From contig CAMNRO010000001.1 in assembly GCA_946553045.1 (NCBI GenBank), positions 1 to 64,000 on the forward strand: a stretch of 64,000 nucleotides of DNA, in the 5' to 3' direction. Source of the DNA: an uncultured Porphyromonadaceae bacterium (lineage in GTDB: Bacteria > Bacteroidota > Bacteroidia > Bacteroidales > Muribaculaceae). Below, piece by piece: positions 1 through 64,000 of the stretch (positions within the stretch are counted from its first letter, which is position 1; each line of letters opens with the position of its first letter). The notes below the pieces were generated by a model that made no database searches, was not told the DNA's origin, and saw nothing but the letters and a program-made list of their open reading frames with translations. The position numbers and the translations under genes were made by a program.

Positions 1-94
1 GCTATAATCTTTGGCTGTGAAAAATTTATTTCCCCACTGATTTTCTACTGAGCCAAAATCATTCTATTTACATTTTAAGATGGTGTATCACAAT

Positions 95-136
95 AAAAAA
101 ATCTCCGGGAGGCTGTCTAACCGCTCTCCCGGAGAT
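95..136 (-). terminator. Terminator of gpmI
   Basis: A 12-bp perfect stem (AATCTCCGGGAG at 100-111 with its complement at 125-136) lies just past the gpmI stop. On the minus strand it is followed by a run of six U (A-run 95-100). This is a typical intrinsic terminator. The remaining bases 1-94 are AT-rich and hold nothing I recognise. Confidence 0.85.
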
Positions 137-158
137 TCTATGACGATATATCTGGAGT

Positions 159-1676
159 TCAGTCTTTAATCAAATCTTTACCGGTCATTTCAGCAGGCTG
201 TTCGAGACCCATGATGTGGAGCAGCGACGGAGCGACATCGGCAAGAATGCCATCTTCTGTAGAAGCGTTCTTATTGTCGGTCACATATACGAAAGGCACG
301 GGGTTGAGCGAGTGCGCGGTGTTCGGGGTGCCGTCGCCATTGACTGCATTGTCGGCATTGCCATGGTCGGCAATGATTATAACCTCGTAGCCATGTTCCT
401 TGGCGGCTTCAACGGTGTCGTGCAGACAGCAGTCGAGTGTTTCGACAGCCTTCTGAATTGCAGGGTAGATACCGGTATGGCCCACCATGTCGCCGTTGGC
501 ATAGTTCACAACAATATAGTCGTACTTCTCTGTGTCGATAGCTTCCACGAGTTTGTCTTTCACCTCATATGCGCTCATTTCGGGCTTGAGGTCGTAGGTA
601 GCCACCTTAGGCGAGGGCACGAGAATGCGGTCTTCGCCGTCGAAGGCAGCTTCGCGTCCGCCGTTGAAGAAGAATGTCACATGGGCATATTTTTCGGTCT
701 CGGCGATATGCAGCTGCTTCTTGCCGAGCTTCGAGAGATATTCGGCCAGAGTATTCTGCACATCTTCCTTGTTGAAGAGAATATGCACACCCTTGAACGA
801 AGAGTCATAGGGGGTCATGCAGTAATACTGCAGACCGGGAATGGTCTTCATACCTTCTTCTGGCATATCGTGCTGAGTGAGGACCTCGGTGAGTTCCTTC
901 GCACGGTCGTTGCGGTAGTTGAAGAAAATCACGCAGTCGTCGGGCTTGATTGTACCGTCGACACTGGCGTTGTTGATGGGCTTGATGAACTCGTCGGTCA
1001 CATCATTGTCGTAGCTCTGCTGCATGGCGGCTACCATGTCGGTTGCCTGCTCGCCCTTGCCGTCTACGAGAAGGTCGTAAGCCTCTTTCACGCGGTTCCA
1101 GCGATGGTCGCGGTCCATGGCGTAGAAACGACCGATGATAGACGCGATTACGCCTGCGCTCTTGGCACAGTGCTCTTCGACGTCGCGTATAAAGCCGATA
1201 CCGCTGCGGGGGTCGGTGTCGCGTCCGTCCATGAAGCAGTGCAGATATACTTTCTTGAGGCCGTAGTGCTTGGCGATGTCGCAGAGAGCGAAAATATGCT
1301 CAAGGGAAGAGTGAACGCCGCCGGTCGAAGTAAGACCCATGAAGTGCATGGCCTGGCCTGTGCGGGCACAATACTCGAACGCGCTCTTCACCTCGGGATT
1401 TTCGAGGATAGAACCGTCGGCGATGGCGCGGTTGATTTTCACGAGGTCCTGATATACGATACGGCCGGCACCGATATTGAGATGGCCGACTTCGGAGTTG
1501 CCCATCTGGCCGTCGGGCAGACCGACGTACTCACCGCTTGCCTGAAGCTCGGAGTGAGGATATGTCTTTACGAGGTAATCCCAGTAAGGAGTGGGAGTGC
1601 TGTAGATGGCATTGGCATGGTCGTGCTTGCCCACGCCCCAGCCATCGAGAATAATAAGAAGTGCTTTATGTGCCAT
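159..1676 (-). CDS. gpmI: 2,3-bisphosphoglycerate-independent phosphoglycerate mutase
   Basis: This glycolytic and gluconeogenic enzyme interconverts 3- and 2-phosphoglycerate in the cytosol using a phosphoserine intermediate and two Mn ions. The 505-residue length is normal for the family. The N-terminus ILDGWG supplies a metal-binding Asp. GNSEVGH around residue 60 carries the phosphorylated serine. The C-terminal ADHGNAD and HTAHS-like segments carry the remaining metal ligands of the alkaline-phosphatase fold. It follows a small membrane-protein gene and an exonuclease gene on the same strand and ends at a strong terminator, so it is probably the last gene of that transcript. Confidence 0.97.
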
Positions 1677-1708
1677 ATATGGTGTTTTTTATGTTCTGAC
1701 GATCAAAT

Positions 1709-1939
1709 TCACTTGCCTTCCATGTCTTTCTCGCGCTCCTGACGCAGACGTTCGCGACGTTTAAGATTGAAATGCAATAGAATAAGTATAACAATTGTAA
1801 TGACGATTGTGCCGAAATAATATAGAGCCGAAGTATGACCGGCGGCATACTCCGGATAGCCGATATATGCCATTACGGCAAGATATACGGCCAGCACAAG
1901 AGGAAGAACGGTAGAACGTTTAACTCGCATTTGCCTCAT
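1709..1939 (-). CDS. Small two-helix membrane protein
   Basis: This is a 76-residue protein with two hydrophobic segments (about residues 10-28 and 38-56) and a highly charged Arg/Lys/Glu tail, so it should sit in the inner membrane with a cytoplasmic C-terminus. I do not recognise a named family. I chose the ATG at 1939, which overlaps the end of the upstream exonuclease gene by 20 bases. A longer reading to 2053 would lie wholly inside that gene. A second ATG at 1930 is also possible. The position between an exonuclease gene and gpmI suggests co-transcription only; nothing shows a function. Confidence 0.7.
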   Translation of the reverse strand: MRQMRVKRSTVLPLVLAVYLAVMAYIGYPEYAAGHTSALYYFGTIVITIVILILLHFNLKRRERLRQEREKDMEGK

Positions 1940-2546
1940 GACGGAATGGCGAGGCGAGGCTGTCGAAGCGCCCGTCGCGCAGATGAAGATAAAGTTTGAG
2001 ACAGGCCCATGCGTCAAGGGCGGCGTAGGCCTGCTGCGCGGGAGTGAGCTCATCGGCCTCCCAGTTTGTAAGACGCTGAGTCTTCGATATTCTCTCGCCG
2101 AATACTATCGCATAGATTTTCTGAAGAGATATATCAGTGATACCGAAATCTTTGACATAGCTCTGGAGATCGATGAAGCCCTTGGGGTCTATGTCGCCCG
2201 AACGGCGGAGCACGCTGAAGTCATCGTGAACCGACAGCCCGATTTTGGTAATGTCCGGGTTCTCGAGAAAGTCCTTGAGCTGGGCGCATATTCCTATCTT
2301 ATTAAGACGGAACAGGAAACACCTCTCCATAGTGGAAATCTGCATTAGAGCCACCTTGTGTACACAGCCCTTGCGGAACGAGGGGCGCGTTTCGGTGTCG
2401 AACCCCACGATTTTTTCCTTTAGCAACGCACGAAGCGCGGCATGAGCCTCTGCAGCGGAGTCAATAAGAGATATTGCTGCCGGATAAGTTATTACCGGCA
2501 TCTGCGACAATGCATCCTTGCTTATATTTATCTCGAATCGGTTCAT
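1920..2546 (-). CDS. RNase D-like 3'-5' exonuclease domain protein
   Basis: This 208-residue single-domain DEDD exonuclease has motif I with GFDTETRPSF (Asp and Glu metal ligands) near residue 48, LMQIST as the next strand, and a C-terminal AYAALDAWACLKLY with the last Asp and the Tyr spacing of the DEDDy class. It is much shorter than RNase D because it lacks HRDC domains. Bacteroidota carry stand-alone proteins of this kind whose RNA or DNA substrate is not defined. A TAACTTTG promoter box lies 17 bases upstream of the ATG. Confidence 0.85.
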   Translation of the reverse strand: MNRFEINISKDALSQMPVITYPAAISLIDSAAEAHAALRALLKEKIVGFDTETRPSFRKGCVHKVALMQISTMERCFLFRLNKIGICAQLKDFLENPDITKIGLSVHDDFSVLRRSGDIDPKGFIDLQSYVKDFGITDISLQKIYAIVFGERISKTQRLTNWEADELTPAQQAYAALDAWACLKLYLHLRDGRFDSLASPFRHEANAS

Positions 2547-2563
2547 GAGCGTCTAAAGTTCTG

Positions 2564-2571
2564 CAAAGTTA
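2564..2571 (-). promoter_or_regulatory. -7 box (TAACTTTG) for the exonuclease-gpmI transcript
   Basis: A Bacteroidota -7 consensus reads TAACTTTG on the minus strand, 17 bases before the start codon at 2546. No clear -33 element is seen at the usual distance. Confidence 0.6.
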
Positions 2572-2598
2572 CTCAATAAGGCGGAGACGGCGAGGCGT

Positions 2599-3246
2599 TT
2601 AACTTTTTTTAGCCATTGTAGGCAATTCTATAAGCTCGGTCTCGGGAAAATGACGTTCGAGGTATCGTTTTATAAAACCATGCGTATCTTCGGCAATGAC
2701 CTTGTCGCTGTCGAAGTGATGGTTGAAAACCACCGCTTGGAGCTCTATCCCCCGCGCCCTGACCGCCTCAAGCGACAGCACCGTGTGGTTGATTGAGCCA
2801 AGACAGGCATTGGTAACCAGTATAAGCGGCAGCCGGCGCGAAGCCACATAATCGATTGTAAATGTATCGTCGTCGACGGGCACCATCAGGCCGCCCGCAC
2901 CCTCAATGAGGACGGTGTCATAGCGCTCAAGAAGCTTTTCTGTCGCCTTGTCGACAAGAGTCAGGTCTATCTCTCGTCCGTCGAGCCTTGCGGCAAGCTG
3001 GGCAGAGGCCGGATAGGTGAATATTATTGGGGCTGTAGTACCATCGAGGTCTTCTGGCAAGGGAGCGATGCCGCAAAGACTGCGGTGAGCCTCTATATCC
3101 TCGGAGTTGCCTTTACAGCCGGTCTGAATGAATTTCTGAGTTACCACTGAGCGGCCCCCGTTCATGAAACGGCTGGCAAGAAACGCAGTGGCATATGTTT
3201 TTCCGGCATCTGTATCGATACCGCTTATGAATATTGCTTGTTTCAT
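2599..3246 (-). CDS. bioD: Dethiobiotin synthetase
   Basis: The 215-residue protein catalyses ATP- and CO2-dependent closure of the ureido ring of dethiobiotin, the penultimate step of biotin synthesis. The N-terminus FISGIDTDAGKTYA is the BioD P-loop variant (GTDTxxGKT). EGAGGLMVP around residue 110 is the conserved Mg/carboxylate loop, and VTNACLGSINHT follows it. I chose the ATG at 3246, which overlaps the bioC stop as ATGA, so the two are translationally coupled. Longer upstream readings are out of character for the family. Confidence 0.95.
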   Translation of the reverse strand: MKQAIFISGIDTDAGKTYATAFLASRFMNGGRSVVTQKFIQTGCKGNSEDIEAHRSLCGIAPLPEDLDGTTAPIIFTYPASAQLAARLDGREIDLTLVDKATEKLLERYDTVLIEGAGGLMVPVDDDTFTIDYVASRRLPLILVTNACLGSINHTVLSLEAVRARGIELQAVVFNHHFDSDKVIAEDTHGFIKRYLERHFPETELIELPTMAKKS

Positions 3247-4634
3247 TTTTTTCGTAGCAGAAAAAGTGTCGGACGGTACGATATGCGGTATTTTCCGTCC
3301 AGGTCGCGCGGAAATGAGGCCAGTGCCTGCCGCATTGCAGCCGGTCCGACACCGCGTCCGAGCGAGTTGACACCCGTTGACTTGAGGTGACGGAAAACCT
3401 CGGCGGCACAGTCGAATTCCATGTCTACGCCATAGGTCTCGGCCTCCATACATTCGAAAGATTCGGGCGTGAGCGCAGCCCATTCTTCAGGTTCAAGCAG
3501 TGGCAGACCTCGCCCTGTAGCAGCTTCGACTGCGGCAAGATTTCCGGCGGCATATGTTCCGACCAGCAAGAGGCCGCCCGGCATCAGCACCCGCGAACAT
3601 TCGGCCAGAAAACGCGACGGCGAATTGAACCACTGCACCGTAGAGGCACTGGCTATAAAATCGGCCGAGGCCGACGGAGTGCGCATAAGCTGAAGTTCCG
3701 CATCGGTCTTTCGGAATGGACGCCTGGGGCCGTCGAGAGGCGAGTCAGAGGCTAAATCCCACATTTCGAGTGTGCCGAACCGACCGGCAAAGCCATCGAG
3801 CACACGCGAAAGCTTGCCCGTTCCGGAACCAATCTCGATAGTACGCGAGCCTCGCCTGCACATATGAGCCGGTACCGAAAAACGCTCCATCGTCTGACGC
3901 ATACGCTCAACAAGACCGTCCTGGACGGTGGCATTCCCTTCGTAAGACTCCGAACCAGCGGCAAAACGGCTCTCTGTCAAGTCCTTGTCGAGCACAAAAC
4001 GGTCGAGTATTGCCTGAAAATCTGGAAGATGTGCACCATCGACCATCACGCGTGGCGTACCTTCCCACGCCCGCCACTGGTTAGCAGCCGGAAAGATTGC
4101 ATCGTCACGGCTTATGAGGGCCCGGTCGAAACGGGTGTCGAGTTCCGGCGCGAAAAAATCGCGAGGCAGAAACGCCTCCAGTTCCGTTTTAAGGTCGTCG
4201 ATATCCCTCTGAGGAAGAGTCTCAGCAAAACGGCAGTAGGCTTCACGCGAACCGGCGACACGGCGGTAGAATTTTGTAAGATTGCGTTCGTCAAGACCCT
4301 CAAGCGTGCCACGGAACACCGCCGGAGGGATACCTTTTAGGGAATCGACGGGCGAAAGAGTGCCGTTGACAGCAAGACGCAGGGTTACCCGCGCCGCAAT
4401 CGGAGCCGTAGCCACGGCAGCGGCATAGACACCGAGCGACCATGCCACGACACAAATCTCGTCGTAGTGCGCGGCACAACTCCAGTCAAGCGAGAAATCG
4501 CGGTAATCCCAAATTACCATTATATCATAGCCATGACGACGCAGCCCTTCAAAAGGCGCGCTATCCATGGCCCAGCCGGCAAAAATCGCTATCAGCCGGT
4601 GGTTATTGTCTTTGTCTATGAATTTACACTGCAT
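3243..4634 (-). CDS. bioGC: BioG-BioC fusion: pimeloyl-ACP methyl ester esterase and malonyl-ACP O-methyltransferase
   Basis: This 463-residue two-domain protein serves the pimelate branch of biotin synthesis. Residues 1 to about 205 match BioG (DUF452), an alpha/beta hydrolase that removes the methyl group from pimeloyl-ACP methyl ester: IFAGWAMD at the start and VVAWSLGVYAA with the nucleophile serine. Residues from about 215 onward are BioC, a SAM methyltransferase with motif I IEIGSGTGKLSRVL and the downstream SASTVQWF. So the methylating and demethylating enzymes of one pathway share a chain, an arrangement I recall in other Bacteroidota. I prefer the ATG at 4634, where the BioG-like sequence begins, over 4655, which would overlap the upstream gene. 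bioD follows with ATGA overlap. Confidence 0.93.
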   Translation of the reverse strand: MQCKFIDKDNNHRLIAIFAGWAMDSAPFEGLRRHGYDIMVIWDYRDFSLDWSCAAHYDEICVVAWSLGVYAAAVATAPIAARVTLRLAVNGTLSPVDSLKGIPPAVFRGTLEGLDERNLTKFYRRVAGSREAYCRFAETLPQRDIDDLKTELEAFLPRDFFAPELDTRFDRALISRDDAIFPAANQWRAWEGTPRVMVDGAHLPDFQAILDRFVLDKDLTESRFAAGSESYEGNATVQDGLVERMRQTMERFSVPAHMCRRGSRTIEIGSGTGKLSRVLDGFAGRFGTLEMWDLASDSPLDGPRRPFRKTDAELQLMRTPSASADFIASASTVQWFNSPSRFLAECSRVLMPGGLLLVGTYAAGNLAAVEAATGRGLPLLEPEEWAALTPESFECMEAETYGVDMEFDCAAEVFRHLKSTGVNSLGRGVGPAAMRQALASFPRDLDGKYRISYRPTLFLLRKK

Positions 4635-4641
4635 TGCGAGA

Positions 4642-5283
4642 CTACAAGTAATCAACGAATGCCGTCACCACTCCGACCACGGCCATCGTCGCCAGTAACA
4701 AACCAATGATACGGTTTATAAGCTTGAGCGAGCGCATGTTGATACGACGGCCGAGATGAGCCACCAATGCCGTAATTCCATACCACCAAAGCAGCGCGCC
4801 GACAAAAATAGACGCATACGCTATAATATAATGGTATATGGCATATTCGGGCTGTATGAGCGTAAACTGCGCGAAAAGGCCTATTATAAAGAAGAGTATG
4901 AGCGGGTTAGAGAATGTAAGAAGGAATCCGGTTGCGATGTCGCTCCAATAATTGGGCGCATTGAGAGTGCCGGCGGTCTGAAGGGAACGTGTCGGATTTT
5001 TGCGGAAAAGATAAATGCCGAAAACTGCCAGGACAACGCTGCCTACAAGCTGGATTGCAAACTGGTGCGAATCTATGAAGCCTGTAATAAAACTCAGACA
5101 GAAACCAGTCAGCAGACAATATGCCAAATCGCTGAACGCCGCTCCGATTCCGGTAAAAAAGGCCGGCCAGCGCCCTTTGCTGAGGGTGCGCTGAATTACG
5201 AGCATGCCTATCGGCCCCATAGGCGCCGAGATAAGCGCGCCAACACCGATACCTCGCGGCAATATGTAAAGAATCTGCTCCAT
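4642..5283 (-). CDS. LysE/RhtB-family translocator
   Basis: This 213-residue inner-membrane protein has about six hydrophobic segments. The early signature GALISAPMGPIGMLVIQRTL is typical of the LysE superfamily (GxxxGPxxxxv), and SNPLILFF corresponds to the second conserved loop (NPK/P). Family members export amino acids or related small molecules; the substrate cannot be read from sequence. I chose the ATG at 5283 because MEQILYILPRG begins directly before the first helix. Only 7 bases separate it from bioGC, so it is probably co-transcribed with the biotin genes. Confidence 0.88.
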   Translation of the reverse strand: MEQILYILPRGIGVGALISAPMGPIGMLVIQRTLSKGRWPAFFTGIGAAFSDLAYCLLTGFCLSFITGFIDSHQFAIQLVGSVVLAVFGIYLFRKNPTRSLQTAGTLNAPNYWSDIATGFLLTFSNPLILFFIIGLFAQFTLIQPEYAIYHYIIAYASIFVGALLWWYGITALVAHLGRRINMRSLKLINRIIGLLLATMAVVGVVTAFVDYL

Positions 5284-5299
5284 TTTATAAACGTGATTG

Positions 5300-5307
5300 C
5301 AAAAATA
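5300..5307 (-). promoter_or_regulatory. -7 box (TATTTTTG) for lysE-bioGC-bioD
   Basis: On the minus strand TATTTTTG lies 16 bases before the ATG at 5283, in the divergent intergenic region shared with the GH25 gene. Confidence 0.55.
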
Positions 5308-5361
5308 CACAAACCGCAGCAAATTCCGGCTCTGTCGGGGCGGAAATATTAATCTTTTTAG

Positions 5362-5369
5362 TAAATTTG
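5362..5369 (+). promoter_or_regulatory. -7 box (TAAATTTG) for the GH25 gene
   Basis: TAAATTTG ends only 6 bases before the ATG at 5376. With the usual start site a few bases past the box, the mRNA would have almost no leader. Confidence 0.6.
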
Positions 5370-5375
5370 CGCCTC

Positions 5376-6368
5376 ATGAAACGCTCTATCCTCATCTCAA
5401 TCCGTTTTTTAATCATTTTCGCGGCAGCGATGGTCTCCATAAGCGCCGGCCGACAGAGCGCACCGCGCCAAGGAGAACTCCGTACTTCCCGCTATGTCTA
5501 TACCGGCGGCGTGTCCGGCGGAAAGCAGCATGGTTTCGGCATATGCCGATATACCAACGGGAATGTCTACTACGGACACTGGAATATGGGATATAAGGAA
5601 GGGCTGGGCCGCATGGAATTTGCCGACGGCAGCATGGATTTCGGAATCTGGCGTCAGGGAATACTCTCTGCACCCAAAGGGCGGAAATTCACGGTCGGAA
5701 AGCGATGCTATGGTATCGACGCGGCAAAATATCAGAAACGCATAGATTGGACGGCTCTATCGCTCAAAGCCAGGGCCGACGGAACAGTATCGGCCTCGGG
5801 TAAAGGCGCAAGGTATCTGCAGCCGGTGCTTTTTGCACTTATAAAAAGTACGGAAGGCACCACGGTGAAAGACCCGTATTTCGAGCGCAACTTCGAAGGA
5901 GCCAAGAAAGCCGGCATTATACGCGGCGCATACCATTTTCTTGGAGTCAACTCGCCGGTTGAAGAGCAGGTGAAATTTTTTATTGAAAACACACCTCTCG
6001 AAAAAGGCGACCTCCCCCCTGTGCTCGATCTGGAAATAAACAAGAAGACCATGAAAAAGCAGCATGCCAAAGTATGCCGCATGGCTTTGCAATGGCTCAA
6101 GGCAATCGAAGCTCATTATGGAGTGAAACCGATTATTTACACCTATGAGAACTACTACAAGGACTATCTGAAAGGTCATGGCTTCGACAACTACGACTTC
6201 TGGATAGCCCGCTACGGCGCCGAACCGTCGGCCAGACGCTGGGAAATCTGGCAACTGACCGACAAAGGCGTCTGCACAGGAATTAACCACAAGGTAGACA
6301 TCGACCTTTTCCGGGGAACATACCGCGACCTTAAGCAATACGTAAAAACCAAAGGCATCACACGATGA
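5376..6368 (+). CDS. MORN-repeat GH25 lysozyme-like muramidase
   Basis: This 330-residue exported protein has an N-terminal signal/anchor segment (about residues 5-23). Two to three MORN-type repeats follow (GKQHGFGICRYTNGNVYYG, then GYKEGLGRMEFADGS). From about residue 112 it has a GH25 domain: CYGIDAAKYQ with the first catalytic Asp, IKSTEG, LDLEI with the Asp/Glu pair, IYTYENYYKDYL, and a C-terminal WQLTDKG..VDIDLF. GH25 enzymes cleave the MurNAc-GlcNAc linkage in peptidoglycan. I chose the ATG at 5376; an in-frame TTG at 5367 lies inside the promoter box. The 3' end overlaps the PrsW-like gene as ATGA. Confidence 0.9.
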   Translation: MKRSILISIRFLIIFAAAMVSISAGRQSAPRQGELRTSRYVYTGGVSGGKQHGFGICRYTNGNVYYGHWNMGYKEGLGRMEFADGSMDFGIWRQGILSAPKGRKFTVGKRCYGIDAAKYQKRIDWTALSLKARADGTVSASGKGARYLQPVLFALIKSTEGTTVKDPYFERNFEGAKKAGIIRGAYHFLGVNSPVEEQVKFFIENTPLEKGDLPPVLDLEINKKTMKKQHAKVCRMALQWLKAIEAHYGVKPIIYTYENYYKDYLKGHGFDNYDFWIARYGAEPSARRWEIWQLTDKGVCTGINHKVDIDLFRGTYRDLKQYVKTKGITR

Positions 6369-7051
6369 TTTCGACAATACTCATGATATGCGCAGCCATA
6401 GCTCCGGCGATAGTACTTGCCGGCATCATTATACGCCGCGACGAGGGAGAGCCGGTGCTACGAAAATGGCTTATCGGTTCGGCCGCTTCAGGCGTCGTGG
6501 CAGCTCTTATGGCAGTGGCGGCGGTAATGCTTACCCTCCCCGATTTCGAAGTTGAGTCGTTTGGCGGTGCGATGGTCGATACATTCTGTCGCGCGGCGAT
6601 TCCCGAAGAGTGTTTCAAGCTCCTGATGCTGTTCTTAGTGGCTAAATGCTGCGAGCGTTTCAACGAAGTTTTCGACGGCATCTTATACGCCGTATGCCTC
6701 GGCATGGGCTTTGCCGCATTCGAAAACATCGTTTATATCGCCAATGCGGGCAGTGGCTGGATTTTCGCCGATATCATGCGTGTGTTCTTATCTATGCCGG
6801 GTCATTATTTTTTCGGAATCATCATGGGGGCGTTTTTCTCGATTTCGTGGTTCGACATACGCAAACGCACTCTGAATGCATTTCTGGCTCTTGCACTCCC
6901 CGTAATGGCTCACGGAATCTTCGACACCATATTACTGTCCGCACCGGTTGTTGAATATGGTGGTCTGCTGCTCCTTATCGCTTTCTTCTTTTTCTTCAAG
7001 CACCTTCGCCGATATGCGGCATCGCTCGTAGACAGCCGCCTGGCGCTGTAA
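6365..7051 (+). CDS. PrsW-family intramembrane metalloprotease
   Basis: This 228-residue polytopic membrane protein has about seven hydrophobic segments. The conserved metalloprotease motifs are visible: IPEECFKLLM (EExxK) near residue 79, GFAAFEN(I) near residue 118 and a late AHGIFDT (HxxxD). The family includes PrsW (site-1 cleavage of an anti-sigma factor in Bacillus) and other CPBP/PrsW relatives; the substrate here is unknown. Translation is coupled to the upstream MORN-GH25 gene by an ATGA overlap, which suggests the two act in the same envelope process. Confidence 0.88.
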   Translation: MISTILMICAAIAPAIVLAGIIIRRDEGEPVLRKWLIGSAASGVVAALMAVAAVMLTLPDFEVESFGGAMVDTFCRAAIPEECFKLLMLFLVAKCCERFNEVFDGILYAVCLGMGFAAFENIVYIANAGSGWIFADIMRVFLSMPGHYFFGIIMGAFFSISWFDIRKRTLNAFLALALPVMAHGIFDTILLSAPVVEYGGLLLLIAFFFFFKHLRRYAASLVDSRLAL

Positions 7052-7065
7052 TGCTGAGTTGGGGG

Positions 7066-7098
7066 GCTGACACGCAGTTTTGGCAACCGCGTGTCAGC
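7066..7098. terminator. Bidirectional terminator between convergent genes
   Basis: A perfect 10-bp stem (GCTGACACGC with GCGTGTCAGC) lies between the stops of the PrsW-like gene and the convergent GH43 gene. It lacks a long U-run, so its strength is uncertain. Confidence 0.6.
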
Positions 7099-7103
7099 TA
7101 AAG

Positions 7104-8150
7104 TCAATTGAAAGCTTCTTCGAGACGGTCGGCCTCTTCGGCTGTAAGATGAACTACGGCTCCGTGCTTTGGAGAGGAGAATCCAACGGTTTTCATAGCG
7201 CCTTCGTTGAAGCGGCCAAGAGGGGTGAATGTCTTGAAATCTGTCGTTTCCACGAAACCGAAATTATGAGGATTAATGCTGTAAATATCGTACATCAGCA
7301 CCCATTTATCCTCGCCGATACGCTTCCAGACATTCGGCGCCTCGCATGCGCCTTTTTCAGAGTCGATCCAGTCTTCACGATACTGCCAGCCTCCGTCGGG
7401 ACGGTCGGAAACAGCCTGTTTTATGCCTGGCGTGCCATCATGGGCCACATAATGAAGATAGTATTTGCCGTCGTGATAGCTGATGTCGCCGTCGATTGCC
7501 GAGCAGGTGCTGTCCGGGTAGGTGTATAGCAGCTGAGGCTTGGTTTCTATAGTGTCGTAGCCATCGTTTACATAAACATAATACAATTCATTAGGCTCAC
7601 GGCGATGACGCATGGTCAGATAGACCATCATCTTTCCTTTCTCGCGGTCGTAGACGGTTTCTGGAGCCCAGGCACAGCCGATGTCGCTCCACTCGTCGTA
7701 CAGCGAATCGAAATTCACATTCGTGCGCTTCCAGTTTATAAGATCGGTAGATTTCATGAGCACCAGCCCGCGGTTGTTGCCCCAGTCGAATTCTTCAAAG
7801 GGCCGTTCCCACTCAGTGTCGCGGAAACCTTCCTTCTTTGCAAAAATATGAAGGTCGGTCATCGACATATAGAAAGCGCCGTCGGGTCCACGGTATATGT
7901 GAGGGTCGCGGATACCTTTCTGAAGAGCTATGGTATCGCCCGCAATTACCGGCTTGCCGCCGTTGAGAGCCGTAAAAGTATAACCGTCGCGGCTCAGAGC
8001 CATGTGGAGACTATGAGTGTCGTCGCTATGATACACCATGAGATATGCGGCCATATCGGCCTCGGCAGGAACAGCAGATGATGAGGAATCCTTGCTGCAG
8101 GCAGACACTGCCGCGCAAAGCAAGGCCATACAAAGGAATCGGGAATTCAT
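7104..8150 (-). CDS. GH43-type five-bladed beta-propeller glycosidase, lipoprotein
   Basis: This 348-residue protein has an SPII signal (LLCAAVSAC, Cys about residue 18), so it is a lipoprotein likely reaching the outer membrane. The body looks like glycoside hydrolase family 43/DUF377-type propeller: GIRDPHIYRGPDG supplies the Asp base, WAPETVYD the general acid Glu, and AIDGDISYHDGKYYLHYV a further conserved blade. GH43 enzymes mostly remove arabinose, xylose or galactose side chains. It has no susC/susD neighbours, so it is an isolated enzyme. A promoter with both -7 and -33 elements lies upstream. Confidence 0.82.
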   Translation of the reverse strand: MNSRFLCMALLCAAVSACSKDSSSSAVPAEADMAAYLMVYHSDDTHSLHMALSRDGYTFTALNGGKPVIAGDTIALQKGIRDPHIYRGPDGAFYMSMTDLHIFAKKEGFRDTEWERPFEEFDWGNNRGLVLMKSTDLINWKRTNVNFDSLYDEWSDIGCAWAPETVYDREKGKMMVYLTMRHRREPNELYYVYVNDGYDTIETKPQLLYTYPDSTCSAIDGDISYHDGKYYLHYVAHDGTPGIKQAVSDRPDGGWQYREDWIDSEKGACEAPNVWKRIGEDKWVLMYDIYSINPHNFGFVETTDFKTFTPLGRFNEGAMKTVGFSSPKHGAVVHLTAEEADRLEEAFN

Positions 8151-8178
8151 GAGATTGGATTATAGGGTATAATTATTG

Positions 8179-8209
8179 CAAATATACGCCTTATTTCCCG
8201 AATCTCAAA
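8179..8209 (-). promoter_or_regulatory. -33/-7 promoter of the GH43 gene
   Basis: On the minus strand, TTTG (8206-8209) and TATATTTG (8179-8186) are separated by 19 bases, matching the Bacteroidota promoter. The -33 element overlaps the end of the upstream CDF gene by two bases at most. Confidence 0.65.
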
Positions 8210-8210
8210 G

Positions 8211-9104
8211 TCAGTGCGCCTCCACAGGCTCCATATGGATAGTGATGATTGCCGATTCTCCGAAACGCTCCTTGAGTCGCAGTTCGGCCTCGGTGACGAT
8301 GGCATGAGCCTGTGCGAGAGTCATATCGCCGTCCATTTTAGCGTGAAAATCAATTGCCACGGCGTTCCCTATGCGACGCGTACGGAGACGGTGCATGGCA
8401 TCAATCCCGGCAACCGACAGTACTGTCGCGCATATTTCGTTTTCCTCTTTTTCAGGCAATGACGCCTCAAGGAGCTCATCGATACTCGGTCTCATGATGT
8501 CGTAGCCCGATTTGATTATGAAAATGCTGACAACAACTGCAGCAAGAGGGTCGAGCACACGCCAGCGTTCGCCGAGGAACATTGCTCCGGCCACACCGAC
8601 AAGAGTGCCGAGCGACGATATCGCGTCGCTGCGGTGATGCCAGGCATTGGCAACAACGGCATTCGACTGCAACCCCCGCCCCCTAACAACAGTATATCGG
8701 TAGAGCCACTCCTTGGAAACCACAGACACCACGGCTATGACGAGAGCGAGCATTGTCGGCTCTGGCAAGTCTCGGCCGTGAATACAGTCTATGCACAGAC
8801 GCGCACCGTTGACGAACAGAGCAATACCGGCAACCGCCAGTATAAGACCGATAACCATAGTGGCAAAGGTTTCGAACTTGCCATGCCCGTAATCGTGGCC
8901 GCGGTCGTAGGGCTTGCCCGATATTCTGACAAACACAAGCACTATCACATCGGTAATGAAATCGGACAAGGAGTGCACCGCATCGGCAACCATTGCAGAA
9001 CTTCTGCCGACGATTCCTGCAACGAATTTCAACACGATGAGTACGGCATTAACAGCCGAGCCGATGAGCGTGACCTTATATATATCTTTTTCTCTTGTCT
9101 CCAT
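8211..9104 (-). CDS. Cation diffusion facilitator (CDF) metal exporter
   Basis: This 297-residue inner-membrane antiporter of the ZT/FieF class exports divalent metals against protons. The transmembrane part has the paired metal sites AVHSLSDFITD (HxxxD) near residue 40 and NAWHHRSDAISS (HxxxD) near residue 150. The C-terminal cytoplasmic domain (about residues 205-297) has the ferredoxin-like fold with VDFHAKMDGDMTL-type strands. HD/HD binding sites favour Zn or Fe, but specificity is inference. I chose the ATG at 9104 (METREKD); the longer reading from 9146 adds an unlikely tail that crosses the promoter. Confidence 0.94.
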   Translation of the reverse strand: METREKDIYKVTLIGSAVNAVLIVLKFVAGIVGRSSAMVADAVHSLSDFITDVIVLVFVRISGKPYDRGHDYGHGKFETFATMVIGLILAVAGIALFVNGARLCIDCIHGRDLPEPTMLALVIAVVSVVSKEWLYRYTVVRGRGLQSNAVVANAWHHRSDAISSLGTLVGVAGAMFLGERWRVLDPLAAVVVSIFIIKSGYDIMRPSIDELLEASLPEKEENEICATVLSVAGIDAMHRLRTRRIGNAVAIDFHAKMDGDMTLAQAHAIVTEAELRLKERFGESAIITIHMEPVEAH

Positions 9105-9115
9105 TGTCGAACGTG

Positions 9116-9146
9116 CAAAGATATAATTCTTCTCAGTGTAAAACAA
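9116..9146 (-). promoter_or_regulatory. -33/-7 promoter of the CDF gene
   Basis: On the minus strand, TTG (9144-9146) and TATCTTTG (9116-9123) are separated by 20 bases. The box ends 11 bases before the ATG. Confidence 0.65.
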
Positions 9147-9176
9147 TTAAAATCGGCAGACGGAACTAAAAATTAT

Positions 9177-9207
9177 TTTGTGGAGAACGATTTTTTTTGT
9201 ACTTTTG
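9177..9207 (+). promoter_or_regulatory. -33/-7 promoter of the L21-L27 operon
   Basis: TTTG (9177-9180), a 19-base spacer and TACTTTTG (9200-9207) match the Bacteroidota consensus well. The leader to rplU is about 90 bases, long enough to carry autoregulation, though I see no defined structure. Confidence 0.75.
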
Positions 9208-9301
9208 TGGGCTGAATTTCCGCAATAGGCTCTGAAAAGCAGGAGAATCAGATAGATATTTCTCTTCGCCTCAGCGGGTTAACTTATATTTACTATACAA
9301 A

Positions 9302-9622
9302 ATGTACGTAATCGTAGAAATCCAGGGTCAGCAGTTCAAGGCCGAAAAAGATCGGTTCCTGTATGTACACTACCTTGGTGAAACAGTGAAAGAAGGCGAC
9401 AGCGTAGAATTCGACCGCGTGCTCCTCGCCGATGTAGACGGTGCCGTAAAAGTAGGCGCTCCCACAGTAGAAGGTGCAAAGGTTGTCTGCGAAGTAGCAA
9501 CTCCCCTCGTGAAGGGCGACAAAGTAATCGTATTCAAGAAGAAACGTCGCAAAGGCTATCGCCGTAAAAACGGTCACCGCCAGTATTTCACCAAAATCGT
9601 GATTAAAGACATCATTGCCTAA
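9302..9622 (+). CDS. rplU: 50S ribosomal protein L21
   Basis: The 106-residue protein is of normal length for L21. It begins [13 protein letters not shown], with the conserved [20 protein letters not shown] segment near the C-terminus that binds 23S rRNA. It forms the usual two-gene unit with rpmA 26 bases downstream. Confidence 0.98.
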
Positions 9623-9648
9623 CCCCAGCTTAAAACCAATAATCCACT

Positions 9649-9912
9649 ATGGCACATAAAAAAGGCGTCGGTAGTTCTAAGAACGGCCGCGAATCTGAAA
9701 GCAAACGTCTGGGTGTGAAAATCTTCGGTGGCCAGTATGCCAAGGCCGGCAACATCATCAAGCGCCAGCGCGGCACCGTACACCACCCCGGTCTCAACGT
9801 AGGTATGGGCAAGGACCACACTCTTTACGCCCTCGTGAACGGCACAGTGCAGTTTACCGAAGGCCGTAACGGTCGCAAGTTCATCAACGTGACCCCCGTA
9901 GGCGAAGCATAA
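9649..9912 (+). CDS. rpmA: 50S ribosomal protein L27
   Basis: The 87-residue protein starts [16 protein letters not shown], the flexible N-terminus that reaches toward the peptidyl-transferase centre, and contains [17 protein letters not shown]. The N-terminus has no cleavable extension of the Firmicutes type. It follows rplU and precedes a large hairpin. Confidence 0.98.
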
Positions 9913-9942
9913 GCTTATCGTCTTCAGGCTATCAAACCCCAT

Positions 9943-9992
9943 ACAGCGAACTGCTTGGCGCACCCTTCCGAGGCTGCACGGCAGTTCGCTGT
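9943..9992 (+). terminator. Hairpin after rpmA
   Basis: A 12-bp perfect inverted repeat (ACAGCGAACTGC and its complement) encloses a 26-base loop, 30 bases past the L27 stop. There is no strong U-run, so termination is probable rather than certain. Confidence 0.55.
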
Positions 9993-10039
9993 CGCATATA
10001 TACCAAGCGGACGAATGCCCGCGAAACCCGACTACAGCA

Positions 10040-10840
10040 ATGAAAAAAGTATTACTGTTTGCCGCAAGTTCACTTTGCGCCCTTGCCTCGTTCGCATGGA
10101 GCCAGAAAGGACACGACACCGTGGCATATATCGCCGAATGCCATCTCACACCGGCCGCAGCCGACTCTGTCGCAGCCATTCTCGAAGGCAAATCGCCCGT
10201 GTACTGGGCCAACTGGCTCGACAACGCCAGCCACACTCCCGACTATGCCTATACCAAAACATGGCACTATAAGAACATAAACGAAGGCGTCGACTACAAT
10301 GACGCGCCCCTCAACCCCAACGGCGATGTCGTGCGTGCAATCCGCGAACAGATTGCCATTCTTGCCGACAGTGTTTCCACAATGTCGCAGAAACAGCTGG
10401 CCATGAAGATTCTGATTCATGTCGTAGGCGACCTTCATCAGCCTATGCACCTCGGCCGTGAGACCGACAAAGGCGCCAACTACGTGAAGGTGCGGTTCTT
10501 CGGTCGCGATGCCAACCTCCACTCCGTATGGGACGGCTCCATCATGAACAGCGGACACGCATGGACATACACCGAATGGCAGAACCAGCTCGACCGCCTT
10601 CCGGCCGACAAGGCTGAGGCAGAAGCTGCCGGAAATGTCGACGACTGGGGCCGACAGACCTATGAAATCGCAAAAGCGGTATATGACTACTTCCCTGCAG
10701 GCGCCAAAATATCCTACGACCAGGTAGCACACTGGACTCCGGTCATAGAGCAGCAATTGCTCCGCGGCGGCCTCCGCCTCGCCCGCATTCTCAACGCCAT
10801 CTACGACCCCGAATCGGCCGACAATCCCGCCAACTTCTAA
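10040..10840 (+). CDS. S1/P1-type zinc-dependent nuclease, exported
   Basis: The 266-residue protein has a signal peptide (about residues 1-18) ending SFA, so the mature chain begins with Trp. In this family the N-terminal Trp amine and carbonyl ligate the zinc cluster. Further ligands are visible in KGHDTVAYIAE and in the diagnostic HVVGDLHQPMHLG motif near residue 135, with SVWDGSIM after it. These enzymes degrade single-stranded DNA and RNA and remove 3'-phosphates; a periplasmic scavenging role is likely. No operon partner is evident. Confidence 0.93.
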   Translation: MKKVLLFAASSLCALASFAWSQKGHDTVAYIAECHLTPAAADSVAAILEGKSPVYWANWLDNASHTPDYAYTKTWHYKNINEGVDYNDAPLNPNGDVVRAIREQIAILADSVSTMSQKQLAMKILIHVVGDLHQPMHLGRETDKGANYVKVRFFGRDANLHSVWDGSIMNSGHAWTYTEWQNQLDRLPADKAEAEAAGNVDDWGRQTYEIAKAVYDYFPAGAKISYDQVAHWTPVIEQQLLRGGLRLARILNAIYDPESADNPANF

Positions 10841-10879
10841 CTTTAGTGTTTTTTAAGTGTGTGATTGGCGTTTTTTCAC

Positions 10880-10887
10880 TACTTTTG
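10880..10887 (+). promoter_or_regulatory. -7 box (TACTTTTG) for glyS
   Basis: TACTTTTG lies about 42 bases before the glyS ATG. No -33 TTG is found at 19-21 bases. Confidence 0.6.
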
Positions 10888-10929
10888 CAATTCAATTAAC
10901 AGACTAATCCAAAGAAATAATCGACAGAT

Positions 10930-12474
10930 ATGGCACAGCAAGACGATGTCTTTAAAAAAATCGTATCGCACGCTAAAGAATACGGTTTCGTCTTTCCTTC
11001 AAGCGAAATATACGACGGTCTGTCGGCCGTCTACGACTACGGCCAGAACGGCGTAGAACTCAAAAACAACATCAAGCGCTACTGGTGGGATGCGATGACC
11101 CTCCTTCACGACAATATCGTCGGAATCGACTCCGCGATTTTCATGCACCCCACCATCTGGAAGGCTTCGGGCCATGTCGACGCTTTCAACGACCCTCTGA
11201 TTGACAACCGCGACTCCAAAAAGCGCTACCGCGCCGACGTGCTCATCGAAGACCACCTCGCCAAAATCGACGACAAAATAGCCAAGGAAGTAGCCAAGGC
11301 CGCAAAGCGTTTCGGCGACGCATTCGACGAAGCCCAGTTCCGCGCAACCAACACCCGCGTACTCGAGTATCAGGCACGCCGCGACGCTCTCCATGAACGC
11401 TTCGCCGAGGCCATGAACGCCAACGACCTCGAAGGTCTGCGTCAGATTATCATCGACGAAGAAATCGTCTGCCCGATTTCCGGCACAAAAAACTGGACAG
11501 AAGTTCGCCAGTTCAACCTCATGTTCAAGACCGAGATGGGTTCTACCGCCGACGGCTCGATGACCGTATATCTGCGTCCCGAGACCGCCCAGGGTATCTT
11601 CGTGAACTATCTCAACGTGCAGAAGACCGGCCGCATGCGCATTCCCTTCGGTATCGCCCAGATAGGCAAGGCTTTCCGCAATGAAATCGTGGCACGTCAG
11701 TTCATCTTCCGCATGCGCGAGTTCGAGCAGATGGAAATGCAGTTCTTCGTACGCCCCGGCGAAGAGCTCAAATGGTTCGCCCAGTGGAAGGAATGGCGTC
11801 TCAAATGGCACAAGGCCCTCGGCCTCGGCGACCACAAATACCGCTACCACGACCACGACAAGCTGGCTCACTACGCCAATGCCGCAACCGACATCGAATT
11901 CCAGATGCCTTTCGGCTTCAAGGAAGTGGAAGGTATCCACAGCCGCACCAACTTCGACCTCTCGCAGCACCAGAAGTTCTCGGGCAAAAAAATCGAATAC
12001 TTCGATCCCGAACTCAACGAGCACTATACTCCCTACGTCATCGAAACCTCGATTGGCGTTGACCGCATGTTCCTGAGCGTACTCTGCTCCAGCTATGAGG
12101 AAGAACAGCTCCCCGGCGGCGATACCCGCACCGTGCTCCACCTCCCCGCAGCCCTCGCTCCAGTGAAGTGTGCCGTGCTTCCCCTCGTGCGCAAAGACGG
12201 TCTGCCCGAGAAAGCACGCGAAATCGTCGATGACCTCAAGTTCGACTTCGCCACACACTACGAGGAAAAAGACGCCATCGGCAAACGCTACCGCCGTCAG
12301 GACGCCATCGGTACCCCGTTCTGTATCACAGTTGACCATCAGACTCTCGAGGACAACACCGTGACCCTGCGCGAACGCGACTCCATGGAACAGACCCGCG
12401 TGTCGGTCGACGATCTCCACAAGCTGATTCACGACCGCGTGAGCCTCGCCTCGCTCCTGCGCAAACTTAAATAA
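10930..12474 (+). CDS. glyS: Glycyl-tRNA synthetase, alpha2 dimer type
   Basis: The 514-residue class II synthetase of the eukaryote/archaea-like homodimeric type charges tRNA-Gly. Motif 2 region FRNEIVARQFIFRMREFEQMEM, preceded by YLRPETAQGIFVNY, and the motif 3 region ETSIGVDRMFL are visible. The C-terminal anticodon-binding domain starts near residue 410 (PVKCAVLPLVRKDG). It is unrelated to the alpha2beta2 GlyQS enzyme. It stands alone with its own promoter. Confidence 0.97.
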   Translation: MAQQDDVFKKIVSHAKEYGFVFPSSEIYDGLSAVYDYGQNGVELKNNIKRYWWDAMTLLHDNIVGIDSAIFMHPTIWKASGHVDAFNDPLIDNRDSKKRYRADVLIEDHLAKIDDKIAKEVAKAAKRFGDAFDEAQFRATNTRVLEYQARRDALHERFAEAMNANDLEGLRQIIIDEEIVCPISGTKNWTEVRQFNLMFKTEMGSTADGSMTVYLRPETAQGIFVNYLNVQKTGRMRIPFGIAQIGKAFRNEIVARQFIFRMREFEQMEMQFFVRPGEELKWFAQWKEWRLKWHKALGLGDHKYRYHDHDKLAHYANAATDIEFQMPFGFKEVEGIHSRTNFDLSQHQKFSGKKIEYFDPELNEHYTPYVIETSIGVDRMFLSVLCSSYEEEQLPGGDTRTVLHLPAALAPVKCAVLPLVRKDGLPEKAREIVDDLKFDFATHYEEKDAIGKRYRRQDAIGTPFCITVDHQTLEDNTVTLRERDSMEQTRVSVDDLHKLIHDRVSLASLLRKLK

Positions 12475-12480
12475 TATTAC

Positions 12481-12576
12481 AGTAGTTTATAAAGTACGAA
12501 GTCGAGAAAGTCAAGATTATAGTCCGACTTGACCATTATCTTAACTCATCGACTTTATTCACTTCATTAACACTAC
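12481..12576. repeat. Imperfect inverted repeat between glyS and lemA
   Basis: The left arm (from 12481, beginning AGTAGT and running through AAGTCGAGAAAGTC) and the right arm (12550-12576, ending in ACACTACT) are partly complementary. Matches are interrupted and this is the weakest of three such purine-rich palindromes in the window. No TAnnTTTG box is seen in this gap, so it may be a processed or terminating structure. Confidence 0.4.
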
Positions 12577-12590
12577 TAATCTCCCCTGTT

Positions 12591-13205
12591 ATGAAAAAGT
12601 CTTATATAATAATCGGCATTTTAGTTGCTCTGGGCCTCTTCGCCTTTTTCAATGGCAAATCGACCTACAACTCCATGATGACCCTCGACCAGGACGTTGA
12701 GCAGTCGTGGGCCCAGGTTCAGGTGCAGTATCAGCGCCGTCTCGACCTCATTCCCAACCTTGTCGAGACCGTCAAAGGCTATGCCAAGCACGAAAGCGAA
12801 ACTTTCGAGAACGTGACCCGCGCCCGCGCAGGCCTCACCGATGCCTACAATGAGGCTAATGATGCCAACAGCACCACAGCCCCCGACAACGAGCAGGCAT
12901 TCGTAAAAGAACAGCAGTCGCAGGACGCCCTCAAGAAGGCTCTCAGCATCTACGTAAATGCCGTTCGCGAAGCCTACCCCGACCTCAAGGCCGACACTCA
13001 ATTCATCAACCTGCAGACTCAGCTCGAAGGCACTGAAAACCGCATAGCCACCGAACGCGGCCGCTACACAGAGGCAGTGCGCACATACAATGTGGCCGTA
13101 AAGCGCTTCCCCGCCAACATCTGGGCTTCGATTTTCGGCTTCAAGGCCAAATCTCAGTTCCAGGCCGACGCAGAAGCTGCCAAAGCCCCTACAGTAACAT
13201 TCTGA
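12591..13205 (+). CDS. lemA: LemA family protein
   Basis: The 204-residue protein has one N-terminal membrane helix (about residues 5-21) and then the long helical LemA domain. It carries the conserved start LDQDVEQSWAQVQVQYQRR followed by LIPNLVETVKGYA and, later, LQTQLEGTENRIATER and YN.AVKRFPANIWA. The family is widespread and its function is not settled. The next gene starts one base after its stop, so the FKBP-like lipoprotein is certainly co-transcribed. Confidence 0.95.
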   Translation: MKKSYIIIGILVALGLFAFFNGKSTYNSMMTLDQDVEQSWAQVQVQYQRRLDLIPNLVETVKGYAKHESETFENVTRARAGLTDAYNEANDANSTTAPDNEQAFVKEQQSQDALKKALSIYVNAVREAYPDLKADTQFINLQTQLEGTENRIATERGRYTEAVRTYNVAVKRFPANIWASIFGFKAKSQFQADAEAAKAPTVTF

Positions 13206-13206
13206 T

Positions 13207-13770
13207 ATGAAAAAACTGCTTTATCTGCCCATAGCCCTTCTTCTCGCTGCCGGTGCAGGTTGCGACGACGATGTCAAGACCACCTGGGAAGAATATACCG
13301 ACTGGCGTGAGGCAAATGCCGAATGGCTTGCCGAGCAACAGCTGCGCACCAATCCCGACGGCACACCTTATTTCACAAAGATTGTGCCCGACTGGAACCC
13401 AGGCGCTTTCGTGCTGATCCACTATTTCAACGACCGCGCGGAAACCGAAGGCAATCTAAGTCCGATTTACACCAGCACTATCGACACGCGCTATGAGCTT
13501 CATCTCTACGACGGCACTGCCGCCGACTCGAGCACTCTGAGCACTTCGCCTGCTCCCGGAGTATTCCGCACCCGGCTCAACAATACCGTCCAGGGCTGGG
13601 CAATGGCGCTGTGCGACATGCGCTGCGGCGATACTGCAGAAGTAATCCTTCCCTACGGTGTTGCCTACGGCTCGCAGAACCTCGGTACAATTCCCCCGTA
13701 TTCGAATCTGCGCTTCAATATCCGCCTTGTAGACATTCCTTACTATGAGGCTCCGCCTTACGAAAAATAA
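13207..13770 (+). CDS. FKBP-like lipoprotein
   Basis: This 187-residue lipoprotein has an SPII site (AAGAGC, Cys 19) followed by acidic DDD. The C-terminal half has the outline of an FKBP peptidyl-prolyl isomerase: GWAMALCDMRCGDTAEVILPYGVAYG followed by the hydrophobic IPPYSNLRFNIRLVDI strand. Several of the aromatic active-site residues of true FKBPs are not obvious, so chaperone activity without isomerisation is possible. It is coupled to lemA (one-base gap) and ends at a strong terminator. Confidence 0.78.
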   Translation: MKKLLYLPIALLLAAGAGCDDDVKTTWEEYTDWREANAEWLAEQQLRTNPDGTPYFTKIVPDWNPGAFVLIHYFNDRAETEGNLSPIYTSTIDTRYELHLYDGTAADSSTLSTSPAPGVFRTRLNNTVQGWAMALCDMRCGDTAEVILPYGVAYGSQNLGTIPPYSNLRFNIRLVDIPYYEAPPYEK

Positions 13771-13780
13771 GCCCGATATA

Positions 13781-13815
13781 AAAACGGCCGCGCAATCATC
13801 TGCGTGGCCGTTTTT
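13781..13815 (+). terminator. Terminator of lemA-FKBP operon
   Basis: The stem AAAACGGCC / GGCCGTTTT (with extra GCG.CGC pairing) is followed by U5. It is flanked by A- and T-runs, so it may also act on the convergent PspC transcript. Confidence 0.85.
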
Positions 13816-13893
13816 CATAAACAATCAATCTAATTATACTTTATGATATATTTAACTTTCTGACTGTCGCCCGTGGGAGGCGACAGACTGCCG

Positions 13894-14943
13894 TTACATC
13901 GAGGCCGCAACCACCGATACAGCTATGCCGAGAGAGATAAGAAGAATTTCCATGATAAATACTGTAATCTTAGTGGTTTTGGAAGCCGCTCCGGCATTGA
14001 ACAGTACACAAGCCGATGCCCAAGCAAGCGCCCAGCCGGCGATTGCCGCTGCCAGAGACCATATCATTATGCAGACAAAGTATATCGGCTCTCCATGCCA
14101 GGGAAGACGCCATACGAGGTCGGGCACATAGCTGAAGTGATACCATAGCTGGCACGCACCTACCGATAGGAAGGAAATGAGACCTCCGATCAGAGCCAGA
14201 CAGCCAACTATGCCGAGGAAACCCATCACAACCTTACCGACGACGGCAAGAATCAGAGAAAAAAAATTGCGGGGCTCCTCCTCTTGCCCGTTGGGTGCTG
14301 CTGTCGGACTGTTTTCCATGAAAGCCTGCCCGACTGTATCCACATTCACAGGTTCGCCCTTCATCTCAAGAATCTGGCGAGGCGTCTTGGCCGGCGGTAT
14401 TATCATCCAGCCAAGGAGATAGAGCACCACCATAGGCACTAACATCGGCACCCAGAAGTTGCAGCAGGCAATCACAGCATAGAGCAGGCGCAGTATATTT
14501 GCATTCCAGTCAAGATAAGTTGCCACTCCGCCGAGCACGCCTCCGAAAATCTTGTTTTTCATATTGCGGTAGAGACGCTTGCGTGTCGGGAAATTGAATT
14601 CCACGAAAGGCTTGGACTCCTCTTGCTGTACTCTGGAGCCCTGCATGCTTTCGTCGCTGCAATCCTCTCTGTCCATCTGAACTTCGTCTGTAATCTGCTC
14701 CGGGCGCCCCATAGTCTCAATTACCGAGGTGACATCTGCTTTGACTATCACATTTGCACCTGACGCTATGCGCTCCTCGAAAAGTTCGCGTATGCGGCTC
14801 TCGATGTCGCTTACTATTTCGGCGCCTTCGGTACCCTTGAAAGTGAGTCTGAGTTGCTGCAGATAATCCTGAAGCATCAGATAGGCGTCTTCGTCTATAT
14901 AGAAAATCTGGCCGTCGATATTGGCCGGGTATGTGCGTTTCAT
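13894..14943 (-). CDS. PspC-domain membrane protein
   Basis: This 349-residue protein has a cytoplasmic N-terminal domain (residues 1-110, beginning MKRTYPANIDGQIF) with a conserved FYIDEDAY start found in Bacteroidota PspC proteins. A PspC core follows: IFGGVLGGVATYLDWN near residue 135 and then LRLLYAVIA. Several more membrane helices run to the C-terminus. PspC proteins belong to envelope-stress circuits. The gene overlaps padR as ATGA, which is the common PadR-PspC arrangement, so PadR probably autoregulates both. Confidence 0.9.
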   Translation of the reverse strand: MKRTYPANIDGQIFYIDEDAYLMLQDYLQQLRLTFKGTEGAEIVSDIESRIRELFEERIASGANVIVKADVTSVIETMGRPEQITDEVQMDREDCSDESMQGSRVQQEESKPFVEFNFPTRKRLYRNMKNKIFGGVLGGVATYLDWNANILRLLYAVIACCNFWVPMLVPMVVLYLLGWMIIPPAKTPRQILEMKGEPVNVDTVGQAFMENSPTAAPNGQEEEPRNFFSLILAVVGKVVMGFLGIVGCLALIGGLISFLSVGACQLWYHFSYVPDLVWRLPWHGEPIYFVCIMIWSLAAAIAGWALAWASACVLFNAGAASKTTKITVFIMEILLISLGIAVSVVAASM

Positions 14944-15302
14944 TCTTCGTCGATATTAATTGGTGGAGGCGTTTGAGAAGGGAGGAGAATGTGATTTACG
15001 GTGTGGCAGATTTCATCCCATGATGCTTTCAGCTGGTCGAGAAACTGAAGGCCAAGCGGGGTGATTGAGTAATACTTGCGCGGTGGCCCCGATGGCGATT
15101 CCTCCCAGCGGTAGGCGAGCAATCCGTCGTTTTTCAGACGGGTCAGGAGCGGGTAAAGCGTGCCTTCCATCACTATCAGATGGGCTTCTTTCATGCTGGC
15201 TATGATTTCGGATGCATAAGCGTCGCGATTCCTTAGCAGCAGCAACACGCAAAATTCCAGCATCCCCTTGCGCATTTGCGATTTCAGATTGTCGATGTTC
15301 AT
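14940..15302 (-). CDS. PadR-family transcriptional regulator
   Basis: The 120-residue winged-helix repressor shows the PadR signature: KGMLEFCVLLLLRNRDAYASEI, then MEGTLYPLLTRLKNDGLLAYRWEES, GPPRKYYSITPLG and a short C-terminal dimerisation helix. It heads the padR-pspC pair. The promoter upstream (15356-15363) and the 50-base leader would be the natural operator, but I cannot define a palindrome with confidence. Confidence 0.95.
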   Translation of the reverse strand: MNIDNLKSQMRKGMLEFCVLLLLRNRDAYASEIIASMKEAHLIVMEGTLYPLLTRLKNDGLLAYRWEESPSGPPRKYYSITPLGLQFLDQLKASWDEICHTVNHILLPSQTPPPINIDEE

Positions 15303-15355
15303 TGAGTTTTTTCTTTGATTGTAGATTTTAGAGGGGTGCTCTTCTGATTACGGTG

Positions 15356-15363
15356 CAAAGTTA
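15356..15363 (-). promoter_or_regulatory. -7 box (TAACTTTG) for padR-pspC
   Basis: On the minus strand TAACTTTG lies about 53 bases before the padR ATG. An adjacent near-palindrome, TAGTACTATG..CATAGTACTA (15375-15399), lies upstream of the box and could be the PadR operator. Confidence 0.55.
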
Positions 15364-15478
15364 AGCAGTCAAAAGGTACTATGCAATACATAGTACTAAA
15401 ATTTACTCGAATTTTGCATATTTTAACACTTAAACACCCAAAAAGTCCTCCTAAGCCCTATTATGACAAAATTTTTGC

Positions 15479-15486
15479 TATATTTG
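15479..15486 (+). promoter_or_regulatory. -7 box (TATATTTG) for the thioesterase-dprA pair
   Basis: TATATTTG ends 5 bases before the ATG at 15492, predicting a leaderless transcript. Confidence 0.6.
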
Positions 15487-15491
15487 CCATC

Positions 15492-15902
15492 ATGAATAGC
15501 GAATACATATATGAATTGCCTCTGAAGGTACGCGATTATGAGGTAGATGCCGAAGGAATTGTGAACAATGCCAATTATCTTCATTACCTCGAGCATACCC
15601 GACATGAGTTCTGCGAGCAGGCAGGGCTGTCGTTCCGCACCATGCGCGAACGCGGTCTCACACCAGTCGTATCCCGTATAGAAATCAAATACCTGCATTC
15701 GCTTGGTCTGGGAGACAGCATGGTCAGCAAGCTTGCAATGAGCCGGCGCGGACCCGTATTCGTATTCCGGCAGGACATATACACTCCCGACGGCGAACCC
15801 GTGGTAAAAGCCACAGTCGACATAGCCTGCTATGAGAACGGACGCCTTTCGCGAGGCGAAACTCTTGCAGAAGCATTTGGCCGGTATCTTAAACAAGAAT
15901 GA
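15492..15902 (+). CDS. Hotdog-fold acyl-CoA thioesterase
   Basis: The 136-residue 4-hydroxybenzoyl-CoA thioesterase/YbgC-type protein has the start LPLKVRDYEVDAEGIVNNANYLHYLEHTRHEF, which holds the catalytic Asp and the long hotdog helix, followed by SRIEIKYLHSLGLGD. It hydrolyses acyl-CoA or acyl-ACP; the chain preference is unknown. I chose the ATG at 15492 because the family begins here and the promoter box lies directly before it. A longer in-frame reading to 15381 would cross that promoter. It overlaps dprA as ATGA. Confidence 0.92.
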   Translation: MNSEYIYELPLKVRDYEVDAEGIVNNANYLHYLEHTRHEFCEQAGLSFRTMRERGLTPVVSRIEIKYLHSLGLGDSMVSKLAMSRRGPVFVFRQDIYTPDGEPVVKATVDIACYENGRLSRGETLAEAFGRYLKQE

Positions 15903-17017
15903 ACAGCCACGACGAACTCATATATAAAATAGCGTTCGCCACTTATCGCAACGTGAATTACAGCAGCGCCACACGCCTCGAAGCAAAGCATGTGACGCCC
16001 GAAGCGTTTTTCACATTTCCGTCCTCTACCCTCGCCAGCATAACAGGGCTTAAACCGGCTTTTTTTGCCGATGACAGGCGCCGCGAAGCGCTCGAATCGG
16101 CCCGTCGCGAAGCAGATTTCATAGCAGCAAATCACATCAGGGCAATATACTATACCGATGAGGAATATCCGGCCAGGCTTGCTGAATGCAACGACGCGCC
16201 TGCAATGCTTTTTGTGCTCGGAAATTCGAAACTCGACTTCAGACATGTGGTAGCCGTTGTCGGCACACGACACTGCACCGCTTACGGCCTCGACTTTACC
16301 CGCACACTTGTAGAAGACCTTGCAAAAAGTCTCGACGACGTGCTGATTGTAAGCGGTCTGGCATACGGTATCGACATTGCGGCACACAAGGCGGCCGTAT
16401 CGTCGGGAGTGACAACGGGAGCCGTATTCGCTCACGGTCTCAATACCATATATCCGGCTGACCATCGCGATGCCGCACGCCGCATTATGGCCGAAGGTGG
16501 ATTTCTTGCCACCGAATACCGCACCTGCGAGGCCATACACCGCGGCAACTTCCTTGCCCGCAACCGCATAGTCGCCGGCATGGCAGATGCCACAGTCGTG
16601 GTGGAAAGCGACGAGCGCGGAGGCGCAATGTCTACAGCGTCTATAGCTTCGGCCTACAACCGCGAGGTTTTTGCTGTGCCGGGGCGTGTCTATGACCCCG
16701 CAAGCAGAGGATGCAATGCTCTCATTGCCCGACGTCAGGCTTCGATAATCCGTGGCGCCGACGACCTTATCGACATCATGGGCTGGACTCCGAAACCTCA
16801 GAAGGGCGAACAACAGGAATTCAGTTTCGAACTCGACACGACACAGCAGACCTTAGTCGATTTCATACGCAAAAATCCGACAGCGACTGTAAACGATATG
16901 TGCGTGGCGCTTGCCCTACCCTACTCCCAGATGGGCAGCATTCTCTTCGAAATGGAGATGGCCGACATAATCGTGTCGCTGCCCGGAGGAAGATATGGCG
17001 TAATACTCAAACGTTAA
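15899..17017 (+). CDS. dprA: DNA-processing protein DprA
   Basis: The 372-residue protein binds single-stranded DNA and loads RecA during transformation or recombination. It has an N-terminal helical region, then the Rossmann-like DprA core: AVVGTRHCTAYG, IVSGLAYGIDIAAH, ATGAVFAHGL, FLARNRIVAGMADATVVVES and SRGCNALI. A C-terminal winged-helix (about residues 310-372) follows. Most Bacteroidota are not known to be naturally competent, yet DprA is conserved. It is translationally coupled to the thioesterase. Confidence 0.96.
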   Translation: MNSHDELIYKIAFATYRNVNYSSATRLEAKHVTPEAFFTFPSSTLASITGLKPAFFADDRRREALESARREADFIAANHIRAIYYTDEEYPARLAECNDAPAMLFVLGNSKLDFRHVVAVVGTRHCTAYGLDFTRTLVEDLAKSLDDVLIVSGLAYGIDIAAHKAAVSSGVTTGAVFAHGLNTIYPADHRDAARRIMAEGGFLATEYRTCEAIHRGNFLARNRIVAGMADATVVVESDERGGAMSTASIASAYNREVFAVPGRVYDPASRGCNALIARRQASIIRGADDLIDIMGWTPKPQKGEQQEFSFELDTTQQTLVDFIRKNPTATVNDMCVALALPYSQMGSILFEMEMADIIVSLPGGRYGVILKR

Positions 17018-17110
17018 ATAATCAATAAACCGAAATACAGGCACGAGGTCGGGTGTTATACTTAAGACACCAAGGTCCGTCTTCTGATTTCAAACTACTA
17101 ACTATACTAC

Positions 17111-17986
17111 ATGGAACACAAAATTATCCCTGCTTCCGAACTTATAATCAACCCCGACGGAAGCGTTTTCCACCTTCATCTGCTTCCTTCGCAGCTTACC
17201 GACCGCATAATACTCGTCGGAGACCCAGGCCGCGTCGACATGGTAGCATCTTTCTTCGACACCAAGACTTTCGAGGTCTCGGCCCGCGAATTCCACACCA
17301 TAGGCGGAACCTACAAGGGAAAACCTATAATGTGTCTGAGCCATGGTATCGGCCCCGACAATATCGATATTGTCATCAACGAGCTCGACGCGCTGGCTAA
17401 CATCGACTTCGAAACCCGCGAGGTGCGCGCCGAAAAACGGCGCCTGACAATGGTTCGTATCGGTACGTCGGGAGCACTTCAGCCCGAGCTTTCTCTAGGA
17501 ACTCCCGTCATAGCCGAAAAATCACTCGGTTTCGACGGTGTGCTCAACTACTATGCAGGCCGCAACGAGGTTGCCGATCTCGACTTCGAAAAAGCTTTCT
17601 GCGAACATACCGGCTGGAATCCTCTCTGGGCCAAACCGTATATCGTGAGCGCCGACGAAGAGCTCGTCGACATGATAGGCCGCGACGACATGGTGCGCGG
17701 CAACACTATCTCGGCAGTAGGATTCTATGGACCTCAGGGCCGTGAATTGCGTCTGCCTCTCTCTAACCCGGATCTCAACCGCCGCATCGAAGAATTCGAA
17801 TACAATGGCCGCAAGATTACCAACTATGAGATGGAAAGCGCGCCTCTGGCAGGCCTCGGACGCCTCATGGGTCACCGCTGCATGACAGTCTGCTCAATCA
17901 TAGCAAACCGCTATAAGACAGAGGCCAACCCCAACTACAAACAGGGCATACGCGACCTCATCGCCGTAGTCCTCGACCGCATCTAA
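17111..17986 (+). CDS. udp: Uridine phosphorylase-family nucleoside phosphorylase
   Basis: This 291-residue NP-I family enzyme converts a nucleoside plus phosphate to base and (deoxy)ribose-1-phosphate. Seen: ILVGDPGRVDMVA (phosphate loop), SHGIGPDNIDIVINEL, RIGTSGALQPEL, and NYEMESAPLAGLGRLMG with the conserved Met-Glu that holds the ribose. Bacteroidota annotate this group as uridine phosphorylase, though purine specificity cannot be excluded. A 93-base gap without a clear TAnnTTTG box separates it from dprA. Confidence 0.9.
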   Translation: MEHKIIPASELIINPDGSVFHLHLLPSQLTDRIILVGDPGRVDMVASFFDTKTFEVSAREFHTIGGTYKGKPIMCLSHGIGPDNIDIVINELDALANIDFETREVRAEKRRLTMVRIGTSGALQPELSLGTPVIAEKSLGFDGVLNYYAGRNEVADLDFEKAFCEHTGWNPLWAKPYIVSADEELVDMIGRDDMVRGNTISAVGFYGPQGRELRLPLSNPDLNRRIEEFEYNGRKITNYEMESAPLAGLGRLMGHRCMTVCSIIANRYKTEANPNYKQGIRDLIAVVLDRI

Positions 17987-17990
17987 ACAC

Positions 17991-18032
17991 AATAATGGCC
18001 ATAATGCTTTTTCTGTCATTATGGCCATTATT
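17991..18032. terminator. Bidirectional terminator
   Basis: A long perfect stem (AATAATGGCCATAATG with its complement) around a 10-base loop separates the convergent uridine phosphorylase and Dabb genes. Confidence 0.8.
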
Positions 18033-18038
18033 GTATTG

Positions 18039-18335
18039 TTACTGTTCGCAGTCTACGCAGGCGCGGGCGGCAACAATAGGCTTTATGATAGCCACACAGG
18101 CGAGGTGCGCGGGGTGACCGGCGTAAGCCTTGAGGTCGTCGAAGTTGTCGCAGAGCGCAGTGAGAGTAACGGTCCAGTTACCTTCGATACCGCTGTTGTC
18201 TACAGCAACTTCCATCGATTTAAGTTCGGCAATCTGCGCGGGCAGAGCCTCAAGACCGGCCTTGAAATCGGCCGCAGCCTTGGCAACAGCAGCGCTGTCA
18301 CCATCAAGCTTGAACATTACTACATGCTTTACCAT
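18039..18335 (-). CDS. Dabb (stress-responsive A/B barrel) domain protein
   Basis: The 98-residue dimeric alpha/beta barrel protein starts MVKHVVMFKL, the usual first strand of Dabb proteins, and shows YAGHPAHLACVAIIKPIV near the end (the conserved HP..H). The family has no single function; members include stress proteins and small cyclases or monooxygenases. It ends at the shared terminator and is followed upstream by a purine-rich palindrome. Confidence 0.88.
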   Translation of the reverse strand: MVKHVVMFKLDGDSAAVAKAAADFKAGLEALPAQIAELKSMEVAVDNSGIEGNWTVTLTALCDNFDDLKAYAGHPAHLACVAIIKPIVAARACVDCEQ

Positions 18336-18339
18336 ATTT

Positions 18340-18490
18340 TAGGAGATTAAGTGGTTAGGTGATTAGGAAATTAGGTGGTAGGGAGCAAGGAGATTATGAA
18401 CTTCAGGAGTTAGGGATTCATAAGAAATAAATTCTTTCTATCTTAATATCCTAACTTCTTGATTTCATAATTACCTAACCTCATAACTGC

Positions 18491-18492
<2 letters not shown>
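18340..18492. repeat. TTAGG-rich imperfect inverted repeat
   Basis: The left arm (18340-18384) is built of units such as GTGGTTAGGTGATTAGG. The right arm (18448-18492) is its imperfect reverse complement, about 70% matched by eye over some 45 bases, with a 60-base spacer. The right arm touches the stop of the ABC-F gene. A similar element sits at 21440-21549. Confidence 0.7.
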
Positions 18493-20113
<1,621 letters not shown>

Positions 20114-21427
20114 TTACTCGAATAAATGTTTGCTGAGGCGTCGCAGGGCCTCGACTTTGTCTTCGGCGCGCACAAGCACCGAAATATTATAGTTACTGCC
20201 ACCATACGAAATCATACGCACGGGAATATCGCCTAAAGCAGCGAGCACGCGGCCCTCGAAGCCAGAATTGTGCCATTCGAGGTCTCCGACAATACAGATT
20301 ATAACCATATCGCTGTCTACGCTGACCGTACCGAACGCTTTCAGTTCGTCTACGATGGCCGACAGGCGCGAATCATCATCAATGCTCAGTGTAACACCGA
20401 CTTCCGATGTTGCCATCATGTCGATGCTGGTGCGGTATTTCTCGAATATCTCGAAAACCTTGTGCAGGAAGCCATAGGCAAGGAGCATGCGTCCGCTTTT
20501 AATCTTGATTGCGGTGATACCGTCCTTGGCTGCCACGGCCTTGATTGTTCCGTCGGGGCGGGTATTGTATATGAGGGTTCCGGGGGCTTCCGGCTCCATT
20601 GTATTGAGCAGGCGCACCGGTATATCATGCAGTTTTGCAGGCAGCACACATGCCGGATGAAGGATTTTGGCACCGAAATATGCAAGTTCGGCAGCTTCCT
20701 CGAAGTGAAGCTCACTCACAGGTCTGGTATTATCGACGTAGCGGGGGTCGTTGTTGTGCATGCCGTCGATATCGGTCCATATCTGAATTTCCTCCACATC
20801 AAGCACGGCACCGATGATGGAAGCGGTGTAGTCGCTGCCTCCACGACGCAGATTATCTGTCTTGCCATTATTGTTGCGGCATATGTATCCCTGGGTAATA
20901 TAGACATCCGCACCCTGGTTCACCTCGAGCAAGCGCCGCACGCCGGATGCGATATAGGCCATGTCGGGTTCGCCGCCTTCGCCGGTACGCATATAGTCGA
21001 GCGCAGGCAGCATCACGGCACGCACACCGCGCTCGGCCAGAAGAGCCTGCATCATCGCTGTAGACATGAGTTCGCCCTGGGCGAGAATCTCTTTTTCGGC
21101 ATCTATGCCGAATTCCTTATCGAAATAATAGCGTATGGTCGAAAGACTGCGCTCGACAGCATCGGCTGCAGCCCTGCGACCTGAATCTGTCGCAAGAAGT
21201 TCGCCCACCTCTGCGGCATACTTTGCCGACAGGGTATTGAGGGTTTCCTGCGCTCCGGGCACATTACCTTTGTACAGATATTCTGAAATTTCAACTAACG
21301 TATTGGTAGTTCCCGACATAGCCGACAGAACCACAATATCACCCTTGGACCTGCACACCAGGTCTGCGACATGCTTTATGCGCTCGGCACTACCGACTGA
21401 AGTGCCGCCGAATTTAAGTACTTTCAA
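20114..21427 (-). CDS. lysC: Aspartate kinase (monofunctional)
   Basis: The 437-residue enzyme phosphorylates aspartate, the first step to lysine, methionine and threonine. Seen: KFGGTSVGSAERI at the start, NLRRGGSDYTASIIG and WTDIDGMHNNDPR in the kinase domain, and ACT regulatory domains from about residue 300 (GITAIKIKSGRMLL, then DMVIICIVGDL). Its length fits the monofunctional class with no homoserine dehydrogenase fused. The ABC-F gene follows closely. An inverted repeat lies directly upstream. Confidence 0.96.
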   Translation of the reverse strand: MKVLKFGGTSVGSAERIKHVADLVCRSKGDIVVLSAMSGTTNTLVEISEYLYKGNVPGAQETLNTLSAKYAAEVGELLATDSGRRAAADAVERSLSTIRYYFDKEFGIDAEKEILAQGELMSTAMMQALLAERGVRAVMLPALDYMRTGEGGEPDMAYIASGVRRLLEVNQGADVYITQGYICRNNNGKTDNLRRGGSDYTASIIGAVLDVEEIQIWTDIDGMHNNDPRYVDNTRPVSELHFEEAAELAYFGAKILHPACVLPAKLHDIPVRLLNTMEPEAPGTLIYNTRPDGTIKAVAAKDGITAIKIKSGRMLLAYGFLHKVFEIFEKYRTSIDMMATSEVGVTLSIDDDSRLSAIVDELKAFGTVSVDSDMVIICIVGDLEWHNSGFEGRVLAALGDIPVRMISYGGSNYNISVLVRAEDKVEALRRLSKHLFE

Positions 21428-21439
21428 TTCTTAGCTTTG

Positions 21440-21549
21440 GGTTAGTGGTGAGTGGTTAGCGGTTAGGGTGTTGAGGAGGGGTGGGGGTAAGGGGATAGTG
21501 GAGGTCCGGAACGAAATTCACTAACCATTAACCCCAATCCACTAACCAT
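21440..21549. repeat. GGTTAG-rich imperfect inverted repeat
   Basis: The left arm (21440-21470) contains GGTTAGTGG..GTGGTTAGCGGTTAG. The right arm (21519-21549) is its near reverse complement. The loop between is G-rich on the plus strand (GGAGGGGTGGGGG). It lies between tRNA-Cys and lysC and resembles the element at 18340-18492. Confidence 0.7.
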
Positions 21550-21552
21550 AAT

Positions 21553-21588
21553 TTAAAAAATCCCGCCTCAGAAAGCAGAAGCGGGATT
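21553..21588 (-). terminator. Terminator of tRNA-Cys
   Basis: The stem AATCCCGC / GCGGGATT (21559-21566, 21581-21588), followed on the minus strand by a U-run, sits 5 bases past the tRNA 3' end. Confidence 0.85.
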
Positions 21589-21592
21589 GATG

Positions 21593-21663
21593 AGGTACCA
21601 AGCAGAATCGAACTGCTGTACACGGTTTTGCAGACCGTTGCCTAACCACTCGGCCATGGTACC
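21593..21663 (-). tRNA. tRNA-Cys (GCA anticodon)
   Basis: The 71-base cloverleaf on the minus strand has acceptor arms GGTACCA / TGGTACC, the anticodon loop CTGCAAA giving GCA, T-arm GTTCGATTC and discriminator U (typical for Cys). CCA is not encoded, so it must be added by CCA transferase. Confidence 0.95.
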
Positions 21664-21682
21664 ATTGGTGGGTTTGCGGGTG

Positions 21683-21714
21683 CAAAGTTACGACCTTTTT
21701 TTTGTTTCCGCAAA
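21683..21714 (-). promoter_or_regulatory. -33/-7 promoter of tRNA-Cys
   Basis: On the minus strand TTTG (21711-21714), a 20-base spacer and TAACTTTG (21683-21690) place the start site about 15 bases before the mature tRNA. Confidence 0.75.
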
Positions 21715-21750
21715 TTTTCCTCGAAAAAAATCAGATTATGTTCATAAATT

Positions 21751-23121
21751 TCAGCCGAAGAGGGCGCGGAAAGCGTCGGCGACTTTGGCTACGGGGTGCA
21801 GGCGTATCGCGAGCTTCGATGTATCGAAACCTTTGAGGGGTGTCGCAGGAATGAGAATGTCGGTCATTCCGAGTTTTTCTGCCTCGAGTATGCGCTGCTC
21901 TATCCGGGTGACAGGGCGGATTTCGCCTGTCAGACCGACTTCTCCGGCCATGCACCAGCCACGCGGTATGTTCATATCCACGTTGCTTGACAATATCGCG
22001 GAAATGATGGCAAGGTCGAGCGCAGGGTCGTTGACTTTCAGACCTCCGGCGATGTTAAGAAACACGTCCTTCTGGCCAAGCTTGAAGCCGACGCGCTTTT
22101 CGAGCACGGCGAGGAGCATGTTCATTCGCTTGGCGTCGAAACCGGTGACAGAGCGCTGTGGCGTGCCGTATGCGGCTGTGCTGACAAGCGCCTGCACTTC
22201 TATCAGGAATGGCCTTATACCCTCAAGGGTCACGCCGACGGCTACACCCGAAAGCTCGCTGTCGGCATTGCTCATGAGCAGTTCGGATGGATTGGAGACC
22301 TCGCGCAGACCACTGCGGCACATTTCGTAGATGCCGAGTTCCGATGTGCTCCCAAAGCGATTCTTGGCTGCTCGGAGCAGGCGGTAGAGATACTGGCGGT
22401 CGCCCTCGAACTGGAGTACTGCGTCTACTATATGCTCAAGCACCTTCGGGCCTGCAAGCGAGCCTTCCTTGGTGATATGACCGATGAGAATCACCGGCAC
22501 ACCGCTGTCTTTGGCATATCGGAGAAGCGCCGCGGCGCATTCGCGCACCTGCCCGACGCTGCCGGCCGACGATTCGAGTGCTTCTGAGGCGATGGTCTGA
22601 ATAGAGTCTATGACAAGAATCTGAGGCTGAATCTCCTCGATGTGGCTGAATATATTTTCGAGTGATGTCTCGCCGACGATGAAGAGATTGTCGCTGCCTC
22701 GGCCTATGCGGTCGGCGCGGAGCTTGATTTGCGTCGGGCTTTCCTCGCCTGATACGTAGAGGATAGTACGCGATCGTATCGAAAGAAGATTCTGGAGCAC
22801 GAGAGTCGACTTTCCGACACCGGGCTCTCCGCCGATGAGAACTATGGAGCCTTTCACAAGTCCTCCGCCGAGCACCCTGTTGAGTTCCTGGCTCGGCATG
22901 GCTATGCGAGGCTCGTCGACTGCCTCGATATCGTTTACGGCACGCGGCTGCGACTTACGGCGCGAACCACCGGCTGCAGCCGAAGCTGTCGGCGAAGCCG
23001 ACACTTTTTCTTCCACCATGGTATTCCATTCCCCGCATGCCGGACATCGTCCGGCCCATTTGGGCGAATCGGCTCCGCATGAAGTGCAGAACCACATGGT
23101 CTTCTGTTTTGATTTAGCCAT
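21751..23121 (-). CDS. radA: DNA repair protein RadA
   Basis: The 456-residue RecA-like branch-migration helicase shows a zinc finger (CTSCGADSPKWAGRCPACGEW), then GGEPGVGKST as Walker A near residue 100, the RadA-specific AAKNRFGS motif, and a Lon-protease-like C-terminal domain (from about residue 290) without the catalytic dyad. It acts in homologous recombination with RecA. It starts 7 bases after the SpoU methyltransferase gene and is in the same minus-strand run as bioB. Confidence 0.97.
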   Translation of the reverse strand: MAKSKQKTMWFCTSCGADSPKWAGRCPACGEWNTMVEEKVSASPTASAAAGGSRRKSQPRAVNDIEAVDEPRIAMPSQELNRVLGGGLVKGSIVLIGGEPGVGKSTLVLQNLLSIRSRTILYVSGEESPTQIKLRADRIGRGSDNLFIVGETSLENIFSHIEEIQPQILVIDSIQTIASEALESSAGSVGQVRECAAALLRYAKDSGVPVILIGHITKEGSLAGPKVLEHIVDAVLQFEGDRQYLYRLLRAAKNRFGSTSELGIYEMCRSGLREVSNPSELLMSNADSELSGVAVGVTLEGIRPFLIEVQALVSTAAYGTPQRSVTGFDAKRMNMLLAVLEKRVGFKLGQKDVFLNIAGGLKVNDPALDLAIISAILSSNVDMNIPRGWCMAGEVGLTGEIRPVTRIEQRILEAEKLGMTDILIPATPLKGFDTSKLAIRLHPVAKVADAFRALFG

Positions 23122-23128
23122 TAAGACG

Positions 23129-23893
23129 CTATTTAAACTGTCGTTGACGGAATTGTGAAAGGACTATTGCCGTAGCTACGCTTACATTGAGACTTTCGCT
23201 GACACAGCCATCGCCATAAGGCGGAATAAATAGTTTATGGCTGATATGCGCGGCAACCTCGGGAGAGACGCCGCTGCCTTCATTGCCCATTATTATTATG
23301 CCGCCTTGTGCAAGAGGCGATGTATAGATATTGACACCGTCGAGAAATGTGCCATATACCGGCACAGACTGCATGGAGGCAAGATAGCCGGCGAGGTCAG
23401 TATAGACTACCCGCACATTGGCAACGGCACCCATCGAAGCCTGCACGGCTTTGGGATTATACACGTCGACAGTATCGCGCGAGGCAATGACTGTGCGGAT
23501 TCCCATCCAGTCGGCGGTGCGGAGTATAGTGCCCATGTTGCCGGGGTCCTGCACGCGGTCGAGCGCCAGCACAAGTTCTTTGTCAAAATCTTCAGACGAG
23601 GGCAGACTTTCGTCTTTTTGAGGCAACTCGAAAAACGCTATTGTCTGCGGCGTAGCGCTAAGACGTGTTATTTCGCGAAGAAATCCGCGCTTCACACGGA
23701 TTGCGCCCGGCAAATCCATATCGGACTCGACATCTTCAAATATATATCGGGCTTTATAACCGCCCTGCAAGAGCGTTTCGACACATTTGCGGCCTTCTGC
23801 CACGAACATGCCGCTGCGCCGGCGCCCTTTTGCGTCGTCGAGCGAGGCAAACTCTTTTGCCAGAGCCTTTGTCAGAACAAAATCACCACTCAT
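23129..23893 (-). CDS. SpoU/TrmH-family 2'-O-ribose RNA methyltransferase
   Basis: The 254-residue SPOUT enzyme has an N-terminal substrate-binding region (LTKALAKEFASL) and the knotted SAM domain. Motif 1 is ALDRVQDPGNMGTILRTADW, motif 2 IIIMGNEGSGVSPEV and motif 3 IPPYGDGCVSESLNVSVATAIVL, where Asn and Ser are the family hallmarks. The target is probably 23S rRNA (RlmB-like), but this is inference. I prefer the ATG at 23893 (MSGDF), 11 bases inside bioB; an upstream ATG at 23905 is possible. Confidence 0.92.
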   Translation of the reverse strand: MSGDFVLTKALAKEFASLDDAKGRRRSGMFVAEGRKCVETLLQGGYKARYIFEDVESDMDLPGAIRVKRGFLREITRLSATPQTIAFFELPQKDESLPSSEDFDKELVLALDRVQDPGNMGTILRTADWMGIRTVIASRDTVDVYNPKAVQASMGAVANVRVVYTDLAGYLASMQSVPVYGTFLDGVNIYTSPLAQGGIIIMGNEGSGVSPEVAAHISHKLFIPPYGDGCVSESLNVSVATAIVLSQFRQRQFK

Positions 23894-24869
23894 AACCGGC
23901 TTCATCTACAAGTTTACGGTCTTCGTCGGTTGTCGAGCCGATAGTGGTGAGGAGGTCACCGACAATGGCGCCGTTAATGCCTATTTTCATTGCCTTAAGC
24001 ATGGCTTCACGGCTGAGACGTGCGCGGCCTCCCGCAAAACGGAGCTGCACGGCCGGATGAGCGAAACGGAACAGTGCTACTGTGATAAGAATCTCGTCCT
24101 CGTCTATCAACGGGGTGTTCTCGAGCGGTGTTCCGGGAATCGGAGAAAGGATATTAATCGGTATGGACACCGGTCTGGCCCTGCGGAGCGTCACCGCCAG
24201 TTCCATACGCTGGCGACGAGTCTCGCCCATGCCTATGATACCGCCTGAACACACCTCGAAACCGAGACGGTGAGCGGCATCTATTGTCGCCAGCTTATCT
24301 TCAATAGTGTGTGTGGTGCATAGTTTCGGAAAATAAGAAGGCGCAGTCTCAAGATTGCAGTGGTAGCGGTGAGTACCCGATTCCCACAATAGTCTAAGCT
24401 CATTTTCGTCAAGCAGGCCGAGTGAGGCGCATGTGTTTATGCCGTCTTCCGTCCGAATTTCCTTAAGAAGCGCACAAATGCTCTCAAGCGACTTTCCGCG
24501 GACAGCACGTCCGCTGGCAACAAGCGAAAATCGGCCGATACCACACTCAGCGTTATATCGCGCCACTCTGAAAGCCTCATCGCGGTCTACAAGCGCATAA
24601 CTCTCGCAGCCTGTATTGAAATGGGCCGACTGGGCACACCATTTGCAGTTTTCGGAGCAACTGCCGGAACGTGCGTTCACGATAGAACATGTGTCGAATT
24701 TTTTCTGACAGAACTTGCGTGTTATTTCTTCCGCTTTGGCTTCAAGGAGAGAGATGGCCCCGGGGTCGTTCACCTCGGTGAGTCGGTAGAGTGTTTCTTC
24801 ATCAAGTGTCTCGCCCGCAAGAACACGGGCGGCACAAGACTCTACAAAATCGATTTCGCTTCTTTCCAT
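23883..24869 (-). CDS. bioB: Biotin synthase
   Basis: The 328-residue radical-SAM enzyme inserts sulfur into dethiobiotin. The radical SAM cluster motif CSENCKWCAQSAHF (CxxxCxxC) lies near residue 70. Further family blocks follow: TCASLGLL, YHCNLETAPSYF, CSGGIIGMGET and the late GRARLSREAMLKAM. It lies about 20 kb from bioD and bioGC, with bioA and bioF not in the window, so the pathway is scattered. Its gene sits 18 bases after an acyl-CoA ligase gene. Confidence 0.97.
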   Translation of the reverse strand: MERSEIDFVESCAARVLAGETLDEETLYRLTEVNDPGAISLLEAKAEEITRKFCQKKFDTCSIVNARSGSCSENCKWCAQSAHFNTGCESYALVDRDEAFRVARYNAECGIGRFSLVASGRAVRGKSLESICALLKEIRTEDGINTCASLGLLDENELRLLWESGTHRYHCNLETAPSYFPKLCTTHTIEDKLATIDAAHRLGFEVCSGGIIGMGETRRQRMELAVTLRRARPVSIPINILSPIPGTPLENTPLIDEDEILITVALFRFAHPAVQLRFAGGRARLSREAMLKAMKIGINGAIVGDLLTTIGSTTDEDRKLVDEAGYEW

Positions 24870-24887
24870 TGCTATTTCAAAAAGCTT

Positions 24888-26546
24888 CTAAGAGTTATAC
24901 AAGTAGCGTTTAATGGAGCGCTTGGGTGTTTTCTCGAATTCCTCCTTCATAATCCGGAAATCGCGCACCTGGCTGAAAGCAGGAATCTGAGAATTGAGAG
25001 CCGCGATATTTTTCTTCATCGCAGCCAACAAAGCGGCATCGTCCATGCCTTCTTTTTTGGCAGCGTCATAATCGGGGTGAATCAGAGCTGTCAGTTTGCC
25101 GTGATTGTCAATGATAAGCGATTCGGCAACGAGAGGCAGGTTGTTGAGTTTCTGCTCGATTTCTTCGGGGTAAATATTCTGGCCGGAAGGACCGAGAATC
25201 ATATTCTTGTCGCGTCCGCGTATATATATGAATCCGTCGGCATCGATGGTGCATATATCGCCTGTGTTCATCCAGCCGTCAGAGCCTATCACGGCAGAGG
25301 TCGCTTCCTGATTGTTGTAATAGCCCTTCATCACGTTCTGGCCTCGCACAAAGAGGATACCGGGTTTGTGAGCCGGATCGTCGCTTTCAACACGGCCTTC
25401 CATACGGTCTACAATACGGCCGCAAGAGCCGGGCCGCTGCTCGTCCCAGGGCGCATAGCCTATCAGAGGGCCGCATTCAGTCATGCCATACCCCACTGTG
25501 TACGGAAATTGTATCTTGCGCAGGAATTTCTCGACATCGGCGCTCAATGCGGCGCCTCCGATGATGAGCTGCTGCAGATTTCCGCCAAATGCGTTGATAA
25601 GCTGGGCTTTGATTTTAGAAAGGACTTTGCCGTCGATGACGGGCGTGTGAAGCAGAAGTTTCATCACCGGCTTGTTTATTACCGGGAAGACTTTGGTCTT
25701 GACAATCTTCTCTATTATAAGCGGCACGGCAACAATAAGCTTCGGCCGCACCTCGGCAAAGGCATCCAGCAGTATTTTTGGAGACGGTGTGCGGGAAAGG
25801 AAATAGATGTGACAGCCCTTTACGAAGGGATGAAAACATTCTATCATAAGCCCGAACATATGGGCCTGCGGAAGTATCGACACCATGCCGTCGCCCGGCT
25901 TGAGGAATGTCAGACCGTCGATAGAATACTGAAGATTGCTCCACAGATTGCGATAAGTGAGCATCACTCCTTTCGAAAAGCCCGTCGAGCCGGCCGTATA
26001 GTTGATAATGGCCGTGGCATCGGGGTCACAATCGGAATACGACACCATATCTGCGGTAAAGCGCTCGGGGTAGCGCTCTCCGAAAAGCAGGTTAAGGCGC
26101 TCGCGTGCCTTTGTCAGTTTTTTCGAACGGCTGTAGAGTAGCGAATAATCATCTACGAGAAGAGCGCCTTCAAGTTTGGGAACATTTCCTGTCGAAAGCT
26201 TTTCCCATACACTGCCGTCTACAAACAGCAGGCGGCTGTCGCTGTCGTCAACGAGGTGCTCGACGGTATCGGGCTTGAAATCGTTGAGTATAGGCACAGC
26301 GACAGCCCCATAAGTTATAGCGGCAATCACAGCCATAGCCCATTGCGAACAATTTCGACCGCAAAAAGCGATTTTATCGCCTTGCGAAATGCCTGCCTCA
26401 GCGAAAAGAATATGAAGTTTGGCAATCTTGCGGGCTACATCGCAATATCGGTAGGTGTCGCCTCGGAAATCGGAGAATGCCGGTGTACCCCAGTTCTCGC
26501 GTATTGCCTGAGTGAAATATCTGATGGCTGTATCCTGTGGTGTCAT
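24888..26546 (-). CDS. AMP-dependent long-chain acyl-CoA ligase
   Basis: The 552-residue ANL-superfamily enzyme activates a fatty acid as acyl-AMP and then acyl-CoA. Seen: P-loop NYTAGSTGFSKGVML near residue 180, VGYGMTECGPLIGY, WMNTGDICTID, IRGRDKNMILGPSGQNIYPEEIE, and a C-terminal Lys region (EKTPKRSIKRYLY). The substrate cannot be fixed. I prefer the ATG at 26546 (MTPQD), though one 24 bases upstream is also possible. Its position just before bioB suggests co-transcription. Confidence 0.9.
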   Translation of the reverse strand: MTPQDTAIRYFTQAIRENWGTPAFSDFRGDTYRYCDVARKIAKLHILFAEAGISQGDKIAFCGRNCSQWAMAVIAAITYGAVAVPILNDFKPDTVEHLVDDSDSRLLFVDGSVWEKLSTGNVPKLEGALLVDDYSLLYSRSKKLTKARERLNLLFGERYPERFTADMVSYSDCDPDATAIINYTAGSTGFSKGVMLTYRNLWSNLQYSIDGLTFLKPGDGMVSILPQAHMFGLMIECFHPFVKGCHIYFLSRTPSPKILLDAFAEVRPKLIVAVPLIIEKIVKTKVFPVINKPVMKLLLHTPVIDGKVLSKIKAQLINAFGGNLQQLIIGGAALSADVEKFLRKIQFPYTVGYGMTECGPLIGYAPWDEQRPGSCGRIVDRMEGRVESDDPAHKPGILFVRGQNVMKGYYNNQEATSAVIGSDGWMNTGDICTIDADGFIYIRGRDKNMILGPSGQNIYPEEIEQKLNNLPLVAESLIIDNHGKLTALIHPDYDAAKKEGMDDAALLAAMKKNIAALNSQIPAFSQVRDFRIMKEEFEKTPKRSIKRYLYNS

Positions 26547-26611
26547 AATCTTAAGAAAAGCTTGCTTCAATAATACCTAATTGAAACTGCCGGAATGTCA
26601 AAAAAGTTCTG

Positions 26612-27838
26612 TCAATTCTTTTTGAAGCGTTTCTGAAGGTATTGGCGTAGAGTGCTGAACGACCCGACTGTATTTTTCGGAGGAGTTATTGCAGACAGAA
26701 GGATATCGCGCAGTTTCGAGGGGCGGCGACGGTCGTTTATTCTCGACGGGTCTTCGATTTCATTGCTGTGGTAGACTTTAACCTCGCGCTCGCCCGATAC
26801 GGCCGCAAGAGCATTCTCGGCAAGCGTCATAAGCTCGTCTTCGCCGGGATAGACATATATCGGAGCTATAAAGTCGACATATTCAGCGATAAAGTCGGTA
26901 ATACGCTGACTATGCGCAATACCACCTGTGAGAAGGATTGCATCCACATCGCCTTTGAGCGCTATAGACATCGCACCGATTTCCTTCGACACCGTATAGA
27001 CCATAGCCCGGAGTATGAGCATGGCATGTAGGTCGCCGGCATCTATCCGTTCGAGCACTTCGGGCACGGAGGTAGTGCCCAGATGAGCCATAAGGCCTCC
27101 GGCACCGTGGATAAGGCGCATTAGTTCTTCTTCTGTATATTTACCCGAGAAGCACAGCTTTACAAGCGGACCCGGAGGAAGCGAGCCGGAGCGTTCGGGC
27201 GAGAATGGTCCGCAACCGTCGAGGGCGTTTGTTGTATCGATGACACGACCTTTGCGGTGGGCGCTCACCGTGATACCGCCGCCCATGTGGCATACAATCA
27301 AGTTGAGCTCCTCATATTTTTTCTCGGACTCACGGGCAAAGCGGCGCGCTATCGCTTTCTGATTCAGAGCATGGAAGATTGATTCGCGAGGCAATTCGGG
27401 AATACCGCTGATGCGGGCATAGGGAATCATCTCGTCAACGACAACCGGGTCGGCGATATAAGCCTTCACTCCTATTTCGTCGGCAATGTCGCGGGCAATC
27501 AGACCTCCGAGATTGGAGGCATGCTGCATATGCGCGTGCTCAAGGTCGTGACAGAGTTCGTCGTTGACCTCATATACACCGCTCTCGACAGGTTTGATGA
27601 TGCCTCCGCGGCCGATAACGGCCGAAAGACTGCGCATGTCGATTCCTTCATGTCTGAGAGCTTTTTCTATCAGCCCCTTGCGCCATGCAAACTGGTCAAG
27701 AAGATGAGGAAAACGGCTCAGTTCTTCGCGCGAATGATCTATGGATAGTTTGAATCGAAGCGTCTGATCGTCGTATAAGGCAATTTTTGTAGATGTCGAT
27801 CCTGGATTTATTGCGAGTATTCGGTACATAGTTTTCAT
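26612..27838 (-). CDS. buk: Butyrate (branched-chain fatty acid) kinase
   Basis: The 408-residue acetokinase-family enzyme makes ATP from an acyl phosphate. Seen: ILAINPGSTSTKIALYD at the N-terminus, HMGGGITVSAHRKGRVIDTTNALDG in the middle and DAILLTGGIAHS near residue 320. These fit butyrate kinase rather than acetate kinase. I chose the ATG at 27838, which overlaps the ptb stop as ATGA. With ptb it converts (iso)butyryl- or isovaleryl-CoA to the free acid and ATP. Confidence 0.95.
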   Translation of the reverse strand: MKTMYRILAINPGSTSTKIALYDDQTLRFKLSIDHSREELSRFPHLLDQFAWRKGLIEKALRHEGIDMRSLSAVIGRGGIIKPVESGVYEVNDELCHDLEHAHMQHASNLGGLIARDIADEIGVKAYIADPVVVDEMIPYARISGIPELPRESIFHALNQKAIARRFARESEKKYEELNLIVCHMGGGITVSAHRKGRVIDTTNALDGCGPFSPERSGSLPPGPLVKLCFSGKYTEEELMRLIHGAGGLMAHLGTTSVPEVLERIDAGDLHAMLILRAMVYTVSKEIGAMSIALKGDVDAILLTGGIAHSQRITDFIAEYVDFIAPIYVYPGEDELMTLAENALAAVSGEREVKVYHSNEIEDPSRINDRRRPSKLRDILLSAITPPKNTVGSFSTLRQYLQKRFKKN

Positions 27839-28740
27839 TTTTTTGCAAGACATGCAAGTGCGATTGAGAAGAGTTTTGTCCGCGGAGTATCGCCGCGCGA
27901 AGTGAGCACACAGGGAGCCGCCGTTCCGGTTACCATTGCCGCAATATCAGCACCGGCAAGATGTGTGGCCGATTTAAAGAACACATTTCCCGATTCTATA
28001 TTCGGGAAAAGGAGACAGTCGGCGTCGCCTGCCACAGACGAGCCTTTGACCTTTTTGACCTCGGCGGCGTCTTTCCACAGAGCCACGTCGAGCGACAGCG
28101 GACCATCGACAATCACGTCGCCAAGCTGGCCTCGGTCGGCCATTTTAGCTATTATCGCGGCCTCCGTCGACGACGGAACAGTCGGGAGCACCTGCTCGGA
28201 AGGCGCTATGCATGCGATTTTAGGACGCTCCACACCAAGCACACGTGCGGTTGCGGCAAGATAGCCTATCAATGTACATTTCTGCCGGAAATCAGGCGCC
28301 GGTATCACAGCGACATCAGCTACGGTGAGAAGTTTTTCACGTCCCGGCAATTCGATGACCGACACATGGCTCAGAGTGCCTTTTGGGGGCAAAAGGCCAC
28401 ATTCCTTGTCGAGTATTCCACGCATATACACGTCGGTCGACACAAGACCTTTCATCAGCACGTCGGCCCGGCCTTCAGACACAGCCCGCACGGCTTCGGC
28501 AACAGCCTTGCGGGTATTATTCACGTCAACCACAGTCCATGAGGCTGCGTCGATTCCTTCGGCAGCACATATTTCGGCTATAAGTTTGGCATCACCAAAA
28601 AGGATAGGCTCTACAATGCCCTCGGCAGCGGCTGCAGCCACGGCTTCCAGGGTGTGCGCGTCGGCCGCACAGGCTACAGCCAGACGGCTGGCACCTTTAC
28701 GGCGCGCTTCAATCACTAATTCTTCAAGTCGAGTAATCAT
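27835..28740 (-). CDS. ptb: Phosphate butyryltransferase
   Basis: The 301-residue enzyme of the phosphate acetyl/butyryltransferase family exchanges CoA for phosphate on butyryl-type thioesters. Typical blocks are DVLMKGLVSTDVYMRGIL, LSHVSVIELPGREKLL with the TVADVAV strand, IACIAPSEQV and CLLFPNIESGNVFFK. It is the first gene of a two-gene operon with buk. The substrates may be branched acyl-CoAs arising from 2-oxoacid:ferredoxin oxidoreductase activity such as that encoded at 57331-59980. Confidence 0.94.
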   Translation of the reverse strand: MITRLEELVIEARRKGASRLAVACAADAHTLEAVAAAAAEGIVEPILFGDAKLIAEICAAEGIDAASWTVVDVNNTRKAVAEAVRAVSEGRADVLMKGLVSTDVYMRGILDKECGLLPPKGTLSHVSVIELPGREKLLTVADVAVIPAPDFRQKCTLIGYLAATARVLGVERPKIACIAPSEQVLPTVPSSTEAAIIAKMADRGQLGDVIVDGPLSLDVALWKDAAEVKKVKGSSVAGDADCLLFPNIESGNVFFKSATHLAGADIAAMVTGTAAPCVLTSRGDTPRTKLFSIALACLAKK

Positions 28741-28777
28741 GGCGGGTTAAATTTTATATACGTTTTTATATTAATAT

Positions 28778-28795
28778 CAAGAGACAAAGCTCTTG
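28778..28795 (-). terminator. Weak hairpin after the outer-membrane barrel gene
   Basis: CAAGAG / CTCTTG forms a 6-bp stem between the barrel gene stop and ptb. It is short and has no U-run, so it may not terminate. Confidence 0.3.
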
Positions 28796-28803
28796 CCCTG
28801 AAT

Positions 28804-29481
28804 TTATTTCAGGCGGAATGAATAGCCAAGCGTAACCTCAAGACTCATGTTACGCGAAGCACTGAAGTAGTCGGCCTTGCGGGCCGGGAAGATATTGCCG
28901 AGACCATAATAATATCGTGCCTCAAGGAGTACCGAATGGCGCGGCTGCACAAAAAAATCGAAACCGACAGAGGCACATATGCCATAGTCGAACTTATTAT
29001 TAATTTCGAGTTTAAGCTGTTCGGTCTGACGGTTTGACGGAAATCCCACAACCGAGCCCGGATTCATATAGTCAAAATCTGATTTGATAGAATTGGCTAT
29101 CATATATGCGAACTGAGGTCCGAGGTTTATGAAAGCCTTGAACCGGCGCGAGCCGAAGCGAATCTGCGTCATTACCGGAAGATTGAGATACGTCAGCGAG
29201 CGAGAGTAGCTGAGAGGGGCTTCCTCGAAGTTTTCTTTCCAGCCGCGTGTCACCCACCCGAGTTCGGCGACTATGCCGAAAAGCTTTTCCTCGGTATAGC
29301 GAACGCTCACGGCGCCTGTAGTGCCCATATTCCACGACTGCTTCACAGACGGTGAAAACGACATCATTCCCATCGACACACCGGCACGGCCACCCACGAA
29401 AATCTGCGATTTATAGTGGGTGTCGGCAAACGCGGCCATCGCCGCCGACATCAAAAGCAGAAAAACGAGTATCTTTTTCAT
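28804..29481 (-). CDS. Outer-membrane beta-barrel protein (PorT-like)
   Basis: The 225-residue protein has a signal peptide (about residues 1-19) and alternating amphipathic strands throughout, e.g. FVGGRAGVSMGMMSF, GIVAELGWVTRGW and a C-terminal LEVTLGYSFRLK ending with a basic residue after the usual barrel signature. It resembles the Bacteroidota PorT/OMP_b-brl_2 family of small barrels. It overlaps the upstream LysM gene as ATGA, so the two products probably work together in the outer membrane. Confidence 0.82.
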   Translation of the reverse strand: MKKILVFLLLMSAAMAAFADTHYKSQIFVGGRAGVSMGMMSFSPSVKQSWNMGTTGAVSVRYTEEKLFGIVAELGWVTRGWKENFEEAPLSYSRSLTYLNLPVMTQIRFGSRRFKAFINLGPQFAYMIANSIKSDFDYMNPGSVVGFPSNRQTEQLKLEINNKFDYGICASVGFDFFVQPRHSVLLEARYYYGLGNIFPARKADYFSASRNMSLEVTLGYSFRLK

Positions 29482-30923
29482 AGCACTGTGGCGGACTGGC
29501 TGCCCGAAGAGGCAAATTTAATGATATAAAGCGACGAATTCACGAAGCCGCCCTCCCCTTCGCGCTCGAAGCGGAACGAAGATTGGACGCCATTGTATGC
29601 CGCCGGATAAAGAGGGTCGAAGACTCCGTCATTGGCCCTGAGATTCTTGATGATACAGCATGCCGCATCGAAACCGAGCAATGCCTGGGTCGGCACACTC
29701 TCTATCATCGCACTGCCATACCAGCGCTTGAAAGCCTGCGCAACTCCCATAGCCTGGAAACCGGCAAAATTATCAAGGAAACGGGAGTAGACGGTTGCGT
29801 CCATGCGATGAAGAAGGTCAAGGGCGTCACCGCGGAATGCAGTCCAGTCGGGGTATCCGAAAACCTCTACCGCCGGAGCGCTGCCGGGGTCTAAGCTCTC
29901 GAGAGACATCGCGCGGATTCTATCTCTCCAGTTATGAACCACATATGCCATTTTATTAAACTCGGCCAGAGTGCCGGAAGATGGTATTACGACATACTTC
30001 TGGCCCATATCCACGGGAAGCGCATTCAGCTCAGCGGCCCGCAGAGCTCCGTCGTATTCAATGACTACAGGCTCAACTCCACGGCTCTGACAGCAGCTTG
30101 CGACATAGGCGGTAAAAGCCTCTTTCTCGTTCCGGCCGCTTACATTGCGGAGAATTACAGGAGTATATCCTTCGAACTGCGTGGCAAGAGCACGCTCGGC
30201 CAGGGCATACATTGCCTGCTGGGGGATATTTGCCTGAATCACATATGGATTTGTTGTCTGAATGGTGTCGCGGATATTGAAAAGATTGAGCACATAGCTG
30301 CCGCGGTCTGAAGCGGCCGACGCGATAGCAGCCAGAGCATCGGACGCATCAGGCGCTATAATCACAGAGGCCCGGGCGATGAACGTATCGGTGTCCAGCA
30401 GATGGCGGACACGGTCTGCCGACTCTTCTGTGTCAAAAGCCCTGATTTCAATCATGCGGCCGGTTCTGTTGCACAGAGTGTCAACCCCGATGAGAAAGCC
30501 CTTGTAGAAATCCAGACAAAGGCTATTGAGTCTTGACGGCTCACTCTTATCAAGCCCGAAAGGCAGCATAACCGCAATCGAAGACGTCGCAGCCGGAAGA
30601 ATCTGCTCGGCGTCCTCGGCCACAACAGTATCTGTTGCGGCAACCTCGGCCTCCGTTACCGGGCCGAAGTCTTCAAGCGGGAAATAGAGCAGCATATTCT
30701 TCTTAAGGCCGTCGGCGGCCTGAGGATTATACTGCACAATCATCTCACGGCTGAGTCCAAGGTGCTTGGAAACGCCATACACAGACTCGCCCTTCCTGAC
30801 TTTGTAGACATAATACTCTTTTCCCTTTACCTTCTTTACGGGCAAATCGAGCGCGAAAGCCGACGACATCGCCATTATGAAAGCGAGAGCGAGCACGGCA
30901 GCCTTGCGTATAATATTATTCAT
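29478..30923 (-). CDS. LysM domain protein with periplasmic-binding-like domain
   Basis: The 481-residue exported protein has a signal peptide (to about residue 25, SSAFA). A LysM peptidoglycan-binding domain follows at residues 35-82 (YYVYKVRKGESVYGVSKHLG.. ending MLLYFPL). From about residue 110 there is a domain resembling type 1 periplasmic-binding proteins (IAVMLPFGLDKSEPSRLNS, ARASVIIAPDASDALAAIA, PVILRNVSGRNEKEAF). No ABC transporter is adjacent, so ligand uptake is unlikely. I suggest a wall-anchored scaffold for the coupled barrel protein. The ATG at 30923 is preferred over 30935. Confidence 0.82.
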   Translation of the reverse strand: MNNIIRKAAVLALAFIMAMSSAFALDLPVKKVKGKEYYVYKVRKGESVYGVSKHLGLSREMIVQYNPQAADGLKKNMLLYFPLEDFGPVTEAEVAATDTVVAEDAEQILPAATSSIAVMLPFGLDKSEPSRLNSLCLDFYKGFLIGVDTLCNRTGRMIEIRAFDTEESADRVRHLLDTDTFIARASVIIAPDASDALAAIASAASDRGSYVLNLFNIRDTIQTTNPYVIQANIPQQAMYALAERALATQFEGYTPVILRNVSGRNEKEAFTAYVASCCQSRGVEPVVIEYDGALRAAELNALPVDMGQKYVVIPSSGTLAEFNKMAYVVHNWRDRIRAMSLESLDPGSAPAVEVFGYPDWTAFRGDALDLLHRMDATVYSRFLDNFAGFQAMGVAQAFKRWYGSAMIESVPTQALLGFDAACCIIKNLRANDGVFDPLYPAAYNGVQSSFRFEREGEGGFVNSSLYIIKFASSGSQSATVL

Positions 30924-30955
30924 CTCAATTATCATAAACAGTATTCTTAAGAATA

Positions 30956-30988
30956 CAAAGTTAGCCTATTTTACCCAAAGCCCCAAAA
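30956..30988 (-). promoter_or_regulatory. -33/-7 promoter of the LysM-barrel pair
   Basis: On the minus strand TTTTG (30984-30988), a 20-base spacer and TAACTTTG (30956-30963) form a strong consensus promoter. An ATTCTTAAGAAT palindrome (30942-30953) lies in the leader, directly after the box. Confidence 0.7.
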
Positions 30989-31011
30989 CAAATTACAGCC
31001 GGGCCGCTCAG

Positions 31012-32094
31012 CTATCCGAAATATTTCCTTAGAAAGGCGAGCGATTCGGCGCGCCGAGCTGCAAAGAACCCGTCGACTTTGCCCCAGTCTACATCGCACC
31101 CTATCTCTTTTATATCTTCAAACCGGTGCACAAGATTCTTTTCCAAACCTAAAGGCTCCAGAATAGAACGGAAACGGGCCGCCCCACGGGTTTCATTGAT
31201 AACAGTGACGAAAGGCACATGATAGAGGAGGCAAAAGATGGTGCCGTGAAACGAATCTGTCACAAAGAAAGAGGCTCGGCGAATAGTATCAATCCACTGT
31301 ACGGGCCCTGTTTCATTGTTGCCAAGTTCGTGAACCTTGACAGCCTCCAGCCCGAGGCTTTTTTTCTTTGCTTCAAGAGCAGCGCGGCATTCCGCCCCGG
31401 GGTCGAGAACATATGCGCCAAGATAGTTGCAACGCTCCACCGGGCTATCGTTTCCGAACAGATTTTTATCGAAACCCCGGCGCCCCAACAGAATGGTCGG
31501 GTCTGCGACAACACAAGCGTCATTGCAGCCGAGGCGCCTGAGCAAATCAAGGCCCGACGGCTCGCGGACAGACACCGCACTGAAATCTTTGAGCAATTCC
31601 GTGCACTTCTTCGCCTGACGGGCTGTATATTCCCACTCGGAAGTTGCAAACGACGCTCCATATGCAATCTTCAATATGTTTTTTTTCCGACAGAAATCCA
31701 GAAACATATCATAAAGATGCCGGTTGTACATAGGACGCCAGACCTGGTCGCTTCCTACGACAACAGCGTCGAGTCCATATCTGTCGACCAACGATGGAGC
31801 ATACCCTCCCCAGAAAGTATGCGTGGTATTGATGTGCTTTTCTACAAAAGCTATGATTTCACGGTTACTCCGACCCTCTTTATAGGGATAGAGAAATTCA
31901 GGCCAGCGCCCCAATATGTAGGAGATGGCTCTTCTCATCTGCCTGTAGACAAATGTGAATCCTGTAAGCCCCGACATGTAGTCGAGCGTGACAGGATTGT
32001 GCCCCATCTCTTTAAGAACCTGCTGCAAAGCAAAATTCTGCAAAAGACCGCCGTAGTTTACAATCAATGGCTGAGTTACTATTCCTATTTTCAT
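31012..32094 (-). CDS. Polysaccharide pyruvyl transferase family protein
   Basis: The 360-residue protein matches the CsaB/WcaK pyruvyl transferase family: MKIGIVTQPLIVNYGGLLQNFALQ at the start, VVGSDQVWRP near residue 110, VSVREPSGLDLLRRLG, CVVADPTILL and ASFFVTDSFHGTIFCLLY. Members add a pyruvate ketal to sugars of exopolysaccharides or lipid-linked precursors. It ends a minus-strand unit of flippase, Fe-S protein and pyruvyl transferase, with a 9-base gap to the Fe-S gene. Confidence 0.92.
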   Translation of the reverse strand: MKIGIVTQPLIVNYGGLLQNFALQQVLKEMGHNPVTLDYMSGLTGFTFVYRQMRRAISYILGRWPEFLYPYKEGRSNREIIAFVEKHINTTHTFWGGYAPSLVDRYGLDAVVVGSDQVWRPMYNRHLYDMFLDFCRKKNILKIAYGASFATSEWEYTARQAKKCTELLKDFSAVSVREPSGLDLLRRLGCNDACVVADPTILLGRRGFDKNLFGNDSPVERCNYLGAYVLDPGAECRAALEAKKKSLGLEAVKVHELGNNETGPVQWIDTIRRASFFVTDSFHGTIFCLLYHVPFVTVINETRGAARFRSILEPLGLEKNLVHRFEDIKEIGCDVDWGKVDGFFAARRAESLAFLRKYFG

Positions 32095-32103
32095 CTCTAC
32101 ATA

Positions 32104-33258
32104 TTAGAAGCGGTTAAAAAGCCGGCGAAAAATTCTTTTGAACAGCGGCGGACGCATACGGGCAAAAAAAGCTCTGCAAGCCCTCCAGCCGCCTGAATGA
32201 TATGCCTCCCAGAACGTTTCATAGTCCTCCGGGAGCGACGCGCTCTTGCTAACCGATGGATTAAGACGGAGCACATCGTCATATTCAACAGCATGGCATT
32301 CGAGCGCTTCAATCTGCTCCACAACCGTCTGTGCGGCTGCCGTGTACGACATAACGGCCGACACACCCTTGTCATCGTATAACTCCGGGCATACAAGCCG
32401 CACACCCCAGAAATCGCCAAGAGTGATGTCGCTATTCGATTTTCCGATTTTGGCCGGACAAGCTCCGCAAGAGGGCCGGATATTGTAATTTCGGAGGAAA
32501 GACTCCATAAAGAGATTTGTCTCAGCCAATTCATAAATCTCCGCATTCAGGCCGCCTCGCCTTTCGAAATCAATTCTCAGCCCGTAGCAATCCCACCCTC
32601 GGCGCTTATCGCGAAAAGTAATTCCTGATACCGAGCCTATATCATGTCTGTCGGAAACATAATCAATATAACTGCGCCAAGAGGCCGGGCTTGGCACGCC
32701 ATGACAGACAACATCGACTTTGAGCAATCTGTCGCCATAATCGCGCCTGAGATAAAGCTGAAGGGCCGACAGCTGGCAAGGTGTGCCGGTAAACATGACC
32801 TTCCGGCCTGCACGGAGGAACTCCTCTGCCTTCCTGAACGAATCGCCGATATGGCTCTGCACATATTTGGAGCCCTGAAATAGAGAAAGACCGGCCAAAT
32901 CCTCGGTGTAATCATGCACTACGCCCCATCTGTCATCGAAGCGCGCGCCGAAAACCACACCTCCTTCTCCGATAATCTTCTCGCCCATAGCCACGAAGAC
33001 TCCGCCGGAAGACGAACCCAGTTTTTTTGCTTCATCTTTATTCCTGGCAGCCAAAACCTTGAAGGGTAAACGCGGCGAATTCTGATGAATGACCGGGCAG
33101 ACACGCTCGCATAAATGACAGTCGATGCATTCCGACAGATCGACCGACGGATAAAGAAAGCCATCTTCATCGGCGCGCATAGCAATGCATGCCTTCGGAC
33201 AAATCTGCCCGCAGGCATTACAGCCCACACAATCTTTTTTATCGGTAATGTTAATCAT
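32104..33258 (-). CDS. 4Fe-4S protein with F420 hydrogenase/dehydrogenase beta-subunit domains
   Basis: The 384-residue protein begins with a two-cluster ferredoxin domain (CVGCNACGQICPKACIAM, later CIDCHLCERVCPV). The N- and C-terminal FrhB-like domains (LGSSSGGVFVAMG; TGTPCQLSALQLYLRR; DVVCHGVPSPASW; CPAKIGKSNSDITLGDFWG) follow. In polysaccharide loci of organisms not known to make F420, such proteins are thought to be flavin/Fe-S reductases acting on a sugar or lipid intermediate; the reaction here is unknown. The ATG at 33258 fits the domain start; 33288 is an alternative. Confidence 0.9.
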   Translation of the reverse strand: MINITDKKDCVGCNACGQICPKACIAMRADEDGFLYPSVDLSECIDCHLCERVCPVIHQNSPRLPFKVLAARNKDEAKKLGSSSGGVFVAMGEKIIGEGGVVFGARFDDRWGVVHDYTEDLAGLSLFQGSKYVQSHIGDSFRKAEEFLRAGRKVMFTGTPCQLSALQLYLRRDYGDRLLKVDVVCHGVPSPASWRSYIDYVSDRHDIGSVSGITFRDKRRGWDCYGLRIDFERRGGLNAEIYELAETNLFMESFLRNYNIRPSCGACPAKIGKSNSDITLGDFWGVRLVCPELYDDKGVSAVMSYTAAAQTVVEQIEALECHAVEYDDVLRLNPSVSKSASLPEDYETFWEAYHSGGWRACRAFFARMRPPLFKRIFRRLFNRF

Positions 33259-33288
33259 CGGAATACGAACGCGTTTATAGTAGAACAA

Positions 33289-34803
33289 TCATCTCTTCAT
33301 GATTTTTCTGACGGGATACAGCACAATCTCTTTCTCGTAATCGTTCATGCCGAACCGGCCCATAAGAAATATGAAAAGTATGGTAAACACAGCGATTCCC
33401 GACGCAAGCACATATACGTTTTCGTAATCAAAAAAGCGCCACGATACAATGCCGGCGCCCGTGAGAAGCACAGGTATCACCGAAAGACGTCCTATCTGTC
33501 TCCAGAAACCGGCAATATCTATGTGCTGGCGTCTGGCATAATAGATATTCATGATAAGCCCCTGCCCGAGCAGAAGAGCACCTCCGATGGCAGCAGCGCA
33601 ACCAAGCGCGCCATAACGCTTACCCAAAACTATCTGCATGCCAAGGCTGACTACCGAGATACCAAGATACAGCAGCGACCGGAATTTCATCTGATTACGA
33701 GCCTGAAGAATCGCTATGCCGGTATTCTGGATAAGAGGAATGAACAAAGCAACGAAGAAAATCACCGTTATCGCATATGACAACGCATATCCTTCGCCGG
33801 CCCATAAATTGATGAATCCTCTACCGAACACCACGAAACCGGCCAAAATACACCACATGACGATTGCCTGTATGCGGCCTGTGCGTATAAACAGGTCTGA
33901 GATACTTTTAAAACTGCTGTTGGAAGCGACCATGCCGGTAATGCGGGGCAAAAGCACATTGCATATTGAGATAGAGAAGGTCATATACATATTTTCGAGC
34001 AATATCGCCACCGAGAATATCGCCACTGCGACTGTGCCCGATATGCTGCCGAGCACAAACTGCCCGGTGCCCCAGTAAATCTTATCCATGATTGAATTCA
34101 GGAAAATCCAGAATGAGTACACGGAGATTTCTTTCAGCAAAGGCATATTGAAGCGTGCAAAAACTATCCTTATCTTCAGACGGCGTCTTGCGTAGATATA
34201 ATTGAGCACAAGAGTCAGCACATTGAATACCGTCTGGACCACCACAAGAGCAACAGCCTTATATCCGACCGACAGCAACACTATCATCAAAACGGTAGAG
34301 AGTAATATCCTCACGATGTTCACAATGCGCGGAAAAACAAAGTTCTCATATGCCGTGATAATAGAACCGAATATGCCCATCGGGAAAGTAATAGCAAGAT
34401 TTACTGTCAGAAACAGCATCATCGTTCTGGCCTGAGACAAATCCGCCTCGGTCATCGTGCGGTCAAAAAGGGCATCGACATTAAAATAGAGGCCCATCCC
34501 TCCGGCAAAAGCAATTATCCCTATTACAGAATATACAAACAGGAACATTCCGAAAAGCTCCCACTGCTCACGACACTTTCCTTCGGCTCGAAGTTTTGCC
34601 GTGTATCTCACCAGAGCGTTTCCGAAGCCGAAATCCAGAATAGTCAGATAGGCTATGACCGATGCCACAAGTGAGTAAAGGCCATATTCATTCTGGCCTA
34701 AGCACCTCAGCATAAAAGGTGTATATAGAAGTCCCACAAGGGTGTTCAACCCTATGATGACATAGTTGAGGACGGCGCCGGCTTTTATCTGATTTATAGG
34801 CAT
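33289..34803 (-). CDS. Polysaccharide flippase (Wzx/MATE-type membrane protein)
   Basis: The 504-residue integral membrane protein of the polysaccharide transport family has about 12-14 hydrophobic helices and starts MPINQIKAGAVLNYVIIGLN, with LYTPFMLRCLGQNEYGLYSLVAS as the conserved first loop. It would move lipid-linked oligosaccharides across the inner membrane. The ATG at 34803 is chosen because the family begins there. It heads the minus-strand unit and is divergent from a GT2 gene. Confidence 0.93.
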   Translation of the reverse strand: MPINQIKAGAVLNYVIIGLNTLVGLLYTPFMLRCLGQNEYGLYSLVASVIAYLTILDFGFGNALVRYTAKLRAEGKCREQWELFGMFLFVYSVIGIIAFAGGMGLYFNVDALFDRTMTEADLSQARTMMLFLTVNLAITFPMGIFGSIITAYENFVFPRIVNIVRILLSTVLMIVLLSVGYKAVALVVVQTVFNVLTLVLNYIYARRRLKIRIVFARFNMPLLKEISVYSFWIFLNSIMDKIYWGTGQFVLGSISGTVAVAIFSVAILLENMYMTFSISICNVLLPRITGMVASNSSFKSISDLFIRTGRIQAIVMWCILAGFVVFGRGFINLWAGEGYALSYAITVIFFVALFIPLIQNTGIAILQARNQMKFRSLLYLGISVVSLGMQIVLGKRYGALGCAAAIGGALLLGQGLIMNIYYARRQHIDIAGFWRQIGRLSVIPVLLTGAGIVSWRFFDYENVYVLASGIAVFTILFIFLMGRFGMNDYEKEIVLYPVRKIMKR

Positions 34804-34840
34804 CAGGCAAAATAATAGTTCAAATGAGTCAACATATCTG

Positions 34841-34848
34841 CAAAGGTA
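34841..34848 (-). promoter_or_regulatory. -7 box (TACCTTTG) for the flippase operon
   Basis: On the minus strand TACCTTTG lies 37 bases before the ATG at 34803. It lies only about 35 bases from the divergent GT2 promoter, so the two promoters are close enough to interact. Confidence 0.6.
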
Positions 34849-34883
34849 CATAAATAGATTCAATCGCCCAATTGATTTTCGTC

Positions 34884-34914
34884 TTGCCGAATCGGAACTG
34901 TTTGGCTATCTTTG
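34884..34914 (+). promoter_or_regulatory. -33/-7 promoter of the GT2 gene
   Basis: TTG (34884-34886), a 20-base spacer and TATCTTTG (34907-34914) match the consensus. The leader to the ATG at 34959 is about 40 bases. Confidence 0.7.
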
Positions 34915-34958
34915 CACGTATAGGCTACGCGCAGACAAGCCTGATTTCAAAAACGCTC

Positions 34959-35930
34959 ATGGAGATTCTCATTTCAGTAATAATACCGGTCTACAAAGCC
35001 GAAAAATATATAGATAGATTTCTGCAGTCTGTCGGTCGGCAGACCATGAAAGGAGTCGAATACATTTTCGTCGACGACTCCTCGCCCGACAGCAGCGCCG
35101 AGATTATACACCTTTTCTTCGAAAACAATCCACTTGCCGGCTCCGAATTCAGGATTATAACAAACCCTCGGAACAGCGGTGTTGGCTTCTCGCGCCAGGC
35201 TGGACTCGACAATGCCCGCGGAAAATATGTGATTCAGGCCGACCCCGACGACTGGCTCGAGCCTCAGTACCTTGAGGCCCTCTACAACAAAGCTGTAGAA
35301 GAAAATGCCGACATAACTCTCTGCAATATTTTCATCGAGTATTCCGACCGGCAGATTGTATCGAAACAATGCCCGGTCGCCGACGACTCCGACAGTCTGA
35401 TTGCCGGCATATGCCGTGGCGACATTCTGGCAAGCTGCTGGAACAAACTTGTGCGTCGCGAGACCATAGCACTGTCCGGGGCTCACTTCGTAGAGGGGGT
35501 AAATGTTTGCGAGGATTTGCTCTTTTTTCTGCAACTGAGCCGACAAAACCTGAAAATAGCAAAAGTACACAAGGCCCTGTACCACTACGACCGATTCACA
35601 AATTCAAATTCGATTCAGCGCCACATGCTGCCCGACCATCTCGAGCAGGACAATAAACTGATTGAATCGGTAAGCCATATCCTTGGCGACAAAAAATATG
35701 AAGCTCCGCGTGGCAACTTCATTTCGTCGGCCTTATTCCACATTTTTGAAATCAGCCCTTATTCCAGCCGTGAATTCCGCCGCCGATATGGCCGATACTG
35801 GAGTTGCATAGCCTCCAACGATTCTTTTTCCATTGCCAAGAAAAGCATATTATGGCTATCCTGCAATGGTCTGTACAGACCGGCAATATTCATCTACAAG
35901 TCGATTAAGAGGGTGTCTCATAATATCTAA
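34959..35930 (+). CDS. Family 2 glycosyltransferase
   Basis: The 323-residue GT-A fold enzyme begins ISVIIPVYKAEKYIDRFLQS, followed by YIFVDDSSPDSSAE, NSGVGFSRQAGLDNARGKYVIQ and DPDDWLEP, the DxD-type metal/nucleotide-sugar site near residue 98. It lacks membrane helices, so it acts in the cytosol or at the inner leaflet. It is divergent from the flippase unit and probably supplies a sugar for the same polysaccharide. I chose the ATG at 34959; the longer reading crosses the promoter. Confidence 0.93.
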   Translation: MEILISVIIPVYKAEKYIDRFLQSVGRQTMKGVEYIFVDDSSPDSSAEIIHLFFENNPLAGSEFRIITNPRNSGVGFSRQAGLDNARGKYVIQADPDDWLEPQYLEALYNKAVEENADITLCNIFIEYSDRQIVSKQCPVADDSDSLIAGICRGDILASCWNKLVRRETIALSGAHFVEGVNVCEDLLFFLQLSRQNLKIAKVHKALYHYDRFTNSNSIQRHMLPDHLEQDNKLIESVSHILGDKKYEAPRGNFISSALFHIFEISPYSSREFRRRYGRYWSCIASNDSFSIAKKSILWLSCNGLYRPAIFIYKSIKRVSHNI

Positions 35931-35958
35931 ACGCATTACAGACCGCAAACATACATAG

Positions 35959-35994
35959 CAACGGCAGCAGAAGACATTTCCTCTGCTGCCGTTG
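35959..35994. terminator. Bidirectional terminator
   Basis: A perfect stem of about 12 bp (CAACGGCAGCAGA and its complement) lies between the convergent GT2 and DUF1015 genes. Confidence 0.75.
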
Positions 35995-36010
35995 CGGTAT
36001 GTCAAGACGC

Positions 36011-37255
36011 TTATTCGAGGTCGTGTATTACCAGACCAGAGCGGAGTTTAGGCTCGAACCATGTAGTTTTAGGCGGCATGATATTGCCGGTGTCAGCTAT
36101 GTTCATAAGCTGCTCCATGCTCACGGGGTAGAGAGCGAGCGCAAAAGCCATCTCTCCGCTGTCGACACGACGCTTGAGTTCGTCGAGGCCTCGGATTCCG
36201 CCGACAAAGTCTATTCGCTTGTCGGAGCGCAAATCGGTAATGCCGATTATATCTCTCAGAATTAAATCGGACGATATTGTCACGTCGAGAACTCCGATAG
36301 GGTCATTGTCGTCGTATGTGCCTGGGCGGGCCGTCAGAGAATACCAGCGGCCTTCGAGATACAAGGCGAAGTTATGCAGGGCTTCCGGACGATATGTATC
36401 GGTTCCCTTGTCGATAACCACGAAATTCTTTTCGAGACGTTCGAGAAATTCAGCTTCCGAGAGGCCGTTGAGGTCGCGCACCACACGGTTGTAGTCGATA
36501 ATCTTGAGGTGCGAGGCCGGGAATGCGACGGCAAGGAAATAGTTATACTCTTCGTCGCCACGATGATTCGGATTCATCTTGGCCTTCTCGTTGCCGACAA
36601 GAGCTGCGGCAGCCGAACGATGATGGCCGTCGGCGATATAGAGATACGGTATTTTGGCGAACTCTTCGGTGATGGTCTTTATCATATCCGGGTCGGAAAC
36701 CACCCAGAAGTGATGGCCGAAACCGTCGGGAGCGGTAAAATCATATTCGGGTTCACCGGCGGCAACGGTGCGGATTATATCCTCGAGCACCTTATTGTCG
36801 GGGAAAGCGAAGAAGACAGGTTCTATATTGGCGTTGTTGATACGCACATGCTTCATGCGGTCTTCTTCCTTGTCGCGACGTGTCAGTTCATGCTTCTTGA
36901 TACGACCTTCCATGTAATCGTCTACGTTGGCAGCCACGACGATGCCGAACTGCGTGCGGCCGTCCATGGTCTGGGCGTAGATATAATAGTGCTCCTCATT
37001 GTCCTGAACAAGCCAGCCGTTACGGCGGAATGCGGCGAAATTATCTACCGCCTTGTCGTAGACCTCGGGGGCATGCTCATCGGTGCCGGGTGCAAAATCG
37101 ATTTCCGGCTTTATGATATGATAGAGCGACTTGGGATTTCCGGCGGCCTCTTCGCGGGCTTCCTCACTGTTGAGTACGTCGTAGGGGCGCGATGCAACCT
37201 CGGTCACCATTTCGCGCGGAGGGCGTATGCCTCTGAACGGTTTTACTTTTGCCAT
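36011..37255 (-). CDS. DUF1015 family protein
   Basis: The 414-residue cytosolic protein of the DUF1015 family begins KVKPFRGIRPP, followed by the conserved ASRPYDVLNSEEARE block. ADGHHRSAAA lies near residue 210, a motif kept across the family that resembles ParB/Srx-type phosphate-binding loops. Function is unknown; in many anaerobes it neighbours serine biosynthesis genes, but not here. It stands alone with its own promoter and a terminator shared with the GT2 gene. Confidence 0.92.
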   Translation of the reverse strand: MAKVKPFRGIRPPREMVTEVASRPYDVLNSEEAREEAAGNPKSLYHIIKPEIDFAPGTDEHAPEVYDKAVDNFAAFRRNGWLVQDNEEHYYIYAQTMDGRTQFGIVVAANVDDYMEGRIKKHELTRRDKEEDRMKHVRINNANIEPVFFAFPDNKVLEDIIRTVAAGEPEYDFTAPDGFGHHFWVVSDPDMIKTITEEFAKIPYLYIADGHHRSAAAALVGNEKAKMNPNHRGDEEYNYFLAVAFPASHLKIIDYNRVVRDLNGLSEAEFLERLEKNFVVIDKGTDTYRPEALHNFALYLEGRWYSLTARPGTYDDNDPIGVLDVTISSDLILRDIIGITDLRSDKRIDFVGGIRGLDELKRRVDSGEMAFALALYPVSMEQLMNIADTGNIMPPKTTWFEPKLRSGLVIHDLE

Positions 37256-37324
37256 GGGTGTTCTATGATATAGTAATAAACTTAAGGTACAACAATCAGG
37301 CGGACTTATTTCCTATCCTGCCCG

Positions 37325-37332
37325 CAAATATA
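37325..37332 (-). promoter_or_regulatory. -7 box (TATATTTG) for the DUF1015 gene
   Basis: On the minus strand TATATTTG lies about 70 bases before the ATG at 37255. Confidence 0.55.
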
Positions 37333-37411
37333 CACTTTTTATGCGAAAAAAAACGATATTGGCGCATAATTGCGGTAACAAAAGAAATTCTTGTGCATAT
37401 TCCGCTAAAAA

Positions 37412-38359
37412 TCAGCGAAACGCAACATTAAATTTGCGTAGCAGACGCAAGGGATGATACGACTCTTTGGCATAACGCAGCCCTGCGTCGCCGGCATCGT
37501 CTTCTCGGTTGATATACTTCAGCTGAGGGTGACGGCGCAGCATTTCGGCCGCAAAGAGTTTATTGATTGTCTCGCCGGCACCGGCCACATCATGATTCAT
37601 CTTCTCGATGTGGACAATCAGAGTATCGCCTATTATCTCAGCTGCCGTAAAGGCCACAACAGCGCCGTCTTCACCACGGAGCACAGCTCCCTCGAAGGGA
37701 TATTTACTGTAATGGCGCAGCACGTCGGCGCACTGGCGTCGCTCGTATTCGGCCATAACCTCGTCGGAGTCGGCCGGCAGAGCGGCAAAAAAGGCGTCGG
37801 CATCGGCGAGAGCTTTTCCTTCGAGAGGCTCAAGAGTCCAATGGGGGTTATCGGTCATGAAACGGTTCACATGATTGCGCTTCTTGTTGTAATGCTTTCC
37901 GGTAAGAGTGGCGAGGTCTGTGGCCGTGTAGATATAGTCGGCCCAATCGTCGAGAGGTGTCACCTCACAGCGGCCTAATGCGACAAGAGACTCAAGCTTA
38001 TCATCGGGAACAGCAGAAAAAAGAGGCTCCGTGCCATAACGAGAACAATATGCCTTAACGGCCTCAACAGAATCCTTGAGCGGCAATGAGCCTATCGGCA
38101 CAGCAAACGAAGGACGCCTCGAAGCGTCCTCGGACAGTCCTTTTATAAACAATGTGTCGGCAACTATACAATATTCATAGTTGAAAAAATCTATCCACAT
38201 ATAAATGCCGCCTATCGAATAATCGCACGAGCGGCTACACTCTCTCTGCAAAAAGGAATTAATGATAGGCAGAGATTCAAAATCTACAGGCCGGAAACAC
38301 AATTCGAGCGGACGGCGCGCGGTTGCCACACTAACTTGAGGCTGATTCATAATCTTCAT
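37412..38359 (-). CDS. DUF2156 (GNAT-like, LPG-lysyltransferase-type) protein
   Basis: The 315-residue protein resembles the C-terminal phosphatidylglycerol lysyltransferase-like domain family (DUF2156). Seen: LCFRPVDFESLPIINSFL, CDYSIGGIYMW, a central KHYNKKRNHVNRFMTDNP and the late KYINREDDAGDAGLRYAKESYHP, which is diagnostic for the group. It has no membrane helices, so it is a soluble acyl or aminoacyl transferase of unknown substrate. An ATG three codons later is also usable. Confidence 0.85.
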   Translation of the reverse strand: MKIMNQPQVSVATARRPLELCFRPVDFESLPIINSFLQRECSRSCDYSIGGIYMWIDFFNYEYCIVADTLFIKGLSEDASRRPSFAVPIGSLPLKDSVEAVKAYCSRYGTEPLFSAVPDDKLESLVALGRCEVTPLDDWADYIYTATDLATLTGKHYNKKRNHVNRFMTDNPHWTLEPLEGKALADADAFFAALPADSDEVMAEYERRQCADVLRHYSKYPFEGAVLRGEDGAVVAFTAAEIIGDTLIVHIEKMNHDVAGAGETINKLFAAEMLRRHPQLKYINREDDAGDAGLRYAKESYHPLRLLRKFNVAFR

Positions 38360-38438
38360 AATAATTGAAACTTCTGCATTAGAAACAGCTCTCCGCCCTC
38401 CATGGTTCTTGATTGCTTTCGCATCGCCGCTATAAATA

Positions 38439-38473
38439 GAGAGGGCGCTGCATTTTTCGTACAGCGCCCTCTC
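38439..38473 (-). terminator. Terminator after the GH3-serine hydrolase gene
   Basis: A 12-bp perfect stem (GAGAGGGCGCTG and its complement) with an 11-base loop lies 26 bases past the stop at 38499 on the minus strand. Confidence 0.75.
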
Positions 38474-38498
38474 GAAAACGGTTATATTTTTTTAAGAA

Positions 38499-41486
38499 TT
38501 ATTTGACAAGAGACTGATAGACATAGCTGAAGAGACGGGGGCGTATTGACAGTTTGTTGAAAGCTGCGTTGTCGCGGGTAGGATCAACACGGTTGGTAAG
38601 GAAGATGAAAATCAGCTCCTCCTTGGGATCTACCCAGAAAACGGTGCCTGTGAAGCCGAGGTGTCCGTAGACCTCTGGCGAAGCCTCGTCGCATGTAGGC
38701 GAATATGCGGGATTCACTGTATCCGGTTTGTCGAAACCGAGACCGCGGCGGCATGTGGGGCTTTTGGCGGTTGTGAACAGCTCAACAGTAGCGGGCGAAA
38801 GCACCTGTACATCGCCATACGTGCCGCCATTGAGCCACATCTGGCATATCTTCGCAAGGTCGTCGGCATTTGCAAAGAGGCCGGCATTGCCCTGTACGCC
38901 TCCTGAAAAGTTGGCCAATTCGTCGTGCACATAGCCATGCACTTTCTGCCTGCGCAAGAACGAGTCGTACTCTGTCGGTGCAATCTCGCTCTTATCCAGG
39001 CGTTCTGCGGGGCGGTATCCGGTTCTATATGCACCGAGCGGCCCGAAAATAGTTTCCTGCACATATTCCTGGTGCGGACGGCCTGTACGGCGCTGCTCTA
39101 TATCCATAAGCAGAGCGAAATTAAGACAGGAATAATTGTAGGACTTGTTCTTCCTCAGGGGGATATTGTAGATTCGGCTCATTACGGTGTCGTAGGTCGC
39201 AGGACCTGTGAAAATGCCCTTTGAGGCCTCTACCGGGAATCTGTCGCTTCTGGTGCGGCTTACTATGTCGGAGCGCATGCGTGCGCTTTTGTTGCCATAT
39301 GCGTTTCGCTGGATTTTGATAGTATGCATTTTATCCGGCTTCGATGTGATGAGGCGTCCTTTATAGGTCATTTCATCGAACATCAGATCGAACATATTCA
39401 TTGATGCCGGCATTCCGGTTTCGTGATACAGCAGTTCGCGGACGGTGATTTCGCGCTTCGCGGAGTCGGTAATTTCGGGTATAATGTCGCCGAGACGGTC
39501 GTCGAGGCTAATCAGTTTCTGATCATATGCCTTCATAATGCCAGGCAGAGTGCCGGTCGCTTTGGAAACCGATGCGAGGTCATAGACAGTCAGCGGCGTT
39601 ACAGCTTTAGCCTCGGGTGTACATGTGATTTTGCCGAATGATTTGTCGTAGATAATATTCCCCCTGCGCGCAACCAGCACCTGGCAGCCCGGATATGCAT
39701 TGGTCTTTAAACCTTCGAGCACGAGAGCGTCGATACTGTCGGTAAGAGATGCCTTGAGCCCTTCGGCAACAGGCGAGGTGAAGCCAAGTCGCGTCTTGGG
39801 CAGGTCGATACCAGCTCCCATCGGGGCCACACCGGCAATATTTACGGGAAGCCGCCCTTCAACGGCAATACCGCCGAAAAGAGCCTCTGCGGCACTTTCG
39901 CGGACTGCGGGAATATCGTCGTAGGCAAACACCATGGCAGCAAGTTTCTGAAGCGGCTCGCCGAATTTGCGGATTCTGAACGGACTTATCATGAATACGC
40001 CAACAACAGGCTTCGAGCCCGACGTAAGCTGCGCAAGAGCCTGACGGGCGGCGGCATTGTCTGAGAATATGGATGCGATGACCACATCGCCCTTTTCTAT
40101 TTTAGCGACTGAAGATGCCGAGAACGCCTCGCCGGAGGTGAAGAAGTTCTCGGTCCGGGCATAGCGGGAGCATGTCGAGGCAAATTCATTGCCCTTGCCT
40201 GCGCCTATGCTCACCACAGAGAACGTACGGTCTGCCAACTTGCCGAGAGGAAGGATATTGCCTTCGTTCCGGGTGACAGTGATAGCGGCCGAGGCCAGCT
40301 TTTTCAACAGGGCGAGAGCCTCGGGGCTGTTCAGCTCGCGGGCAATAGCCGCATAGTCGGTTCCGAGAGGTTTATAGTCGTCAAGACCGAGGTAATATTT
40401 ATAGCGTAGTATCCGCTTGCAACGGTCTTCGACAGTTGCAGCAGGAACTGAGCCGTCGGCCAATGCTGCCATTACGGCATTGATTGAAGAATGCACATTT
40501 TCGGGACAGAGCAGTACGTCGGCTCCCGCGAGAAGAGCCGCAACACAGTTGTTACGTCCTTTTGGATCGACCGCACCCTTCATGCCGAGGGCATCTGTAT
40601 AGATAAGACCTTCGAACCCGCAATCCTTGCGGAGTAAATCTGTAGTCAGAACTTTCGAAAGCGATGCCGGAGTCTCCGACGGATCGATGGCTGGCACGAT
40701 TATATGGCCGGTCATAACGCCCGAGCAGCCCGCGTCGACAAACGACCGGAAAGGAACAAGGTCGATGTCGGCAAGACGCTGACGGCTGTGGTCCACACGT
40801 GTGAGCGCCTTATGCGAATCAGTGCCGGTATCGCCATGTCCCGGAAAATGCTTGGCTACGGCCTGCACACCGGCGTCTTCCATGCCGAGGGAATATGCCA
40901 CGGTAGCTTCGGCAACACGCACAGGGTCTTCACCGAATGAACGCGAACCTATGACAGGGTTTGCCGGGTTAGAATTGACATCGGCATCGGGTGCGAAATC
41001 GGCCTGAATGCCGAGCAGACGGCATTGGCGGCCAACCTCCATGCCATAGTCATAAATGAGACGTTTGTTTTTTATAGCTCCAAGGGCTATGTTTTTAGGA
41101 AAACGAGGCGTATCGGCCACACGCATAGACACACCCCATTCGCCGTCGACAGTCATCAGCACCGGAATGGTTGCCTCGGCCTGGGCCTGGTCTGCAAGAG
41201 AAACGAACTGCTCGATGTTTCCTTCCGAGAAAAGGAGTCCGCCGACACCTTCGGTCTTCACAAGCCGGGTAATGGCAGCGCTTGAGTTTACACCCTGAGT
41301 AGGCACTACCTTACAGCACATGAGCTGCGCCACACGCTGCCGTTGCGACAGCGTGGCATATACAGAGTCGGCCCAGCGTGCCGCATCGGCCTCGCGGCCT
41401 TTTTCAAGATTCGGCCGGACTGCCCCGGCATTAAGACTGCCGGCAAGCACAGCCCCGACAGCCAGACATTTCAGATAATTGTGCAT
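38499..41486 (-). CDS. GH3 beta-N-acetylhexosaminidase fused to a serine hydrolase
   Basis: The 995-residue exported protein has a signal peptide (about residues 1-22). Its GH3 domain carries the NagZ-type loop AKHFPGHGDTGTDSH (residues 211-224, His/Asp acid-base dyad) and the nucleophile in YTDALGMKGAV (Asp298). A GH3 C-terminal domain spans roughly 380-580. A class C beta-lactamase-like domain begins near 600, with SVSKATG (SxxK) and the YSCLNFALLM (YxN) motif. This pairing is typical of Bacteroidota and suggests periplasmic peptidoglycan turnover: GlcNAc-MurNAc hydrolysis plus a peptide-bond hydrolase. It follows the 5'-nucleotidase gene by 28 bases. Confidence 0.95.
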   Translation of the reverse strand: MHNYLKCLAVGAVLAGSLNAGAVRPNLEKGREADAARWADSVYATLSQRQRVAQLMCCKVVPTQGVNSSAAITRLVKTEGVGGLLFSEGNIEQFVSLADQAQAEATIPVLMTVDGEWGVSMRVADTPRFPKNIALGAIKNKRLIYDYGMEVGRQCRLLGIQADFAPDADVNSNPANPVIGSRSFGEDPVRVAEATVAYSLGMEDAGVQAVAKHFPGHGDTGTDSHKALTRVDHSRQRLADIDLVPFRSFVDAGCSGVMTGHIIVPAIDPSETPASLSKVLTTDLLRKDCGFEGLIYTDALGMKGAVDPKGRNNCVAALLAGADVLLCPENVHSSINAVMAALADGSVPAATVEDRCKRILRYKYYLGLDDYKPLGTDYAAIARELNSPEALALLKKLASAAITVTRNEGNILPLGKLADRTFSVVSIGAGKGNEFASTCSRYARTENFFTSGEAFSASSVAKIEKGDVVIASIFSDNAAARQALAQLTSGSKPVVGVFMISPFRIRKFGEPLQKLAAMVFAYDDIPAVRESAAEALFGGIAVEGRLPVNIAGVAPMGAGIDLPKTRLGFTSPVAEGLKASLTDSIDALVLEGLKTNAYPGCQVLVARRGNIIYDKSFGKITCTPEAKAVTPLTVYDLASVSKATGTLPGIMKAYDQKLISLDDRLGDIIPEITDSAKREITVRELLYHETGMPASMNMFDLMFDEMTYKGRLITSKPDKMHTIKIQRNAYGNKSARMRSDIVSRTRSDRFPVEASKGIFTGPATYDTVMSRIYNIPLRKNKSYNYSCLNFALLMDIEQRRTGRPHQEYVQETIFGPLGAYRTGYRPAERLDKSEIAPTEYDSFLRRQKVHGYVHDELANFSGGVQGNAGLFANADDLAKICQMWLNGGTYGDVQVLSPATVELFTTAKSPTCRRGLGFDKPDTVNPAYSPTCDEASPEVYGHLGFTGTVFWVDPKEELIFIFLTNRVDPTRDNAAFNKLSIRPRLFSYVYQSLVK

Positions 41487-41514
41487 GATTGATTTATGAT
41501 CAAGATGTTTTTTT

Positions 41515-43080
41515 CTATTTTGCCGGCGCTACAGACCACCGGTTTCCACGCTCACCTTCAAGCACCTTGCCCTTGCCTTTTCCTTCGGTAAGATAGTAAA
41601 GAAGATCATCGAAAACAGCATTCGGACTTTCTTTAACGAGCGTGCCGTTGGTAAGACCACGCATATAGTCGCCTCCTTTCGAAAGATAATCGATGGTGGC
41701 CACACGATATGTCTTGCTGTCGTCGAGAGGCTTGCCTGAGATGAGAATATCGCGGGCGGCGTAATTCTCACGTCCGCCGATAGTATCATATGTCACTTTC
41801 ACATTGTGGCTCACACCGTTGCCGCCGGTTTTAGCCATCACGTCGAAAACGCTGCGAAGGTCGGACCCTTTTACATCTATTACCGTCACATAATTTCTGA
41901 AAGGAAGAATATTGATTATCTGACCCTTCGAGAACTTGCCGGCAGGAAGGCCGTCGCGGAGACCGCCTTTGTTCGCAATCGAAAAATCGACACCGGAAGC
42001 AATTTCCGAACCGCGCTCGAGCACCCAATCGGAGAAGAAATTAAGCAGTTCAGGCTCGCTGTTTTTCATTTCCCTGTCGGTCTTGCCTACCCACAGAGTC
42101 ATGAGCGAGTCCACCCCATGCCTGTATCTGTCGATTGTAGCCTTAAGAACAGGGTCTGTTTTACCGTCGTACCGGCTGTCAATATCTATAAGCTCATATT
42201 TCGGACGGCCGCCGAGACCGAGGCTGTCGAGATTTATCTCTATCTTGCCGAGTTTGCGGCCTGCTTTGCCGGTCTGGACAACAAGCACCTCCTCGCCGTC
42301 AAGATTTGTCAGACGGCTGCGGGCAGCGCCCTGTTCGGTCTTCGGGTCTATCACATCATGCGAGTGACCGCCTATAATCACATCTATATTGCGCGAATTC
42401 ACGGCCAGCGCCGAATCGCCGACCAATGGCGCCGGATTATAACCGATATGACTAATGGCAATTACGGCATCGACACCCTCCTCTTTCTTGAGTTTCTCGG
42501 CCATAAGATTGGCCGTGGCTATTATAGGCTCGAATTTCAGTCCGTCGTAGTTGCCTTTTGTAATGATACCCTCAGGATCAAGATTGATTCCGATAAGTCC
42601 AATCTTCTTACCTCCATATTCCTTTATAGAATACGGTTTGAACATGCCTGCGAGCGGAGTGTCATCGAGATTATAGTTCGACGCCAGTTTCTCTGAATCA
42701 GACAGTTTCAGAACAGCAGCGAGCGAATCGATACCGTTGTCGAACTCGTGATTGCCGAGAATACGCTCATCGACACCAAGAATATTCTGTATTTCCTGCT
42801 CAACCTCGCCTCCATAAAGATAGAAATAGAGCGTGCCCTGGACTGCATCGCCGGCATCGACCAGCAACACATTTTTCTCTGCACCGCGAATGCTGTCGAT
42901 AACAGCCTTTCGTCTCAGCACACCACCGACATTCCTGCTGTCGGGCTCAATCTGAGAATGAGTGTCGTTGGTATGGAGTATCACAAGTGTATTCGGCTGC
43001 TCGGGCTTTCTGCACGAAGTAAACGGCAAAGCCAACGATACAGCCATCAAAGCGGCCGCAGCCGCACTTATTATTTTCAT
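41515..43080 (-). CDS. 5'-nucleotidase/metallophosphatase lipoprotein
   Basis: The 521-residue protein has an SPII signal (ALPFTSC, Cys 23). The calcineurin-like metallophosphatase domain follows: VILHTNDTHSQIEPD, VDAGDAVQGT, GNHEFDNG, and IGGHSHDV carry the dinuclear metal ligands. The C-terminal substrate-binding domain starts near residue 345, with VTVIDVKGSDLRSVFD and RVATIDYLSKGGDYM. It dephosphorylates nucleotides or related esters outside the inner membrane. The GH3-serine hydrolase gene follows in the same direction. Confidence 0.95.
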   Translation of the reverse strand: MKIISAAAAALMAVSLALPFTSCRKPEQPNTLVILHTNDTHSQIEPDSRNVGGVLRRKAVIDSIRGAEKNVLLVDAGDAVQGTLYFYLYGGEVEQEIQNILGVDERILGNHEFDNGIDSLAAVLKLSDSEKLASNYNLDDTPLAGMFKPYSIKEYGGKKIGLIGINLDPEGIITKGNYDGLKFEPIIATANLMAEKLKKEEGVDAVIAISHIGYNPAPLVGDSALAVNSRNIDVIIGGHSHDVIDPKTEQGAARSRLTNLDGEEVLVVQTGKAGRKLGKIEINLDSLGLGGRPKYELIDIDSRYDGKTDPVLKATIDRYRHGVDSLMTLWVGKTDREMKNSEPELLNFFSDWVLERGSEIASGVDFSIANKGGLRDGLPAGKFSKGQIINILPFRNYVTVIDVKGSDLRSVFDVMAKTGGNGVSHNVKVTYDTIGGRENYAARDILISGKPLDDSKTYRVATIDYLSKGGDYMRGLTNGTLVKESPNAVFDDLLYYLTEGKGKGKVLEGERGNRWSVAPAK

Positions 43081-43434
43081 GATATGTTGTTTTATTTTTT
43101 TCGATTCGACAAATTTACAAAAACTCCATCAATTAGACTCTTCTATGGGCATAATTCAGCTCTGCAGCCAGTCGAAATCATCAAAAAAACTGACGGGTTC
43201 TTTTATAGTACAAACAATTCCACCTCAAATTCTCCCTTGTCGAGACATAGGCAAGCGGCCTTGAATCCTGCCTTTTTATCATTTTTGAAAAGAAAAATAT
43301 CATTATTGGGAATTGTCTGTTCTCCATCTCTCCTAATTTTGCATTTGAAAGCCACCGCTTTGATGTGCGCAGTCTCAAACCTTGACGCTGTAGAGCAAAA
43401 GCGTGGAATGGTCTTCGAAAAAGTTCGAAAATAA
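43081..43434. other. AT-rich intergenic stretch without a recognised gene
   Basis: These 354 bases are noticeably AT-richer than their surroundings. They hold the 5'-nucleotidase promoter (43110-43117) at the left end. An open 79-codon minus-strand reading (43203-43442) has no recognisable motif, and I do not treat it as a gene. Together with the remnant to the right it looks like decayed sequence. Confidence 0.6.
43110..43117 (-). promoter_or_regulatory. -7 box (TAAATTTG) for the 5'-nucleotidase-GH3 operon
   Basis: On the minus strand TAAATTTG lies 29 bases before the ATG at 43080. Confidence 0.55.
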
Positions 43435-43923
43435 TTTGTCAATCCCGATAAAGCTTTCAGAGCAGCACCTCTTTGGGTTTGGAATACCGATGTAACGACC
43501 GACGATATCGACCGAATGCTCGGCGATATGAAAGCGGCCGGTTTCAGAGGCGCTTTTGTGCACCCTCGTCCGGGAATGATAACCGATTATCTTTCGGACC
43601 ACTGGTTCTCGCTCTATAAATACAGTGTGGAAAAAGGAAAACAGCTGGGCCTCGACATCTGGATTTACGACGAGTACTCCTATCCGAGCGGTTTTGTCGG
43701 AGGGCATGTGCCGGCTGAAATGCCCGAGTCGTACAATCAGGGCCAAGGGCTCGCTTTCGACAAATTCACTAAACTGCCTGAGTTACCGAACTCGAGAAAA
43801 AACAGGCCGAATACGACCTCGGCTCTGAAAATATCATAAAAAACCACGCCAAGGTTGCCGGCAATCGGTTCATAGTCGGAAAACGCTCTTATGGAACTGT
43901 TGTCATACCTCCCGGCACGCTTA
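43435..43923 (+). pseudogene. Remnant of a large glycoside hydrolase (N-terminal TIM-barrel fragment)
   Basis: One frame, open from 43435, reads APLWVWNTDVTTDDIDRML, then GFRGAFVHPRPGMITDYL and LDIWIYDEYSYPSGFVGG. This matches the start of the catalytic barrel of large GH106/GH2-like exported hydrolases, in which PLWVWN and YDEYSYPSG are conserved. At about 43780 the similarity shifts by one frame (ELEKKQAEYDL.., then RSYGTVVIPPGT). It ends against the TonB gene at 43923. There is no start codon, signal peptide or C-terminal region; roughly 85-90% of a typical 1000-residue protein is missing, with at least one frameshift and probably internal deletion. Confidence 0.8.
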
Positions 43924-44787
43924 TTATAGTGAATCTTGTTCTGCGGCAGAGTTCTCTTCAGGCAATCTGAAAGCTACGACGACAGTAAAAACACAGTTTA
44001 CATTTCTACCGTCGTCCAGACGGGCCGGACGCACATAATCAATCGAAGAGACAAGCCGTAGTGCTTCCTTATCCAACGCAGGATGTCTCGGTCGTACCAG
44101 ACGCTTATCTGCAATTGTTCCGGTCGAGTCCACTACTATTTCAACAACAACTCTGCCTTCAGCTCTATCCGCTATGGCAGCCTGCGGATATTGCAGATTC
44201 TCCCTGATAAACCTATCGATAGAATCTACATCGGGTTTCACAGGAACCACGGCTATGTTATAGTTACCGTCACTATCTGGTTCATTGTCTCCGTCTATTT
44301 CTCCGACTACAATCTTATTTAAATCTGAAGTCTGTTCAGAAACGACAATTGCTTCTGAAACCTCGTCTTCGGGCAACTCGACCTCGCCGACTACAAGTAA
44401 TTCACTGACTATGGCCGGAGAAGCTATATCTACAGCCTCAACAGTATCCGGCTCATTAAAAGCGACATCTCCTTCCAGTTCCTCTGTGAGGCAACAAGCA
44501 GTATCAGGTATAGCCTCTACAGCAGCCTCTGGAGCAGGAACAGCTGTATTCGCCCCCGTGCAGGCCGACAGCGCTGTAAGACCGGCAAGGAACACTGCTT
44601 TTCCGGCAAGACGGCGCGAGGCAAGTTGTTCTTCAAGATAGCGCACTTCGGCCTCGCAACGCGGACAAGTGCCGGCGCAGTCTCCCTTATACTGACATTC
44701 CGATGTCACATATTCGATATCGTTCGCTTCTGCTATGCGGCGTCTGATTTCCTTCAGAATCCTGCATGTCTGTTTGCCTCGTGCCAT
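43924..44787 (-). CDS. Zinc-ribbon and TonB C-terminal domain membrane protein
   Basis: The 287-residue protein has an unusual N-terminal cytoplasmic domain (residues 1-55) with four cysteines arranged as C..KGDCAGTCPRCEAE, like a zinc ribbon. A short hydrophobic segment follows near residues 62-78 (AVFLAGLTALSACTG). The middle (80-190) is very acidic and rich in Val and Glu. A TonB C-terminal domain spans 195-280 (YPQAAIADRAEGRVVVEIVVDSTG.. VRPARLDDGR). Energy-transducer TonB proteins contact outer-membrane receptors. The Pro/Lys rod of classical TonB is absent and the SAC could alternatively be a lipobox far from the N-terminus. Confidence 0.85.
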   Translation of the reverse strand: MARGKQTCRILKEIRRRIAEANDIEYVTSECQYKGDCAGTCPRCEAEVRYLEEQLASRRLAGKAVFLAGLTALSACTGANTAVPAPEAAVEAIPDTACCLTEELEGDVAFNEPDTVEAVDIASPAIVSELLVVGEVELPEDEVSEAIVVSEQTSDLNKIVVGEIDGDNEPDSDGNYNIAVVPVKPDVDSIDRFIRENLQYPQAAIADRAEGRVVVEIVVDSTGTIADKRLVRPRHPALDKEALRLVSSIDYVRPARLDDGRNVNCVFTVVVAFRLPEENSAAEQDSL

Positions 44788-44816
44788 AGTTCCTCAAAAT
44801 GTATCAGATTATCCTA

Positions 44817-44847
44817 CAAATATAAGTCAAATCGGCGAAAACGACAA
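44817..44847 (-). promoter_or_regulatory. -33/-7 promoter of the TonB-domain gene
   Basis: On the minus strand TTG (44845-44847), a 20-base spacer and TATATTTG (44817-44824) lie 29 bases before the ATG. Confidence 0.65.
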
Positions 44848-44931
44848 TAACACAGCGACAAATATATCACCCGTTCCGACTCGGTTTATATAAAAAATGT
44901 TGCGGAGTCAGCCTATTTAATGAAAAGGTTG

Positions 44932-44939
44932 TATCTTTG
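44932..44939 (+). promoter_or_regulatory. -7 box (TATCTTTG) for tilS
   Basis: TATCTTTG ends 5 bases before the tilS ATG, predicting a leaderless mRNA. Confidence 0.6.
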
Positions 44940-44944
44940 TTGGT

Positions 44945-46327
44945 ATGAAGTGTGAGAGTGAAAACATGCCGTTTTGCCGTGACGTTACCGAGCGGGTGCG
45001 ACGTGCTATGCGCGGAGCATGCGTCGATATTGCGCGCGGGCCTGTAATTGTTGCCCTGAGCGGAGGCGCCGACTCTGTGGCCCTGCTCGCCGTGCTTCGT
45101 CAACTGGGGTGCGACTGCCGTGCCGCCCACTGCAACTTCCATCTGCGCGGCGAGGAATCCATGCGCGACATGCACCATGTGCAGGCGCTCTGCGCTGAAC
45201 TCGGCGTAGACCTCTATATCCGCGACTTCGATGTGCCAGCACAGATGAAGGCAAGCGGCGAATCTGTCGAGATGGCCTGCCGGACGCTGCGTTACCGCTG
45301 GTTCGACGAACTGCTTGACCGTGAACGCGCTTCATATATAGCCGTCGGACATCACCGCGAAGACCGCGCCGAAACATTCATGCTCAATCTAATGCGTGGC
45401 GCAGGCCTCGAAGGCCTCACAAGCATGCGCATGGTCGAAGGAAACGTAATTCGACCCTTGCTTGACCTTTCACGAGAAGAGATCGAGAAGTATCTTGCTG
45501 CATGCGGTCTCGGCTTTGTCACAGACAGCACAAATGCCGAAAACGAATATCGGCGCAACAGTCTCCGCAACCGCGTATTTCCGCTACTTGGCGAAATTTT
45601 CGGCTCTGCCGCCATCGATTCTGTTGTAAAGACCGTCGAAAATCTCGAACGCTCGCGCATCGTCTACAGAGAGGCCATAAAAACAAAATCAGAGCTCTAT
45701 TACGATGGTGTATCGGCCATTGACCTCGCGGCACTTGTCTCTATGGAAAAAGAACCGTCTCTTGTTCTTTTCGAAATACTGCGCGACAAAGGATTCAATT
45801 TCGCCCAGACAACGAAAATGGCGGAGAAGGCGACTGCCTCCGGTCTCGAATTCCGTTCCGCCGACGGCAAAACCATAGCCGAAATTTCTCATGGCAAGAT
45901 ATCGCTCACAGATGCAGCCCGCAGGGTCATTGCCGACCAAAGCCATATCGTAGACATCTCACGAAGCATAAACGAACCGATAGCTATCCGTATAGCTGAA
46001 AAACCGGTAGCCTTGTTCGTGCCTCCGAAAGACACCGGAGCCTTTAATGCTTTTTTTGATGCCGACATTGCTTTGTCAGGACACTGTTGGGAATTGCGAC
46101 ACTATCGCCGAGGCGACCGCATGATTCCATTCGGAGCAAAGCGCTCCAAGCTGATTAGCGATATTTTTGCAAACGCCAAATACAGCGCCGCCGAAAAACG
46201 CCAGGCCTGGTTTCTGACATGCGACGGTGAAATCGTATGGGCTCCCGGGCTCAAGAACTCGGCATTCGCCGCTGTCGGCCCCGAAACACGCAGATTCCTA
46301 CATCTTGAATATATCATACATACTTAA
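44945..46327 (+). CDS. tilS: tRNA(Ile)-lysidine synthetase
   Basis: The 460-residue essential enzyme converts C34 of tRNA-Ile(CAU) to lysidine. The PP-loop is VALSGGADSVALLAVL near residue 36, followed by AAHCNFHLRGEESMRD, YIAVGHHREDRAETFMLNLMRG and RPLLDLSREEIEKYL. The C-terminal TilS substrate-binding domain is visible near residues 385-460 (WELRHYRRGDRMIPFGAKRSK). It ends one base before the next gene, so the glycosidase is co-transcribed with it. Confidence 0.96.
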   Translation: MKCESENMPFCRDVTERVRRAMRGACVDIARGPVIVALSGGADSVALLAVLRQLGCDCRAAHCNFHLRGEESMRDMHHVQALCAELGVDLYIRDFDVPAQMKASGESVEMACRTLRYRWFDELLDRERASYIAVGHHREDRAETFMLNLMRGAGLEGLTSMRMVEGNVIRPLLDLSREEIEKYLAACGLGFVTDSTNAENEYRRNSLRNRVFPLLGEIFGSAAIDSVVKTVENLERSRIVYREAIKTKSELYYDGVSAIDLAALVSMEKEPSLVLFEILRDKGFNFAQTTKMAEKATASGLEFRSADGKTIAEISHGKISLTDAARRVIADQSHIVDISRSINEPIAIRIAEKPVALFVPPKDTGAFNAFFDADIALSGHCWELRHYRRGDRMIPFGAKRSKLISDIFANAKYSAAEKRQAWFLTCDGEIVWAPGLKNSAFAAVGPETRRFLHLEYIIHT

Positions 46328-46328
46328 C

Positions 46329-48575
46329 ATGAAAAAACCAATCATAATTTCTACAGCTATTCTCTCCGCGCTCGCCGCACAGGCTCAGAGCGGAACAATA
46401 GTCGAAACCAAGGCCTACCGATGGCACGGCGACACCATAACCCAGGGCGAATATATGGCTACCGCTCCCGGCAAGTTCGAAATAGTATCGACCTACTCGG
46501 CCCAGCCCGGCTTCGGCTTTCCCATCGACAAAAGCTGGAAACTGAAAAACGACATTTCGGCATATCCTCAGCTTGAGACGCCGAACACCCTCCACACCGC
46601 AATCTACAACATGGGGCTCGACGAAATGGTCAATGCCGTAGAACCCGACACGACCCTGCGCACAGGCAAGGAATGGGGCGGCGTATGGACCCGCGACGTC
46701 AGCTACTCGATATTGCTCTCGATGGCATATCTTCAGCCGGAGGCATCGAAGATTTCGCTCATGAAGAAAGTGAATCCTCAGGGAGTGATAATACAGGACA
46801 CCGGCAGCGGCGGCGCATGGCCGGTAAGCTCCGACCGCATGATATGGGCCGTCGCCGCCTATGAGCTTTACAAAGTAACCGGCGACCGCAAGTGGCTCGA
46901 ATACATATATCCGATAATCAAAAAATCGGTCGACGACGACGCCCTCACCGTTGCTTCGGCTAACGGTCTCGTAAAAGGCGAGACTTCGTTCATCGACTGG
47001 CGCGAGCAAAGCTATCCGCGCTGGATGCAGACCGCCGACATATACCAGTCGGAGGCTCTCGGCACTTCCATAGTCCACGCCCAGGCGCTTCAGGTGCTCG
47101 CCGACATTGCCGACGAACTCGGCAAAAGCAAGGAAGCAGACGACTATGCAGCACGGGCCGAAGCTATCCGCAAGGCTGTGAACGACCATTTGTGGCTCGA
47201 CGACAAAGGATACTATGCCATGTACACCTACGGCCGCACAGCTCCGATTCTGAATCCACGCGCCGAAACCCTCGGCGAGTCACTCGCCATATTATATAAT
47301 GTAGCCTCGCCTGAACGCGCGCGCGCCATAACCGAAAACAACCCCACAACACCTTTTGGCGCTGCAATCTTCTTCCCCCAGATTGCCGACATACCCCCAT
47401 ACCACAACAACTCTCTCTGGCCCTGGGTGGGAGCATACTGGGCCATGGCAAATGCAAAGGCTCAGAACGAAGCCGGCACTCTCGAAGCAATCGGAGCCGT
47501 TTTCCGTCCGGCAGCCTTGTTCGCTACCAATAAGGAAAATTTCGTGCTCGACAACGGCGATATTGCCACACAGCTCAACTCGTCGAACATGCTCTGGTGT
47601 CTGGCCGGAAATATTGCCATAACTCACAAAATTCTGTTCGGTATCCGATTCGAGAAAAACGGACTTGCTTTCGAGCCCTTCGTGCCCAAGGCTTTGGCAG
47701 CGGAACGCACCCTGACCTGCTTCAAATACCGGAGAGCCACGCTCGACATCACCGTCAAAGGCTATGGTAGCCAAATCAAGTCGTTCACCCTTAACGGCAA
47801 GGAACACAAGCCTTTCATTCCGGCCGACATCAAAGGCAATAACAAGATAGTGATAACGATGGCCGACAACGATATCGCCCCGCTCAAGGTCAACAGAACC
47901 AAAAACATAAAGGCACCTCTTACACCTATTACATGGTTCGAAGGCAACACCTTGTGCTGGAACCCCATCGAATACATAGGCAAATATATCGTCCTGCGCA
48001 ACGGCAAGCCCGTGGCAGAAACCCGCACCACCACTTTCGAAGCTGCCGAACCGGGCGAATATCAGGTAATCGGAGTATCCGGCGACGGTGTGCAGTCGTT
48101 TGCCTCCGAGCCCCGTTCGAACCGCAATAGAATTGTGGCTGAAATGCCTGGCGAAGTTGCCGATGCTGTATCGTCCGAAATATCATACAACCCCGAAACA
48201 CGCATAAGCGGCTACCATGGCGCCGGCTTCCGCGAAATAGACCGAAGCAGCGCGCCCCTCAACATACCCGTCAACATACCGGCCGACGGCACCTATGCCC
48301 TCTCTCTGCGCTATGCCAACGGCAATGGCCCCGTCAACACCCAGAACAAATGCACCATACGCACAATCAGCGTCGATGGAAACCGCGCCGGTATTGTCGT
48401 AATGCCTCATCGCGGTGTCAGAAACTGGGACGACTGGGGCTACTCTAACATTCTCACTCTCCCCCTCTCCGCAGGACGTCATACGATAACTATCGACTTT
48501 CGCCCGGAGAACAACAATATGAATATCAACACCAACCATGCACTGATTGATGAAATAGTGCTCGAAAAGCTATGA
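46329..48575 (+). CDS. Exported (alpha/alpha)6 six-hairpin glycosidase
   Basis: The 748-residue protein has a signal peptide (about residues 1-20, ending AQA). The central part (about 75-440) has the repeating helical pairs of an (alpha/alpha)6 barrel: EWGGVWTRDVSYSILLSMA, TGSGGAWPVSSDRMIWAVAAYELYKVTG and FIDWREQSYPRWMQ, with Asp/Glu residues in the loops typical of the six-hairpin clan (GH15/65/78-like). The C-terminal 200 residues look like beta-sandwich, carbohydrate-binding modules. The exact family and substrate are not clear to me. I chose the ATG at 46329; the longer reading overlaps tilS. Confidence 0.82.
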   Translation: MKKPIIISTAILSALAAQAQSGTIVETKAYRWHGDTITQGEYMATAPGKFEIVSTYSAQPGFGFPIDKSWKLKNDISAYPQLETPNTLHTAIYNMGLDEMVNAVEPDTTLRTGKEWGGVWTRDVSYSILLSMAYLQPEASKISLMKKVNPQGVIIQDTGSGGAWPVSSDRMIWAVAAYELYKVTGDRKWLEYIYPIIKKSVDDDALTVASANGLVKGETSFIDWREQSYPRWMQTADIYQSEALGTSIVHAQALQVLADIADELGKSKEADDYAARAEAIRKAVNDHLWLDDKGYYAMYTYGRTAPILNPRAETLGESLAILYNVASPERARAITENNPTTPFGAAIFFPQIADIPPYHNNSLWPWVGAYWAMANAKAQNEAGTLEAIGAVFRPAALFATNKENFVLDNGDIATQLNSSNMLWCLAGNIAITHKILFGIRFEKNGLAFEPFVPKALAAERTLTCFKYRRATLDITVKGYGSQIKSFTLNGKEHKPFIPADIKGNNKIVITMADNDIAPLKVNRTKNIKAPLTPITWFEGNTLCWNPIEYIGKYIVLRNGKPVAETRTTTFEAAEPGEYQVIGVSGDGVQSFASEPRSNRNRIVAEMPGEVADAVSSEISYNPETRISGYHGAGFREIDRSSAPLNIPVNIPADGTYALSLRYANGNGPVNTQNKCTIRTISVDGNRAGIVVMPHRGVRNWDDWGYSNILTLPLSAGRHTITIDFRPENNNMNINTNHALIDEIVLEKL

Positions 48576-48606
48576 ACCATCGACAGTCATTACTTGTTCT
48601 AATTTC

Positions 48607-49053
48607 ATGAAAGACAAAGATATAGCCATGACACTGATTGACCTCGGCGAAGTCGACGGCGCAAGCGCCATCAACCGCCGCGCTCTCCGACGGCTCACCC
48701 GCGAGCCTATCAGTGTGGATATGAACGTAAAAGTCGTGCCCGACACCGACCGCTCTCTTCTCAGCATACTCGTATCGTGCTCATACCGTGCCGTCATTGG
48801 CCTTATACGCGAACGACTGCTCGTATGCACGGCTGTGGCAACCTTCGAGGTCGAAGACCTTGCTTCTCACATAGAGGAAAACGGGCAGGACAAACTTCTG
48901 CCCACACCACTGATGATGAACATGCTCGGCATCGCCGTAGGCGCTCTCCGCGGCATCGTTGCCGTAAAGACTGCCGGAACACCGCTAAGACGGCGCCCTA
49001 TGCCGATAATCGACCTCAACACACTCATGCGCCGCCTGTCCGGGCCAAGATAG
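48607..49053 (+). CDS. SecB-like small protein (uncertain)
   Basis: This 148-residue protein is one I do not firmly recognise. The C-terminal part (TPLMMNMLGIAVGALRGIVAVK, then PMPIIDLNTLMRRL) has the layout of the long helix and final strand of SecB-fold proteins: a Gly-rich helix, Arg-Gly, then an L/MPxID segment. The N-terminal half reads as beta-strands (SVDMNVKVVP, LLSILVSCSYRA). If SecB-like, it would be a holdase or export chaperone. No SecA or toxin gene is adjacent. It follows the glycosidase by 31 bases and ends at a terminator. Confidence 0.6.
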   Translation: MKDKDIAMTLIDLGEVDGASAINRRALRRLTREPISVDMNVKVVPDTDRSLLSILVSCSYRAVIGLIRERLLVCTAVATFEVEDLASHIEENGQDKLLPTPLMMNMLGIAVGALRGIVAVKTAGTPLRRRPMPIIDLNTLMRRLSGPR

Positions 49054-49070
49054 ACATATCCTACTGAAAA

Positions 49071-49105
49071 CAGCAAAAAGCCGCATTAGCGGCTTTTGCT
49101 GTTTT
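49071..49105 (+). terminator. Terminator isolating the VWA-tubulin-protease cassette on its left
   Basis: The stem CAGCAAAAAGCCGC / GCGGCTTTTGCTG with loop ATTA and a following T4 lies 18 bases past the SecB-like gene. Confidence 0.85.
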
Positions 49106-49189
49106 ACAACATATTTTCCTATGATTCACAGCCTCTTAAGCCACTTTCAGCACCATAATAGCCAATAAAAGCAATTTATGATGCACACC

Positions 49190-49235
49190 GATAGCTATTT
49201 TCTACAAATATTTGCTTATATTTGCGGTATTGGTG
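49190..49235 (+). repeat. Direct repeat copy 1, promoter-bearing
   Basis: This 46-base element starts GATAGCTATTTTCTACAAA and ends TATATTTGCGGTATTGGTG. Copy 2 at 57246-57290 matches about 40 of 46 aligned positions by hand. The element holds the -7 box for the VWA gene. The two copies bracket the three-gene cassette. Confidence 0.85.
49217..49224 (+). promoter_or_regulatory. -7 box (TATATTTG) for the VWA-tubulin-protease operon
   Basis: TATATTTG lies within direct repeat copy 1, about 98 bases before the VWA start codon. No TTG is found at the usual -33 distance. Confidence 0.65.
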
Positions 49236-49322
49236 ACAAGTCTATTTTTTTTAACTTGAGCTAAAAATTTTCCGTCGGAGTTATAGAACCGATGGACATG
49301 CTAATAAAAAATCTGTGCCGCA

Positions 49323-51098
49323 ATGGAAAAACGATTACTATATATAAGAACCATTCTAATACTATTAATGCTGTTTTTTGTTGGAGCTGAATCGCTAAAT
49401 GCACAACGACAAAAAAACAACATCTTTCTTTTCGATTGTACAGGCTCAATGCAGACAAACGGTCTGTGGAATCCCGCAAAAGATGCTCTCGATGCCACTA
49501 TTGCCACTCAGACAAACATAGACGGTTCACAGTTCTCGGTAATTCCTTTCGGCGACAGCCCTTATGGCGTCATATCGTTCGATTCCGACGGCTATCTTTC
49601 TCAAAAAAAGAATATCAATGATACTTTTGAAAAATATATTGCCAGTTCGAAATATACCCGCATTTCCGATGTGCTTCAGGAAGGTTTTACTAAAGTAAAT
49701 CCGCATCGCGACAATCGAATATATCTTCTTACCGATGGTCTTCCCAATCAAGGCGACACACCCGAAAAGGTCGCCCGGACTATAACCGCCTGGTGTGCCA
49801 ATCATAAAAACACACGTTTTTTCTATGTCGCACTGAAAAATGATGTAATTAATCCTGTGATAAAGCAGGCTATCGACAATTGCCACGATGCTTTTATTGT
49901 GCAGTGCCAAAACCGTGTGATTCCACAGATTGCCGATATTTCAGCCCACGTCTATACCAATATAGAAGAACTGGACACCGATAAATCGATAGAATTCAGT
50001 CTTCCCGGAGAATATGGACTTTCCATATCAGAGAGTGATTCATTATTCAGCACCGAAATTGTAGACAGCCGTGCTTTAGGCGGTAAAATCAATCTTAAAT
50101 TCCGCCCCGGACAGGGCTACGATATAGCCCGACTTCACGAAACAATGCAAGGCGGAGAATATGAATTTACTGTCGATATATCGTGCTCCGATTCGCGCTA
50201 CTTCATAGCAAACCCGACACTTACCGTCCATGTTTCCGACAAGATGCTGTCGGAACTTGTGATATCCGACGGTCTCAATCAATTGAATGCCGATGAGGTG
50301 GAGTGGCACGACTCCTTTTTATGGTCGCCGGCTGCCCCCGAACGCAAAATAGAATGGAATCTTGCCCCGATATTCAAGAACGAACTCCAGCGCACGGCAT
50401 TGAAACTTAAATTTGTTCAGCGAGAAGGCGAAGCTGCCGATTTTGAAGCGTGGCTGAATGGAGAGCCTCTACCGATTGGCAGCACTTTCGATGTTATACC
50501 CGGCTCTGCATATGTGCTTAGTGTGCAATTCAACCACAAAGCCACTACTGGAGAACGCTATTTCAACCTTATTCCGGTAGAAATCAACGCCATCGACATG
50601 ATAAACAATGAGCCGGCCGATTCGTACGAAGGGACATCGTTGCATACATCGTATGCTGTGAAATGGAATCCTCTCAAAACATTCCTTTTCTGGCTTGGCG
50701 TCGTACTCCTTTGCGCATTGCTGATATGGCTTATTGTACTTAAGCGAATATTGTTCCCGAAAATAAAGGTTGGACGTATCGAATTTACCGGCCCTGACAC
50801 CTACTATGTGTCAAAACGCCTCAAAGATGCCAGAAAAGTAGTATTTACATCCAAGAAACAGTCGCAAAACATAATATCGCGCATATTTACAGGCGAGATT
50901 CGCTTTGTACGCGCCGAACATTTCGAGCCTGAGATTATCGTCGAGCCATTCGGTCGCGGCAAGAAAGTGAAAATATATTCTGTGTCTACAGGTATATCCG
51001 GCTGGGATATCTACCCTTCGACATCATTCGCACCCTACGAAAAAGGAAAAGCTGTAAAACGTAGCGACAACACCAAGACTGAATTTGAATTAAGCTAA
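49323..51098 (+). CDS. Secreted, membrane-anchored von Willebrand factor A domain protein
   Basis: The 591-residue protein has a signal peptide (about residues 1-28, cut near NAQ). A VWA domain (33-215) follows with a MIDAS variant D38-C-T40-G-S42 and YLLTDGLPN (Asp138) as the third ligand loop. Beta-rich segments run from about 225 to 445. One transmembrane helix (453-473, FLFWLGVVLLCALLIWLIVL) precedes a 118-residue basic C-terminal domain. The VWA part should thus be periplasmic and the tail cytoplasmic. It is the first gene of the cassette; the tubulin-like gene begins 19 bases on. The family role is unknown; VWA domains bind protein ligands through the metal site. Confidence 0.88.
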   Translation: MEKRLLYIRTILILLMLFFVGAESLNAQRQKNNIFLFDCTGSMQTNGLWNPAKDALDATIATQTNIDGSQFSVIPFGDSPYGVISFDSDGYLSQKKNINDTFEKYIASSKYTRISDVLQEGFTKVNPHRDNRIYLLTDGLPNQGDTPEKVARTITAWCANHKNTRFFYVALKNDVINPVIKQAIDNCHDAFIVQCQNRVIPQIADISAHVYTNIEELDTDKSIEFSLPGEYGLSISESDSLFSTEIVDSRALGGKINLKFRPGQGYDIARLHETMQGGEYEFTVDISCSDSRYFIANPTLTVHVSDKMLSELVISDGLNQLNADEVEWHDSFLWSPAAPERKIEWNLAPIFKNELQRTALKLKFVQREGEAADFEAWLNGEPLPIGSTFDVIPGSAYVLSVQFNHKATTGERYFNLIPVEINAIDMINNEPADSYEGTSLHTSYAVKWNPLKTFLFWLGVVLLCALLIWLIVLKRILFPKIKVGRIEFTGPDTYYVSKRLKDARKVVFTSKKQSQNIISRIFTGEIRFVRAEHFEPEIIVEPFGRGKKVKIYSVSTGISGWDIYPSTSFAPYEKGKAVKRSDNTKTEFELS

Positions 51099-51117
51099 AA
51101 TCTCTCATTATCAAGAT

Positions 51118-53901
51118 ATGGCAAAACTAAGAAGAACCCTTTTGATAGGGTTGGGCGGTACCGGCATAAAGTCGATACTCGATGCAAAAAAGATGTTCTA
51201 TGAGAACTACGGTCAGATACCTCCGATGATCGGATTTCTCGGAATTGATACTGATGCTCCCGGCTTACGTAATTCATTTGTTACAGCAGCCGACGGTACC
51301 ATAATTTCTCTTAATCAATCGGAGCAGCTATGCATTTCGGTATCTAATCCGGCTCAAATATACCTCAACAATATCAATTCAGGACTTTTCGACTGGATGC
51401 CGGATAGTAATGTATCGGGCTTGTCGGCTCTTTCAATAGGAGCCGGTCAAATGCGCAGCAACGGACGTTTCGCCATCACAGTAAATGAAAATTCCGTACA
51501 GCAGATTATAAATCACAAAATTACGGAAGTAAACAACGCCCGTATAATAGATAATTCCAACTACGATCTTCTCGGAAAAGACACCGAGGTCCACATGGTA
51601 TTTTCTCTTGGCGGTGGCACTGGCAGCGGCACATTCATCAACATCGCTTACCTTATCAAGCGCATGTTCCCCGGCATAAAGCTTTCCGGATATGCTGTAC
51701 TTTCCGACGTGTTCCGTCTTATGGTCACAGGCGTCATGTCTTCTCGAGTAAAACCCAATGGCAAGGGCGCGCTGATAGACCTCGATTATCTTGCACATCT
51801 CACACCGGCATCCGAACCAATAAATGTGAAGTGGTTTCATACGGTCGATAAAGTCAACAGCCGCGCTTTCGATGCACTGTATCTCGTTGACAATTCGAAT
51901 GAGAATAACGATATGTTCGACCGCGTAGACCCGCTCTGCCAAATGATTGCCCTCGCTATCGTAACATCGGTAGGCGAGCTTGGCGTGGCTCTCGATTCTG
52001 TGAGCGACAACGTGAGCAAACTTATTGCCGACGGAAGCATGGACATTCGGAATAAAAAGGCCTGGGTGGCAGGTTTCGGATGCGCCGAAATAGTATTCGA
52101 CGGCGAACGCCTTGCCAATATCTACGCTCGCAAAGCCTCTATACAACTGGTAAACAAGATGCTCAACGGCGGTTGCGACGACCCTGCCATCATAGCCAAC
52201 AACTGGTTCGACAACACCAAGATTCGCGAAAATCAGAATAAGGACGATGTAATCGATTACTTCATGGCGCCCACTCCCGAGCATGTGCTGACAGAAATCG
52301 ACAGTCCCGACAATCCTCTTCCCGAGTGCCAGCAGTATATAGCCAACCGAGCCATGCCGAGCAATACGAAGCTCGAGGAAAAACAAAGTGCGCTCCAGAC
52401 TCGCGTCGAAGAGTCGCTTTCGCGCCTCTTGAAGGAGCAGGCCGACAGAGAATGCGGCATTTTCCTCTGTAGCCAGATTCTTCTTACAATCCTAAATCAG
52501 ATTGAACTCTGCGATACTGAGATGAAGAATGAAAAGGAAGACTTCGAAGCTCAGTTACCACGTCTGGAATCGTCGATGAAAACTGCCTGCAGCGAACTTG
52601 CCGACTGCATGGACACATTTTTCAAACTCCGTCGCAGAGACTATGAAGCCGAGGTCGTGAATCAGACCATGAAACTTGCTGTGGCTCGCCGCGAAATCGC
52701 TCGCCGCAAGATGGCCAGTGAATTCTATAGCTGGCTTCGCGAGCGTATCAACAAGTCGATAGAACGGGTAGACATTATAATGTCGAATCTTCAGACTCTC
52801 CGCAACGAAAGCAACGTCGAGATACAGAAACTCGTTCGCAATGCCGCCGATGCCAACTTCTTCCAATTTGAACTATCGGCCAACTATGCCGAAAAAATTT
52901 CATGCCCGCTGTCAGATATCGTTTTTAACGATTTCACAGGCTTCATGCAGTCTGAAGGTGGCATAGCCTCCATCTCCGGCATGTCTTCAAAGCAGACCGA
53001 GGAAATCATAATGCGTTTCGTGCGTACTCTCCCGAAGGTCAAGAAATATAGTGCAATGACCGTCGACGATGCCATGGACGAACTCAGCGAAGACGAGCTC
53101 AAGTCGCTAATTAACAAAGCAGTGAAGAAATCGTTACCTCTGCTGCCATATACCTTCCGCGGTTTCGATGCCGACCTTCGCGAACGCCCCGTAGAATGTT
53201 ACTACATAGGTGTGGCAAGCAAAGGCCGCTCTCGCCTGGTAAAAGACAACTTTTTCCAGAACCTGGTATCGGGCGCAAAAGACGTCCAGTTCTCCGAAAT
53301 CGGCCTGAACAACCGTGTGATTATTTACCGTCAGCTCGGTGTGATTCCTGCATTTGCTGTCAAATCGCTCGACAACTACAATACCGAATACGAAAAGTGG
53401 GAAACTGACAAACCCAACGGCTCGCACTGGGACAAGAATATGTGCACTCGTATGACCAAGGAGCGCTACAGCCTGTTCCCCAAAAATACCGGAAATCCGC
53501 GTCTCCTTGAAATCTGGGTTTCTATTGTGGTCTACGGTCTGATGAAATACGATGCCGAAAGCGGACAGTATCGCATAAAGAGCCGTGGTCTCGGTGGAAA
53601 GGCACTTCGCGGCTGGCTTGTAGATATGGGCAAATCTCGTGCCGATGCGTTCTGCTTCCTCGAAGACAATATCGATATTCTTGAAGAAGAAATAAACCGC
53701 GAAATCAAGGAAATGGACATACCCGGCCCTGACAATCAGCTTCGTAAACTGTCGGAGCAGGCTGTAAAAGCTTGCGAAGACGGCACATATCTCGAAACCG
53801 TGTCAAAAAGTCCCATCCCAATGAAAACCATAGAGCTTTATCCGGCTGAAATGGATATCATCGAAAAGGAAATAGCTTTTATTCTTGATAATTACAAATG
53901 A
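51118..53901 (+). CDS. Tubulin-like (Tubulin_2) protein
   Basis: The 927-residue cytosolic protein has a nucleotide-binding domain of the FtsZ/tubulin superfamily: LIGLGGTGIKSI at residues 9-20 (loop T1), LGIDTDAPG at 41-49 (T2-like), IGAGQMRSNGRFA at 107-119, the diagnostic T4 loop GGGTGSG at 165-171, and FDALYLVDNSNENND at 251-265. About residues 430-590 are charged and helical, likely coiled coil. It is twice the length of FtsZ, so it carries a large added C-terminal region. The catalytic T7 loop is not obvious by eye. It overlaps the protease gene as ATGA. Confidence 0.9.
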   Translation: MAKLRRTLLIGLGGTGIKSILDAKKMFYENYGQIPPMIGFLGIDTDAPGLRNSFVTAADGTIISLNQSEQLCISVSNPAQIYLNNINSGLFDWMPDSNVSGLSALSIGAGQMRSNGRFAITVNENSVQQIINHKITEVNNARIIDNSNYDLLGKDTEVHMVFSLGGGTGSGTFINIAYLIKRMFPGIKLSGYAVLSDVFRLMVTGVMSSRVKPNGKGALIDLDYLAHLTPASEPINVKWFHTVDKVNSRAFDALYLVDNSNENNDMFDRVDPLCQMIALAIVTSVGELGVALDSVSDNVSKLIADGSMDIRNKKAWVAGFGCAEIVFDGERLANIYARKASIQLVNKMLNGGCDDPAIIANNWFDNTKIRENQNKDDVIDYFMAPTPEHVLTEIDSPDNPLPECQQYIANRAMPSNTKLEEKQSALQTRVEESLSRLLKEQADRECGIFLCSQILLTILNQIELCDTEMKNEKEDFEAQLPRLESSMKTACSELADCMDTFFKLRRRDYEAEVVNQTMKLAVARREIARRKMASEFYSWLRERINKSIERVDIIMSNLQTLRNESNVEIQKLVRNAADANFFQFELSANYAEKISCPLSDIVFNDFTGFMQSEGGIASISGMSSKQTEEIIMRFVRTLPKVKKYSAMTVDDAMDELSEDELKSLINKAVKKSLPLLPYTFRGFDADLRERPVECYYIGVASKGRSRLVKDNFFQNLVSGAKDVQFSEIGLNNRVIIYRQLGVIPAFAVKSLDNYNTEYEKWETDKPNGSHWDKNMCTRMTKERYSLFPKNTGNPRLLEIWVSIVVYGLMKYDAESGQYRIKSRGLGGKALRGWLVDMGKSRADAFCFLEDNIDILEEEINREIKEMDIPGPDNQLRKLSEQAVKACEDGTYLETVSKSPIPMKTIELYPAEMDIIEKEIAFILDNYK

Positions 53902-56900
53902 ATTCGACAGTCTCTGTCTGGACTTCATCGCTGACATCAAAAGCTGAATCGGAGGTCGCACGCATTGTTCGTGAGGCCCCCGGTGCAGCTTCCGTCTATG
54001 ACCATATAGCAGCTTCCGGTCTGACTGAGTCCGAACTTACTATTAGACTGACCGAGGCTTTCAACAAACTGGTGAAAATGACAATGTCAGACACCACTCT
54101 ACATGTGGTCGGCATTGTTCCACTCTCCAATGATGCAGCAGACTTACAGATAAAAACTCTTGCCAAGGCCTGTGCCGGAGTACGACACGACATAACACTC
54201 CACGTCATTGGCCTGCGTTCGGGTATTTGCCGTTTGTTCGGAATCGCAGAGACTTCCGAGAGTCTTGCGACAGAGCAGAAAAACATTGACGAACTCAAGG
54301 CTTCCAGCGCCGACAGCCATCTTTCAATATCATTTTCGCTTATCGACGATTATGTAGCCAACGGAGCACCGGTAAGGTTCACAATCAATAGTTTCGCCCA
54401 TTACCTCGCTGTCTTCCAGCTCACACTGGCAAAAGACTACTATGCCGTTCTATCGCCGTCCATGCTGGCATCACATCGCGGTCAGAACATATCAATCGGT
54501 CTTTCCACTCTCAAATTCGACCGCACCGCGACTGCTCGCCAGCTCTTAGGTTTAGGCTTCCTGTCGGCTCTTGATAATGTAGGAATTAATCGGCGTGAGG
54601 TAGACGCCCAGAAGGCCTCTCATGCAGCCGAACAATTTCTCTCAGGAATCTCAGATCGCTATCCGATTCTTTTCAGAGAACAGATCCGCCCGCTCTATAA
54701 AGACAAAGGTTTCGAAGAGGGACGTGTTGTGGCCATGGCTTCGGATATTCTTGATGCCGATATTTCGGACTTACGCGATTCAATTCTGTCGCTACTGCAT
54801 TCAGATTCGATGTCTCTGCCTGAAAAAGAAGCGGTATTGTCGCAGATTCTCGGTCGTGACAACGAGAATATCCGTGGCGTCCACTACGAACAGGAGACAA
54901 CCATTATCGATGATGCCTGCACCGAACCTATCGACATCTTCATAAACGCATTCAACGACTATTGCCCTGATTCACATCTGCTGCCAATACGTTCCGATTT
55001 CGAAGCTCTTAAACTATACGACTTCAATCTGTCGACTCTCGAGATGGAGGAAAGCCCACAAAATAAAAAGGCGCTCAATCCTCTGTCCGACTTAAAGAAA
55101 CTAAAACGCAGCATCCTCAATACCACTGCCTATATCCGAAACAAGACAGAAGAGCTCAGCGACTTGCAAAAGGCCAACGACCGCCGCGAGAATGTCGTAG
55201 AGATACGAAAAAAGTGGTCGAGACCGCCGGGAAATCCTGATACAGTTATCTTTAAAGAACAACCTCTTGACGACAAATATATACCGACAGCAGGTCTCGA
55301 AAGGAAAAAATCGGTCGATCTCCGTAAATTTTTCTCGCCCGTACGCGATCAGCTGAAACTGGGCTCGTGCACATCGTTTGCAGTAACGGGAATGTACGAA
55401 GCCATGATGAACATCCGTAATTTTTCGGGCGACAATGTAATGAGTCCGGCATACTTGTACTACTACTCGAATGTTTGCACAGGCCGGCCAGAAGGTGGCA
55501 GCAACTTTTACGAGCAACTTGAAGTGCTCGGAAAGCGCGGAGTATGCCAAGAATACATGTATCCCTATAAGCCGGACGATACCTCTGAGGCTCCGACAGA
55601 AGCGGCCGAAGCAGAAGCAGCAAAACATAGAGTATTGAGCGCCAAGCAGATTATGCTTGTAGACACAGCCGATAAAAAGGCAACCATCGATAAGAACCAC
55701 GAACTTCTGACAAGTGCATTGTCCGAAGGCTTCCCTGTGGGAATATCGCTCAGAATATTCGATGTATTCGGTAAGGACGGTTCGTTCATACTTCACCCTG
55801 ACGATTGTCCTGAAAAGACCGATATAGGCTTTCATGCAATGGTTATTGCCGGATATTCCGAAGAGAATGACATCTATATAGTCCGCAACTCATGGGGCGA
55901 AGACTTTGGAGACAATGGCTATTGCTATATACCGTCTGTTTATATCGATGACCCTGACTATCTTTCTTTTGCCTGTATTATCACAGAAACTACGGACTCT
56001 GTAGCTTCTAATTCGGCTGAGATTCCGCCGCTTATTGCCGAATTCGCGGCTACTGAATCTGAAATTCAGGCTGCAGCCATACGAAATGTGATAAGCAAGA
56101 CAAAAGTGGAGCTGAACTGCAACATAAGAATCTACAAAGAGTATTATAAATACTATCAGAGGCTTATCCAGCAACTTGCTATCCCAAAAGTACAGGAAGA
56201 CATCAGAAAGGCTGCTCAAACAGCCTCCACGCTGCATTACATTGAACTCGACAAAGAGCGCGAAAAGTTAGAAAGCTCATTCGTAGCCAAACTCAAAGAA
56301 TATAAAAAGGCTATGAGATATGTGATAGCGTGGTTGCTGCTGGCGGCTGTAATCTCCGGTCTTCTGTACTATGTGATACGCGAAAACGTTGTCGGCATTA
56401 CAGCTCTTGTATTCAGTATCCTTGGTGCCTTTGCCTGGGCTGGATATAAATGGAATGTACGTCGTCGCCGACGCGAACTGCAGGAAGAACTCGACCATAT
56501 TGCCACAAGAGTAGCGCGTAAGTCGGAAGAACTTCTTGAGATGCAGATAAAGTTCCACGTCGCAGGGATGTGGCTGAGTCGTTTCCACCACCTGTCACGC
56601 GATCTTGGCACAGTCTACGACCGACTCGTAAGCTATAACAGCACACTCTGCGGCTGGCGACAATTCTATTCTAACAGTGTAGACACGCTCGAAGAACCAG
56701 ATGGTCCTATGTTCCGTATTTTAGACCCCACAAAACTTCTTCAGTCATTCTTCGATGCCAACAAGACATGGATAGTAGGAAAAATCGACCTGATGAAAGT
56801 ATTCGACGAATATCAGGTATCGGCCGACAATCTGGAAAAATCGCATGAGACGCTTCGCAAGTCCGTGGGCAGTGCTACTACGGCATTGATGGCCGATTTC

Positions 56901-57182
56901 GACATTACTGAGTTCCTTACCGGGGCTGACTATCCATACCTGTCACCGGTAAATCTACAAGAAGAAATAGCACAGATGCTTGCAGTCGGACAGCCCACAC
57001 ATAAAAATACGGCCGTAGAAGTGGCAACGCCAATGCGCTTGCTTATGGCATGTGTGGATTCCGACAGGAAAACTCGCTGGCTGTCGACAATAACACCTTA
57101 TTTCCCTTTGCAGCCAATGCATCTTGATTCCAACGACAAGCTGTCTTTAACTCTGCTGACCTTGCACCCGTTGCCGGTCTAA
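53898..57182 (+). CDS. Membrane-anchored papain-like cysteine protease
   Basis: The 1094-residue protein has a C1A peptidase domain at about 465-700 with all catalytic parts: oxyanion Gln485 (VRDQ), nucleophile Cys491 (GSCTSFAV), His646 (GFHAMVIAGY) and Asn664 in VRNSWGEDFGDNGY. Q-to-C spacing is six, as in papain. Residues 1-440 match nothing I know. Two adjacent membrane helices (808-828 and 832-850) form a hairpin, followed by RRRRR and a helical C-terminal tail. There is no signal peptide, so the protease and tail should face the cytosol with the tubulin-like protein. There is no obvious inhibitory prodomain. ATGA overlap couples it to the upstream gene. Confidence 0.88.
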   Translation: MNSTVSVWTSSLTSKAESEVARIVREAPGAASVYDHIAASGLTESELTIRLTEAFNKLVKMTMSDTTLHVVGIVPLSNDAADLQIKTLAKACAGVRHDITLHVIGLRSGICRLFGIAETSESLATEQKNIDELKASSADSHLSISFSLIDDYVANGAPVRFTINSFAHYLAVFQLTLAKDYYAVLSPSMLASHRGQNISIGLSTLKFDRTATARQLLGLGFLSALDNVGINRREVDAQKASHAAEQFLSGISDRYPILFREQIRPLYKDKGFEEGRVVAMASDILDADISDLRDSILSLLHSDSMSLPEKEAVLSQILGRDNENIRGVHYEQETTIIDDACTEPIDIFINAFNDYCPDSHLLPIRSDFEALKLYDFNLSTLEMEESPQNKKALNPLSDLKKLKRSILNTTAYIRNKTEELSDLQKANDRRENVVEIRKKWSRPPGNPDTVIFKEQPLDDKYIPTAGLERKKSVDLRKFFSPVRDQLKLGSCTSFAVTGMYEAMMNIRNFSGDNVMSPAYLYYYSNVCTGRPEGGSNFYEQLEVLGKRGVCQEYMYPYKPDDTSEAPTEAAEAEAAKHRVLSAKQIMLVDTADKKATIDKNHELLTSALSEGFPVGISLRIFDVFGKDGSFILHPDDCPEKTDIGFHAMVIAGYSEENDIYIVRNSWGEDFGDNGYCYIPSVYIDDPDYLSFACIITETTDSVASNSAEIPPLIAEFAATESEIQAAAIRNVISKTKVELNCNIRIYKEYYKYYQRLIQQLAIPKVQEDIRKAAQTASTLHYIELDKEREKLESSFVAKLKEYKKAMRYVIAWLLLAAVISGLLYYVIRENVVGITALVFSILGAFAWAGYKWNVRRRRRELQEELDHIATRVARKSEELLEMQIKFHVAGMWLSRFHHLSRDLGTVYDRLVSYNSTLCGWRQFYSNSVDTLEEPDGPMFRILDPTKLLQSFFDANKTWIVGKIDLMKVFDEYQVSADNLEKSHETLRKSVGSATTALMADFDITEFLTGADYPYLSPVNLQEEIAQMLAVGQPTHKNTAVEVATPMRLLMACVDSDRKTRWLSTITPYFPLQPMHLDSNDKLSLTLLTLHPLPV

Positions 57183-57191
57183 AAAGTATTA

Positions 57192-57229
57192 AGAGGTCGT
57201 ACATTTGCACCATTAAATGTACGACCTCT
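57192..57229 (+). terminator. Terminator at the right end of the cassette
   Basis: A 15-bp perfect stem (AGAGGTCGTACATTT and its complement) around an 8-base loop lies 9 bases past the protease stop. Confidence 0.85.
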
Positions 57230-57245
57230 AATAAATAAATTGCAG

Positions 57246-57290
57246 GATAGCTATTTTCTACAAAAATTTTGTATATTTGCGGTATCGGCG
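57246..57290 (+). repeat. Direct repeat copy 2, promoter-bearing
   Basis: These 45 bases begin with the same 19 bases as copy 1 (49190-49235) and share TATATTTGCGGTAT. This copy carries the promoter of the ferredoxin oxidoreductase operon and lies between the cassette terminator and that operon. Confidence 0.85.
57272..57279 (+). promoter_or_regulatory. -7 box (TATATTTG) for the 2-oxoacid:ferredoxin oxidoreductase operon
   Basis: TATATTTG within repeat copy 2 lies 51 bases before the ATG at 57331. Confidence 0.65.
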
Positions 57291-57330
57291 TCTCGCGCCG
57301 GGCAACCAATACCTAAATTACATTATAATT

Positions 57331-57567
57331 ATGGCAAAAGTTTATGGAGCGGTGACCATCGACGGGCAAAGATGCAAGGGTTGCGACCTTTGCGTGGTCG
57401 CATGTCCGACCGATGTTCTCCTTCTGCAGCCCAAAGAAGTCAATGACCGGGGCTACCACTATGCCTTCGCCGCAAATCCAGAAGCCTGCATTGGCTGTGC
57501 GGCATGCGCCACAGTTTGTCCTGATGCCTGCATCGAAGTCTATCGTGTAGTGGATCGCGGCGAGTAA
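57331..57567 (+). CDS. 2-oxoacid:ferredoxin oxidoreductase, 4Fe-4S (delta) subunit
   Basis: The 78-residue two-cluster ferredoxin has CKGCDLCVVACPTDVL and CIGCAACATVCPDACI, the delta subunit that passes electrons from the TPP/Fe-S core to external ferredoxin. I chose the ATG at 57331 (MAKVYG); the longer reading starts inside the promoter. It is the first gene of the four-gene operon, in the order delta, alpha, beta, gamma. Confidence 0.93.
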   Translation: MAKVYGAVTIDGQRCKGCDLCVVACPTDVLLLQPKEVNDRGYHYAFAANPEACIGCAACATVCPDACIEVYRVVDRGE

Positions 57568-57595
57568 TTAACCCTTTGAAAACCGAAAATCTATA

Positions 57596-58684
57596 ATGGA
57601 AGAAGAAGTAAGACTGATGAAGGGAAACGAGGCCATTGCCCACGCCGCTATCCGCTACGGCGCCGACGGCTATTTCGGCTATCCCATCACCCCTCAGTCG
57701 GAAGTACTGGAAACACTGGCCGAACTTCGCCCCTGGGAAACAACCGGTATGGTAGTTCTGCAGGCAGAAAGCGAAGTGGCCGCTATCAATATGGTTTACG
57801 GCGGAGCCTCTACGGGCAAAGCCGTGATGACATCGTCGTCGTCGCCTGGCGTGAGCCTCAAGCAGGAGGGCATTTCCTATCTTGCCGCCTCCGAGCTTCC
57901 GGCGCTCATCGTCAATGTAATGCGCGGCGGCCCCGGCCTCGGCACTATCCAGCCCTCACAGGCCGACTATTTTCAGGCCACCAAAGGCGGTGGCCACGGC
58001 GACTATCATCTCATCATTCTCTCGCCGGCCACGGTGCAGGAAATGACCGATTTCGTAGCGCTCGGCTTTGATCTCGCATTCAAATACCGCACCCCGGCCA
58101 TGATTCTCGCCGACGGCATTGTCGGCCAGATGATGGAAAAAGTAGTTCTCCCCCCCCAGCGTCCGCGCCGCACTGAGGAAGAGCTTCGCGCCCAGTGCCC
58201 CTGGGCTGCCTGCGGCAAAGGCGACCGCAAGAACCGCAATGTTGTCACATCGCTCGAAATGGACAGCACAAAAATGGAACAGAACAATCTGCGGTTCCAG
58301 GAAACCTATCGTCTGATTGAAGAGAACGAGGTGCGCTGCCAGGAATACTATACCGACGATGCCGAGTATCTGATTGTAGCTTTCGGCACCGTTGCCCGAA
58401 TATGCCTCAAAGCCATCGAAGAAGCACGCGAGAAAGGAATCAAAGTCGGACTGCTGCGTCCAATCACCCTCTGGCCTTTCCCAAAAAAGAACATCGGCAA
58501 ATTGTCGAAACAGGTCAAGGGCATTCTCACCGTCGAACTCAACGCCGGCCAGATGGTAGAAGACGTGCAGCTTGCGGCTGAATGCCGCGTGCCGGTGCAC
58601 CACTTCGGCCGCATGGGCGGTATGATTCCCAACCCCACCGAAATTCTCGAAGCACTTGTAACCAAGCTGAGCATAGCACAATGA
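57596..58684 (+). CDS. vorB: 2-oxoacid:ferredoxin oxidoreductase alpha subunit (VorB/KorA)
   Basis: The 362-residue alpha subunit has LMKGNEAIAHAAIRYGADGYFGYPITPQSE at the start, AESEVAAINMVYGGASTGKAVMTSSSSPG, and a C-terminal transketolase-like domain (LIVAFGTVARICLKAIEEA.. VELNAGQMVEDVQLA). This form is annotated VorB in Bacteroidota, acting on branched 2-oxoacids, but a 2-oxoglutarate role (KorA) cannot be ruled out by sequence alone. It overlaps the beta-subunit gene as ATGA. Confidence 0.92.
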   Translation: MEEEVRLMKGNEAIAHAAIRYGADGYFGYPITPQSEVLETLAELRPWETTGMVVLQAESEVAAINMVYGGASTGKAVMTSSSSPGVSLKQEGISYLAASELPALIVNVMRGGPGLGTIQPSQADYFQATKGGGHGDYHLIILSPATVQEMTDFVALGFDLAFKYRTPAMILADGIVGQMMEKVVLPPQRPRRTEEELRAQCPWAACGKGDRKNRNVVTSLEMDSTKMEQNNLRFQETYRLIEENEVRCQEYYTDDAEYLIVAFGTVARICLKAIEEAREKGIKVGLLRPITLWPFPKKNIGKLSKQVKGILTVELNAGQMVEDVQLAAECRVPVHHFGRMGGMIPNPTEILEALVTKLSIAQ

Positions 58685-59442
58685 CACGCGAAGAAATAAT
58701 CCGTCCCGAAAACAAGGTCTATGCTCGCCCCGAGCTGCTGACCGATAATGTGACCCACTACTGCCCGGGATGCAGCCATGGCGTGGTTCACAAGATTATA
58801 GCCGAACTTCTGGCTGAAATGAATGTAGCCGACAAGACCATCGGCATCGCACCTGTAGGCTGCGCCGTATTTGCCTACAACTACATCGATGTAGACTGGA
58901 TTGAAGCCGCCCACGGCCGTGCGCCCGCAGTAGCCACCGCCGCAAGCCGACTGAATCCCGACAGCCTCGTATTCACATATCAGGGCGACGGCGACTTGTC
59001 GGCCATCGGCACCGCCGAAACCATACACGCCTGCAACCGCGGCGAAAATATTGCCATCATCTTCATCAACAATGCCATCTACGGCATGACCGGAGGACAG
59101 ATGGCTCCCACTACCCTCCTCGGCATGAAGACCGCGACAACACCTTACGGCCGTACAGCCGAACTCAACGGCTATCCTCTGGCAATAACCAATCTGCTGG
59201 CGCAGCTCGACGGCACATGCTATGTTACCCGTCAGGCCGTACACACAGCCGCCGCTGTCCGCAAGACCAAAGCCGCAATTAAAAAAGCCTTCCAGAACTC
59301 TATGGCTAAAAAAGGCACATCGGTTATCGAAATCGTGTCTACATGCAACTCCGGCTGGAAGATGACACCGGCACAGAGCAACGACTGGATGGCCGAGCAC
59401 ATGTTCGAAAAATACCCGCTGGGCGACCTTAAAAACGAATAA
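58681..59442 (+). CDS. 2-oxoacid:ferredoxin oxidoreductase beta subunit (TPP-binding)
   Basis: The 253-residue subunit binds thiamine pyrophosphate and a 4Fe-4S cluster: HYCPGCSHGVVHKI, GIAPVGCAVFAYNY, TYQGDGDLSAIGTAETIHA with the GDGD..N TPP motif extended to FINNAIYGMTGGQMAPTT, and a later CNSGWKM. I chose the ATG at 58681, coupled to the alpha subunit. It catalyses decarboxylation and CoA-dependent oxidation together with alpha. Confidence 0.94.
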   Translation: MTREEIIRPENKVYARPELLTDNVTHYCPGCSHGVVHKIIAELLAEMNVADKTIGIAPVGCAVFAYNYIDVDWIEAAHGRAPAVATAASRLNPDSLVFTYQGDGDLSAIGTAETIHACNRGENIAIIFINNAIYGMTGGQMAPTTLLGMKTATTPYGRTAELNGYPLAITNLLAQLDGTCYVTRQAVHTAAAVRKTKAAIKKAFQNSMAKKGTSVIEIVSTCNSGWKMTPAQSNDWMAEHMFEKYPLGDLKNE

Positions 59443-59446
59443 CGCT

Positions 59447-59980
59447 ATGAAAGAAGAAATATTGATAGCCGGATTCGGCGGCCAGGGCGTGCTTTCGATG
59501 GGCAAGATTCTTGCCTACGCCGGCCTGATGGACAATCTCGAAGTGACATGGATGCCATCGTACGGACCTGAGCAGCGCGGCGGAACGGCAAATGTAACCG
59601 TCATACTGAGCGATACTGCAATCAGTTCGCCCGTACTCGACACATTCGATACCGTCGTTGCCCTCAACCAACAGAGTCTCGACAAATTCGAAAACAAGGT
59701 TAAAGCCGGTGGCACTCTCATATATGATCCTTCAGGAATTCACCATCTGCCTACCCGTACAGATATCTCGGTCGTGCCTGTCGACGCCATGCAGGCATCT
59801 ATCGAACTCAAGAATTCCAAGACCTACAACATGATTCTGCTCGGAGCACTCCTTAAACTACGTCCTATAGTAGGCACCGATGCCGTGCTTCGCGGTCTCA
59901 AGAAGACGCTCCCCGAACGCCACCACCACCTCCTGCCCCTCAACGAGCAGGCCCTCCTCAAAGGCATGTCGCTTGTCTAA
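59447..59980 (+). CDS. 2-oxoacid:ferredoxin oxidoreductase gamma subunit
   Basis: The 177-residue gamma subunit starts ILIAGFGGQGVLSMGKILAYAG and has MPSYGPEQRGGTANVTVILSD, both diagnostic of the CoA-binding gamma family. It completes the delta-alpha-beta-gamma enzyme and begins 4 bases after the beta subunit. A hairpin follows. Confidence 0.95.
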   Translation: MKEEILIAGFGGQGVLSMGKILAYAGLMDNLEVTWMPSYGPEQRGGTANVTVILSDTAISSPVLDTFDTVVALNQQSLDKFENKVKAGGTLIYDPSGIHHLPTRTDISVVPVDAMQASIELKNSKTYNMILLGALLKLRPIVGTDAVLRGLKKTLPERHHHLLPLNEQALLKGMSLV

Positions 59981-60012
59981 CATTTATTTTGATTCATAAT
60001 ACCTATAATGCT

Positions 60013-60038
60013 AAGACCCGGCCGATTGGCCGGGTCTT
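60013..60038. terminator. Bidirectional hairpin terminator
   Basis: An 11-bp perfect stem AAGACCCGGCC / GGCCGGGTCTT with a GATT loop lies between the gamma-subunit gene and the convergent LTxxQ gene. Confidence 0.75.
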
Positions 60039-60051
60039 CGTCTATAAAGCA

Positions 60052-60549
60052 TTACAGTCGGTTCTGAGCCTTCGTTGCGGAACGCTGCCCACAAGGTCCG
60101 TGGTGACCGGCCTGGCACTGCCCGCGTTTACCACTGCGGTCGTGTCTGCCATTCTTTTTGTCGAACTTGCCGCCTTTGTTGAGATAACTGTTTTCGAGGA
60201 ATTTCACATACTGCTCGGGAGTAAGGATTTCCTTGATTTTGGCAAGCTGTCCGGCCCGGGCGGCGCAGACACCGTCTCTCTTCGCTTTTCTGGCTTCCTG
60301 ACGCTGTTTGGCCTGAGCCTCGCGGTTAGCCTTGCATTCTGCCTTGAGGGCATCAAGCTTGGTCTGCTGCTCAGCGGAGAGATTGAGCCCTTCGAAGGGG
60401 TTTGGTGCTTCAGGACCACGGCAGACATTCCGGTCTTTAGCTCGGCTTTCTTTTTTCGAGCCCTCGTTGTTTCCGGGCTGCTGAGCGAAGGCGGTAGTAC
60501 TTGCGAGGGCGCAAAGGCCGAGGACTGCTACGATTATTTTCTTGTTCAT
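60052..60549 (-). CDS. Spy/CpxP-like LTxxQ periplasmic protein (DUF4890-like)
   Basis: The 165-residue protein has a signal peptide (about residues 1-22, ending AFAQ). The body is helical and very basic, with two LTxxQ-like motifs (LNLSAEQQTKLDAL near 55 and ILTPEQYVKFLE near 108). A His/Gly/Lys-rich tail (DRSGKRGQCQAGHHGPCGQR) could bind metal. Spy and CpxP relatives are periplasmic chaperones or metal sensors. Bacteroidota homologues are common and uncharacterised. The 195-base gap upstream holds no TAnnTTTG box that I can see. Confidence 0.78.
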   Translation of the reverse strand: MNKKIIVAVLGLCALASTTAFAQQPGNNEGSKKESRAKDRNVCRGPEAPNPFEGLNLSAEQQTKLDALKAECKANREAQAKQRQEARKAKRDGVCAARAGQLAKIKEILTPEQYVKFLENSYLNKGGKFDKKNGRHDRSGKRGQCQAGHHGPCGQRSATKAQNRL

Positions 60550-60660
60550 AAGATTGTTATGTTTTAGATTGTAAATAGATTATTTCTGTCGCTTTTCGAT
60601 ATATCAGACCCGCAGAACACAGCAAGGTTTAAGCCAAATTCATTTTTAACTTTCATTTAG

Positions 60661-60704
60661 AAAAAGAACCCTGCCCGGCCGGTTATGACTCCGGCAAGGC
60701 AGGG
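60661..60704 (-). terminator. Terminator of the DUF362 gene
   Basis: Stem CCCTGCC / GGCAGGG with inner CCGG pairing lies 40 bases past the stop at 60745; on the minus strand it is followed by a short U-run. Confidence 0.75.
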
Positions 60705-60744
60705 CTATTGAAAATCGGCTGCTAAAAACCGATGTATGCGTCAA

Positions 60745-61728
60745 TTAGAGTTCTACAATCCTGTACTTCTGCGAACCGAGACCAAGTTGTTCGGAGTAGT
60801 CGAGAATATGAGTTCCATGGCGTGAGTTGATACGCTCCATCACAGCATCTTTACCGGGGTCGTTGGAATTGGCAACCATATCAACACATGCACGGTCGAG
60901 AGCCACAGGATCAAGCGACGCAAGTATTCCGAGGTCGCCCATCGAGGGAGGTGCGGCATTGCCGTCGCAGTCGCAGTCTACAGAAATATTGTTGGCTACG
61001 TTTATAAACAATATATTGTCGCCGGCATGGTCGAACACAGCCTTGCAGGCCTCTCCCATAGATTCGAGAAAATCGTCCTGCGCAGCAATGTTGCTCCATA
61101 TAGAATCGACATCGCTAGTTTTTCCAGCACTATGTATATAACTCTTGCCGGCAGACGAAGCGATACCTATCGCCACATTCTTGAGAGCTCCGCCGAAACC
61201 GCCCATGGCATGACCCTTGAAGTGCGACAGCACTACCGTGAAATCATAGCCGGGATAGCTTTTGCCTACTATATCATATTTGATATGTTTGCCACCTTCC
61301 AGCGGAAGGATAGTATCGCCCTCGGCATCCATTATATCTACTTCGGCGATAGCTGTATATCCATGCTCTTCGGCTGTCTTGCGGTGGGCCTCGGTGGTAT
61401 TGCGGTTGCCGGCATAGGCGGTGTTGCATTCTACAAGAGTACCACCGACTTCATCGATAAGAGGCTTGATAAGAGCCGGCTCCAACTGATGTGATTTTTT
61501 CGATTCTCCGGTTGATATTTTCACGGCCACCTTGCCCTCTGACTTGCGGCCCAGTGCATTATAGATTCTCACAAGATTCTCGGGCGTAATATCCTTGATG
61601 TAATATACGGTCGACACAGCCGCAGTATCGACATCGGCGGCATCAGCAGCCTGTGCTGCCTCGGTCCTGGCGCCGCAGCTGCTGAGAAGTAGCCCGGCGG
61701 CCATAATTGCAAAAATTTGCTTTTTCAT
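60745..61728 (-). CDS. DUF362 domain lipoprotein
   Basis: The 327-residue protein has an SPII signal (GLLLSSC, Cys 18) followed by a short Ala/Asp-rich linker and a full DUF362 domain: VAVKISTGESKKSHQLEP, NTAYAGNRNTTEAHRKTAEEHG, LSHFKGHAMGGFGGALKNVAIGIAS, DCDCDG and LASLDPVALDRACVDMV. DUF362 proteins are usually cytosolic and often fused to a ferredoxin; here there is no ferredoxin motif and the protein is lipid-anchored outside the inner membrane. It follows the TonB receptor gene by 26 bases, so a joint role in uptake is possible. Confidence 0.88.
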   Translation of the reverse strand: MKKQIFAIMAAGLLLSSCGARTEAAQAADAADVDTAAVSTVYYIKDITPENLVRIYNALGRKSEGKVAVKISTGESKKSHQLEPALIKPLIDEVGGTLVECNTAYAGNRNTTEAHRKTAEEHGYTAIAEVDIMDAEGDTILPLEGGKHIKYDIVGKSYPGYDFTVVLSHFKGHAMGGFGGALKNVAIGIASSAGKSYIHSAGKTSDVDSIWSNIAAQDDFLESMGEACKAVFDHAGDNILFINVANNISVDCDCDGNAAPPSMGDLGILASLDPVALDRACVDMVANSNDPGKDAVMERINSRHGTHILDYSEQLGLGSQKYRIVEL

Positions 61729-61754
61729 AATACATTATAGACTTTATGGATTTA

Positions 61755-63611
61755 TCATAAACTGATTCTGACGCCACCCATGGCCGTGAAACCGGGCATG
61801 GGATAGCCGCGGTTGATGGTATAGCGGGCGTCTGTTATGTTCTCGAGCCGGGTGAAAAGCTCTGCATGACGGCAGACCTTGAATGTAGCCTTCAGATTGA
61901 GCAGCGCATAGTTCTGATGCTTCATACCGTCGGCCACATAAAGACTGCCTACACCCTGAAGGTCGGCGCAGATATTGAACCATTTGAGAGCCTGCCATTC
62001 GGCACCGAGCCAGTACTGGTTTTTCGGAGCACCGGTGAGATTGCGCAGCGAGGTGTGCAGATAGCTATATGTGGCATGCAGACTGAGATTCTGCAACGGT
62101 CGGCTGCTCAGGCTGATTTCTATGCCCTTGTTGATGAATGTACCCGTATTCTCATTCTTCATGTCTACGGTCTGAATCATGTTCGAGCCGCGACTGTAAT
62201 AAGCCGTAAGCTCGGCCGACAAAAAATGGCTGAAGCGCTTTTCGACAGACAGCTCATAGTTCCACAAGCGCTCGGGCCGGAGGTCGGGATTAGCCATCCG
62301 ATAGAGATACAGCTCCCGGAACGATGGATTTCGGTAGCCCATTGCGGCCGAGCCCTTGACGGTGACATCGCCGGGAGTATTTACGGCCACTCCGGCCTGA
62401 GGCACCCAGCGTGTGCCGAACATATCGCTGTTTGCCATGCGCAGTCCGGCGCTGACAGTAAGCACCCGGCTGAAAAACGCCTGCGAAGCAGTGACATACG
62501 GAGAATATTCAAGCACATATTTACGGCCTATAGTGCCCATTGCACCAGGCGTATGCGCGGTGCTGCCGCTCATAGGTATCTTGCCCGAGTAACGGCTGAA
62601 GTCGAAGCCCGCCGTTATGGCAGTACCCTCCCTTGGAGTAAAATTCTGATAAGCCATCACACCGAACCTGTCGTCCACGCTGTGGAAATGACGCGGATCG
62701 TCGACGTAGTGATTGCCGTAGCTGTAATATACTCTGACCGTTCCCCCGGTATTGCCATAAGTGTTTGTAATGGCCGCAGAGGCCTCACCACGAAGCACGT
62801 CCTGCGTGTAGACTGCCGTAGACGCCGGATCGGAAAGCGTCGGATAAATCGGGTCATCTGCATTGAATTTCATCACAGTATAGTCTGCCTGGGCCTTCCA
62901 CGTCGCAGAGAAATCATATGCGAGTTTGGCATAGGCGCCGCCCTGCCTGAAATCGAAGCCCTCGACATTGCCGTCGGTACGGTCATAGGAAAGCGAAACA
63001 AGCGACGACATGCGTCCGTAGCGCGCAGTGCCTGTAAGACTCGTCTGCCACGTATTGTATGAACCATATTGTGTGGTAAGGTCGGCATGAAAACCGTCGG
63101 CCTTAGCTCCGCGCGTTATCACATTGATAGTACCTGCCATAGCGTTGGAGCCATATAATACCGACGCAGGACCTCGAAGCACCTCGACGCGCTCTACATA
63201 CTCCTTGCTGTAGAAATCGCCTATATGATGCGAATAAATACCTGCGAACTGAGGCTGGCCATCCATCATCATCAGCACGGCACTTGCGCGGTCTCCGCCC
63301 ACTCCTCTCATCTTTATATGTCCGGCGCCGTTGCCCGAAACTCCATAGCCGAAAATGCCTCTCTCGGTCACAAAGAGGCTCGGCACACGGCCTTTGAGCG
63401 CAGTCAGCAGCTGCGGGCTGCCCGAAGCCTCAAGCTCAGCGCGGTCAATCACAGAGACCGTATATGGCAACAGACGGGCCTCCACAGCCTTATTTGAGCC
63501 TGTAACCACAATTTCCTCGAGGGCTTCGACACTATTGTCTTCAGAAGCAGTCTGCGCTGCCGCCACAGACCCGACGGCGACTGCCAACATGAGTATAAAT
63601 GCTTTTTCCAT
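61755..63611 (-). CDS. TonB-dependent outer-membrane receptor
   Basis: The 618-residue receptor has a signal peptide (about residues 1-20) and a TonB box-like EEIVVTGSNK at about 33-42. The plug domain follows (LKGRVPSLFVTERG, SAVLMMMDGQPQFAG, VERVEVLRGPASVLYGSNAMAGTINVITRG). A 22-strand barrel ends in ARYTINRGYPMPGFTAMGG..ISL. It is of the BtuB/siderophore size class, not the 1000-residue SusC class, and no SusD follows. The ligand is unknown; I see no B12 riboswitch upstream. The ATG at 63611 is preferred. Confidence 0.94.
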   Translation of the reverse strand: MEKAFILMLAVAVGSVAAAQTASEDNSVEALEEIVVTGSNKAVEARLLPYTVSVIDRAELEASGSPQLLTALKGRVPSLFVTERGIFGYGVSGNGAGHIKMRGVGGDRASAVLMMMDGQPQFAGIYSHHIGDFYSKEYVERVEVLRGPASVLYGSNAMAGTINVITRGAKADGFHADLTTQYGSYNTWQTSLTGTARYGRMSSLVSLSYDRTDGNVEGFDFRQGGAYAKLAYDFSATWKAQADYTVMKFNADDPIYPTLSDPASTAVYTQDVLRGEASAAITNTYGNTGGTVRVYYSYGNHYVDDPRHFHSVDDRFGVMAYQNFTPREGTAITAGFDFSRYSGKIPMSGSTAHTPGAMGTIGRKYVLEYSPYVTASQAFFSRVLTVSAGLRMANSDMFGTRWVPQAGVAVNTPGDVTVKGSAAMGYRNPSFRELYLYRMANPDLRPERLWNYELSVEKRFSHFLSAELTAYYSRGSNMIQTVDMKNENTGTFINKGIEISLSSRPLQNLSLHATYSYLHTSLRNLTGAPKNQYWLGAEWQALKWFNICADLQGVGSLYVADGMKHQNYALLNLKATFKVCRHAELFTRLENITDARYTINRGYPMPGFTAMGGVRISL

Positions 63612-63620
63612 ATTCGGTTG

Positions 63621-63628
63621 CAAAGATA
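63621..63628 (-). promoter_or_regulatory. -7 box (TATCTTTG) for the TonB receptor-DUF362 pair
   Basis: On the minus strand TATCTTTG ends 9 bases before the ATG at 63611, giving a very short leader. Confidence 0.6.
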
Positions 63629-63702
63629 CGACAATACCCCGTAATATATTAACCTATATTACGGTTATGCTTACCTTTTTCACTCTCCCCCCAGAACTGA
63701 TA

Positions 63703-64000
63703 TCAGAAAAGGACTCCGATTTTTACCCCCGCAGAACTGAGACTTTGAAAATGATGGACCATCTCGGCGCCGACTACATTCCTGCGCTCTCTGAAAGTAT
63801 AGCCGATGATGAGATGCGAAGAGAATTTAGCACCCCGGGCAAGGTTGATGCCAAGACCAGTGGCACCATAAAGACCGGTCTGCTGGTGATTATGCTCAAG
63901 ATAGTTGAGAGAAGTGCCAAGCTTCAAATCCCAGAAAAGCAAGGAAGGCCTGTTGCGGAAATTTGTGCGGAAATTCACATAAATAGGGTAAGAGCGGCAT
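63703..64000 (-). CDS. Outer-membrane beta-barrel protein, C-terminal part (cut by window edge)
   Basis: The frame stays open to the end of the window, so this is the last ~99 codons of a longer gene. The sequence (YPIYVNFRTNFRNRPSLLF, then WDLKLGTSL, later KFSSHLIIGYTFRERRN) shows alternating strands typical of small Bacteroidota outer-membrane barrels in which a repeated strand reads P.Y.N.R.NF. A GTG at 63978 could be mistaken for a start but lies inside the protein. The stop is 91 bases before the TonB receptor start. Confidence 0.65.
   Translation of the reverse strand, partial: CRSYPIYVNFRTNFRNRPSLLFWDLKLGTSLNYLEHNHQQTGLYGATGLGINLARGAKFSSHLIIGYTFRERRNVVGAEMVHHFQSLSSAGVKIGVLF

Follow-up and report, generated by a model that had tools for sequence, protein, structure and literature searches.

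A VWA-tubulin gene cassette whose probable second tubulin carries a papain-type peptidase

The cassette described here is of the FtsZl1-VWA kind and very probably holds two paralogous tubulins, the second of which carries an inserted papain-type peptidase; no earlier description of such a set was found. It lies in the window, i.e., the whole stretch of 64,000 nucleotides that was analysed, where three genes on the + strand are packed into positions 49323-57182 and encode a VWA protein, a Tubulin_2 protein (TUB) and a papain-domain protein. The first two are separated by 19 bp (51099-51117), and the second and third overlap by the ATGA at 53898-53901. All three reading frames were re-found where the first-pass annotation had placed them, with the same gap and overlap, and an HMM search put the three families it had named (VWA, Tubulin_2 and Peptidase_C1) over the Pfam cut-offs. 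The features are as follows.

49323..51098, + strand: VWA protein, 591 aa (PF00092, E 2.2e-7; 11-row alignment and sequence)
51118..53901, + strand: Tubulin_2/FtsZl1-type GTPase-like protein (TUB), 927 aa (PF13809, E 4.5e-49; GGTGxG in 45/45 rows)
53898..57182, + strand: third protein, 1094 aa (PF00112, E 1.1e-17; AlphaFold model; profile comparisons)
53898..54509, + strand: third protein residues 1-204, N-domain without phosphate loops, putative Rossmann domain of the FtsZ/tubulin type
55308..55991, + strand: third protein residues about 471-698, predicted papain-type (C1) peptidase domain with Q485, C491, H646 and N664
56307..56450, + strand: predicted TM hairpin of the third protein, residues about 804-851, flanked by basic residues (hydropathy, sequence and model helices)

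The trio is a real unit, conserved far above chance. In a sample of 198 genomes from the window's family, PF13809 matched 34 (29 over the cut-off), and 30 of the 36 such places outside the window were fetched for reading. In 11 of them, the tubulin (921-972 aa) matched that of the window at E 1e-64 or better. A VWA gene precedes and a papain-protein gene follows the window-type tubulin in all 11 relatives, and in 12/12 wherever the genes are readable and the window is counted; the exceptions to easy reading are one VWA gene masked by an antisense reading frame (L038), two split VWA genes (L035 and L041) and a contig that ends within the papain gene (L033). At the remaining 19 places, the tubulin is of another kind or is a fragment cut off by a contig end, and the papain protein is seen at none of them. 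The first-pass annotation had staked its reading on the three genes occurring together, which they do. A search with the N-domain of the third protein matched 13 of the same 198 genomes, namely the 12 trio genomes, the window's included, and one (G096) whose form lacks the papain and lies at the end of a contig. The spread is thus patchy, with the trio in 12/198 genomes of the family.

A wider survey by pattern scan, with one genome per species, yielded 71 loci, some of which repeat loci of the family sample. They come mostly from gut and rumen Bacteroidales, but also from Myroides, Fibrobacter, Ignavibacteriae and Fischerbacteria genomes. Four loci end before the third gene; of the other 67, 56 have the papain region, nine lack it, and in two (L068 and L112) the third gene is cut by the contig end ahead of that region. 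In an order-wide sample, the papain-protein profile matched 75/295 genomes, and among the matches listed, beyond the window's own, little was covered outside the papain part. In a phylum-wide sample, the tubulin profile matched 4/395 genomes, the window's included. Phages gave no match, viral contigs gave one distant tubulin, and plasmids matched the papain domain alone, in four records.

By its Pfam match, TUB is assigned to the Tubulin_2/FtsZl1 family and is predicted to be GTPase-like. Its N-terminal Tubulin_2 domain scores 168 bits against a curated cut-off of 27. The GGGTGSG phosphate loop, which the first-pass annotation had located at residues 165-171, is indeed found there, and GGTGxG is kept in 45/45 aligned tubulins. 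A search of the PDB by sequence with the tubulin profile gave coiled-coil matches alone (best E 0.0052). The possibility that the tubulin fold or the papain site might not be real, also raised in the annotation, is countered by Tubulin_2 and Peptidase_C1 matches that both lie over the cut-off.

The trio had been read as a VWA protein, a tubulin-like protein and a protease. The families and the gene order hold, but the "protease" is also tubulin-like (profile E 2e-8). Pfam gives no direct Tubulin_2 match in the third protein of the window, and the relationship comes from profile comparisons. The scaffold of the third protein, freed of its papain domain, matched TUB at E 9.4e-5 (probability 58.8), and at E 2.1e-8 (probability 95.3) once more third proteins were added. 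The third proteins of L124 and L125 form a bridge: they exceed the Pfam Tubulin_2 cut-off on their own (38.0 and 50.3 vs 27), match TUB at E 2.1e-10 over 419 columns, and match the papain-free scaffold at E 8.7e-8, or 3e-11 over 747 columns with the expanded profile. Control profiles (VWA and papain) set against scaffold, TUB and bridge gave E 0.19-0.37.

Other comparisons gave weaker values. The N-domains of both tubulins compared alone reached a weak E of 0.0066, and several groups of third proteins gave E 0.02-0.15 against TUB or one another directly. A third protein of type C (L052, 952 aa) gave E 0.0016 and 0.019 against the scaffold, with one of its controls at 0.039, and was not linked to it with confidence. 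VIA-align ranked FtsZ, TubZ, PhuZ and CetZ structures at the top for the model of residues 1-204, tied with a Rossmann enzyme. For the N-domain, Foldseek returned no E below 0.013, and the PDB searched by sequence nothing under E 0.3. Both GTP phosphate loops are absent from the third proteins (0/46). The third protein is, with high probability, a second tubulin-like subunit with papain inserted, a paralogue of TUB, and the cassette would therefore be a two-tubulin system.

In the third protein, the N-domain and the papain domain are followed by a region of long helices, which includes the TM hairpin, and by a helical C-domain. Its AlphaFold model has a mean pLDDT of 87.4 and a pTM of 0.63, with helices at 763-827 and 830-927. 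The complete papain set and the TM hairpin claimed for it were both recovered: Q485, C491, H646 and N664 (Gln-Cys-His-Asn) come with a match to the peptidase C1 fold, and the hairpin falls at about 804-851. Across the 56 third proteins with a papain region, the catalytic Cys is kept in 55, the His in 56 and the Asn in 56 (L095 and L129, whose papain-less rows contributed misaligned letters, are left out of these tallies). Ser stands at the place of the Cys in L114, which lies on the same contig as L031 (10995-14249); a Cys occurs there one residue earlier. The third protein is a predicted family C1 peptidase, and its papain domain is predicted to lie on the cytosolic side. Unlike the xylellain-like members of that family (PDB 3ois), it sits inside a membrane-anchored tubulin-like protein.

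The peptidase, an insertion with the tubulin-like part on one side and the anchor on the other, lies in the subunit expected to touch TUB, a position that would suit a device that disassembles or limits the polymer by cutting TUB or its own scaffold. Several alignments to proenzymes already begin at residue 437, before the mature domain starts, in the manner of a zymogen-like tether. The model confidence is, however, very low at 435-449, and papain-less relatives retain both tubulins, so that a peptidase acting on the polymer is considered very improbable.

The first-pass annotation saw a dedicated papain-type peptidase as the third partner. This part requires revision, as the papain domain appears from the comparison of relatives to be a module, an exchangeable effector, and nine third proteins are without it (L095, L115, L117, L118, L120, L122, L124, L125 and L129). 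The Fibrobacter protein (L095) has no C1 match in Pfam and aligns to model positions 1-471 and 738-1151 back to back, with the intervening stretch missing. In Prevotella (L129), the third protein has a C-terminal Transglut_core domain (38.4 bits vs 23). Transglutaminases have a papain-like fold. In L052, which holds another kind of tubulin set, a transglutaminase-like domain over the cut-off occurs in a fourth protein (845 aa), whose gene comes after those of a VWA protein, a 1077-aa tubulin and a 952-aa protein. On a tree of 48 tubulins, in which L068 and L112 were labelled papain-bearing though the region is unseen and the outgroup joins on long branches, the papain label changes three times, a number that a single gain with two losses could explain. 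The Fibrobacter row falls within the Bacteroidota set, a placement consistent with transfer.

The genes after the papain gene also vary. In 7 of the 60 loci with a downstream gene, one endonuclease cluster follows directly, and it is NucA-type by Pfam in the two members scanned. These loci are L074, L079, L081, L092, L093, L097 and L113, with the endonuclease gene within 7 bp in 6/7. In L073, an ion-channel gene overlaps the papain gene, and the gene that follows in the window is of neither kind. Beside the papain-less third gene of L122, 4 bp past its end, lies a gene for a 224-aa protein (13154-13825); its N-terminus is rich in cysteine, and its DA1-like match exceeds the cut-off.

The VWA protein has, as claimed, a signal peptide and one TM helix, the latter at about 453-473 and followed by a predicted cytosolic tail of about 115 aa. 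These assignments, and that of the TM hairpin in the third protein, come from sequence, hydropathy and the helices of the AlphaFold model. The topology proposed in the first-pass annotation is plausible. The VWA domain is predicted to be periplasmic. It has D38xT40xS42, T112 and D138, which we take to be the MIDAS positions, and all five residues are invariant in 11/11 aligned rows.

The favoured reading, held with about even confidence, is a VWA-gated tubulin platform that presents a protease effector and is probably defensive. The membrane platform would be built from two related tubulin-like subunits. TUB keeps both GTP loops, whereas the second tubulin, without them, would be anchored in the inner membrane by its TM hairpin and carry the papain-type peptidase. 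The VWA protein, with its periplasmic MIDAS domain and cytosolic tail, is the likely sensor or gate. An envelope event, e.g., phage attachment or entry, might be relayed via the VWA protein and be followed by GTP-dependent assembly of TUB with the second tubulin in the membrane. Clustering may then turn the papain domains on, which would cut cytosolic or membrane proteins and so stop the invader or the cell. We infer here the membrane sides, the sensing, the assembly, the activation, the substrates and the defensive purpose. A narrower version, in which VWA-triggered co-assembly of a GTP-binding and a loop-less membrane tubulin switches on an exchangeable cysteine peptidase for immunity, is put forward tentatively and is rather less probable. 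If true, such an immune platform would be the tubulin counterpart of caspase-activating platforms. A second tubulin as protease carrier would mean that these tubulins may assemble effectors, and not divide cells or move DNA.

A periplasmic VWA domain and a cytosolic peptidase in one membrane would also be a plausible layout for signalling. In a switch of this kind, VWA would bind a ligand and the papain domain would cut a regulator, in response to envelope stress or in surface protein processing, with no phage involved; the ordinary look of the window's neighbours agrees with this. Nevertheless, most relatives should have a core stress pathway, yet the trio is found in 12/198 genomes of the family, and the peptidase is absent from 9/67 related third genes. 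A non-phage proteolysis switch is therefore considered unlikely.

The defensive role is suggested by the patchy spread, the swappable effectors and the neighbourhood in Thermales. There, brxL follows three plasmid sets of VWA, tubulin and third gene as well as one remnant, and BrxL was confirmed by PADLOC in the two tested. The Thermales tubulin matches TUB at E 6e-80 over 840 columns and the VWA proteins match at E 2e-15. The third proteins compare at E 0.15 and 0.3, and Pfam finds no papain match in the Thermales one. Its motifs LWNRRGARL and GLGLARMERA resemble the window scaffold by eye, with no significant profile match. Furthermore, the VWA-tubulin sets on the Thermales plasmids (L212, L213, L215 and L217) adjoin brxL, helicases and methylases, and one adjoins type I-C cas genes. 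As these relatives and the remnant adjoin brxL, the VWA-gated platform is favoured and thought to be probably defensive. The neighbourhood also offers a direct route to the question of phage defence. The likeness to BREX and the Thermales defence loci lies in this adjacency; in contrast, the window trio has no BREX match, and only the VWA-tubulin pair is demonstrably common to both.

The support for defence is circumstantial. PADLOC has no match, BREX included, in the three trio genes, which alone were scanned in the window, and the cassette has no obvious defence island around it. In Bacteroidota, PADLOC was run on 124 of 261 neighbours, left from a random draw of 129 once five third genes or antisense frames had been taken out, and its matches, as seen in the best 25 of 138 families, were scattered. 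They were not counted as support, being scattered and without a baseline. No brxL was found within 8 kb at three other plasmid tubulin loci that were opened; one of these, a Deinococcus locus of the FtsZl1 type, has MotA and OmpA genes.

Gene sets of FtsZl1 and VWA have been proposed as membrane-remodelling systems (Makarova and Koonin 2010, PMC2875224), which confirms the precedent that the first-pass annotation had named. In the parts of these sources considered here, the sets stand as proposed in 2010, without tested function (PMC2875224, PMC7159879). Like them, the cassette has a TUB that is a member by Pfam, a VWA gene directly upstream and membrane-associated partners; unlike them, as far as the main text describes them, it is without kinase, GTPase of their kind or OmpA, and has as its partner a papain-bearing tubulin paralogue that lacks the loops. 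The terms "papain", "protease" and "peptidase" are absent from the main text of PMC2875224, in line with the annotation's view that the protease partner is the unusual part.

Following that proposal, the two tubulins could build a filament attached to the membrane and so give the inner membrane or envelope its shape, with papain trimming a structural protein. Two of the three trio proteins are predicted membrane proteins, and the Deinococcus locus has OmpA and MotA-type neighbours. Set against remodelling are the patchy distribution, with one Fibrobacter copy nested among those of Bacteroidota, the lack of OmpA or kinase among the trio's three genes by Pfam, the papain missing or replaced in relatives, and the brxL next to the Thermales relatives. 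Remodelling is considered doubtful, though less so than the proteolysis switch.

Moreover, GTPase-centric conflict systems with GAP1-N2 combine coiled-coil tubulins (two in firmicutes) with a membrane vWA protein (Kaur et al. 2020, PMC7159879). Tubulins plus membrane vWA and the proposed conflict role are shared with the cassette. In contrast, the tubulin theme of those systems is given in the portion of that paper considered here as restricted to firmicutes and actinobacteria and as accompanied by GAP1 and GTPases; no papain-tubulin fusion is described there, and none of their genes is in the cassette. Pfam found no GAP1 or TRAFAC GTPase genes in the trio or in the two reading frames upstream of it, and none in the best 25 of 169 Pfam families for the 124 sampled of 261 neighbours of relatives. 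Among the matches listed in a literature search of titles and abstract openings, to which most subscription papers and preprints were outside, neither a papain-tubulin fusion nor tubulins with brxL appeared.

A glycosidase-like gene lies upstream of the trio in the window, as does a 148-aa reading frame (48607-49053), which has no Pfam match and looks, presumably, SecB-like; a relative of it (59%) occurs in L204. The genes downstream read as what we take to be a ferredoxin oxidoreductase operon. NCBIfam names none of the eight proteins searched, the trio included. Across 15 same-genus stretches (drawn from the 44 of 49 genomes that had a match, with some flanking genes missed by the gene picker), the DNA preceding the ferredoxin oxidoreductase genes was variable, and none of the 15 was a clean site without the trio.

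Other tubulin sets were met as well. The set of L051 and L052 (L052 1592-11907, - strand) is a different one, with a VWA-like protein just under the Pfam cut-offs, the 1077-aa tubulin, the 952-aa protein and the 845-aa transglutaminase-like protein, the Pfam domains being taken from L052 alone. L058-L060 have a very divergent tubulin-like reading frame of roughly 550-565 aa (Tubulin_2 22-31 bits), which in L058 and L059 adjoins a 1325-1330-aa protein, without a Pfam match in L059. A third kind of set, with a 1019-1070-aa tubulin, is found in L042-L050, L054, L056 and L057 (e.g., L049 8488-17231); downstream in L049 are a weak zinc-ribbon match, an NTF2-like protein and a protein with an FGE-sulfatase domain.
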